DNA of 37,582 bases from Candidatus Nitrosopumilus sp. (GTDB lineage: Archaea; Thermoproteota; Nitrososphaeria; Nitrososphaerales; Nitrosopumilaceae), in contig QOOS01000011.1 in assembly GCA_003331425.1 (NCBI GenBank), positions 1 to 37,582 of the forward strand, given 5' to 3'. Under the pieces are notes generated by a model. The model did not search any database. It saw only the letters and a program-made list of their open reading frames with translations, and was not told the origin of the DNA. Positions 1 through 37,582 of the stretch are shown here, piece after piece. Each line of letters starts with the position of its first letter. Position 1 is the first letter of the stretch. A program made the translations under genes and the position numbers.

Positions 1-560
1 AATTCTTTGACATCTACTGGAATCTTCCCTATTGCTTGAACTGCATCTGTGTGAAAAATGATATTATTTTCATGGCAAATTTTGGCAATTTTTTGAATTG
101 GTTGAATGGTTCCAACTTCATTATTTCCAAACATTACTGAAACAATACTTGTTTTCTCAGAAATTGTATTTTCTAAATCTGATATGTTGATCATGCCAAA
201 TTTATCTACTGGCAGATAATCTACTTTGAATCCTTTTGAATTTAATTTTTTACAAGGTTCTAAAACTGCATCATGTTCAATAGATGTTGTAATGATATGA
301 CTAGATGGAAATTGTGATGTAATTCCATTTATTGCAGTATTGTTAGATTCTGTTCCTCCAGATGTAATCAAAATTTCTGCAGGATCTGCATTAATAATAG
401 ATGCAATTTGCTTTCGTGCTTTATTGACAGCTTTACGTGTTAATCTTCCTTGTCTATGAATGGATGATGGATTTCCATATTGTTCTTTAAGATAAGGTAA
501 CATTGAATTTAATACATCATCGTGAATTCGCGTTGATGCTGCATTATCTAAGTAGATCAA
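1..560 (-). CDS. Cysteine desulfurase (NifS/IscS family), N-terminal part
   Basis: This PLP enzyme takes sulfur from cysteine and passes it on as a persulfide. The visible 186 residues are the N-terminal half. They show the family start YLDNAAST, the PLP-phosphate loop ITSGGTESNN, the cofactor-stacking histidine in TSIEHDAV, the segment FGNNEVGTIQPI, and the HTDAVQAIGKI motif with the PLP-binding Asp. The catalytic lysine and the sulfur-carrying cysteine lie beyond the window edge, so the subtype cannot be told. The start is TTG, overlapping the larE stop as TTGA, which points to translational coupling. Its place directly after larE suggests it feeds sulfur to NPN cofactor synthesis (inference). 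It could also serve general Fe-S or tRNA thiolation. Confidence 0.93.
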   Translation of the reverse strand, partial: MIYLDNAASTRIHDDVLNSMLPYLKEQYGNPSSIHRQGRLTRKAVNKARKQIASIINADPAEILITSGGTESNNTAINGITSQFPSSHIITTSIEHDAVLEPCKKLNSKGFKVDYLPVDKFGMINISDLENTISEKTSIVSVMFGNNEVGTIQPIQKIAKICHENNIIFHTDAVQAIGKIPVDVKE

Positions 561-1354
561 TTTGAAATCACATTAATTTTTCCAGGCTTGTATCCACCTT
601 TATCTATCTCAACTGAAGTAAATCCAATTAATTTCAATTTTTCACTTAATTGATTGACAATATTCTCATCAAAAATTGATATCTTTTCTTTATCGACTTC
701 AATTTTTGCACAACCTTGAATGTCTCTAACTCTAACTTGTTTTAGTTTGGTAATCTGTTTAACAAGAGTCTCACCTAATTCAATTCGAGTTAGTCTTTCT
801 GCAGTTACTCTTTGACCCCAGGGAATTCTAGATGCTAAACATGAATTTGCTGGTCTATCATGAACAGACAATCCAACAGATTTGGCAATATCTCGAATCT
901 CTGATTTGAAAAATTTAGTTTCTACAAGTGGACTTCTAATCCCATTTTCCTTTAATGCTTGAATTCCTGGACGATAATCACCTAAATCATCTAGGTTGGT
1001 TCCATCAACTATGATTTTTACATTATGGATTTTAGCTAATTTGATTAAATGATCTCCTAACTCCATTCTACAATGAAAACATCGATTTGAGTCATTTTTG
1101 ACAAAATCTTCATTTTCTAATTCACTATAATCTAAAATCATTTGCTCAATGCCTATTTCTGAACAAACTTGTTTTGCTGATAGAAGTTCTTCTTGTGACA
1201 ATGTTTTGTAATCTGCAGTAACTGCAATTGCAGAACTTCCTAATGCTTGAAAAGCAGCATATGCAACAACTGCACTGTCTACTCCTCCTGATAACGCAAT
1301 CATTACTTTACTTTTATCTGCAAACCATTCTACTAAATTATTTAATTTTACCAT
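557..1354 (-). CDS. larE: LarE, ATP-dependent sulfur transferase for NPN cofactor
   Basis: LarE adenylates the carboxylates of the pyridinium dicarboxylate nucleotide made by LarB and converts them to thiocarboxylates. The 265-residue protein has the PP-loop ATP site SGGVDS at residues 22-27. The sulfur-donor position is Cys172 in PANSCLASRIPWG, matching the sacrificial Cys176 of Lactobacillus plantarum LarE. It also has Cys92 and Cys95 in RCFHCR. This three-cysteine set is known from LarE homologues such as that of Thermotoga maritima, which hold a [4Fe-4S] cluster instead of sacrificing their own cysteine. The ATG start shares its A with the larC stop (TAATG), and the stop overlaps the next start, so larC-larE-desulfurase reads as one coupled operon. 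Confidence 0.92.
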   Translation of the reverse strand: MVKLNNLVEWFADKSKVMIALSGGVDSAVVAYAAFQALGSSAIAVTADYKTLSQEELLSAKQVCSEIGIEQMILDYSELENEDFVKNDSNRCFHCRMELGDHLIKLAKIHNVKIIVDGTNLDDLGDYRPGIQALKENGIRSPLVETKFFKSEIRDIAKSVGLSVHDRPANSCLASRIPWGQRVTAERLTRIELGETLVKQITKLKQVRVRDIQGCAKIEVDKEKISIFDENIVNQLSEKLKLIGFTSVEIDKGGYKPGKINVISN

Positions 1355-2577
1355 TATGACCCCTCTATTTTTTCAATTTCTTTTCTCAAAAATAATTCAA
1401 CATCTCTAATTGGTTTATCCAGAGTTTCAGAGATATTTTTCAAATCTTCAAATTCTATTTTAAAGTGAGTTTTTTCCTTGTAAGTTGATTTTTTATAATT
1501 TATTTCAAAGGATTTGCCTTCAAAGGTTAATGAGAAACTATGATTTGTTCTAGAAACAATTAACCGATTAGAATCTGATATTCTGATTCCTAAAGTACCA
1601 GTTTCCAATACTAAAATATCTGTGATTGTTTCAATTTTTTCATCATCACACATTATAGAAATCAAGTTAGTTGGTCTTCCTTTTTTTGTAATTCCTGGAT
1701 AAATTGAAATATCTTTTGCACCTACTTTCATAATTTTTTCAATCAAATATCCTAAAATCTCTCCTGAAACATCATCTACATTTGTCTCAAGAATCTTAAC
1801 TGAATCCATCTCCGTTTTTCCTTGATTGCCTTGAACAATTTTTAATACATTTGAGAATGATTCAAAATCTTTTTGACCTGCCCCATAACCAATTGAACTA
1901 ATATTCATTGAAGGATAATGTTCCACTGAATTATCTGTCAAATTTACTAAAATACAAGCTCCAGTTGGAGTTGTTAACTCTTCATTTGCATTATTTCCTT
2001 TAATTATTAACTTAGAATTTTTAAAAATTTGGAGAACTGCACTTGCAGGATTAGACATTGTTCCATGAGAAAAACTAACAGTTCCACTTCCAACTGATAC
2101 TGGCAAACAAACAATTTTCTCCTCAAAGAATTTCAATTTTTCACATGCAATAGTAACTCCAACTATGTCTATCAGTGTATCAATACTTGATGCCTCGTGA
2201 AAATGAACTGAATCTTCAGATATACCGTGAATTTTAGATTCTGATGAAATTAAAGAATTAATGCATGATTCTGCAAATGATCTTGCTTTATCTGAAAGTT
2301 GTAATTCATTTACCGAATTAATTATTGCATTTTTTATCTCAACTCCTTTTCTTTCAGAAATATTTTCATCAATTTCTAAGATTAATTCCGTTGACTCAAT
2401 TCCATTTTTTTGAATTTTTTGAAAATCTATTTTATTAATTTTTGAATCTGGTAGAAATTTTACTATTTTTTTTATTCCTTCCACGATCTGATTTTTATCT
2501 GCTCCTAAATCCACTAAAGAACACAAAAGCATATCTCCTGAAATTCCTGCTATTTGTGGATCAATAACGATAACCAT
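1354..2577 (-). CDS. larC: LarC, nickel insertion protein for NPN cofactor
   Basis: LarC is the CTP-dependent nickel insertase (cyclometallase) that finishes the nickel-pincer nucleotide. The 407-residue protein has the typical N-terminus with GISGDMLL near residues 12-19 and the His-rich VHFHEASSIDTLIDIVG segment around residue 124. It also has the TTPTGACIL segment and the late LETNVDDVSGE motif. In L. plantarum the gene is split in two by a programmed frameshift; here it is one uninterrupted frame. The ATG is 26 bp from a TATA box on the minus strand at 2598-2607, so the mRNA may be leaderless. It is the first gene of the larC-larE-cysteine desulfurase operon. Confidence 0.92.
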   Translation of the reverse strand: MVIVIDPQIAGISGDMLLCSLVDLGADKNQIVEGIKKIVKFLPDSKINKIDFQKIQKNGIESTELILEIDENISERKGVEIKNAIINSVNELQLSDKARSFAESCINSLISSESKIHGISEDSVHFHEASSIDTLIDIVGVTIACEKLKFFEEKIVCLPVSVGSGTVSFSHGTMSNPASAVLQIFKNSKLIIKGNNANEELTTPTGACILVNLTDNSVEHYPSMNISSIGYGAGQKDFESFSNVLKIVQGNQGKTEMDSVKILETNVDDVSGEILGYLIEKIMKVGAKDISIYPGITKKGRPTNLISIMCDDEKIETITDILVLETGTLGIRISDSNRLIVSRTNHSFSLTFEGKSFEINYKKSTYKEKTHFKIEFEDLKNISETLDKPIRDVELFLRKEIEKIEGS

Positions 2578-2597
2578 GATTAAAAATTATCAAAAAT

Positions 2598-2607
2598 GCT
2601 TATAAAT
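2598..2607 (-). promoter_or_regulatory. TATA box for larC operon
   Basis: On the minus strand this reads ATTTATAAGC, a strong archaeal TATA box centred about 26 bp before the larC ATG. The position implies transcription starts at or next to the start codon. Confidence 0.65.
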
Positions 2608-2636
2608 TCGCCTAATATTTCGACTATTTCATTAGA

Positions 2637-2645
2637 TTTATAATT
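2637..2645 (+). promoter_or_regulatory. TATA box for mdh-larB
   Basis: TTTATAATT is centred about 26 bp before the ATG at 2667. This spacing favours that ATG over the in-frame TTG at 2658. Together with 2598-2607 it makes a compact divergent promoter in an 89-bp gap. Confidence 0.55.
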
Positions 2646-2666
2646 TCAAATTTAGCATTGATTTTC

Positions 2667-3581
2667 ATGATTACAATTATTGGATCTGGCAAAGTCGGTG
2701 GAGATGCAGCTTTATTTTCAGCATTAAAGAAACTAGATGATCAAATCTTGTTACTTGATGTTGCAAAAGGATTACCACAAGGTGAAGCCATGGATATCAA
2801 TCACATGTTATCTGAACAAGGTATTGATGTAGAAGTCAAGGGTTCAAATGACTATGAGGATATTCGAGGATCAAATATTGTAGTGGTAGTAGCAGGTTCT
2901 GCCAGAAAACCTGGAATGACAAGAATGGACTTGCTAAAAATTAATGCTTCAATTGTAAAAAGTGTCACAGAAAATATTAAAAAATACGCAGATGATTCCA
3001 TGATTATCCCAGTTTCAAACCCATTGGACCCAATGGCCTACATTACTCAAAAAGTATCTGGATTTGATAGAAGTCGAGTGTTTGGAATGGGTGGAATGTT
3101 AGATTTATCAAGATTTAGACAATTTATTCATGAATCTACTGGTCATTCCCGAGATTCTATTAGAGGATTAGTAATTGGTGAACATGGAGAAAATATGCTT
3201 CCTTTACCAAGATTTTCATCAGTTTCTGGAGTTCCACTTTCATCATTCTTACCAAAAGAAAAATTAGATGAGATTGTTCAAAACACAAAACAAGTTGCAG
3301 CTAAAGTAATTGAATTAAAGGGTGCCACAGTACATGCACCAGGAAATGCAATATCTGCAATTATTGAAACAGTAGTTAGAGATAGAAAACAAGTCATTCC
3401 AGTAGCAACTTATCTTGATGGTGAGTATGGTCATTCTGATGTTACAATTGGTGTACCTGCTGTAATTGGTAAAAATGGTGTAGAGAAAATTATTGAGTTA
3501 GATCTTAATGATGAAGAAAGAACTATGTTTGACAAAGGTGTCGCTAATGTCAAAGATGCACTTTCTGGTATTGAAATCTAA
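2667..3581 (+). CDS. mdh: Malate dehydrogenase (LDH/MDH superfamily)
   Basis: Cytosolic enzyme for malate plus NAD(P)+ to oxaloacetate. The 304 residues start [12 protein letters not shown] with the Rossmann glycines. Asp31 at the end of the second strand suggests NAD preference. The substrate loop is ARKPGMTR, with Arg80 in the position that selects malate over lactate, and Arg86. The catalytic pair is Asp146 (MLDLSRF) with His173 (IGEHGE), plus Arg149. I chose the ATG at 2667 over the TTG at 2658 because of TATA spacing and fit to the family N-terminus. It is followed 33 bp later by larB and is divergent from larC, so it sits inside the NPN cofactor locus. This makes a link to a malate or hydroxyacid racemase worth testing. 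Confidence 0.93.
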
Positions 3582-3614
3582 GCATTTTAGTATAGATGTC
3601 AATTATTATAATTA

Positions 3615-4394
3615 TTGAAAATCAATGAAATTTTAGAATCCGTAAAATCAGGAAAAATTTCTACCAAAGATGCAAAAAAACTTTTAACATTATATTCAAT
3701 TGAGGAAGTTGAAAATTTTGCAAAAATTGATGTTAACAGAAGTAAACGAAGAGGAGTTCCAGAAGTAATTTTTGCAGAAACTAAGGAATTAGATGATATT
3801 AAAAAAATCATTAAAAAGACTCTAGAAAAAACTAATTCTGTTCTTGTTTCAAGAATCAAAAAAGAGGATTACAAAAAATTACTTTTGTTCGTAAAAAAAT
3901 TAAAAGTTAAAATCTCGACAGGGAAAAATTCATCAACTATTTTGATATTTAAAAAACCAATTAAATTCCAAGGAGGAAAAGTTGGTATTTTGACAGCTGG
4001 AACTTCTGACATTGGAGTTGCTGAAGAATCTAGATTAATGTGTGAAGCAATGAACTGTGAATGTATCACAAGTTATGATGTTGGAGTTGCTGGAATCCAA
4101 AGAATATTTCCAATTTTAAAGAAAATGATTGAAGCGGATGTTGATTGTATTATTGTTGCAGCTGGAATGGAAGGAGCTTTGGCCACTTTGGTTTCTACCC
4201 TGGTAGATATACCAATTATTGGAATTCCGACATCAGTTGGATATGGATATGGCGAAAAAGGAATTGCAGCTTTAGCATCTATGTTACAAAGCTGCTCATT
4301 GGGATTATCTGTTGTAAATATTGATAATGGAATTGCTGCTGGTGGAATTGCTGCAAATATTGCAAATAGAGTCAATAAGAAAATAATTTCTTGA
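3615..4394 (+). CDS. larB: LarB, pyridinium carboxylase/hydrolase of NPN synthesis
   Basis: LarB carboxylates nicotinic acid adenine dinucleotide at C5 of the pyridinium ring and releases AMP, the first step to the NPN cofactor. The 259 residues hold a PurE-like C-terminal domain with GILTAGTSDIGVAEE (124-138), SYDVGVAGI (153-161), AAGMEGALATLV (182-193), IPTSVGYGYGEKG (204-216) and SVVNIDNGIAAGG. Cys227 in ASMLQSC matches the cysteine that forms the covalent intermediate in L. plantarum LarB. The N-terminal 110 residues are the family's charged helical domain. The start is TTG; an ATG at 3625 is out of frame. It is probably cotranscribed with mdh. PurE of purine synthesis is the only real alternative and fits less well. 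Confidence 0.9.
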   Translation: MKINEILESVKSGKISTKDAKKLLTLYSIEEVENFAKIDVNRSKRRGVPEVIFAETKELDDIKKIIKKTLEKTNSVLVSRIKKEDYKKLLLFVKKLKVKISTGKNSSTILIFKKPIKFQGGKVGILTAGTSDIGVAEESRLMCEAMNCECITSYDVGVAGIQRIFPILKKMIEADVDCIIVAAGMEGALATLVSTLVDIPIIGIPTSVGYGYGEKGIAALASMLQSCSLGLSVVNIDNGIAAGGIAANIANRVNKKIIS

Positions 4395-4411
4395 TTTGAA
4401 GTTTCAGATTA

Positions 4412-4422
4412 GATATATATTA
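4412..4422 (+). promoter_or_regulatory. TATA box upstream of the rpoH-rpoB-rpoA cluster
   Basis: ATATATATTA lies in the 103-bp gap before rpoH, about 80 bp before its ATG. This promoter would give a leader of about 55 nt, unlike the leaderless layout seen at many neighbouring genes. A GGGGG run at 4485-4489 precedes the ATG. Confidence 0.45.
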
Positions 4423-4497
4423 ACCCGAACGTGATTTTTTTCAGTTTGTGTGTATTATTTACTATTACATTTAATGTTCGATCTGGGGGCTTCTTAA

Positions 4498-4749
4498 ATG
4501 GCAATTAAGAAAAACCAAATTTTAGTACCAGATCATGTTTATGTTCCAAAACATGAAATTATTCCTAAATCAGAAGCTGAAGAAGTTTTAAAAAAATACA
4601 ATTGTAAACCAACAGAATTACCATTAATTTTCGTAAATGATCCTGCAATTATGGGACTTGGTGTAAAACCTGGTGATATGATAAAAATCACTAGAAATAG
4701 TCCAACTGCTGGTGAGAGTCTCTACTATCGATATGTGGTGGAGGTCTAG
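4498..4749 (+). CDS. rpoH: DNA-directed RNA polymerase subunit H (Rpo5)
   Basis: Small assembly subunit equal to the C-terminal domain of eukaryotic Rpb5. The 83 residues carry the family segments VPDHVYVPKHEII and LPLIFVNDPAIMGLGVKPGDMIKI, and end in the YYRYVVEV signature. It is the first gene of the polymerase operon. The SD-like GGTGGAGGTC at 4736-4745, just before its stop, sits at a good distance from the TTG start of rpoB, so the two are translationally linked. Confidence 0.97.
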   Translation: MAIKKNQILVPDHVYVPKHEIIPKSEAEEVLKKYNCKPTELPLIFVNDPAIMGLGVKPGDMIKITRNSPTAGESLYYRYVVEV

Positions 4750-4751
4750 AT

Positions 4752-7700
4752 TTGGCTGATCCTTCAAACAAACGTTGGCCAGTTATTCAAGATATTTTAA
4801 AACGTGAAGGTATTGCACGTCAACATCTTAATTCTTTTGATGAATTTTTAGAAAGAGGACTTCAAAGTATCATAAATGAAGTTGGACAAATTGATATTGA
4901 AAATGCTGAATATCCATATAAAATCCAATTAGGAAAAGTAAAACTTCAACAACCAAGAATGATGGAACTTGATGGTTCTATTACTCACATCACACCAGCT
5001 GAAGCAAGATTACGAAATGTTTCTTATTCTGCACCTGTAATGATGGAAGCTAGTGTTGTTGAAGATGGTAAAATTTTGGAATCAAGATTTGTTCATATTG
5101 GTGATGTACCAGTTATGGCAAAATCTAATGCATGTATTTTGAATAATTTCTCTAATCAAAAATTAATTGAACATGGTGAAGATCCAAATGATCCTGGCGG
5201 CTACTTTATCATTAACGGTTCAGAAAGAGTAATTGTTGGATTAGAAGATCTTTCTTACAATAAAATAATTGTAGATAGAGAACTTGTTGGTGGAAACACT
5301 GTTTTCAAAGCAAAAGTTTATTCTTCAATTGTTGGTTATCGTGCAAAATTAGAACTTGTAATGAAAAATGATGGATTGATAGTTGCAAGAATTCCAGGTT
5401 CTCCAGTAGACATTCCAGTTGTTACTTTAATGAGAGCACTCGGATTAGAATCTGATAAAGAAATTGCTTCAGTCGTTTCATTAGTTGATGAACTTCAAGA
5501 TGAATTAGAAGGCTCTTTTGAAAAAGCAGGAGATGTTCCTACAGCTAAAGACGCTATTGTTTACATCAGTAAAAGAATTGCACCTGGAATGTTAGAAGAA
5601 TTCCAAATCAAACGTGCTGAAACTTTACTTGACTGGGGTCTATTACCTCATTTAGGAAAACATCCTGAAAACAGAAAAGAAAAAGCACAATTCCTAGGAG
5701 AAGCAGCCTGTAAATTATTAGAATTAAAACTCAATTGGATTACTCCTGATGATAAAGATCATTATGGAAACAAAGTCATCAAATTTGCAGGACAGATGCT
5801 TGCAGATTTGTTTAGAACTGCATTTAGAAACTTGGTAAGAGATATGAAATATCAATTAGAGCGTTCAGGTCAAAAACGTGGAATTAACGCAGTTGCTGCA
5901 TCAATTCGTCCAGGAATTATTACTGATAAACTAAACAATGCTATTGCAACAGGAAACTGGGGTCGTGGTAGAGTTGGAGTTACACAATTACTTGACAGAA
6001 CAAACTATCTATCAACTATCAGTCATCTTAGAAGAATTCAATCACCACTTAGTAGAACTCAACCAAACTTTGAAGCAAGAGATTTGCATGCAACACACTT
6101 TGGAAGAATCTGTCCTAGTGAAACACCAGAAGGCTCAAACTGTGGTCTGGTAAAAAATCTTGCATTATCTGGAATCATTTCAGTAAATGTTCCTTCTGAG
6201 GAAATTGTTGAGAAATTATATGATCTTGGAACTGTACATTTCTTTGATGCAAAAGATGATTTGAAACAAGATGGAACTAGAATATTTGTCGATGGACGCT
6301 TAATTGGATATTACAAAGATGGACTTGAATTAGCAGAATCTCTTAGAGACCTTAGAAGAAATTCAAAAATACATCCACACGTTGGAGTTTCATTCCATAA
6401 ATCTGATGAACATAAAGAGGCTACAAGAAGATTATACGTAAATTGTAATGCTGGACGAGTTTTAAGACCATTAATAATTATCAAAGATAACAAACCATTA
6501 CTTACTCAAGATCTTTTAGATAAAATTTCAAAGAAATTACTATCTTGGAATGACTTGTTAAGAATGGGTGTCTTAGAAATGATTGATGCAAATGAAGAAG
6601 AGAACTGTTACATTACATTAGATGAAAAAGACTCAAAGAAACACACACACCTTGAAGTATTCCCACCAGCAATTTTGGGAGCAGGTGCATCTATAATTCC
6701 ATATCCAGAACATAATCAGTCTCCAAGAAATACATACGAATCTGCAATGGCAAAACAAAGTTTAGGATTTTCAACACCAATGATGAATACTAGTACCTAT
6801 GTTAGACAACATCTTATGTTATACCCACAAGTTCCAGCTGTTAATACAAAAGCAATGAAACTACTTGGATTAGAAGATAGACCAGCAGGTCAAAACTGTG
6901 TAGTTGCAGTATTGCCTTTTGATGGTTACAACATTGAGGATGCAATTGTTCTCAGTCAAGCTTCTGTTGATAGAGGATTAGGTAGAACTTTCTTCTTTAG
7001 AATTTATGATGCTGAAGCAAAACAATATCCTGGTGGAATGAGAGATTCATTTGAAATTCCAAATGCTGAAGATAATGTTAGAGGTTACAAAGGCGAAAGA
7101 GCATATAGATTGCTTGAAGAAGATGGTGTTGTAGCATCAGAGTCACCTGTTAAAGGTGGAGATATTTTGATTGGTAAAACTAGTCCTCCAAGATTTATGG
7201 AAGAATACAGAGAGTTTGAATCCTCTGGTCCTTATCGAAGAGATACATCCATTGGTGTAAGACCTTCTGAAGCCGGTGTTATTGACACAGTTGTAATGAC
7301 TCAATCTAACGAGGGTGGTAAAATGTATAAAATTAGAGCAAGAGATATGAGAATTCCTGAAATTGGCGATAAATTTGCTTCAAGACACGGACAAAAAGGT
7401 GTACTTGGAATTTTAGCAAAAGCAGAAGATTTACCATACACTGCTGAAGGTATGTCCCCTGATGTTTTGATTAATCCACACGCTTTCCCATCTAGAATGA
7501 CTGTTGGTATGATGATGGAATCCATTTGTGGAAAAGCTGCATCATTCCGTGGAAAGAGATTTGATGGTTCTGCATTCGTTGGAGAGAAAATGGATGAAGT
7601 TAAAGAAGTAATGGATGCACATAATTTCAAACATTCTGGTAAAGAAATAATGTATGATGGAAGAACTGGAAAAGCATTCCCAGTTGATGTCTTCATTGGT

Positions 7701-8102
7701 GTAGTATATTATCAAAAACTCCATCACATGGTTGCTGATAAAATACATGCAAGAGCACGTGGACAAGTTCAGATGTTAACCAAACAACCAACTGAAGGTA
7801 GAGCTAGAGGTGGTGGATTAAGATTTGGTGAAATGGAAAGAGATTGTTTAATTGCTTATGGTGCATCAATGATTCTAAAAGATAGATTGTTAGATGAATC
7901 TGATAAATCTGATGTGTTTGTATGTGAAAGATGTGGTTTAGTTGCTTATCATGATGTTAAACAAAGAAAATATGTTTGCAGAGTTTGTGGAGATAAAGCT
8001 AAAGTATCTTCAGTATCTGTAGCATATGCATTCAAACTATTATTGCAAGAAATGCAAAGTCTAAACGTTGCACCAAGATTGCTCATAAAGGAGAAACTCT
8101 AA
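4752..8102 (+). CDS. rpoB: DNA-directed RNA polymerase subunit B (Rpo2), unsplit
   Basis: Second-largest polymerase subunit, part of the catalytic cleft. The 1116-residue protein is one chain (many euryarchaea split it into B' and B''). Landmarks include CPSETPEGSNCGLVKNLAL in the fork region, GYNIEDAIVLS, the RHGQKGVLG active-site segment, GGGLRFGEMERDCLIAYG near the C-terminus, and a C-terminal zinc ribbon CERCG...CRVCG. The start is TTG at 4752, supported by the SD-like sequence at 4736-4745. The gene ends one base before the rpoA ATG. Confidence 0.98.
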   Translation: MADPSNKRWPVIQDILKREGIARQHLNSFDEFLERGLQSIINEVGQIDIENAEYPYKIQLGKVKLQQPRMMELDGSITHITPAEARLRNVSYSAPVMMEASVVEDGKILESRFVHIGDVPVMAKSNACILNNFSNQKLIEHGEDPNDPGGYFIINGSERVIVGLEDLSYNKIIVDRELVGGNTVFKAKVYSSIVGYRAKLELVMKNDGLIVARIPGSPVDIPVVTLMRALGLESDKEIASVVSLVDELQDELEGSFEKAGDVPTAKDAIVYISKRIAPGMLEEFQIKRAETLLDWGLLPHLGKHPENRKEKAQFLGEAACKLLELKLNWITPDDKDHYGNKVIKFAGQMLADLFRTAFRNLVRDMKYQLERSGQKRGINAVAASIRPGIITDKLNNAIATGNWGRGRVGVTQLLDRTNYLSTISHLRRIQSPLSRTQPNFEARDLHATHFGRICPSETPEGSNCGLVKNLALSGIISVNVPSEEIVEKLYDLGTVHFFDAKDDLKQDGTRIFVDGRLIGYYKDGLELAESLRDLRRNSKIHPHVGVSFHKSDEHKEATRRLYVNCNAGRVLRPLIIIKDNKPLLTQDLLDKISKKLLSWNDLLRMGVLEMIDANEEENCYITLDEKDSKKHTHLEVFPPAILGAGASIIPYPEHNQSPRNTYESAMAKQSLGFSTPMMNTSTYVRQHLMLYPQVPAVNTKAMKLLGLEDRPAGQNCVVAVLPFDGYNIEDAIVLSQASVDRGLGRTFFFRIYDAEAKQYPGGMRDSFEIPNAEDNVRGYKGERAYRLLEEDGVVASESPVKGGDILIGKTSPPRFMEEYREFESSGPYRRDTSIGVRPSEAGVIDTVVMTQSNEGGKMYKIRARDMRIPEIGDKFASRHGQKGVLGILAKAEDLPYTAEGMSPDVLINPHAFPSRMTVGMMMESICGKAASFRGKRFDGSAFVGEKMDEVKEVMDAHNFKHSGKEIMYDGRTGKAFPVDVFIGVVYYQKLHHMVADKIHARARGQVQMLTKQPTEGRARGGGLRFGEMERDCLIAYGASMILKDRLLDESDKSDVFVCERCGLVAYHDVKQRKYVCRVCGDKAKVSSVSVAYAFKLLLQEMQSLNVAPRLLIKEKL

Positions 8103-8103
8103 G

Positions 8104-11100
8104 ATGTCTATTCAAGCAATTAAAGCAATTGATGGAATTCGTTTCTCTGTTTGGTCTCCAACTGAAATTAGAAAATATTCTGTTGCTGAAATCACTGCTC
8201 CAGAAACTTATGATGAAGACGGAATGCCAGTTCAAGGAGGTCTTATGGATGGAAGACTTGGAACACTTGAGCCTGGACAAAAATGTCTAACTTGTGGTAA
8301 CACTGCAGCTAGATGCCCAGGACACTTTGGTCACATTGAACTTGCAGAACCAATTTTACATATTGCATTTATTGATAATATCTACAAATTACTACAATCA
8401 ACATGTCGCTCTTGTGCAAGACTAAAAGTTCCACAAGAAGATCTTAACGCATTCCAAAAAATTAAAGATAAAGGAGCTGCATACACAACTGTTTCACAAA
8501 AACGTATTCCTGAACAAATTATTGAAAAAGCAAAGAAAGCTAAAGAATGTCCTCATTGTGGAAAAACACAATACGAATTAGTCTTTACAAAACCAACTAT
8601 CTTTGTTGAAAAAACTGAAATTGGTGAACACAGATTATTACCAATTACAATTAGAGAAAGATTCTCACAAATCATTGATGATGATTTGTCACTATTGTCT
8701 TATGATCCTGTAACTGCAAGACCTGAATGGTTTATTCTTCAAGCATTACCTGTTCCACCAGTTACTGTCAGACCTTCAATTATTCTTGAAACTGGAATTA
8801 GATCTGAAGATGATTTAACCCATAAAATGGTAGATATCATTAGAGTTAATCAGAGATTAAAAGAAAGTAAAGAAGCAGGAACTCCTCCATTAATTGTTCA
8901 AGACTTAGTTGATTTGTTACAATATCACTCAACTACATATTTTGACAATGAAGTTTCTGGAATTCCTCAAGCTCATCATCGTTCTGGACGTCCTCTTAAA
9001 ACATTAACACAAAGACTCAAAGGAAAAGAAGGTAGATTCAGAGGTTCCCTTTCTGGAAAGAGAGTTGACTTTTCTAGTAGAACTGTAATTTCTCCAGATC
9101 CTAACTTGGATTTGTCTGAAGTCGGTGTACCTGAAGCAGTTGCAATGAAACTAACTATTCCTGAAATTGTAACTGAATGGAACATAGAAAGAATGCGAAA
9201 ATTAGTTATCAATGGACCTGAAAAATTCCCAGGAGTTAATTATATTGTAAGACCAGATGGTGTAAAAATTAGATTAGACTTTGTTGAAGATCGTTCAACA
9301 ATTGCAGAAACACTTGAAATTGGATATTTAATTGAAAGACATCTTGCTGACAGAGATATTGTAATGTTTAACAGACAACCTTCACTTCACCAGATGTCAA
9401 TTATGGCTCACTATGTGCGAGTACTACCTGGAAAAACTTTCAGATTACACCCATCTGTTTGTCCACCATACAACGCAGACTTTGATGGTGATGAAATGAA
9501 TCTTCACGTTCCACAAAGTGAAGAAGCAAGAGCAGAAGCAATTCTTTTGATGAGAGTCCAAGACCAATTAATTTCACCAAGATACGGAGGTCCAATTATT
9601 GGTGCCCTAAGAGACTTTGTAACTGGTGCATATCTATTAACAAAAGATGATACTATTTTGTCTGTTCAAGAATTTTCAAACTATGCAATGCTTGGAGGAT
9701 ATACTGACGCACTTCCAAAACCATCTACTAAAGCAAAAGATGGCAGCCCTGCATACACTGGAAAACAATTATTCTCATTATTCTTACCAAGCGATTTCAA
9801 TTATACATTAACATCAAAATGGTCAAAAGGTACTGGTGGAAAAGCAAATGATGTTGTAATTAAAAACGGTGAATTAATCAGTGGTGTAATTGACAAGACA
9901 TCAATTGGTGCAGAGGAACCAGAAAGTGTCTTACACAGAATTACTAAAGATTATGGTAACGCAGTTGGAAAGAACTTTTTGAATTCTATCTTAATTATGG
10001 TAAAACAATTCATCACTCACTATGGATTTAGTTATGGTTATGGTGACTTGGTAGTTCCAGAAAAGAATGAGCAACAAATTCTAGATGACATTAGTGATAC
10101 ATACGATGTTGTAGCAGATTTGACTGACCAATATGAAAAAGGAACATTGAAACTTACAAGAGGTATGAAAGCCGAAGAGGCTTTAGAAGCTTACATTGTA
10201 AATGAATTAGGTAAAGCCAGAGTTAAAGCAGGTGATACTGCAAATGATTCACTTGATGATGGTAATGCTGGAAAAATTATGGCCACTACTGGTGCAAGAG
10301 GTTCAGCACTCAACGTAGGTCAGATGGCCGGAGCATTAGGTCAACAATCAAGAAGAGGTAACAGAATGAATGAGGGATATGCAAATCGTGCATTAACTCA
10401 CTATAAAGAACATGATAGTAATCCTGATGCACACGGATTTGTAAAATCAAATTATAGAACTGGATTAACTGCGTTAGAATTCTTCTTCCACGCAATGGGT
10501 GGTAGAGAAGGACTTGTAGATACTGCAGTCAGAACACAACAAAGTGGTTACATGCAGCGTAGATTGATCAATGCATTAGAACACATTAGATTAGAATATG
10601 ATGGAACTGTAAGAGATCCTCATGGACACATTGTTCAATTCCTTTATGGTGAAGATGGAATTGATGTGCAGAAAAGTGATCATGGTGAGGCATTCAATCC
10701 AAGTAGATTAGCTGCATCACAAGCTATGGTTGATTCTGGAGCAAAAGCAACAAAAGATGAAATTGAAACATTAACTAAAAAATACACTAAAACATTTAGT
10801 CCAAGATTAACTAAACTAGTAACTGATGCATTAAACAAATCTGGTCTTAGTAAATCTGGAATTGAAGCAGTATGTAAAAAAGGTCTTTCACTATATGATA
10901 AAGCACGTGTAGAACCAGGACAAGCAGTAGGAATTGTTACTGCACAATCTATTGGTGAACCAGGTACTCAGATGACTTTGAGAACATTCCACTTTGCAGG
11001 AATTAAAGAAAGAAACGTTACATTAGGTCTTCCTAGATTAATTGAACTAGTTGATGCCAGAAAGAAACCTGTTACTCCAACTATGGATATTTACTTAGAA

Positions 11101-11898
11101 AAAGAAAATAAAGGAAATAGAGAAAAAGCAATTGAAGTTGCAAGAAATGTTTTACAAACTAAAGTAAGTGCCTTAATTGCTGATACTGAAACTGATTATT
11201 CTACAAATATTAAATTAATTTTAAGTGAGAATAGACTCCGTGAAAGAGGTTGTTCTATTGCAGAAGTTGAAGCAGCACTTTCTTCTAATAAAAAATTCAA
11301 GATGGAAGTAACTGGTGAATTAATAACTTTGAATTTGGTTGAAGAAGTTGATACTGCAACTGCAATTGCAATTAGAAATAAAGTACTCAATACTACTGTT
11401 AAAGGAGTTCCAGACATTGAACGTGTAACATTAGTTCAAAAAGATGATGAATGGGTAATCCAAACTACTGGTTCAAACATTGCTAAAGTCTTAGAAGTTA
11501 AAGGAATTGATAAAACCAATGTTAGAACAAACAATGTCTTTGAAATTGCAGGTACTTTAGGAATTGAAGCTGCAAGATTTGCATTAATAGATGAACTAAA
11601 TCATACATTGGGAGACCAAGGATTGGAAGTCGATGATAGATACATTATGTTAGTATCAGACTTAATGTGTTCACGTGGTTACATGCAACAAATTGGTAGA
11701 CATGGTATTGCTGGTACTAAAGACAGTGTACTTGCAAGAGCTGCATTCGAAATTACTGTACCAACAATTGCACATGCAGCACTTGGAGGAGAAATTGAAC
11801 AACTTAGAGGTATCACTGAAAATGTAATTGTTGGAAGTAACATTCCAATTGGAAGTGGTACTGTTGATTTGTACATGCAAGTGAGCAAGAAGAAATAG
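8104..11898 (+). CDS. rpoA: DNA-directed RNA polymerase subunit A, fused A'-A''
   Basis: Largest polymerase subunit with the catalytic Mg site. The 1264 residues cover both A' and A'', which are separate genes in most archaea; no stop or restart is seen at the usual break near residue 880. The N-terminal zinc site is CLTCGNTAARCPGHFGH (61-77), followed by CRSC and CPHCG. The catalytic loop YNADFDGDEMN is near 456-466. The bridge-helix segment GGREGLVDTAV is present, and the trigger loop GEPGTQMTLRTFHFAG starts near 950. An unsplit A subunit is a recognised mark of Thaumarchaeota. The 1-nt gap to rpoB indicates one operon. Confidence 0.98.
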   Translation: MSIQAIKAIDGIRFSVWSPTEIRKYSVAEITAPETYDEDGMPVQGGLMDGRLGTLEPGQKCLTCGNTAARCPGHFGHIELAEPILHIAFIDNIYKLLQSTCRSCARLKVPQEDLNAFQKIKDKGAAYTTVSQKRIPEQIIEKAKKAKECPHCGKTQYELVFTKPTIFVEKTEIGEHRLLPITIRERFSQIIDDDLSLLSYDPVTARPEWFILQALPVPPVTVRPSIILETGIRSEDDLTHKMVDIIRVNQRLKESKEAGTPPLIVQDLVDLLQYHSTTYFDNEVSGIPQAHHRSGRPLKTLTQRLKGKEGRFRGSLSGKRVDFSSRTVISPDPNLDLSEVGVPEAVAMKLTIPEIVTEWNIERMRKLVINGPEKFPGVNYIVRPDGVKIRLDFVEDRSTIAETLEIGYLIERHLADRDIVMFNRQPSLHQMSIMAHYVRVLPGKTFRLHPSVCPPYNADFDGDEMNLHVPQSEEARAEAILLMRVQDQLISPRYGGPIIGALRDFVTGAYLLTKDDTILSVQEFSNYAMLGGYTDALPKPSTKAKDGSPAYTGKQLFSLFLPSDFNYTLTSKWSKGTGGKANDVVIKNGELISGVIDKTSIGAEEPESVLHRITKDYGNAVGKNFLNSILIMVKQFITHYGFSYGYGDLVVPEKNEQQILDDISDTYDVVADLTDQYEKGTLKLTRGMKAEEALEAYIVNELGKARVKAGDTANDSLDDGNAGKIMATTGARGSALNVGQMAGALGQQSRRGNRMNEGYANRALTHYKEHDSNPDAHGFVKSNYRTGLTALEFFFHAMGGREGLVDTAVRTQQSGYMQRRLINALEHIRLEYDGTVRDPHGHIVQFLYGEDGIDVQKSDHGEAFNPSRLAASQAMVDSGAKATKDEIETLTKKYTKTFSPRLTKLVTDALNKSGLSKSGIEAVCKKGLSLYDKARVEPGQAVGIVTAQSIGEPGTQMTLRTFHFAGIKERNVTLGLPRLIELVDARKKPVTPTMDIYLEKENKGNREKAIEVARNVLQTKVSALIADTETDYSTNIKLILSENRLRERGCSIAEVEAALSSNKKFKMEVTGELITLNLVEEVDTATAIAIRNKVLNTTVKGVPDIERVTLVQKDDEWVIQTTGSNIAKVLEVKGIDKTNVRTNNVFEIAGTLGIEAARFALIDELNHTLGDQGLEVDDRYIMLVSDLMCSRGYMQQIGRHGIAGTKDSVLARAAFEITVPTIAHAALGGEIEQLRGITENVIVGSNIPIGSGTVDLYMQVSKKK

Positions 11899-11913
11899 AA
11901 TTAAGTGATAATT

Positions 11914-12144
11914 ATGGCTGATGAAATTTCTACATTAATGACTAGTTGCCAAGGAAAAAGTGTTTTACTTCGTTTAAGAAATAACAAAACTGTTCAAGGT
12001 AACTTGATAGATTTTGATATTCATATGAATTTAACATTGGACAAAGCTGAAGACATTACTGAAGAAAAACATTTGAGTCTTGGAAAAGTTTTGTTGCGTG
12101 GAGATAATATTTTAGCTATCTCTTTACCTACTGATAAATCCTAA
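11914..12144 (+). CDS. Sm-like (LSm) RNA-binding protein
   Basis: Short archaeal LSm protein of 76 residues that forms rings on U-rich RNA. The Sm1 motif is visible in the stretch ending NLIDFDIHMNLTLDKAED, and the Sm2 motif is LRGDNILAI. I chose the ATG at 11914 (MADEISTLM) instead of the GTG at 11905 because GTGAT at 11905-11909 resembles the right half of an SD site and sits 4 nt before the ATG. It follows rpoA by 15 bp and probably shares its transcript. Confidence 0.9.
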   Translation: MADEISTLMTSCQGKSVLLRLRNNKTVQGNLIDFDIHMNLTLDKAEDITEEKHLSLGKVLLRGDNILAISLPTDKS

Positions 12145-12188
12145 AATTTATCATCAAACATTAAATCTGATTTTAATCAATATATGCT

Positions 12189-13367
12189 GTGTACGAATTT
12201 TTATTGGGATTTTTTCTGATTTTAGCACCTGTTTATGCCGAATCCCTTCCTGATTATGACAAACCTTTTGCACCAATCTATACTGATAAATCTGTATATT
12301 CGTGGACTGATAAAATTATAATTTCAATTAATGCACCAAGTTGGAATAGCAATTCAAATAAAATTGATTCAATTGGCGAAACTGATTCTCATGCAATTAA
12401 AATTTCATCTGGTGAAAATTTTTTAAAACCATATAGGTTAACTGAAACCTCGTCAGGTTCTGGAATTTTTTCAGGTGAAATAATTCTAACAGGTTTTTTA
12501 CATGATGTTGACGGTGATGGGAGTTTTGATACAAATCCAAAAACTTCTGGTAATGGACCAACAAATGGATTTTTAGAAGTTGAAAACAATGATTCAATCA
12601 CAATATCTTTTGAATTTGCAGATGGTGTTGTGTTAACTGAATCAATTCCAATAACATGGAATATGGGAGTAATACAATTTTCAAAAGATATTTTTCTTAC
12701 AAGTGATTCAGTTGAAATTCGTGTAATTGATCATGATATGAATTTGAATCCTGAGGCAATTGATACACTTACCGTAGAAGTTTTTTCAGATTCTGATAAT
12801 GGAGGTATAGAAGTTGTTGCGACAGAAACATCTGAACGCTCTGGTGACTTTATAGCAAATATTAGTTTGTCAACAAACACCTCTAGTGGAAATCGACTTT
12901 ATGCAGTTCCTGGTGATAGTATTTTTGCAAAATATGATGATCATACATTACCAAAACCTTTTTCAAAATCTGATGAAACATCTATTGAAACATCTGCTAT
13001 TGTAGACCACTCACTTTCATCAATTAATCGAATACAGACTTCACCAATTTCTTTTTCTGATAGTTTTGGCAATCCCTTAGAATCCCTTATTTCACAAACT
13101 CAAATGCAAATAGTTGGAACAATTGAAAACCAATTAAATTATGATCAAGAATTTATCTATTTTTTCCAAATTAAAAACTCTGATAATTCTGTACTGTCTT
13201 TATCTTGGATTCAGGGCAAACTTTCTCCAAATCAAATTTTAGATATTTCTCAATCATGGATTCCTGAAAAATCTGATAATTATGTTTTAGAAACTTATGT
13301 GTGGAATTCGTTAAATGATTTCATACCATTGAGTCCTGCAATCTCATCATCGATAATTATTGATTAA
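12189..13367 (+). CDS. Secreted beta-rich surface protein, unknown function
   Basis: Function not recognised. The 392 residues begin with a short hydrophobic signal peptide (YEFLLGFFLILAPVYA), followed by a Ser/Thr/Asp-rich, lysine-poor body. A repeated theme is seen: a YTDKSVYSWTDKIIISI start, then two modules each with an aspartate-rich strand and an ET..SG.F segment (ETSSGSGIFSGEI and ETSERSGDFIANISL). These look like tandem Ig-like or beta-sandwich domains, as in thaumarchaeal envelope proteins. No membrane anchor is seen at the C-terminus. The start is GTG at 12189. It lies between lsm and rpl30e, inside what is normally a pure transcription and translation gene block. Confidence 0.8.
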   Translation: MYEFLLGFFLILAPVYAESLPDYDKPFAPIYTDKSVYSWTDKIIISINAPSWNSNSNKIDSIGETDSHAIKISSGENFLKPYRLTETSSGSGIFSGEIILTGFLHDVDGDGSFDTNPKTSGNGPTNGFLEVENNDSITISFEFADGVVLTESIPITWNMGVIQFSKDIFLTSDSVEIRVIDHDMNLNPEAIDTLTVEVFSDSDNGGIEVVATETSERSGDFIANISLSTNTSSGNRLYAVPGDSIFAKYDDHTLPKPFSKSDETSIETSAIVDHSLSSINRIQTSPISFSDSFGNPLESLISQTQMQIVGTIENQLNYDQEFIYFFQIKNSDNSVLSLSWIQGKLSPNQILDISQSWIPEKSDNYVLETYVWNSLNDFIPLSPAISSSIIID

Positions 13368-13472
13368 TTTTATAAAAACCAAAAATAATTTTTAATTGAT
13401 TTATTATACTTAGAAATATTTTTTCAATAAACCTATAAAGGACTCTCAAGACGATCGTGATAAGGAAACTAC

Positions 13473-13796
13473 ATGAGTAAAATACTTGAGAAATCATTGA
13501 AGGATGCCCGTAAAGAGAATAGATTGACAATGGGTAGTAAAGAAGTTTTGAACTCTGTAAATAATTCCAAGTTAATTGTATTATCTCAATCTGTAGACAA
13601 AAAAATGCTTGAGAAAATTGAATCTGATGCAAAAAAACAAAAAGTCCCCCTCGTAAACTTTCAAGGAACTTCAGTTGCACTGGGTAGATTGTGCGGCTTA
13701 CAATTTAGAATTTCAACAATTTCATTTACATCAATTGATGAGGCAAATATCAAATCAATTTTAAACGATACAAAAACTGAGGAAAAAAATGACTAA
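13473..13796 (+). CDS. rpl30e: Ribosomal protein L30e
   Basis: Large-subunit protein of the L7Ae/L30e RNA-binding fold. The 107 residues include GSKEVLNSVNNSKLIVLS, then KKQKVPLVNF and the conserved TSVALGRLCG near the C-terminal half. In many archaea it sits between rpoA'' and nusA, as here. A TATA-like CCTATAAAG at 13432-13440 and GTGATAAGG before the ATG suggest its own promoter after the unrelated secreted-protein gene. Confidence 0.95.
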   Translation: MSKILEKSLKDARKENRLTMGSKEVLNSVNNSKLIVLSQSVDKKMLEKIESDAKKQKVPLVNFQGTSVALGRLCGLQFRISTISFTSIDEANIKSILNDTKTEEKND

Positions 13797-13860
13797 TTGT
13801 TTTTTGTCTAACCTAAGTTTAAATGAGACATTTTTGGTCTGGAGATAAATAGGAATTCTA

Positions 13861-14325
13861 ATGGCACAATCAATCAAACTTTCAACAGATCAAATGCGAA
13901 TGATGTCGCTATTTCAAAATGTCACCGGTGCTGTTGCAAGAGATTGTATTGAAGATGAAAAACAAAATAGAGTAATTTTTGTAGTAAACACTGGAAAAAT
14001 GGGGTTAGCCATTGGTAAAGGTGGAATGCATATCAAATCTTTACAAAATATGGTTAAACGAAATGTTGAACTAGTTGAATTTGATGAAGATCCAGCAAAA
14101 TTCTTAACTAATTTATTGAATAATAAACTAATTTCTGAAGTAAAATTAAATACACGTGCAGATGGGACAAAACAGGCAATTGTTATGGTAGACCCAAGAA
14201 AGAAAGGAATTGTAGTTGGTAGAGAAGGTAGAAATGCTGAGAAAGCAAGATTATTAGCTAAACGATATTTTGATATTGGAAGTGTATTGATTAACAGTCC
14301 TGAAAGGGCAACAATGGAGTTATAG
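13861..14325 (+). CDS. nusA: Archaeal NusA-like transcription factor (two KH domains)
   Basis: RNA-binding protein with the two KH domains of NusA but, as usual in archaea, without the N-terminal polymerase-binding and S1 domains. The 154 residues contain GLAIGKGGMHIKSLQ in KH1 and GIVVGREGRNAEKARLLAKRYF in KH2. Its place between rpl30e and rps12 is conserved in archaea. The gap to rps12 is 3 nt, so they are cotranscribed. Confidence 0.95.
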   Translation: MAQSIKLSTDQMRMMSLFQNVTGAVARDCIEDEKQNRVIFVVNTGKMGLAIGKGGMHIKSLQNMVKRNVELVEFDEDPAKFLTNLLNNKLISEVKLNTRADGTKQAIVMVDPRKKGIVVGREGRNAEKARLLAKRYFDIGSVLINSPERATMEL

Positions 14326-14328
14326 AAT

Positions 14329-14766
14329 ATGAGAAAATCACCACTAGGATTATTTGCAGGTAGAGTACTAACTACTAAAAAGAAAAAACAACGCTGGGCA
14401 ATTTCTACATACAAAAGAAGAAAACTTGGTATTGATAAAAAATCAGATCCTCTTGGAGGTGCACCACAAGGACGTGGAATTGTTTTAGAGAAAGTTGGTA
14501 TTGCAGCAAAACAACCAAACTCTGCTATCAGAAAATGTGTTAGAGTTCAATTAATCAGAAATGGTAAATCAGTTACAGCCTTTTTGCCAAGAGACGGTGC
14601 AATGAATTTCATTGATGAACACGATGAAGTAACAATTGAAGGAATGGGTGCAACACAAGGTGGTGCAATGGGAGATATTCCTGGTGTTAGATTCAAAGTT
14701 TCTAAAGTTAACGGTACATCATTACATGAATTAGTTATTGGAAAGAAGGAGAAACCAAGGAGATAG
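14329..14766 (+). CDS. rps12: Ribosomal protein S12
   Basis: Decoding-centre protein of the small subunit (145 residues, archaeal uS12 length). It shows the conserved [15 protein letters not shown] and the [15 protein letters not shown] region near the C-terminus, ending in a basic tail KKEKPRR. It is followed 4 nt later by rps7. Confidence 0.97.
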
Positions 14767-14770
14767 AGAA

Positions 14771-15370
14771 ATGGCTGAAACAAAAAATTTACTATTATTT
14801 AGAAAATGGGATTTATCAAACATTGAAGTTGTAGATCCTGGATTAAAGACTGCTATTTGTTTAAGAAAACAAATCTTACCTTACACTTTTGGACGTTCTG
14901 CATTAAAGAGATTCAATAAAGGTGAAGTTAACATTGTTGAGAGATTAATTAACAAATCAATGCACTTTGGAAAAAAATATGCAAAAAATACTGGTAGAAT
15001 GACTGGTAAAAAAACTAAATTAATCAACACTGTACGAACTGCTTTTGAAATTATTGAATTAAAGACTGGACAAAACCCTGTTCAAGTTTTAGTTAAAGCA
15101 GTTGAGTTTTCTGCTCCAACTGAGGATACTACTAGAATTGTTTATGGTGGAACTACATACCATGTATCCGTAGATGTTGCTCCAATCAGAAGAGTTGACA
15201 TGGCTTTGAAATTTATTGCTGATTCAGTTAAAGAAGCAACATTTTCTAATCCTAAACCTATTGAAGAACATTTAGCTGAACAATTAATTCTTGCAGCAAA
15301 TAATGATTCAAATTCTCCATCAGTCAAGAAAAAACACGAGTTAGAACGTATAGCACAAGCATCAAGATAA
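14771..15370 (+). CDS. rps7: Ribosomal protein S7
   Basis: Small-subunit head protein that organises the 3' domain of 16S rRNA (199 residues). Landmarks are RLINKSMHFGKKYAKNTGRMTGKK, the RTAFEIIELKTGQNPVQVLVKAVE segment, and the C-terminal KHELERIAQASR. The ATG at 14771 is 4 nt after the rps12 stop and is preferred over the in-frame upstream start at 14738, which lies inside rps12. The usual downstream EF-1A gene is absent; a tRNA gene follows. Confidence 0.96.
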   Translation: MAETKNLLLFRKWDLSNIEVVDPGLKTAICLRKQILPYTFGRSALKRFNKGEVNIVERLINKSMHFGKKYAKNTGRMTGKKTKLINTVRTAFEIIELKTGQNPVQVLVKAVEFSAPTEDTTRIVYGGTTYHVSVDVAPIRRVDMALKFIADSVKEATFSNPKPIEEHLAEQLILAANNDSNSPSVKKKHELERIAQASR

Positions 15371-15433
15371 AATTCTTTCAAAAACATTTTCACCAAATCA
15401 TTATATTCTAAATTACTTGAATTTCTATCAAGT

Positions 15434-15521
15434 AGCCCGATAGTCTAGTGGTCAAGGATTCTGCCCTCTGGATCTCAAGAGTGGATAGGCGGAGACGGCA
15501 GTTCGAATCTGCCTCGGGCTA
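15434..15521 (+). tRNA. tRNA-Gln(CTG) with 15-nt intron
   Basis: Acceptor AGCCCGA/TCGGGCT with A73 at 15521; T-arm GGCAG-TTCGAAT-CTGCC; variable loop AGAC. The anticodon stem is CTGCC (15461-15465) with GGCGG (15488-15492), leaving 22 nt in between. Removing 15 nt (15472-15486) after position 37, the standard archaeal site, leaves loop CTCTGGA with anticodon CTG (15468-15470). The intron can fold into a weak bulge-helix-bulge. Mature length is 73 nt and CCA is not encoded. A TATA-like ATTATATTC at 15400-15408 is at promoter distance. Other splice positions would give a Ser or a stop-suppressor anticodon, so Gln is best. Confidence 0.88.
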
Positions 15522-15528
15522 CTGGTAA

Positions 15529-15849
15529 TTATTTTATTCTAACTTCATGGATAGCTGTTGCATAATCACATTTTGCTTTTAATCTCATATATGGAATTAA
15601 TTTGTAATGAATTGAATACGTATCATTTTCTTTTAGTAAAATTCCTTTTAGAACAAGAGATACTAATCCTCTTGATGCAATTGTAATTGTTGTGTTTTTT
15701 TCTTTACAGACTTTTTCGCGTTTTTCTTGAAATTGTTTTAATGAAAATGTAATATCATTAATTTCTAAAACTAGTGGCCAAATAATTTCAGCCCACACAA
15801 ATCTTCTATTCTCTGTGGCTGCTGCGTATTTTCCTTTTTCACTCAACAT
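15529..15849 (-). CDS. Conserved-looking small protein, function unknown
   Basis: Not recognised. From the ATG at 15849 it is 106 residues, starting MLSEKGKYAAATENRRF. The C-terminal half (TITIASRGLVSLVLKGILLK, then KLIPYMRLKAKCDYATAIHEV) could be a winged-helix-like fold, but no DNA-binding motif is certain. I prefer the ATG over the TTG at 15864 because the minus-strand TATA-like GGTTATAACT at 15868-15877 is about 24 bp before it. It is divergent from the YkgJ-type gene, with a gap of only 35 bp. Confidence 0.65.
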   Translation of the reverse strand: MLSEKGKYAAATENRRFVWAEIIWPLVLEINDITFSLKQFQEKREKVCKEKNTTITIASRGLVSLVLKGILLKENDTYSIHYKLIPYMRLKAKCDYATAIHEVRIK

Positions 15850-15884
15850 TAATAAGATCTGCAAAAGCGGTTATAACTGAATAC

Positions 15885-16589
15885 TTGTCTCAAAAAGAAA
15901 TTCAAGAATCATTAGATTTGTTAGAAAAGGATTGGGATTTTGATCCTATCTTAAGAAAATTCGTATTAGGTCAAATTACTGATGTCTCTGACTATGCAAT
16001 CAAAGTCAAAGATGTAGTTTTTCATGTCCCATTTCTTAATTCAGAAAAAAAATATATCTTATGGAAATGCTTTTGGCCTGATTGTCATAATTGTTGTGAT
16101 AGACAAGGTAGATTACCATTAACTTCTGATGATCTAATCACAATTGGCAAAGGTCTCAAATACAAAAATACTGCTGAATTTATCAAAAATGAAACTCTTA
16201 CTGTAACCTATGATGAACCAGGACCATCAGGTCAAATGACTACAATGACTACAATTAATCTAAAAAGAAAAACAGATGAGACTCCTGAAGAAGATGGAAC
16301 TCACATTTCATGTAGATTTTTAGATGATAAAGGGGGCTGTAGTATGCATCCTGATAGACCTGGAGTGTGTTATCTTTACCCATTTGCAAGTTGGTTAGAA
16401 AATGAAGGTGGAAAAGCACGTGTTCATGCAACTTATCAATTTACAGGTGATTGCCCAGGATTTTATCTTGCAGATAATTTGGATCAAATGAAAGAAGAAC
16501 TACAAGCATACTCTACAACAATTTATGATTATAACATGGCAAGTAACCGTACAAACCGAGAAGGATTTAGTTCTGTTAGTTTCTCTTAG
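15885..16589 (+). CDS. YkgJ-family cysteine cluster protein
   Basis: Putative zinc- or iron-binding protein of 234 residues. The family cluster is Cys62, Cys67, Cys70, Cys71 (CFWPDCHNCC); later cysteines are in SCRFLDDKGGCSMHPDRPGVC and GDCPGF. Members are thought to bind a metal or Fe-S centre, and their substrate is generally unknown. The start is TTG at 15885. The gene ends convergently, with a 4-bp stop overlap (TTAG, 16586-16589), against the flavoprotein gene. Confidence 0.88.
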   Translation: MSQKEIQESLDLLEKDWDFDPILRKFVLGQITDVSDYAIKVKDVVFHVPFLNSEKKYILWKCFWPDCHNCCDRQGRLPLTSDDLITIGKGLKYKNTAEFIKNETLTVTYDEPGPSGQMTTMTTINLKRKTDETPEEDGTHISCRFLDDKGGCSMHPDRPGVCYLYPFASWLENEGGKARVHATYQFTGDCPGFYLADNLDQMKEELQAYSTTIYDYNMASNRTNREGFSSVSFS

Positions 16590-17599
16590 GCTTTAGCAAC
16601 TTTTAGCAAATCTGCAATTCTGATATCCATTCCAAATCTGTCTTCGTTCTTTTTCATGTAACGGAAGATTGCTAAAAAGTCAGGCAATGCTTTCAAAAAG
16701 TTAAAGTCTTTGTGAATTTTTGCTCTAACAAAATTGAAAACTTTGGCATATACTTTGTAATGTTTTTCAACTGCTTTTTCATATGCTGCAAAGTCATGCA
16801 TATTTTCTACAAAGATATCTACACATTGCATTGATGGGATAATTCCTTCCCCAAGTAGAGCATAAACTGTACCAATTGATTCACCAACACCTACAACTTT
16901 TCCAGAGTAGTATGGTTTGCATCTATCTGGTGTTGCAAGTCTAATTGGACGACCTTTAGTTTTTACAACTTTACCTCCGTGTTTTTTTAGAAATGCATCT
17001 GTTGCTTTAATGTGATTTTTGTTATAATCTCCTGCACCAATGTGTGCCCATTTTTCACCTAGTGGGAAATACCAAAAGTATCCAGACATTCCTGGAAATG
17101 GTTCAATGTAAAAGTCGTCATATGGAACTCCGTTTTCATATTCTACTTTGTATTCATAAGTTGGTAAAAAGAAATCTTCTTTCATCTTTGGCAGGTATAC
17201 TCTGTGGAATCCGGTACAATCAACTATCATATCATATTCTTTTTCAAGTTCTTCTTTTTTTGGTGGGTTGCCGTAAATTATTTTTGAATCTTTCATGAAG
17301 TCTTTGATTAAAGCTAATTTGTCATATGTACACATTCCATGTAATCCGATATCAAATTTTACATTGTCATTCATTTTTACATGCATACTTTTTCCGTCAT
17401 GAATCAAAAAGTCATCAAAATTTCTGCCAGTCTTTTTACAAAATTCTTGTAGTACTGGTTTGATTGTTCCCCATGCACAAATTGAATCATGTGCTTCTTC
17501 TGATCTTAATTCATATCCTGTAACTTCATGTTCTGTGTCTTTTAGTCTGGCCATTAGATATGATCCAGCTACACCCATTCCCATTACTGCTATTTTCAA
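16586..17599 (-). CDS. FAD-dependent oxidoreductase, geranylgeranyl-reductase-like
   Basis: Flavoprotein of 337 residues starting MKIAVMGMGVAGSYLMARL, a Rossmann GxGxxG for FAD. It has GYFWYFPLGEKWAHIGAG, like the aromatic and FP motif of geranylgeranyl reductases, and VGVGESIGTVYALLGEGIIPSM, matching the second FAD motif (GD.AG...P..GEGI). Such enzymes saturate the isoprenoid chains of archaeal lipids or menaquinone. The exact substrate cannot be read from sequence. The start is TTG at 17599, about 29 bp downstream of a minus-strand TATA box (17624-17632). Confidence 0.8.
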   Translation of the reverse strand: MKIAVMGMGVAGSYLMARLKDTEHEVTGYELRSEEAHDSICAWGTIKPVLQEFCKKTGRNFDDFLIHDGKSMHVKMNDNVKFDIGLHGMCTYDKLALIKDFMKDSKIIYGNPPKKEELEKEYDMIVDCTGFHRVYLPKMKEDFFLPTYEYKVEYENGVPYDDFYIEPFPGMSGYFWYFPLGEKWAHIGAGDYNKNHIKATDAFLKKHGGKVVKTKGRPIRLATPDRCKPYYSGKVVGVGESIGTVYALLGEGIIPSMQCVDIFVENMHDFAAYEKAVEKHYKVYAKVFNFVRAKIHKDFNFLKALPDFLAIFRYMKKNEDRFGMDIRIADLLKVAKA

Positions 17600-17623
17600 G
17601 ATACTTTTGCACCCTCTACCTCT

Positions 17624-17632
17624 AATAAATAG
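17624..17632 (-). promoter_or_regulatory. TATA box for the flavoprotein gene
   Basis: Reads CTATTTATT on the minus strand, centred about 29 bp before the TTG start at 17599. Confidence 0.45.
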
Positions 17633-17656
17633 ACTATCTGAATTCTAAATCTGTGG

Positions 17657-17686
17657 CACTAGTTTGATCGAATTTTAGCACTAGTA
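17657..17686. repeat. Direct repeat GCACTAGT, 22 bp apart
   Basis: GCACTAGT occurs at 17657-17664 and 17679-17686, two helical turns apart, each with a palindromic ACTAGT core. They lie between the flavoprotein promoter and the promoter of the candidate RNA at 17731, so they could be an operator serving either side (inference). Confidence 0.4.
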
Positions 17687-17702
17687 GAAATTATGAGCGC
17701 TG

Positions 17703-17709
17703 GTTATAT
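17703..17709 (+). promoter_or_regulatory. TATA box for candidate RNA gene
   Basis: TTATATA within GGTTATATACC. Transcription would start near 17731, just before the repeated hairpins. The next plus-strand gene has its own TATA-like box at 17899-17906, so this promoter probably serves a separate RNA. Confidence 0.5.
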
Positions 17710-17730
17710 ACCAAAATTGACTTAAGATAA

Positions 17731-17885
17731 TTACAAGAACAAGTCTGTCATCTACAAACAATCGTTTGGGATCTTAAGACGAACACTGTCATCAGAAAAG
17801 GGACACTTTCTGATCTTAAGTGGCATGGGCTCTCATCGTACACCTCGCGGTAACGATCTTAAGCCCAAAAACTTCTTTTTTTAAA
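17731..17885 (+). ncRNA. Candidate structured RNA with three tandem hairpin modules
   Basis: This fills most of the 328-bp gap at 17600-17927, which has no protein gene. Three modules share the plan CTSTCATC, variable stem-loop, GATCTTAAG: 17745-17778, 17786-17820 and 17830-17863. The inner arms differ in sequence but still pair. In module 1, CAAAC pairs with GTTTG. In module 2, ATCAGAAA (17791-17798) pairs perfectly with TTTCTGAT (17807-17814). In module 3, ATCGT pairs with ACGAT, with ACC pairing GGT inside. A reverse-complement copy, CTTAAGAT, is at 17721-17728. A TATA box precedes the modules and a T-run (17874-17881) follows. No known family was recognised. The modules could instead be DNA sites for a regulator. 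Confidence 0.5.
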
Positions 17886-17890
17886 TTTTG
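17871..17890 (+). terminator. T-rich probable terminator of candidate RNA
   Basis: The stretch ACTTCTTTTTTTAAATTTTG directly follows the last hairpin module. Archaeal RNA polymerase often stops on such U-runs. Confidence 0.4.
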
Positions 17891-17927
17891 AAAAAGGGAT
17901 AATATCTATGAGTAATAGCCATACATT

Positions 17928-18356
17928 ATGAAAACAATCGCTGTAGTTGCAATTGTAGTTGTAGTTGGTGTGTTTATTGGAATAATAGCTACTGCTGATT
18001 ATGGTGATTTTGTCAAAGAGCGGGAGTTGAGAAATCTTGAATTATCATATTATGAATTACAACAAAAAACTCAGCAATGTGAAGAACTGTCTGGTTATTC
18101 TCAAGACACATGTAAAGAAGAATTAAAAAGATTTGAAGCATCTCATGAAAAAATGATTCAAAGATATGAAGGATTTACAGGTCTTGAAGTTTATCACATG
18201 GCAAAGGATGGAAAAAATTCTCTACTTCAAAGCAATGAGTTTTGGGATACATATGAAGAACAACTTCAGAATTGTCGTGAAACTTGGATTGGTAATGAGG
18301 AGCAACTCAATTCATGTATACAACAAGTTCATGTTGATTTAGATATAGAAAATTAA
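17928..18356 (+). CDS. Membrane-anchored helical protein, unknown function
   Basis: Not recognised. The 142 residues start with a single membrane helix or uncleaved signal (residues 3-23, IAVVAIVVVVGVFIGIIATA). A Glu/Gln-rich, probably helical extracytoplasmic domain follows. Two cysteine pairs, QQCEELSGYSQDTCKEE and NCRETWIGNEEQLNSC, are spaced as in helical-hairpin disulfides (CX10C and CX13C). The ATG is about 26 bp after a TATA-like ATAATATC at 17899-17906, so the mRNA is probably leaderless and the RNA element upstream is not its leader. Confidence 0.75.
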   Translation: MKTIAVVAIVVVVGVFIGIIATADYGDFVKERELRNLELSYYELQQKTQQCEELSGYSQDTCKEELKRFEASHEKMIQRYEGFTGLEVYHMAKDGKNSLLQSNEFWDTYEEQLQNCRETWIGNEEQLNSCIQQVHVDLDIEN

Positions 18357-18371
18357 TTTTGTAATTAGTAT

Positions 18372-18722
18372 TTATTCTTCAGGTGTTTTGGGTGTTTTTT
18401 TCCAGACTTGTATTTGACCACCATATACTTCGTCATCGTATACAAATGCTGCAATTTGTGCATAGTAGCCCTCACGACCTGTTTTGAAAACTTTTGGAGG
18501 TAATGGAATTTCTACCTCTTTTCCATCTGGCATTTTGAGAGTTGCTATTGCAATTTTAGACTTTTTTGGTTCACTTTCACTCATATTTTGTTCCTGATTA
18601 TGCTCATTATTATCTATTTTCAAATCTTCATTTATTGATTTTTCATTATTTACATCATCAATTTTATTTTGAGTATCATTCATTAATTTTTTAAAATAAT
18701 CTTTTGCTTCTTTTTCACTCAT
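18372..18722 (-). CDS. Small cytosolic protein with disordered N-terminus, unknown
   Basis: Function not recognised. The 116 residues have a charged, Asn/Glu/Lys-rich first half (about residues 1-55) that looks disordered. A compact second half follows, KIAIATLKMPDGKEVEIPLPP...FKTGREGYYAQIAAFVYDDEVYGGQIQVW, with alternating hydrophobic residues typical of a small beta domain. An internal ATG at MSESEPKKSK could give the second half alone. The ATG start at 18722 has a weak TATA-like element about 26 bp upstream. Confidence 0.7.
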   Translation of the reverse strand: MSEKEAKDYFKKLMNDTQNKIDDVNNEKSINEDLKIDNNEHNQEQNMSESEPKKSKIAIATLKMPDGKEVEIPLPPKVFKTGREGYYAQIAAFVYDDEVYGGQIQVWKKTPKTPEE

Positions 18723-18779
18723 ACACTATGGAAAATTTCCTTATCTTAATAGATTTTAAGAATAATTATTTTAATTCCT

Positions 18780-18938
18780 TATTGTCCTGAAATTAAATCC
18801 CACACAAATCCAATTATTTCTTTAATCATATGGTGTATTTATCAAAAAGTAGTTAATTTCGTGGGTAAATTACGCATGACCTAGATCGAACCTGATTTTG
18901 ACACATCTAGTTAACTCTAAATTTTACAATCAGTACTG
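18780..18938. other. Intergenic stretch with two weak inverted repeats
   Basis: No gene is seen here. TAATTT (18854-18859) pairs with AAATTA (18867-18872), and CTAGAT (18881-18886) pairs with ATCTAG (18905-18910). A TATA-like GTATTTAT is at about 18835-18842. The segment may be the leader or promoter region of the small reading frame at 18939. Confidence 0.3.
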
Positions 18939-19061
18939 TTGCGAGGGATTTGTAAGATTTGTAGAGGATTTACCATACTACAACTAGCTAAAGTGAGTAT
19001 TCCTTATGATTTAGAAATTAAGTATGCTTATGTTTGCTCGACTTGTAAAAATCGCTATTAA
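18939..19061 (+). CDS. Possible 40-residue zinc-ribbon peptide
   Basis: Short open frame starting TTG, reading LRGICKICRGF in its first part and YVCSTCKNRY at its end. Two CxxC pairs are separated by about 25 residues, the spacing of a small zinc ribbon or knuckle. The frame is closed upstream by TAA at 18918-18920. Its stop (19059-19061) directly abuts the leuS stop (19062-19064), the same arrangement as several convergent gene pairs in this window. No SD is seen and the TTG start is a guess; a GTG further in would give only 22 residues with one CxxC. No family was recognised. Confidence 0.45.
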   Translation: MRGICKICRGFTILQLAKVSIPYDLEIKYAYVCSTCKNRY

Positions 19062-21932
19062 TTATTCAATTAAGATTGCTGGTTTGAATGGTCTTGCGTG
19101 TCTAGCTTTTCCTTTTGGATCATAGATATCCTCATCAGTTGCTCCAAACACTTCAATGTCTACTCCAAATTCTTTTTTACCAATACTTGATAGTTCTGTA
19201 GATAAGAATTGTTTTTCATCAAATTCTTCTGATTCTAATTTTGTTGATTTAATTTCTTCAGACTCTGAATGCAAGTCTTTGATTACCTTTTGGATAAAGT
19301 CTGGCATCTTTTTAGCATCTGTAGTTTGAGGATCTGCAATCAACTCTTTCATTACTACACCCATATTGTTTTGACCTCCTACCATAATTCCTAAAATTTT
19401 TCTATACACTTTAGATTTGAATTCATCAGAGTTTACATAAATTACAATTTTTTGTGGAGTAATTTTTGTAACTTTTAGGATATTTGCAATATCATCAATT
19501 GTTGATTTTAGTAATTCTTCTGATTGAATTGATGTAGCATCCACATTTTCTTTTGAAAACTCAGGCCATGCTGATTTTGATGCAAGTTCTGTATATCCTA
19601 ATTTTTCCCACATCTCTTCAGCTACATGTGGTGCAAATGGAGACAACATTGCAACTCTTGCTGAATTTATTTTGTGTAATATTCCTGAAACATTGTCTCT
19701 TCCTTTAGCCTCAACTCTCTTTGAATACCAACTCAAATCAGATTCAAATGAAAATAGTATGTCATGGAGTCCTTCTCGTAGCCTCATTTTCTCTACAGCT
19801 TCTGTAACTTGGGCAATCATGCCTTGAGTTTTTGATAAAATCCATCTATCTTCAGCCTCCAAATTACCTACATCTGATGCTTTGAGGCTGCTGCACTCCT
19901 CTAGTAGAGATTCTAGCTTGCTTTGAATTCCTGTTACACTGTCCATATTGAAATCAGCATCTTGAAGTAGTTCTGCTGATGAGATAATTGCTAATCTAAT
20001 TGGGTCTGCTCCGTGGTCTTTGATTGCAGTTCGTAGTGGAATAATATTTCCCATACTCTTACTCATTTTTGCACCATCCATCATTACTGAACCATTGACA
20101 ACAATTTCTTGTGGCCACAATTTTTTCTCAAATATTGCAACATGGTTTAAGACAAAAAATGACAAGTGATTTTGTACAAGGTCTCTTCCTGAATGTCTAG
20201 AGTCAACTGGATAAAAGTATTGGAATTCTTTTTTGACCATACTAATTACATCTTCAGATAATTTTGATGTACTAACAGCTAATGACATGTCTCCTTTATC
20301 TAGTAAAATAAAATCAAAGAATTCTCTTGTAAGATTTTCAGGTTTTAGCGTTCCATCATTTACAAATCTTGACATGGTGTAGTATGCCATGTAAATTACA
20401 CTATCAGACAAACTCTCAACAATCCAATCTTTATCCCATGGTAGATTAGTTCCCAATCCTTGTTGTCTTGCACATGCTCTTTCGTGTAACCAATCAATTA
20501 CTTCTTTGAATTCTGTTGTAATTTTATTTGGTAAAATATTCATCTCATCAAAACAATTTCTTGCAGTTTCTTTCCATTCTTCATCTCCATAATTCAAAAA
20601 CCATTGATTGTTCAATACTTTAACAACACATTCTGTTCCACAACGACATTTTACAGGAGCATTTTCTAGTACTGGGAATTTTTCTAGATGTTTATTTTCC
20701 ATTAACCAGTCTCTGACTTTGTTTCGTCCAAACTGAACTTTCTCATTTTGGAAATCTCCACATTTGTCATTTAGTTTTCCATCTGTGAATTCTTTGAGGT
20801 ATAACTCATTTGTTGCCTCTTCTAATTTTTGATCAGATTGGTCTGATACTCCCATCTTCTCACAAATCTCTTTTGCAGGAATCTCTCCATATCCTTCCGT
20901 GGAAATTATTGGAATAGGCTCAATTTTTGAGGCTAATTCATGATTTTTAGCCTTGAGGTCCATTAATGCCTGGTAATCTTTTGGTGCGTGGGCTGGAACT
21001 GACATGACTAGACCTGTTCCAATTGCAGGCTCTACAAATTCTGCTTCTAAAATTGGAATCTCTTGATTGTTGTGTAATGCTGTAGCTGATTTTCCAATAA
21101 TTTCAGTTCCTGCAATATCTCCTTCAATTGTAATTTCTTTTCCAAAGAATTCTATTTTCTTTGCACATTCTTCAGAAACAATCCATTTTTCATCGTCAGC
21201 TTTGATTTTTTTATAAATAGTATTTGGATTAACCCAGAGGTTAGTGATTCCAAAAATTGTTTCAGGACGAAGTGTTGTTACTGGAAATATGTATTCACCA
21301 AACTTGAATTTGACTAGATGGTTTTTATCATCAATTTTTGGTTCAACATCTCCCATTGTATCGTGTTGTGATACAGGGTTTTGATCACGTGGACACCATC
21401 CCACTGGATGTGAACCTTGAATGATTTTGCCATTTTCTTTTAGTGTTGTAATCTGCCATTCAATGAATTTCTGATAACCTGGAACAATAGTAGTAAATTC
21501 TCTTCTCCAATCAATGGAATAACCCATCTCAATCATTCCAGCTTTAATTTCTTCATGGAAATAATCTGCAATCTTTATTGGTTCAACAAATGTTTTGATA
21601 TCTTCTTCAGGAACATGGTAGATGTTTCGTAATCCGTCAAGAATTTCTTTTTCTTGAGATTGGATTCTTTTTGCCATTCCCAAAACAGGTGTGCCAGTAT
21701 AATGAAATCCCATTGGGAACAATACATTGAATCCTTGCATTCGATAAAATCTTGCATGAACATCAGCTAATGTGTAAGTTCTTCCATGTCCAATGTGTTG
21801 TGGTGAGTTTGGATATGGATATGCAACTGTTATGAATTTTTTTGGTTTTTCATTTGGATTTGTTTCAAAGTCTTTTGACTCATCCCATTTGGCTCTCCAT
21901 TTAGTTTCAATTTGGTTCCAGTTAATTTCCAT
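19062..21932 (-). CDS. leuS: Leucyl-tRNA synthetase, archaeal type
   Basis: Class I synthetase that charges tRNA-Leu (956 residues). It has the ATP-site motif PQHIGHGRTY (HIGH-type, residues 44-53) and KMSKSMGN near residue 622. The connective editing domain includes VTTLRPETIFG. The C-terminal archaeal extension ends in GKARHARPFKPAILIE. The ATG at 21932 is 7 nt after the alaS stop, so the two synthetases are cotranscribed. Confidence 0.97.
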   Translation of the reverse strand: MEINWNQIETKWRAKWDESKDFETNPNEKPKKFITVAYPYPNSPQHIGHGRTYTLADVHARFYRMQGFNVLFPMGFHYTGTPVLGMAKRIQSQEKEILDGLRNIYHVPEEDIKTFVEPIKIADYFHEEIKAGMIEMGYSIDWRREFTTIVPGYQKFIEWQITTLKENGKIIQGSHPVGWCPRDQNPVSQHDTMGDVEPKIDDKNHLVKFKFGEYIFPVTTLRPETIFGITNLWVNPNTIYKKIKADDEKWIVSEECAKKIEFFGKEITIEGDIAGTEIIGKSATALHNNQEIPILEAEFVEPAIGTGLVMSVPAHAPKDYQALMDLKAKNHELASKIEPIPIISTEGYGEIPAKEICEKMGVSDQSDQKLEEATNELYLKEFTDGKLNDKCGDFQNEKVQFGRNKVRDWLMENKHLEKFPVLENAPVKCRCGTECVVKVLNNQWFLNYGDEEWKETARNCFDEMNILPNKITTEFKEVIDWLHERACARQQGLGTNLPWDKDWIVESLSDSVIYMAYYTMSRFVNDGTLKPENLTREFFDFILLDKGDMSLAVSTSKLSEDVISMVKKEFQYFYPVDSRHSGRDLVQNHLSFFVLNHVAIFEKKLWPQEIVVNGSVMMDGAKMSKSMGNIIPLRTAIKDHGADPIRLAIISSAELLQDADFNMDSVTGIQSKLESLLEECSSLKASDVGNLEAEDRWILSKTQGMIAQVTEAVEKMRLREGLHDILFSFESDLSWYSKRVEAKGRDNVSGILHKINSARVAMLSPFAPHVAEEMWEKLGYTELASKSAWPEFSKENVDATSIQSEELLKSTIDDIANILKVTKITPQKIVIYVNSDEFKSKVYRKILGIMVGGQNNMGVVMKELIADPQTTDAKKMPDFIQKVIKDLHSESEEIKSTKLESEEFDEKQFLSTELSSIGKKEFGVDIEVFGATDEDIYDPKGKARHARPFKPAILIE

Positions 21933-21939
21933 CTTACAT

Positions 21940-24609
21940 TTATCCTAAAATCATTGATTTTGCTTTTTGTATTGCCTCGTCTTTTTTAGATGTGTCTTTA
22001 CCTCCACCTTGAGCAAATTTAGCATCACCACCACCTGAACCTCCTAAAATTGAGGCTATTTCTTTGGCAATTTCACCTGCATTTACGCCTGATTTCTCAC
22101 CTGCAAATATCATTACTCGTATAGTTGGACCAGCCTCAAAAATTCCACAAAATGCTGCAGTATCGTCTTTAGCAACTAGCTTCTTTCCAAAGTTTTGATT
22201 GAAATAATCATCATAATTTTCACTTGATGTAAAGCAAAGTTTTCCTTTGTTGTTAATTTCTTCAGATTCTAATGATTCTCCAGCTAGAATTTTTTCAATA
22301 AATACTGGAATTTTCTCTCTTGCCTTGTCTTTGTTTTCTTCTCTTTGTTTTTCTAATTGTTGTTTTGCAATTGCTTGTTGTTCTTTTTTCTTTGACTCTT
22401 CTTCTTGCTCTTTGACATATTCAAATGCATTTGGTCCTGATACAAACTCTAAACGAACAACCCCGTCTTGAATTCTTTTTGTCTTTGTAATTTTGATTAA
22501 TTCAATATCTCCAGTTTTCTTTACATGGGTTCCACCACAAGCTTCAATGTCTTTATCTTCAATTGATACAATTCTTACAGATTTTACTGGAACTACTCCA
22601 CCTTGATAAATTCTAAATCCGTATTGTTGTTCTGCAGTACCTCTATCAAAGTATTCAATTTTTACAGGATAGTTGTCTTTGATCATTTTATTTGCTGCAT
22701 CTTCGATTTGTTTTACTTGTTCATCATTTAGTGATGAATGATGTGTTATGTCTAATCTTGCATGATCATCATCTTTGAATGCAGAGTGTTGCCAAACCCA
22801 TGAACCTAATACACTTCGAGCTGATGTATTGATAATGTGAGTACTGGTATGATTTTTTGTAATGTTTGAACGTCTTGTTGCATCTACTTTACACTGAACT
22901 GTATCTCCTTCATTTGGAGTTCCACCTTTTAATTTATGAACAATAATGTCTGCATGTTTATCCACATCAACTACTTCAAATCCTGCAATACTTCCGTGGT
23001 CTGGTTCCTGACCTCCACCTCTGGCATAAAATGATGTTTTATCTAATACCACTTGATCATCAAATACTTTGATTACTTTAGCCTCAAATTCCATGGGGTC
23101 ATCTTTGTAAAATAAAGTCTCAGTTTCTGGAAGTTTCTCTAATGGTAATTCTGTAATTGCTTTTTTCTTTTCTGATTGGTGCAAATCTGATAATTTTGAA
23201 TAAAATGATGATGGGACTTCTGCAATTGCATCCACTTCTTTTAGATATTCTGGAGTAATTCCATCTGATTCGTAAAATGTAATGAGTTCATCAACTGTTG
23301 GAGTACCTTTTTCACGAATTTTCTCTGCTTTTTTCTTCATGTGTACCTTTGATTCTTCATATCTGGCAGATTCTATCTTGAGAATTTGTTTTACATCTTC
23401 TCTCTTCTCATTTAGTTCAGGATAGGTGTCTTTTAGATAATCAATGTGTGTATCAATCAAGTCATCGATGTCTAGTTTAAGATTTAGTTTACTTACTGTT
23501 GCATTAATTCTTCGCAACATCATTCTGAGATTATATCCTCCGCCAACATTACTTGGAAGTGCACCATCTGTAATTGCAAAAATCAATGTACGTAAATGGT
23601 CGGCAATTAGATACATTCCCTCCATTGGAGTGATCATTTTTGTTAATTGTGAATCTGTAATTCCTGCATTTTTAATTGCAAGTCGTCTTACTTCATTAAG
23701 GTCATCATAGTTATCAATCTCTTTTGCAATTTCTGTAAAGTACTTTCGTAGAATTTCTGAATCTGAATCTATTCCAATTTTATTAAATAATTTCTCATTA
23801 ATTGGTCCAAAACAACAATCGTAGGCTGTAGGTGTACCCATTGTAATCCATGCAAATCTCTCTAGCCCTGCACCCATATCAATTACCCTCTGGTCTAATG
23901 TTGTATGCTGTCCTAGTTCTCCTTGGAACTCTGTAAATACTGCATTTCCTAATTCTAATCCTCTAACAAAATATTCTAGTGATGGACCAAACGAACCACC
24001 ACCTGCCCAAACATCTTCTACAAAAACTACTTCCTCTTTTTTAATTCCAAATTGATCAGTTAGTAATCTGTAATCCAAATCAACACATTCATCTTTCCAA
24101 TATCCTTGATTATTTGGAACACTGTGCTGTCCAATCATACAAAAGCTTGAAAAGTGTCTTCCAGTTACTCCTACATTTTCCAAATCTTTGAATCTCAGAC
24201 ATGTTTGTGGAACAACTAGTGGATTTGCAGGAAATTCAAAAACAACTTTTGAACCCATTATTCTTTGAAAATCTACAATTGATGCAATTGTAAAGTACAA
24301 GTCATCACGCCATCGACATACAACTGGATATCTACTAACTGAAGTATGATTATTTTTTACAAAAAATTCTTCAACTTGTTTCCAAGCTTGTGTATAATCA
24401 AATCTTTTTGTTGTTGGTGGTTCTCCAATGAATGAATACGTATCAGTACCATCATCTGGACAAAGTGTTCTATCTGCATCCAAAGTCCAAAAGAATCTGC
24501 CACATTTGGAACATGATTTTCTGACAAATCCTTGCTCTTGAAATAATTTGACATTGTAGTATTTTTCAGGATCTGAAGAGAATTCTTTTAAAATCTGATT
24601 TTTGTCCAA
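21940..24609 (-). CDS. alaS: Alanyl-tRNA synthetase, archaeal type
   Basis: Class II synthetase (889 residues) with the archaeal N-terminal zinc-like segment CSKCGRFFWTLDADRTLC. The aminoacylation core includes CRWRDDLYFTIASIVDFQ and GAGLERFAWI. The editing domain has zinc ligands in NHTSTHIIN and ACGGTHV. The C-terminal domain carries the glycine-rich GGSGGGDAKFAQGGG. The TTG start at 24609 is supported by a minus-strand TATA-like CTTAATATC about 26 bp upstream; no in-frame ATG was found upstream. Confidence 0.97.
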   Translation of the reverse strand: MDKNQILKEFSSDPEKYYNVKLFQEQGFVRKSCSKCGRFFWTLDADRTLCPDDGTDTYSFIGEPPTTKRFDYTQAWKQVEEFFVKNNHTSVSRYPVVCRWRDDLYFTIASIVDFQRIMGSKVVFEFPANPLVVPQTCLRFKDLENVGVTGRHFSSFCMIGQHSVPNNQGYWKDECVDLDYRLLTDQFGIKKEEVVFVEDVWAGGGSFGPSLEYFVRGLELGNAVFTEFQGELGQHTTLDQRVIDMGAGLERFAWITMGTPTAYDCCFGPINEKLFNKIGIDSDSEILRKYFTEIAKEIDNYDDLNEVRRLAIKNAGITDSQLTKMITPMEGMYLIADHLRTLIFAITDGALPSNVGGGYNLRMMLRRINATVSKLNLKLDIDDLIDTHIDYLKDTYPELNEKREDVKQILKIESARYEESKVHMKKKAEKIREKGTPTVDELITFYESDGITPEYLKEVDAIAEVPSSFYSKLSDLHQSEKKKAITELPLEKLPETETLFYKDDPMEFEAKVIKVFDDQVVLDKTSFYARGGGQEPDHGSIAGFEVVDVDKHADIIVHKLKGGTPNEGDTVQCKVDATRRSNITKNHTSTHIINTSARSVLGSWVWQHSAFKDDDHARLDITHHSSLNDEQVKQIEDAANKMIKDNYPVKIEYFDRGTAEQQYGFRIYQGGVVPVKSVRIVSIEDKDIEACGGTHVKKTGDIELIKITKTKRIQDGVVRLEFVSGPNAFEYVKEQEEESKKKEQQAIAKQQLEKQREENKDKAREKIPVFIEKILAGESLESEEINNKGKLCFTSSENYDDYFNQNFGKKLVAKDDTAAFCGIFEAGPTIRVMIFAGEKSGVNAGEIAKEIASILGGSGGGDAKFAQGGGKDTSKKDEAIQKAKSMILG

Positions 24610-24688
24610 CGATGAGCATGCCTCTTTCCGATATTAAGTATTATTGATTAATGATTACATTAAATACAATCAATCTTTTATCCTAATC

Positions 24689-25198
24689 ATGTTTGGAAGC
24701 AAACCTAAACTCAAAGAAGGTACGCATATTTTCTCAGTTAAAAAAAATGGTGATTTTAATGACTTTATTTTTGCTGTAGTTAGTGGTGTAGATGGCCAAA
24801 AAGTAGGAGTTAATGGTGTAATTGTAAATCCAATCGGTCTCAAAAATAAGATTAAACAAGGTAAAACTGGCGACAGATCCGAAGAAATTCTCAATCATCC
24901 AACTCCTGACAATGTTGTTTTGGCATTGGTGTATAGAGTTGAATCTGAAAATTATGCTGATGTTTTAGATCTTGATGTTGATAAATGTGATATTCTTCCT
25001 CCAAAAATTTATGCAGTTTTAGATGGTTGGATTCGTGAATCAATTCCTGAATTCATTAACACTGTTTTGTCTTTGGCTCCAGGTACTGAAAGAGATGAAG
25101 CAAAAAGAGTTTTGAGAAATAGGATGGATACTTTAACCGATCCAAATTTGAAGAGAACTTTATACGCTGTTTGTAGAAGTTTGAAAATTCTCAATTAG
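24689..25198 (+). CDS. Conserved-looking cytosolic protein, unknown function
   Basis: Not recognised. From the ATG at 24689 it is 169 residues, MFGSKPKLKEGTHIFSVKK. The N-terminal half is beta-rich (FIFAVVSGVDGQKVGVNGVIV). The C-terminal half is helical and basic (PEFINTVLSLAPGTERDEAKRVLRNRMDTLTDPNLKRTLYAVCRSL). I prefer this start over the upstream in-frame start at 24644 because of the TATA-like ATTAAATAC about 26 bp before it. It is divergent from alaS. Confidence 0.7.
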   Translation: MFGSKPKLKEGTHIFSVKKNGDFNDFIFAVVSGVDGQKVGVNGVIVNPIGLKNKIKQGKTGDRSEEILNHPTPDNVVLALVYRVESENYADVLDLDVDKCDILPPKIYAVLDGWIRESIPEFINTVLSLAPGTERDEAKRVLRNRMDTLTDPNLKRTLYAVCRSLKILN

Positions 25199-25224
25199 AT
25201 TTTTTCAGGCGTCACTTCGCCATA

Positions 25225-25234
25225 GTTTTATATT
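25225..25234 (+). promoter_or_regulatory. TATA box for ribosomal P1 gene
   Basis: GTTTTATATT is centred about 29 bp before the ATG at 25259. The upstream ATG at 25235 directly abuts this box and would lie outside the transcript. Confidence 0.6.
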
Positions 25235-25258
25235 ATGCCCCAAGAGATTCATGGTACA

Positions 25259-25558
25259 ATGGAATATGTTTACGCTGCTTTACTTCTTCATAAACTAGAC
25301 AAAGAAGTTAACGAGGCAAACCTCAGTTCAGTTGTTAAAGCATCTGGCGCTGAAGTTAATGAAGCCCAAGTTAAATCACTAGTTGCAGCCTTAGCTGATG
25401 TTGACATCAATGAGGCAGTTAAAGCCGCACCTGTAGCAGTTGCAGCAGCCGCACCGGCAGCCGACGCAGCAGCAGATGCACCAGCAAAAGAAGAAAAGAA
25501 AGAAGAACCTAAAAACGAAGAAGCAGCCATGGAAGGACTCTCATCCTTATTCGGCTAA
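25259..25558 (+). CDS. rpl12: Ribosomal stalk protein P1 (L12)
   Basis: Acidic stalk protein that recruits elongation factors (99 residues from this start). It begins [17 protein letters not shown], the standard archaeal P1 N-terminus. An Ala-rich hinge and a Lys/Glu-rich tail follow, ending [11 protein letters not shown], the factor-binding tip. The ATG at 25235 would add eight residues atypical for the family. It stands alone on the plus strand, away from L10, with which it normally forms an operon. Confidence 0.95.
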
Positions 25559-25636
25559 GCAACTTTATTCTTTCAACTTAATTTTATACTTATTTTTAAT
25601 TAATCTTAATTACTCTGTTTACCGCTTTTCTATTCG

Positions 25637-26275
25637 TTGACAGAATTTTCTTTTAGTACTGAATTTTTCATCTATGTTTTAGATCTATTTGGTACTGTAG
25701 CTTTTGCAATAACTGGTGCTTTTAAGGCAATTGAAAAAAAATTTGATGTTGTGGGAATTTTACTACTTGCAACTATTACTGGTGTGGCAGGTGGTACAAT
25801 AAGGGATGTTGTCTTGGGTAGGGTTCCAAATTCTATTGTTGATCCGGCATATGTGATAGCTACTATTGCTTCAGGAATTGTAATCTTCCTTTTGTATTCT
25901 AAATTAAAAAAACACTGGAATTTATTTTTGAAATTTGATGCAATTGGTCTTGGTGTTTTTACAATTATTGGAGCAACTTTTGCTTACAATATTTTTGGAT
26001 TGAATTTTTTAGCCATTTTACTAGCAGGTATTTTGACTGCTGTTGGTGGTGGTGTATTAAGAGATGTCTTTGTCAATCAATCCCCTATAGTGTTTGTAAA
26101 AGAATTTTATCTTACTGCTAGTTTCATTGGGATTGTAATTTTTTCAATACTATTGTATTTTACAGAAGAAATCTATGTTGCAACAATTATTGGAATAATT
26201 CTAACTACTGCATTGAGGTTAATTGCAATAAAGTATAACTGGAATTTACCTAAAGTAAAAAACACTGATTCTTAG
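25637..26275 (+). CDS. UPF0126/TRIC-like membrane protein
   Basis: Integral membrane protein of 212 residues with about seven hydrophobic segments. It contains two internal repeats, each with a glycine-rich turn and arginine: TGVAGGTIRDVVLGRVP and TAVGGGVLRDVFVNQSP. This is the signature of the UPF0126 (YicG) family, related in fold to TRIC cation channels; some bacterial members move glycine. Substrate here is unknown. The start is TTG at 25637. It ends convergently with rpl10 in a 4-bp stop overlap (TTAG, 26272-26275). Confidence 0.88.
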   Translation: MTEFSFSTEFFIYVLDLFGTVAFAITGAFKAIEKKFDVVGILLLATITGVAGGTIRDVVLGRVPNSIVDPAYVIATIASGIVIFLLYSKLKKHWNLFLKFDAIGLGVFTIIGATFAYNIFGLNFLAILLAGILTAVGGGVLRDVFVNQSPIVFVKEFYLTASFIGIVIFSILLYFTEEIYVATIIGIILTTALRLIAIKYNWNLPKVKNTDS

Positions 26276-27138
26276 GCTGGTGTGTAGTCTTTTGCTTGAC
26301 CTGCTAAGCCTTTAGCTTGAGCATCTGCTTTTTGTAAGATTTGCTCTTTTGTTTCATCAGTCATGAAACCTGATTCAATAGATACTGAACGTGCAGATTG
26401 TGCTGCTTTTGTAAGAATTTGTGTAACGTTATCTGCAGTAATGTAACCTGCTTCAATTGATAATGAAACTGCTTCTTGGTGGAATTGTGCAAACAAGTCT
26501 CTTGTTTTCTCAACGTCTACAATCATCTCGTCTTCAGTGTATTTGAGACCTTCTTCAACTGCTGAATAAAGTGAAATTCCTGCCTCTACTGGTTTGATAT
26601 CTAATTTACCTAAAATTGCTGCTAATTTTTCATTAATTGCATCACCTTTTTTGGCTGGTGTTGTTTCTTTGGCAATCCAAATTGTTCCTTGATCAATCTT
26701 TGTTGGAATTCCTGCCTCTTTGAATTCTGTAAGCATTGGTCCTGGTGCAATTCCTGTGTTTTTCTCAGCTACTACAATATCCATACTTGCAATATCTCCA
26801 GTACGTGCACCCATCATGACTTTATTTTTACCTAGTAAGACATTGAGTTTGAATGGTGACATGTTTGTAAATATGAACATGATTTGTCCTTTTAGTTCTG
26901 TAGAAAATTCTTTCATTCCTGGAATGTCTGATGATTCAAGTGCTTTTTTTGCAACTCTATCTTTGACACAAACAAATTCTACTTCACCTTTCAAAGTTTT
27001 TCTTAATGGTAAAATTTGTGTTGAACGAACTTTGTTCATTTGAATAATTGAGATTGTTTTGTATTTTTTTGGTAACTCTGCTAGTTGTTGATACATTTCC
27101 GTTTTTCTTTTTGGATATGTAGTTCTATTTTCATGCAT
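26272..27138 (-). CDS. rpl10: Ribosomal stalk base protein P0 (L10), without acidic tail
   Basis: P0 anchors the L12/P1 stalk to 23S rRNA. The 288 residues contain the rRNA-binding domain (YKTISIIQMNKVRSTQILPLRK), the MMGARTGDIASMDIVV region and helical repeats for P1 dimers (EAVSLSIEAGYIT, QSARSVSIESGFMT). Most archaeal P0 proteins are longer and end in an acidic linker plus a GLGSLFG-type tip shared with P1. Here the protein ends QAKDYTPA, so that tail is missing. It overlaps the end of rpl1 by 8 bp. Confidence 0.95.
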   Translation of the reverse strand: MHENRTTYPKRKTEMYQQLAELPKKYKTISIIQMNKVRSTQILPLRKTLKGEVEFVCVKDRVAKKALESSDIPGMKEFSTELKGQIMFIFTNMSPFKLNVLLGKNKVMMGARTGDIASMDIVVAEKNTGIAPGPMLTEFKEAGIPTKIDQGTIWIAKETTPAKKGDAINEKLAAILGKLDIKPVEAGISLYSAVEEGLKYTEDEMIVDVEKTRDLFAQFHQEAVSLSIEAGYITADNVTQILTKAAQSARSVSIESGFMTDETKEQILQKADAQAKGLAGQAKDYTPA

Positions 27139-27793
27139 ACTTTTTCTTTATCTCCTGTACTTGTTTTACTGGTTTACCCATTGTAGTTTTTATCATAACT
27201 TTTTTGATATTTTTTTCACCGTTTGGTAATTTCTTCTCAATTGTATTTAGAACTGTAAATGCATTGGTTGCTAAATCTGCATCTTCCATAGATTCATCGC
27301 CAATTTTACATGAAATTGATAATGATGCTCTTGTTCTAACTTTAATTGATGTTCTAAATCTTGCTAGAAATGCATCAATAGGTGCGTCAAATGGAACTGG
27401 TGTTGGCATTTTTCCTCTTGGACCTAAAAGTTGACCAAGTGCTTTACCAACTGTTGGCATAATTTTTGTATCTGCCAAAAAGAAATCATATTTGTTAATG
27501 AATTTTCTAGATTCTCTTTTGTTAGCTTCAAATTTTGCTAATTCTTCATTTCCGATTACTGAATCTGCATTTGCTGCTTTTGCTTTTTGGCTCATTTCAC
27601 CAGTAGCAATTACACATACTGTTGCAGGGGAATTTGTTTTTGGAAGTTGAACTACTTCATTGATTGCAAATCCTTTCTTTACATCAATATCTTTAAAATT
27701 AATTATTAGCTCTAAGGATTGTTTAAATTTCGTTTTTTTAGTCTCCTCTTTGGCTTTTGTTACTACCTCTGCCAATTGTGCTTCTGTAATCAT
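27131..27793 (-). CDS. rpl1: Ribosomal protein L1
   Basis: L1-stalk protein (220 residues from the ATG at 27793). It has KTKFKQSLELIINFKDIDVKKG at the N-terminal domain and LGPRGKMPTPVPFDAP, the L1 signature. The ATG is chosen over the TTG at 27802; a minus-strand TATA-like TTTTAAG is about 27 bp upstream. Archaeal L1 often represses its own mRNA, but no clear target mimic was identified. It overlaps rpl10, so the two are one operon. Confidence 0.96.
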   Translation of the reverse strand: MITEAQLAEVVTKAKEETKKTKFKQSLELIINFKDIDVKKGFAINEVVQLPKTNSPATVCVIATGEMSQKAKAANADSVIGNEELAKFEANKRESRKFINKYDFFLADTKIMPTVGKALGQLLGPRGKMPTPVPFDAPIDAFLARFRTSIKVRTRASLSISCKIGDESMEDADLATNAFTVLNTIEKKLPNGEKNIKKVMIKTTMGKPVKQVQEIKKKYA

Positions 27794-27937
27794 TACGAAC
27801 AAATTCCAGAAAACCTACTTAAAATCGTTTAGAGATCGAGCTTCCTATCTCTCAATTATTTTAAAAAATTTCCTTTTTTTATGTGAAAAAATTGTAATTA
27901 TGAAGCAATTTTTGACAAAAACTTATAGATATATTAA

Positions 27938-28417
27938 ATGAGAAGCAATCTTTTCATCATATTGCATCGATTTGATGATCTTGATATGAAATTACTCTAT
28001 GAACTAACTCAAGATGGATCAATTTCTGTTCCTGTATTATCTAAAAAACTTGGAATTAATGCCTCTGTTTTGTATAGTAGAATAAAACGATTAATGAAAA
28101 AGAAATTAATCAAAAAATTCACTGTTGATATTGATCAATCTTTGTTGGGATTTGGAGTAAAGGCTTCAGTTGGAGTTAATCGTGATCCAAAATTAAAAGA
28201 AAAAATTCATGAGCAATTCATGGAAACTGTTGAAATTATTTCTATTTCTGAAGTAACTGGTAGATTTGATATTATGATTGAAGTGTATGCCAAAAATCTC
28301 GAAGCCTTACACTCTGTAGTTATTGAAAAAATTGGAAAAATAGAAGGTGTTCAAAATACTGAAACCTTTGTAGAATTACAAAAAACCGATAAAGATCCTG
28401 TTTATCTTATTGAATAA
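27938..28417 (+). CDS. Lrp/AsnC-family transcription regulator
   Basis: DNA-binding regulator of 159 residues. The N-terminal helix-turn-helix runs LDMKLLYELTQDGSISVPVLSKKLGINASVLYSRIKRLMKKKLI, and the C-terminal ligand-binding (RAM-like) domain includes EVTGRFDIMIEVYAKNLEALHSVV. The target is unknown. The ATG at 27938 is the longest start; the TTG at 27962 (LHRFDDLDM) matches family N-termini better and sits closer to where a TATA at about 27922-27936 would place the transcript start. It lies on the opposite strand between rpl11 and rpl1, which are normally adjacent. Confidence 0.9.
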   Translation: MRSNLFIILHRFDDLDMKLLYELTQDGSISVPVLSKKLGINASVLYSRIKRLMKKKLIKKFTVDIDQSLLGFGVKASVGVNRDPKLKEKIHEQFMETVEIISISEVTGRFDIMIEVYAKNLEALHSVVIEKIGKIEGVQNTETFVELQKTDKDPVYLIE

Positions 28418-28897
28418 TTATTGGAATTTTTGATCCCATTTACCTTCATTGATTTCGGCAGTAATTTCTTTTGGAGTTTTTCCTTCTACTTTAACTCCTA
28501 ATGCCACACATGTTCCAATGATGGATTTTGCAACTGATTTTAATGATGATGCATAAGATTTTTCGAGTTTTGTATTTGCTACTTTAACAATTCCATCCAT
28601 TGTGACATCTCCTGCCCATTCTGTACCTGAAGTACTTGAGCCTTTTTGAATTCCTGCTTCTTTCATGATTAATGCTGCAGCAGAAGGAATGCCAATTTCA
28701 ATTTCATATTTTTTTGTATCTGTATCTACTATGACAGTTACAGGAACTTTCATTCCCTCGAAATCTTTAGTTTTTTCATTAATTGCTGAGATAACTTCCA
28801 TGATGTTAACTCCTAGAGGACCTAATGCTGGACCTAATGGTGGACCTGCGGATGCTCCTCCTCCAGTTACAAGTGATGATACTTTTTGTTCTCCCAT
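28418..28897 (-). CDS. rpl11: Ribosomal protein L11
   Basis: GTPase-associated-centre protein (159 residues). It shows SSLVTGGGASAGPPLGPALGPLGVNIMEVI at the N-terminus and the rRNA-binding C-terminal part ending with SIIGTCVALGVKVEGKTPKEI. It lies 35 bp after spt5. Its stop directly abuts that of the convergent Lrp-type gene. Confidence 0.97.
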   Translation of the reverse strand: MGEQKVSSLVTGGGASAGPPLGPALGPLGVNIMEVISAINEKTKDFEGMKVPVTVIVDTDTKKYEIEIGIPSAAALIMKEAGIQKGSSTSGTEWAGDVTMDGIVKVANTKLEKSYASSLKSVAKSIIGTCVALGVKVEGKTPKEITAEINEGKWDQKFQ

Positions 28898-28932
28898 GTT
28901 AAATCAGTTTAATCCCGAAAATTTAATCCTTC

Positions 28933-29391
28933 CTAAGCTCCACTCGAGAGTTTAAGATAATTTGCATCTACAGTTACTGGTAATTGATAAGATGCATCAA
29001 GTAACACAACTGTTGCTTCTTCTTTATCTGCATCTATTCTAGTAATTGTTGCTTTCATTCCTTTGAATGGTCCGCCGGTAATTTCAATAATGTTATCTAC
29101 TTCTAATGTTGAAACTGTTGATTTCTTGACAAGATAACCTTCGATATCTTTGAATTCTAATTCTCCTCTTAGTTGACCGCGAATATGTCTAACCCCTTCT
29201 ACTGCCATGTATGCATCACTTGGATTGATTGCTTCGATTACAACATATCCTTTAAGATTGTCAACTAGTAAAACTGATTGAATGTTAATTTGATTGGCAT
29301 TTGCTTTAGCTTCTAATAATCTCATTACCACTTTTTCTTGACCTCCTGTGGTTCTAATTGCAAATAAATGTGATTTAATTTCTTCAGACAA
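28933..29391 (-). CDS. spt5: Transcription elongation factor Spt5 (archaeal NusG)
   Basis: Processivity factor bound to the RNA polymerase clamp. The 152 residues have the NGN domain (HLFAIRTTGGQEKVVMRLLE ... GYVVIEAINPSDAYMAVEGV) and a KOW domain with ITGGPFKGMKATITRIDADKEEATVVLL. The start is TTG at 29391, 2 nt after the secE stop, a conserved secE-spt5 pairing. Confidence 0.96.
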   Translation of the reverse strand: MSEEIKSHLFAIRTTGGQEKVVMRLLEAKANANQINIQSVLLVDNLKGYVVIEAINPSDAYMAVEGVRHIRGQLRGELEFKDIEGYLVKKSTVSTLEVDNIIEITGGPFKGMKATITRIDADKEEATVVLLDASYQLPVTVDANYLKLSSGA

Positions 29392-29393
29392 TT

Positions 29394-29567
29394 TTATCGA
29401 CCAAATGTTACTACCGAAAACACAAATTGAATTATAAATCCAATTGTACCTACTCCGAGAATTCCTGTTAATACTAATCTGAGATGTTGTTGATATTCAT
29501 CTTTATCTGGCTTTTTTGCCATTTTCATAGTATTAGACATATTTTTCAAAGTCTGTTTCGGGTTCAT
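29394..29567 (-). CDS. secE: SecE (Sec61 gamma) preprotein translocase subunit
   Basis: Short gene of 57 residues starting MNPKQTLKNMSNTMKMA. A basic amphipathic stretch (KKPDKDEYQQHLRLV) is followed by one membrane helix (about residues 31-53, LVLTGILGVGTIGFIIQFVF) and the end SVVTFGR. This is the archaeal SecE/Sec61-gamma layout, and its place directly before spt5 is the conserved position. The ATG at 29567 has a minus-strand TATA box at 29591-29600, about 27 bp upstream. Confidence 0.93.
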   Translation of the reverse strand: MNPKQTLKNMSNTMKMAKKPDKDEYQQHLRLVLTGILGVGTIGFIIQFVFSVVTFGR

Positions 29568-29590
29568 TGGTGGAAATTAATATGGTGTCC

Positions 29591-29600
29591 TTATAATCCT
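29591..29600 (-). promoter_or_regulatory. TATA box for secE-spt5-rpl11
   Basis: Reads AGGATTATAA on the minus strand, about 27 bp before the secE ATG. It overlaps the start region of the divergent dtdA. Confidence 0.5.
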
Positions 29601-29606
29601 TATCTC

Positions 29607-30383
29607 ATGGAACTCCTAATTGCGTATCGAGATGACCCTGCTGGTTACAATATGGCGAATTTTCTTTCGCAAAATATGACCATGGATGGAGATATTTTTC
29701 GAGGCAAATTTTATGATTTAATCATTATTTCAACTCCTACAATTTCTGCTGATTGGTTAGAAGAAAAATACGATTATGATGGTTTTGTATTTTTATCAAA
29801 ACATGCTGCAGAATCTGGAGTTTTGGCATTGACTTGTCATAGTACTGGAAACTTTTCTGAAGCAAAATTTGGTGGAAATGATAGGCAAGTTGCTATTCCT
29901 CATCCTGATCTTCAAAAATATTATCTACAAACATTACAAAAACATCAATCCGATTTCTCAGAATTCCAAATCACTATTGAAGCAACTCATCATGGTCCAA
30001 CTGCATTAACTAAACCTACAATCTTCATAGAAATTGGTACTACTCAAAAACAATGGACTGATGTATCCTTATGTGAATCTGTGGCAAATTTAGTTCATCA
30101 AGTTTTTGTCAACAAGTTACCTGAAAACCCTATTGCAATTTGTTTTGGTGGAACTCACTACTCAACAAAATTCACTCATGAATTACTTGAAGGAAAATTT
30201 GCTCTTGGAACAGTAATTCCAAAACATGCTTTAGATGAACTTGATGAGGAATTATTTTCACACATAATTAAACAAAATAAAATGGCAAAATATGCTCTTT
30301 TAGATTGGCGTGGATTGGGAGCAAACAAACAAAAAATTCTTGAACTTCTTAAATCAACTTCACTTGAGATAATTAAATTATGA
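29607..30383 (+). CDS. dtdA: D-aminoacyl-tRNA deacylase, archaeal type (DtdA/GEK1)
   Basis: Removes D-amino acids wrongly attached to tRNA. The 258 residues contain the family segments SKHAAESGVLALTCHSTGNF, TIEATHHGPTALTKPTIFIEIG and ICFGGTHYSTKFT; the histidines and threonines there form the metal/active-site area. The ATG at 29607 (MELLIAYRDDPAG) is chosen because an upstream frame extension runs across secE and its promoter on the other strand. A TATA-like AATTAATA at 29575-29582 is about 28 bp upstream. The stop overlaps the next gene by 4 nt (ATGA). Confidence 0.93.
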   Translation: MELLIAYRDDPAGYNMANFLSQNMTMDGDIFRGKFYDLIIISTPTISADWLEEKYDYDGFVFLSKHAAESGVLALTCHSTGNFSEAKFGGNDRQVAIPHPDLQKYYLQTLQKHQSDFSEFQITIEATHHGPTALTKPTIFIEIGTTQKQWTDVSLCESVANLVHQVFVNKLPENPIAICFGGTHYSTKFTHELLEGKFALGTVIPKHALDELDEELFSHIIKQNKMAKYALLDWRGLGANKQKILELLKSTSLEIIKL

Positions 30384-30679
30384 ATCTTGAACAAAGAGTT
30401 TACAAAAAATTACTAGATGTTCCTAAAGGTCAAATTACAACTTATGGTGAATTGGCAAAAGCTGTTGGATTAAAAAATGGTCAAAGAGTAATTGGAAAAA
30501 TTATGAATAATAATCCGTATCCTGTAATAGTTCCATGTCATCGTGTTGTAATGTCTACAGGTAAAATTGGTGGTTATGCATATGGTGAACATATCAAAAC
30601 TAAAATGCTAAGTGAGGAGGGAGTAGAAATCAAAAATGGTAAAATTACAAGTTTTGATAAAAAATTATTTAGGTTCTAA
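30380..30679 (+). CDS. ogt: Minimal O6-alkylguanine-DNA alkyltransferase (Ogt/MGMT)
   Basis: Suicide DNA repair protein that takes alkyl groups onto its own cysteine. The 99 residues equal only the C-terminal active domain. It has the winged helix with YGELAKAVG, the NGQRVIGKIMNNNP segment with the base-flipping arginine, the active-site VPCHRVV and the GKIGGYAYG loop. The Cys is present, so it is not an ATL protein, which carries Trp there. The usual N-terminal domain (about 60-80 residues) is absent. It overlaps dtdA by 4 nt, and its stop overlaps that of rpl19e by 4 nt. Confidence 0.9.
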   Translation: MNLEQRVYKKLLDVPKGQITTYGELAKAVGLKNGQRVIGKIMNNNPYPVIVPCHRVVMSTGKIGGYAYGEHIKTKMLSEEGVEIKNGKITSFDKKLFRF

Positions 30680-31131
30680 TCTTTTCTTTTGGTTTTAATT
30701 TCATCCATCAGAGTTCTCAAGTGAGCCTTATTTCTGACAGTGTTTCCACCAACTTTTTTGTATAATGTCCAAAATTCTGGATTTGTCAAATCTTTTCTGT
30801 CTTTTGCTATTTTTAATAATCTTCTAAGTGCACGAACTTTTGCAACATAAACTTCTTTTTTACCAACTCTTGCACCTTTTCTACCTTGTTTGGAACCTTG
30901 AGTTGTACCTCTTTTGTGTCTCTGATCCAATTTGGTTTGTGCTCTTCCTCTAGATGTTCCTGTAAATGGTTTGATTTGAATTGTATTTGCAGTGATTAAA
31001 CTTCTGATGTTTTCTCTGGTAATTGCATCTGCAATATCGTCTAAGTGATCAGTATCAAATTTAATTCTATGAATTCCTACTCCAGTAACTCTGGATGCAA
31101 GTCGTTTTTTATCTTTAAGATTTATTGGCAA
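30676..31131 (-). CDS. rpl19e: Ribosomal protein L19e
   Basis: Large-subunit protein shared by archaea and eukaryotes (151 residues). It has a helical N-terminus (LKDKKRLASRVTGVGIHRIKFD) and a very basic middle (RHKRGTTQGSKQGRKGARVGKK), followed by RALRRLLKIAKDRKDLTNPEFWTLYKKVGGN. The TTG start lies inside the end of rpl32e (17-bp overlap), so translation is coupled. Confidence 0.95.
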   Translation of the reverse strand: MPINLKDKKRLASRVTGVGIHRIKFDTDHLDDIADAITRENIRSLITANTIQIKPFTGTSRGRAQTKLDQRHKRGTTQGSKQGRKGARVGKKEVYVAKVRALRRLLKIAKDRKDLTNPEFWTLYKKVGGNTVRNKAHLRTLMDEIKTKRKD

Positions 31132-31519
31132 TTACACTCACTCTTGCATTAAATATTTTAAATTTGTTTTCTACTGCTTTAACGACAATTTCTTTTCTCT
31201 TTTTAGTTCCAACACCATGTCCTAATCTAACTCCATCTTTCTTTGGGTCTAATTTTTCTAAATCTGAAATATTGTAAACTAAATTATCTGTAAATCCTGA
31301 AGGGTGTAATCCTCTTGCATCTTTAGGTCCACCATATCCAACTTTAACTAAACCAGGACGTCCTCTACTTTTTTGTTTTCTTTGATGATGGTCTATTCCT
31401 TTTGGTTTTCTCCAATTAGTTTGAAGTCTAACATATCGCCAACTTTCTGGTCTGACAAAATCAGGTTTGTTTTGTTTTACTTCCTGTCTTTTCTCGATCA
31501 ATTCCTTGTTGATTGGCAT
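31115..31519 (-). CDS. rpl32e: Ribosomal protein L32e
   Basis: Large-subunit protein (134 residues) with the L32e core PESWRYVRLQTNWRKPKGIDHHQRKQKSRGRPGLVKVGYGGPKDARGLHPSGF. In most archaea L32e and L19e are adjacent within the spc operon; here the pair stands alone. The ATG at 31519 is about 27 bp after a minus-strand TATA box (GTATTTATTC, 31541-31550). Confidence 0.96.
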   Translation of the reverse strand: MPINKELIEKRQEVKQNKPDFVRPESWRYVRLQTNWRKPKGIDHHQRKQKSRGRPGLVKVGYGGPKDARGLHPSGFTDNLVYNISDLEKLDPKKDGVRLGHGVGTKKRKEIVVKAVENKFKIFNARVSVIANKS

Positions 31520-31540
31520 GGAACTAAGTCTTGAATTTTG

Positions 31541-31550
31541 GAATAAATAC
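31541..31550 (-). promoter_or_regulatory. TATA box for rpl32e-rpl19e
   Basis: Minus strand GTATTTATTC, about 27 bp before the rpl32e ATG. The rest of the 133-bp gap holds the divergent pckA promoter region (TATA-like TTGTATATGC at 31629-31638) and no gene. Confidence 0.5.
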
Positions 31551-31652
31551 GTTCCTCGACCTCAAAAAATACTCATGGAAAAGAGATAATAAGGAAAATC
31601 TAGGCGGATCTAAATATCTTATGACCCTTGTATATGCTCAAACACACTGCAT

Positions 31653-33272
31653 TTGGAGATTAAACTATTGACAGAATTACTTGGTAGATCCGCATCTGAG
31701 AAATTTTTGTCTCAATTAACGAATTTTGGGATAAATCCATCTAAAGTCCATAGAAATTTGCCTACTGATGAAATGGTGGCTATTTCTGTAGATAGAAAAG
31801 AAGGCGTTGTTAATTCAACTGGTTCTCTTTCAGTAAACACTGGAAAATATACTGGTAGGTCACCTGATGACAGATTCATTGTATATGATGACAAGACTCA
31901 TGAAACTATTGATTGGGGAAAAATTAATCACCAATTTCCAAGTGGCAAATTTGAAAAACTTTTTGCAAAAATGAAGGACTTTGTTGATAACAAAGAACTT
32001 TTTGTTTTTGATGGTTTTGTAGGTGCTGATCCTGAAACTCGTTTGCCAATTAGAGTAATCAATGATCATGTTTGGCAAAATATGTTTTCTAGTAATTTGT
32101 TTATTAGACCAACAAATGATGAATTAGAAAATCATGAACCTGAATTTACAATTTTATGTATTAATGATTTCTTAGCTAATCCTGAAATTGATGGTACAAG
32201 AACTGATGTTTTTATTTTAATTGATTTAACAAGAAAAATTGTTTTGATTGGAGGAACTGAATATGCTGGTGAAATGAAAAAATCTATGTTTGGTGTAATG
32301 AATTTCTTATTACCAGACCGAAATATTTTCCCAATGCATTGTTCTGCAAATATTGGTGACAACGGAGATACTGCACTATTCTTTGGATTATCTGGAACTG
32401 GAAAAACAACTCTTTCTGCTGACCCAAATAGAAAATTAATTGGTGATGATGAACATGGTTGGTCTGATAATGGTACATTTAATTTTGAAGGTGGTTGTTA
32501 CGCAAAATGTATCAATCTTAGTCAAGAAGCAGAACCTGAAATTTGGAATGCAATTAAGCCTGGCGCTCTTTTAGAAAATGTTGTCTTAAATGATAATGTG
32601 CCTGATTATGATGATAATTCCTTAACTGAAAATACTCGTGTTGGCTATCCTTTAGATTTCATTCCTGGTGCAGTAATTCCAAGTGTCGGTGGTAATCCAC
32701 GTGTTATTGTATTTTTGACAGCTGATGCTTTGGGTGTCTTACCTCCTGTATCTCGATTAACAAAAGAAGGTGCAATGTATCATTTCATGTCTGGTTATAC
32801 TAGTAAATTGGCAGGAACTGAAAGAGGAATTAAAGAACCAAAATCTGTCTTTTCACAGTGTTTTGGTGCCCCATTCATGCCTAGACCTGCATCAGTTTAT
32901 GCAAAACTTCTAGGTGAAAAAATTAATCAACATAATACCGTTGTTTACCTCGTTAATACTGGATGGTCTGGTGGACCATATGGTGTAGGTAAAAGAATTA
33001 AGATCAAATATAGTCGTGCAATGGTAACTGCTGCAATTTCTGGTGCACTTGATATTGTGAAATATCGTCATGACGATTTACTTAATCTTGATATTCCAAC
33101 AGAAGTTGAAGGTGTTCCATCTGAAATTTTAGATCCTAAACATACTTGGGTAGACAAGGATTCCTATGATCTTTCAGCAAAAAAATTGGCTCAAATGTTT
33201 GTTGAAAACTTTAAGAAATTTGAAAATGTTTCAGATGATATTATAGCAGCAGGTCCAAAATTTTCTGCATAA
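31653..33272 (+). CDS. pckA: Phosphoenolpyruvate carboxykinase (ATP)
   Basis: Converts oxaloacetate and ATP to PEP, CO2 and ADP, the entry to gluconeogenesis, fitting with the malate dehydrogenase in this window. The 539 residues match the ATP-type family. They include VNTGKYTGRSPDDRFIV, the P-loop GLSGTGKTTLSADPNR (about 245-260), the metal/ATP segment LIGDDEHGW and NFEGGCYAK. The start is TTG at 31653; a second in-frame TTG at 31668 fits the TATA-like box at 31629-31638 better. The stop is 1 nt from that of the convergent protease gene. Confidence 0.96.
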   Translation: MEIKLLTELLGRSASEKFLSQLTNFGINPSKVHRNLPTDEMVAISVDRKEGVVNSTGSLSVNTGKYTGRSPDDRFIVYDDKTHETIDWGKINHQFPSGKFEKLFAKMKDFVDNKELFVFDGFVGADPETRLPIRVINDHVWQNMFSSNLFIRPTNDELENHEPEFTILCINDFLANPEIDGTRTDVFILIDLTRKIVLIGGTEYAGEMKKSMFGVMNFLLPDRNIFPMHCSANIGDNGDTALFFGLSGTGKTTLSADPNRKLIGDDEHGWSDNGTFNFEGGCYAKCINLSQEAEPEIWNAIKPGALLENVVLNDNVPDYDDNSLTENTRVGYPLDFIPGAVIPSVGGNPRVIVFLTADALGVLPPVSRLTKEGAMYHFMSGYTSKLAGTERGIKEPKSVFSQCFGAPFMPRPASVYAKLLGEKINQHNTVVYLVNTGWSGGPYGVGKRIKIKYSRAMVTAAISGALDIVKYRHDDLLNLDIPTEVEGVPSEILDPKHTWVDKDSYDLSAKKLAQMFVENFKKFENVSDDIIAAGPKFSA

Positions 33273-33273
33273 T

Positions 33274-35301
33274 TTATTTTCTAATTATTAATCCTATAAT
33301 TCCAACAACTACTATAATTGAAATAATTAATATGATTTGTTTTTCTGGTATGTTTCTTAATTCTATTACTTCGATTTTTTCTGAAATTGAATTAATTTTA
33401 ATTAAATCAAATGCATCAGTAGTATTTCCATCTGACATAATTTTTGCCTCTATCCAATACTCTGAATTTTCATAGATTTTCATTGAAGGTTTTTTATCTG
33501 GTGTGGCAGTAATTGTGTCAGTATTTCCATTTTTACTATTTGTAATTGTGATTTTTGTAAAACTCCATTTGTCTGGATGATTTATTTCAAAAAATAATTT
33601 TTCATTTTCTTGATATGTTGAAATTGAACCTTCTGTGTAATGAATAATTATTGGAATTGTATATTTTATTTTTTCATGATTGATGAAGATTTTTCCTTCA
33701 TATTCTCCATATTTCTCTCCAGATATTGTAAATTCTGTTTGTAAATTATTGTCTTTGATTTTTTGTTCAAATGTAATGAATTCTGGACCTTCAAATTTTA
33801 CATCAATTTTTCCTAATTCTTTTTCAATTAATTTTAATTGTAATTCTTTTTGAATTGATTTTTCATCTGATGAAAAATTAATTACAAAATTTGTAGGACT
33901 GATAATCAATTTTGCATTATATGCACTTGCTATGTCTAGTCTTCCTGAGCCTGACTCGTGAATAGAAAATTCTTTTCCGTAGGCGTTGGAAACTGGTTTA
34001 ACAGTAGTTACTAACAATGACTTTAATTCGTGATTCTCTAATTCTGGATTATTTTGTAGCAATAATGCTGCTGCCCCACTCACATGGGGTGCTGCAAAAC
34101 TAGTCCCGCTCGTAAAATTGTAACTAGAACCAATTTGTGTGGTATTGATATATGCGCCTGGTGCTACCATATCTGGTTTCATGTAAAATGGTGAAACTGG
34201 ACCTCTTGAACTAAAATGTGCAATAAAATCTGGATTGTAAAATAAATTCATTATTCCATTGCTATCATTTTCTAATTTTTCAATAATTTCTAATCCTTCT
34301 TCTCTATCTACTGAAACCACTGGAATTTGTGGACTATATTCTGGACCTGAAAATTCATGAATTAATTCACCCAAAAAAATTCCTGATTCACTATTGTATA
34401 CAATTAGTGCTTTTGCTCCTGCATCTGCAGCATTTTTTTCCTTAATTGAAAAAAATAATAATTCTCCTTCAACATCACTTCCTCTTTCTACAATCAGAAT
34501 TGAATCTTTAACATCTAAATTTTCTAAATCAGAGATTTTTCCAAAACCTCCAAAAATTATTTTTCCAGTTACTGGTTTGTCTGTTTTTGGAGCACCTACC
34601 ATTGGAATTGCAGTATACTGTTTTTCATCTATTTCTAATGTTGCAATTAAGCTTGAAGTCATGTTGTTGTATGTTGCACCAACTGTTAATGATTCAAAAT
34701 TTCTTCCTGGACTTCCTATCGTTTTTAATTCCGGACCATCATTTCCTGCAGCTGTCACAACAAAAATTCCTTTTTCTAATGCGTAATTTACTGCACTATC
34801 TATTTTTGAATTTGTTCTATTTACTCCTAAACTAATGTTTATGATATCTGCCTCATCTTCAATTGCTTTTTGTATTGCTCCTGAAATTAATTCTGATGAT
34901 ACTCCTTCTCCGTCCTCAGATACTTTGTATGCTAAAATTTTTGCCTTGGGTGCAACACCTAGGGTACTACCATCTGCAGCTATTATCCCTGCAACTTTAG
35001 TTCCATGCCCATTTCTATCCATAGGTAATTGATTTGTTTGAATAAAATTATAGCCTCCAATTACTTTTCCATCTGGACCCCATCCTAACAAATCTGGATG
35101 ATTGAAATCTACTCCAGTATCGATAACTGCGACTTTAATTCCAGATCCATCTAATCCTTCAGTTCTTGGAATTTCGGTTCCAACATATGGAACACTGTTT
35201 TCAATGTATGTACTAATTTCATTTTCAGATTGTAAAAATTGTGATACGATAATGCTTGATATGATTACAAGTGTTATGGAAAAAATTACTGATGATTTCA
35301 T
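33274..35301 (-). CDS. Membrane-anchored subtilisin-like protease (S8)
   Basis: Exported serine protease of 675 residues. A signal or anchor helix (about 4-22) is followed by the S8 catalytic domain with Asp61 (VIDTGVD), His99 (NGHGTKVAG) and Ser401 (SGTSFAAPHVSG); the oxyanion Asn is in TAAGNDGP. A PA-like insert lies between His/Asn and Ser (DSILIVERG ... GAKALIVYNSESG). A beta-rich region follows, then a C-terminal membrane helix (about 650-672, IILIISIIVVVGIIGLII). There is no obvious propeptide beyond a few residues. It probably trims or degrades envelope proteins outside the cell. Confidence 0.93.
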   Translation of the reverse strand: MKSSVIFSITLVIISSIIVSQFLQSENEISTYIENSVPYVGTEIPRTEGLDGSGIKVAVIDTGVDFNHPDLLGWGPDGKVIGGYNFIQTNQLPMDRNGHGTKVAGIIAADGSTLGVAPKAKILAYKVSEDGEGVSSELISGAIQKAIEDEADIINISLGVNRTNSKIDSAVNYALEKGIFVVTAAGNDGPELKTIGSPGRNFESLTVGATYNNMTSSLIATLEIDEKQYTAIPMVGAPKTDKPVTGKIIFGGFGKISDLENLDVKDSILIVERGSDVEGELLFFSIKEKNAADAGAKALIVYNSESGIFLGELIHEFSGPEYSPQIPVVSVDREEGLEIIEKLENDSNGIMNLFYNPDFIAHFSSRGPVSPFYMKPDMVAPGAYINTTQIGSSYNFTSGTSFAAPHVSGAAALLLQNNPELENHELKSLLVTTVKPVSNAYGKEFSIHESGSGRLDIASAYNAKLIISPTNFVINFSSDEKSIQKELQLKLIEKELGKIDVKFEGPEFITFEQKIKDNNLQTEFTISGEKYGEYEGKIFINHEKIKYTIPIIIHYTEGSISTYQENEKLFFEINHPDKWSFTKITITNSKNGNTDTITATPDKKPSMKIYENSEYWIEAKIMSDGNTTDAFDLIKINSISEKIEVIELRNIPEKQIILIISIIVVVGIIGLIIRK

Positions 35302-35347
35302 GAATTTTTTAGTCTTTTAACAAGTAAAAATGAATTGTTTACTAAAC

Positions 35348-35355
35348 CAATAAAT
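35348..35355 (+). promoter_or_regulatory. TATA box for sodA
   Basis: CAATAAAT is centred about 27 bp before the sodA ATG at 35379, within the 77-bp divergent gap to the protease gene. Confidence 0.4.
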
Positions 35356-35378
35356 GGAATAAAAAATCAAATTATCTC

Positions 35379-35999
35379 ATGGGAAAATACACACTTCCTG
35401 AAATGCCATATGCTTATGATGCATTGGAACCTCACATTGATGCAAAAACAATGGAGATTCATCACACAAAACATCATCAGACATATACTGACAAATTAAA
35501 TGCAGCACTTGAAACATGTCCAGCTGAAATTCAAGAAAAAGATATCTTAGATATCCTTTCTGATATTAATTCAGTTCCTGAAGACAAACGAGGTGCAATT
35601 AATTTCAATGGTGGTGGTTATGATAACCACAGGTTATTTTGGAATAGCATGAAACAAAATGGAGGCGGTGAACCTGGAGGAGCAATTGCTGATGCAATTA
35701 ATGATTCCTTTGGAAGTTTTGCTGAATTCAAAGAGAAATTCTCATCTACTACTGCAGTAATTCAAGGTAGTGGTTGGGGATGGTTAGTATACAATCCTTC
35801 AACATCAAAAGTTGAATACAAATCAATGCCAAATCAAACTAGTCCAAGAACTGAAGGATTAGTTCCGTTATTGGGTTGTGATGTTTGGGAACATGCATAC
35901 TATCTAAACTATCAAAACAAAAGACCAGTTTACATCGAAGCATGGTGGAATGTAGTAAATTGGGATGAAGTAGAAGATAGATTCTCTAAAGCAAAATAA
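35379..35999 (+). CDS. sodA: Superoxide dismutase, Fe/Mn family (probably Mn)
   Basis: Converts superoxide to oxygen and hydrogen peroxide. The 206 residues have the metal and active-site regions [27 protein letters not shown] and [17 protein letters not shown]. The NQTSP segment carries a Gln where Mn enzymes (NQDSP) differ from Fe enzymes (usually Ala), so Mn or cambialistic use is more likely. For an ammonia-oxidising, oxygen-using archaeon this is a core defence. A long T-rich stretch follows at 36003-36035 and may end the transcript. Confidence 0.95.
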
Positions 36000-36002
36000 A
36001 GT

Positions 36003-36035
36003 TAGTTCTTTATTTTTTATTTATTTTTTAATTTC
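36003..36035 (+). terminator. T-rich probable terminator after sodA
   Basis: Several T-runs (for example TATTTTTTATTTATTTTTTA) start just after the sodA stop. No stem precedes them, which is usual for archaeal termination. Confidence 0.4.
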
Positions 36036-36054
36036 TATATTTACTTCATGAATG

Positions 36055-36063
36055 AATTTATAA
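36055..36063 (+). promoter_or_regulatory. TATA box for prefoldin alpha-ftsY
   Basis: AATTTATAA is centred about 29 bp before the ATG at 36088, which supports this start over the TTG at 36079. Confidence 0.5.
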
Positions 36064-36087
36064 CCATCAGAGCATGATTTGTTGTAC

Positions 36088-36513
36088 ATGAGTGAACAAC
36101 AGGCTGAACAATTAATGCAACAGATGCAAATGCTTGAAACGTATTTCTCTGATTTATCTCAAAGAGAAGGAACTTTTGTAAGCATTTTACGAGAAGCTAC
36201 TGCTGCTATCGAATCCATTAAATCTCTTGGTACGCAACCTGATTCTGATACTTTAGTTCCTCTTGGAATGGGGGCTTATGTTCCAACAAAAATCTCATCA
36301 AATAACAAAATTGTTGTAAATATTGGCGCAGGTGTTGCAGTTGAAAAAGATTTTCCTGCTGCAATAAATTATTTTGAAGCTAGAATCAAAGAAATTGAAG
36401 TTGCTCTACAAGATACTGCTGCCAAAAAACAAGATGCTGCAAATAGATTGGAACAAGGTAAAGCACAAATTAATCAATTAATGCAATCTCAACAACCACC
36501 AAAAATGGGATAG
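36088..36513 (+). CDS. pfdA: Prefoldin subunit alpha
   Basis: Jellyfish-shaped chaperone subunit that passes unfolded proteins to the thermosome. The 141 residues have two long coiled-coil arms (EQQAEQLMQQMQMLETYFSDL ... and INYFEARIKEIEVALQDTAAKKQDAANRLEQ) flanking the beta-hairpin region LVPLGMGAYVPTKISSNNKIVVNIGAGVAVEKDF, characteristic of the alpha type. It is followed 3 nt later by ftsY, a pairing common in archaea. Confidence 0.94.
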   Translation: MSEQQAEQLMQQMQMLETYFSDLSQREGTFVSILREATAAIESIKSLGTQPDSDTLVPLGMGAYVPTKISSNNKIVVNIGAGVAVEKDFPAAINYFEARIKEIEVALQDTAAKKQDAANRLEQGKAQINQLMQSQQPPKMG

Positions 36514-36516
36514 AAT

Positions 36517-37582
36517 ATGTTTGATAGTCTTCGTAAGGCGTTTTCCAATGCTGCTAAAAGTCTTGGAGAAAAAGAACTTAATGAAAAAGATATTGAAGAT
36601 ATTCTTTTTGAACTTGAAATTTCTCTTTTAGAATCTGATGTAGCTGGTGAAGTAATTGATTCAATTAAATCTGATTTAAAAGAAAAATTAATTGGTTCTA
36701 AAGTTGATAAAAATGAAATTGAAAAATTTGTTAAAGATAATTTAATTTCTATAATTTCAAGTTTATTTGATAGTGTTGGGGATATAGATATCTTTGAAAA
36801 AATTGATGAGAAAAAGAAAAAAGAACAGCCTTTCTTGATTGTATTTGTAGGAATTAATGGAACTGGAAAAACTACTTCTTTAGCAAAATTTGCATCATTA
36901 CTTCAGGAGAAAAAATACTCAGTTGTAGTTGCTGCTGCTGATACTTTTAGAGCTGGTGCAATAGAACAATTACGAGAACATACAAATCGTCTAAATCTAA
37001 AACTAGTTGCACAAAATTATGAATCTGATCCTGCAGCAGTAGCCCGAGATGCTGTATTATATGCTAAGTCTCATAAAACCGATTGTGTTTTAATTGATAC
37101 TGCAGGTAGAATGCAAACCAGTAAAAATTTGATGGAACAAATTGCAAAAATTACTAAAGTTGTGAATCCTGATATGACAATTTTTGTTGGTGATTCTTTA
37201 GCTGGAAATGATACTGTAAATCAAGCACGTGAATTTCATAATCATGTAAAATTTGATGGCTCAATTTTGACAAAAAGTGATGCTGATGCAAAAGGTGGTG
37301 CTGCATTATCTATTGCAAAAGTTACTTCTACACCTGTTCTTTATCTTGGAACTGGACAAGAGTATTCTGATTTAAAATCATTTGATAAAAACATCTTTTT
37401 GGAAACTGTATTTGGTTCACTAAATGATGTAAAAATTGAACAAACAGATGTATCAAAATTAAAAGAATCTTCCACACCAGAACCTGAACCAACACCAGAA
37501 CCTGAACCAACACCAGAACCTGAACCAACACCAGAACCTGAACCAACACCAGAACCTGAACCAACACCAGAACCTGAACCAA
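36517..37582 (+). CDS. ftsY: FtsY, signal recognition particle receptor, with repeat tail; 3' end outside
   Basis: SRP-receptor GTPase that docks ribosomes at the membrane. The visible 355 residues hold the helical N domain (1-100) and the G domain: P-loop GINGTGKTT (112-120), DTFRAGAIEQ, DTAGR (194-198), TKSD (252-255, usual TKxD) and GTGQEYSDL. The core ends around residue 303 (DKNIFLETVF), where most FtsY proteins stop. Here a linker leads into at least six copies of TPEPEP from residue 320 on, still open at the window edge. The N-terminus lacks the long acidic A domain of bacterial FtsY. Confidence 0.94.
   Translation, partial: MFDSLRKAFSNAAKSLGEKELNEKDIEDILFELEISLLESDVAGEVIDSIKSDLKEKLIGSKVDKNEIEKFVKDNLISIISSLFDSVGDIDIFEKIDEKKKKEQPFLIVFVGINGTGKTTSLAKFASLLQEKKYSVVVAAADTFRAGAIEQLREHTNRLNLKLVAQNYESDPAAVARDAVLYAKSHKTDCVLIDTAGRMQTSKNLMEQIAKITKVVNPDMTIFVGDSLAGNDTVNQAREFHNHVKFDGSILTKSDADAKGGAALSIAKVTSTPVLYLGTGQEYSDLKSFDKNIFLETVFGSLNDVKIEQTDVSKLKESSTPEPEPTPEPEPTPEPEPTPEPEPTPEPEPTPEPEP
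37474..37582 (+). repeat. Perfect 18-bp tandem repeat in ftsY
   Basis: Six identical copies of ACACCAGAACCTGAACCA start at 37474, 37492, 37510, 37528, 37546 and 37564 and continue past the window. They are in frame and encode TPEPEP. Perfect identity at the DNA level points to recent slippage or expansion. Confidence 0.95.

Follow-up and report, generated by a model that had tools for sequence, protein, structure and literature searches.

Evidence for a lineage-specific family of small RNAs in the Nitrosopumilaceae, built on a repeated hairpin module with a near-invariant internal loop

The stretch of DNA analysed here (the window, 37,582 nt in full) is contig C3 of a 1.24-Mb assembly. It contains three similar modules, at 17742-17781, 17783-17823 and 17827-17866 (together 17742-17866), which are predicted to form the arms of one small RNA. 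The parts of the gene are as follows, in window coordinates:

17684..17703 (+): upstream promoter element GTAGAAATTATGAGCGCTGG (GTAGAAAT element), about 20 nt 5′ of the TATA box; it also precedes arrays in relatives and some of the single-hairpin genes
17704..17710 (+): TATA box TTATATA; a TATA box lies 37-42 nt 5′ of arm 1 in 52 of 52 distinct arrays
17733..17882 (+): predicted small RNA of about 150 nt with a four-way junction, from fold and covariation; both ends are predicted, the start from TATA spacing and the end from the T-run
17735..17739 (+): 5′ strand of the closing stem P1, AAGAA (MFE and centroid; swap test on 52 arrays)
17742..17781 (+): arm 1, with outer stem, internal loop GUC/CUUA, inner stem and apical loop AAUC (covariation, one-arm model, fold)
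17783..17823 (+): arm 2, the same module, internal loop GUC/CUUA (covariation, one-arm model, fold)
17827..17866 (+): arm 3, the same module, internal loop CUC/CUUA (covariation, one-arm model, fold)
17873..17877 (+): 3′ strand of P1, UUCUU (swap test, fold)
17876..17882 (+): T-run, the likely transcript end (sequence; T-rich 3′ flanks in relatives)

Elsewhere in the window, a tRNA-Gln (CTG) at 15434-15522 is called as 89 nt, a length pointing to either a short intron or an extended variable arm.

A sequence-only reading of this DNA had placed the three modules at 17745-17778, 17786-17820 and 17830-17863. The sites are correct and the bounds too short, because an outer stem of 4-5 bp lies partly beyond them. 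As that reading described, all three modules begin with CTSTCATC and end with GATCTTAAG, each folds back on itself when folded computationally, and the spacings are 41 and 44 bp between starts and 42 and 43 bp between CTTAAG ends. The pattern TCATC-N12-25-GATCTTAAG occurs three times in the window compared with 0.01 expected from shuffles, while CTSTCATC-N12-25-GATCTTAAG occurs three times in the entire 1.24-Mb assembly, only at these modules, and its reversed control 0 times. The array is indeed bracketed by a TATA box and a T-run (17704-17710 and 17876-17882), and the downstream gene is preceded by a TATA-like box of its own, as had been noted. The palindrome CTTAAG, taken earlier as the fixed unit, gives way to the internal-loop letters CUUA: the AG that follows them belongs to the outer stem, and in relatives the G changes with its partner. 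Nor is CTTAAG enriched over the window (5 copies, 10.4 expected), and a supposed fourth, inverted half at 17721-17728 falls outside the predicted transcript, on its upstream side, and is not conserved among relatives.

For the segment 17733-17882, the predicted fold has an energy of -39.2 kcal/mol (z -4.0; equalled by 0 of 200 shuffles) and forms a four-way junction in which P1, missed by the earlier reader, pairs 17735-17739 with 17873-17877. In every arm, a near-invariant asymmetric internal loop, [G/C]UC facing CUUA, separates the outer stem from the inner stem. Homologues were collected by DNA similarity, which found them in 28 of 80 genomes, all 28 belonging to the same genus, and 25 homologues were aligned by sequence with MAFFT (alignment A1), the structure being taken from the folding of one member. 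Standard pairs fill 95.5% of the cells in the 30 pairs of A1, and slid structures pair at most 43.5%. Two-sided change is seen in 14 of the 30 pairs, with 44 two-sided compensatory cells compared with 12.8 +/- 3.3 in shuffles; paired positions, whose lack of conservation had been named as a possible refutation of an RNA, are thus kept and covarying in these 25 relatives. There are 52 G-U/U-G cells and only 5 A-C/C-A cells, an asymmetry that identifies the plus strand as the RNA. An RNA from the minus strand gives the better single-sequence fold, yet it was rejected, as the substitution pattern fits the plus strand only.

P1 was assessed with a swap test of the 5′ and 3′ flanks of arrays, which is independent of any alignment. 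Summed over the 52 distinct arrays, duplex energies come to -503.5 when each 5′ flank is paired with its own 3′ flank, compared with -375.7 +/- 16.9 for swapped partners (0 of 5000 permutations, a count that yields no formal probability, since the arrays are related). The stem is strong and compensated in several lineages, e.g., GAAAAGGUG/CACCUUUUC and CAAGACC/GGUUUUG, and weak in the window's own lineage, where it is AAGAA/UUCUU only. The covariation count of a second alignment, A2, is biased, its modules having been chosen by a pattern that requires pairing; A1 and the swap tests are therefore what we rely on. Throughout, the letters of the stems are free provided that pairing holds, and close relatives differ in the apical loops of arms 2 and 3. 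The structure, strand, module, distribution and promoter conservation are established by comparison of sequences, and on this basis 17733-17882 (+) is an RNA gene, with transcription predicted as drawn. One of the two proposals in the sequence-only reading, a three-module structured RNA of about 150 nt with a TATA box and a T-run, is thereby strongly supported, through covariation, wobble pairs and conserved promoters.

A covariance-model search, which had been proposed for Thaumarchaeota, finds the RNA in most Nitrosopumilus genomes. The model of the whole three-arm RNA (R1) has a match in 81 of the 95 genus genomes at an E cut-off of 0.001, scoring 60 bits or more in 70 of these, and it also matches several further genera of Nitrosopumilaceae; its weaker matches are a two-arm RNA (L091), two-arm paralogues and single hairpins. 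A one-arm model from 55 modules (R2; E-values of home-made models are rough) recovers from the window's own genome the three arms and one single hairpin (G000:C10:82969-83009, minus strand), with no further match up to E 10, in mRNAs or elsewhere. Matches to R2 are present in 94 of 136 Nitrosopumilaceae genomes at E up to 3e-4, with 2-13 modules in 19 of 21 chosen genomes, and in 44 of 299 genomes of the phylum, all of them Nitrosopumilaceae among the matches listed. Where genomes are named, every exact-pattern match to arm 2 falls in a Nitrosopumilus, marine group I or thaumarchaeal record. As far as sequence matches tell, and among those listed, the family is confined to Nitrosopumilaceae; that it is a real lineage-specific family of small RNAs is close to certain. 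Two other origins for the module were rejected: viral origin, because none of the 18 stretches from two viral-contig pattern scans exceeds 22.9 bits under the module model, a chance-level score, and mimicry of rRNA or tRNA, because R2 has no other match in the own genome at the limit given above.

Single-hairpin genes with the same loop occur in most complete Nitrosopumilaceae genomes. The smallest set, one array and one single hairpin, is that of the small window genome, and assembly G082, which we take to be N. maritimus SCM1, has an array at C1:324575-324726 (plus strand) and two single hairpins, at C1:520106-520146 and C1:1004150-1004190 (both minus strand). Of 69 single hairpins, 68 carry CUUA as the 3′ loop strand and 68 carry NUC as the 5′ strand (GUC in 46, CUC in 16), and the module is 40-43 nt long. 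Their outer stem extends past the 5-bp core, the fifth further position pairing in 54 of the 69 compared with 41% when partners are swapped. Single hairpins and arm 1 often have in common an apical (U)AAYC loop with a C-G closing pair.

An exact CTAAATA box precedes 35 of the 69 single hairpins, mostly 33 nt 5′ of the module, and ten further ones have a CTTTTAT box at 38-43 nt. The combination of GTAGAAAWNRTNAGY and a TATA box has five occurrences in six genomes, four of which precede genes of the RNA family, including the window array. Upstream of the array, a divergent FAD oxidoreductase gene adjoins it in 50 of 52 distinct loci, and the gene downstream changes between lineages (nitroreductase-like in 37 loci, like the window ORF at 17928 in 8). 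The single hairpins lie between genes, in most cases with over 150 nt separating them from the upstream ORF. TATA boxes at fixed spacing, a common upstream element and intergenic sites therefore point to the array and the single hairpins being independent transcription units, whose control would be at least partly shared. In L148-L217, repeated half-sites such as TTCATACAAATCATCAG and GTAGAAATNATCAGTA lie 20-60 nt 5′ of the single-hairpin TATA box, about one to two helical turns apart, and look like tandem transcription-factor sites.

No established class accommodates the family. At the gathering thresholds of Rfam 15 only a tRNA is found in the window, so that the earlier remark that no known family was recognised holds there, and a permissive Rfam 15 scan of ten family loci returned chance matches only, elsewhere in the loci. 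One of the closest parallels is with the bacterial CsrB/CsrC and RsmX/Y/Z RNAs, which likewise have their own promoters, carry one to many fixed motifs in hairpins and occur as several RNAs per genome; a common upstream promoter element, as is found before the RsmX/Y/Z genes, is a further likeness. In CsrB/RsmZ, however, the motif is GGA in an apical loop, whereas in the archaeal family it is an internal loop, and the apical loops are AAUC-like or variable; CsrA/RsmA (PF02599) was found in 0 of 21 genomes, in a search whose positive controls gave signal. Archaeal H/ACA guides are also encoded by their own genes, with one to three hairpins and an internal loop in each, but their pocket is larger and varies with the target, whereas the loop of the family is 3 + 4 nt and near-invariant, and no k-turn was seen. 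The kink-turn bound by L7Ae is likewise an asymmetric internal loop, one strand of which has 3 nt, and recurs in several RNAs; the family differs in having no G.A/A.G tandem beside the loop in its plus-strand sequence.

The plus strand of 17733-17882 has no RUGAUGA, the motif sought for a C/D box sRNA; Ro60/TROVE (PF05731), the partner of Y RNAs, was found in 0 of 10 genomes, one control giving signal; and the 52 loci do not share the conserved downstream gene looked for in a riboswitch. On the features tested, the RNA falls outside the H/ACA and C/D guides, the Y RNAs, the riboswitches and the CsrB RNAs. An RNA of a type III toxin-antitoxin system (ToxI) is unlikely; by Pfam, the neighbours of the array in the window are not toxins. 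A search for the ToxN family (PF13958) matched 0 of 10 genomes, but its control was silent too. Tan1, a structured non-coding RNA of 229 nt and unknown function from planktonic marine group II Euryarchaeota (PMC5069720), resembles the family in kind and in habitat; it comes from another phylum, no repeated module is described for it, and it is set apart by that description.

What might these RNAs do? That the modules bind something is plausible, and a protein that reads the loop is favoured because the internal-loop letters are fixed within freely covarying stems. In the mechanism that we propose, P1 would hold the three hairpins, each presenting the fixed [G/C]UC/CUUA loop to one protein; the three-arm RNA and the single hairpins would be switched on together, and jointly they would collect the protein, setting its free amount for other work. 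Such a sponge mechanism is preferred because several RNAs with one or three copies of a site and a common promoter element recall CsrB/C and RsmX/Y/Z. By this analogy, it is nearly an even question whether the three-arm RNA is a multivalent decoy that sequesters one RNA-binding protein. More tentative is the broader proposal of a regulatory system new to Archaea, in which a loop-reading protein of Nitrosopumilaceae would be controlled by jointly expressed decoys. The simple form of the decoy model, with target mRNAs that bear the hairpin, is unsupported, since the own genome has no further copies of it; the protein's other ligands would therefore differ in look, or the RNA would act on the protein directly.

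An alternative, rather unlikely, is that the RNA is part of a stable ribonucleoprotein or acts directly on a core machine, without competing sites in mRNAs. Models for direct action are 6S RNA on RNA polymerase and 7SK on a kinase. The absence of additional hairpins in the own genome would be expected, as would the retention of at least one copy in most complete Nitrosopumilaceae genomes, the set shrinking to one array and one single hairpin in the small window genome; the wide variation in copy and arm number across species (from 1 to 13 or more modules) would, however, be unusual for a fixed part. It is improbable that these are base-pairing RNAs, with apical loops as antisense seeds and the internal loop as a handle for a chaperone such as Lsm. 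The apical loop often common to single hairpins and arm 1 would suit this role, but those of arms 2 and 3 vary among close relatives while the internal loop is unchanged, which argues against antisense seeds there.

A ligand-sensing, riboswitch-like RNA, in which the internal loops would be tandem pockets, is more doubtful still. Invariant loop letters in covarying stems fit a small-molecule pocket as well as a protein site, but the downstream gene differs by lineage and has its own TATA-like box, and the single hairpins are units of their own far from genes. The other proposal of the sequence-only reading, an array of DNA operators read by a CTTAAG-binding regulator, has in its favour the 42-43 bp between module ends and four CTTAAG within 143 bp, but next to no likelihood. 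It was rejected on covariation and wobble pairs, as the compensatory substitutions include G-U and the final G of CTTAAG follows its pairing partner; in addition, the module keeps a fixed spacing 3′ of TATA boxes and is found in single copies as well.

Of the readings considered, the protein decoy is the one that we prefer, and the family itself looks previously undescribed, absent from Rfam and without known relative, the sponge-like mechanism proposed for it being familiar from bacteria. Earlier ocean metatranscriptomes with unassigned small RNAs may contain these transcripts. No description of them was found in openly accessible papers, and no thaumarchaeal non-coding RNA was found described in the Red Sea mdRNA-Seq paper. 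In the ocean, Nitrosopumilaceae rank with the most abundant archaea and account for much of the ammonia oxidation, and little is known of their post-transcriptional regulation. Besides adding a family to those in Rfam, the repeated recognition loop, present in cultured species, provides a concrete bait for an RNA-binding regulator.

Finally, we note several variants of the genes. In second loci of Nitrosopumilus and genus g36 (paralogues L074-L079, L090 and L108), arms 1 and 3 are kept and another conserved element (CTGAGACCAAAG..CCTCCCC..GCATTGGAATCAG) stands in the place of arm 2. In genus g36, L094, L100 and L106 have a second conserved, self-folding element, GTTCAGnCCCCGAGGGGAAACTCAAGTCTGAAC, about 20 nt 3′ of the single hairpin, which may form a pseudoknot. 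L148 and its orthologues (L149, L150, L153, L157-L159, L164, L166, L174, L190, L193 and L195) constitute a second core RNA gene, which has one hairpin preceded by a long stretch of conserved sequence, CATATGATCGCTCTAATTGA..TTGTCAATG..TTGAACAA..CTTTTATGA; in SCM1 the gene of this group adjoins a gene for a blue-copper-like protein.
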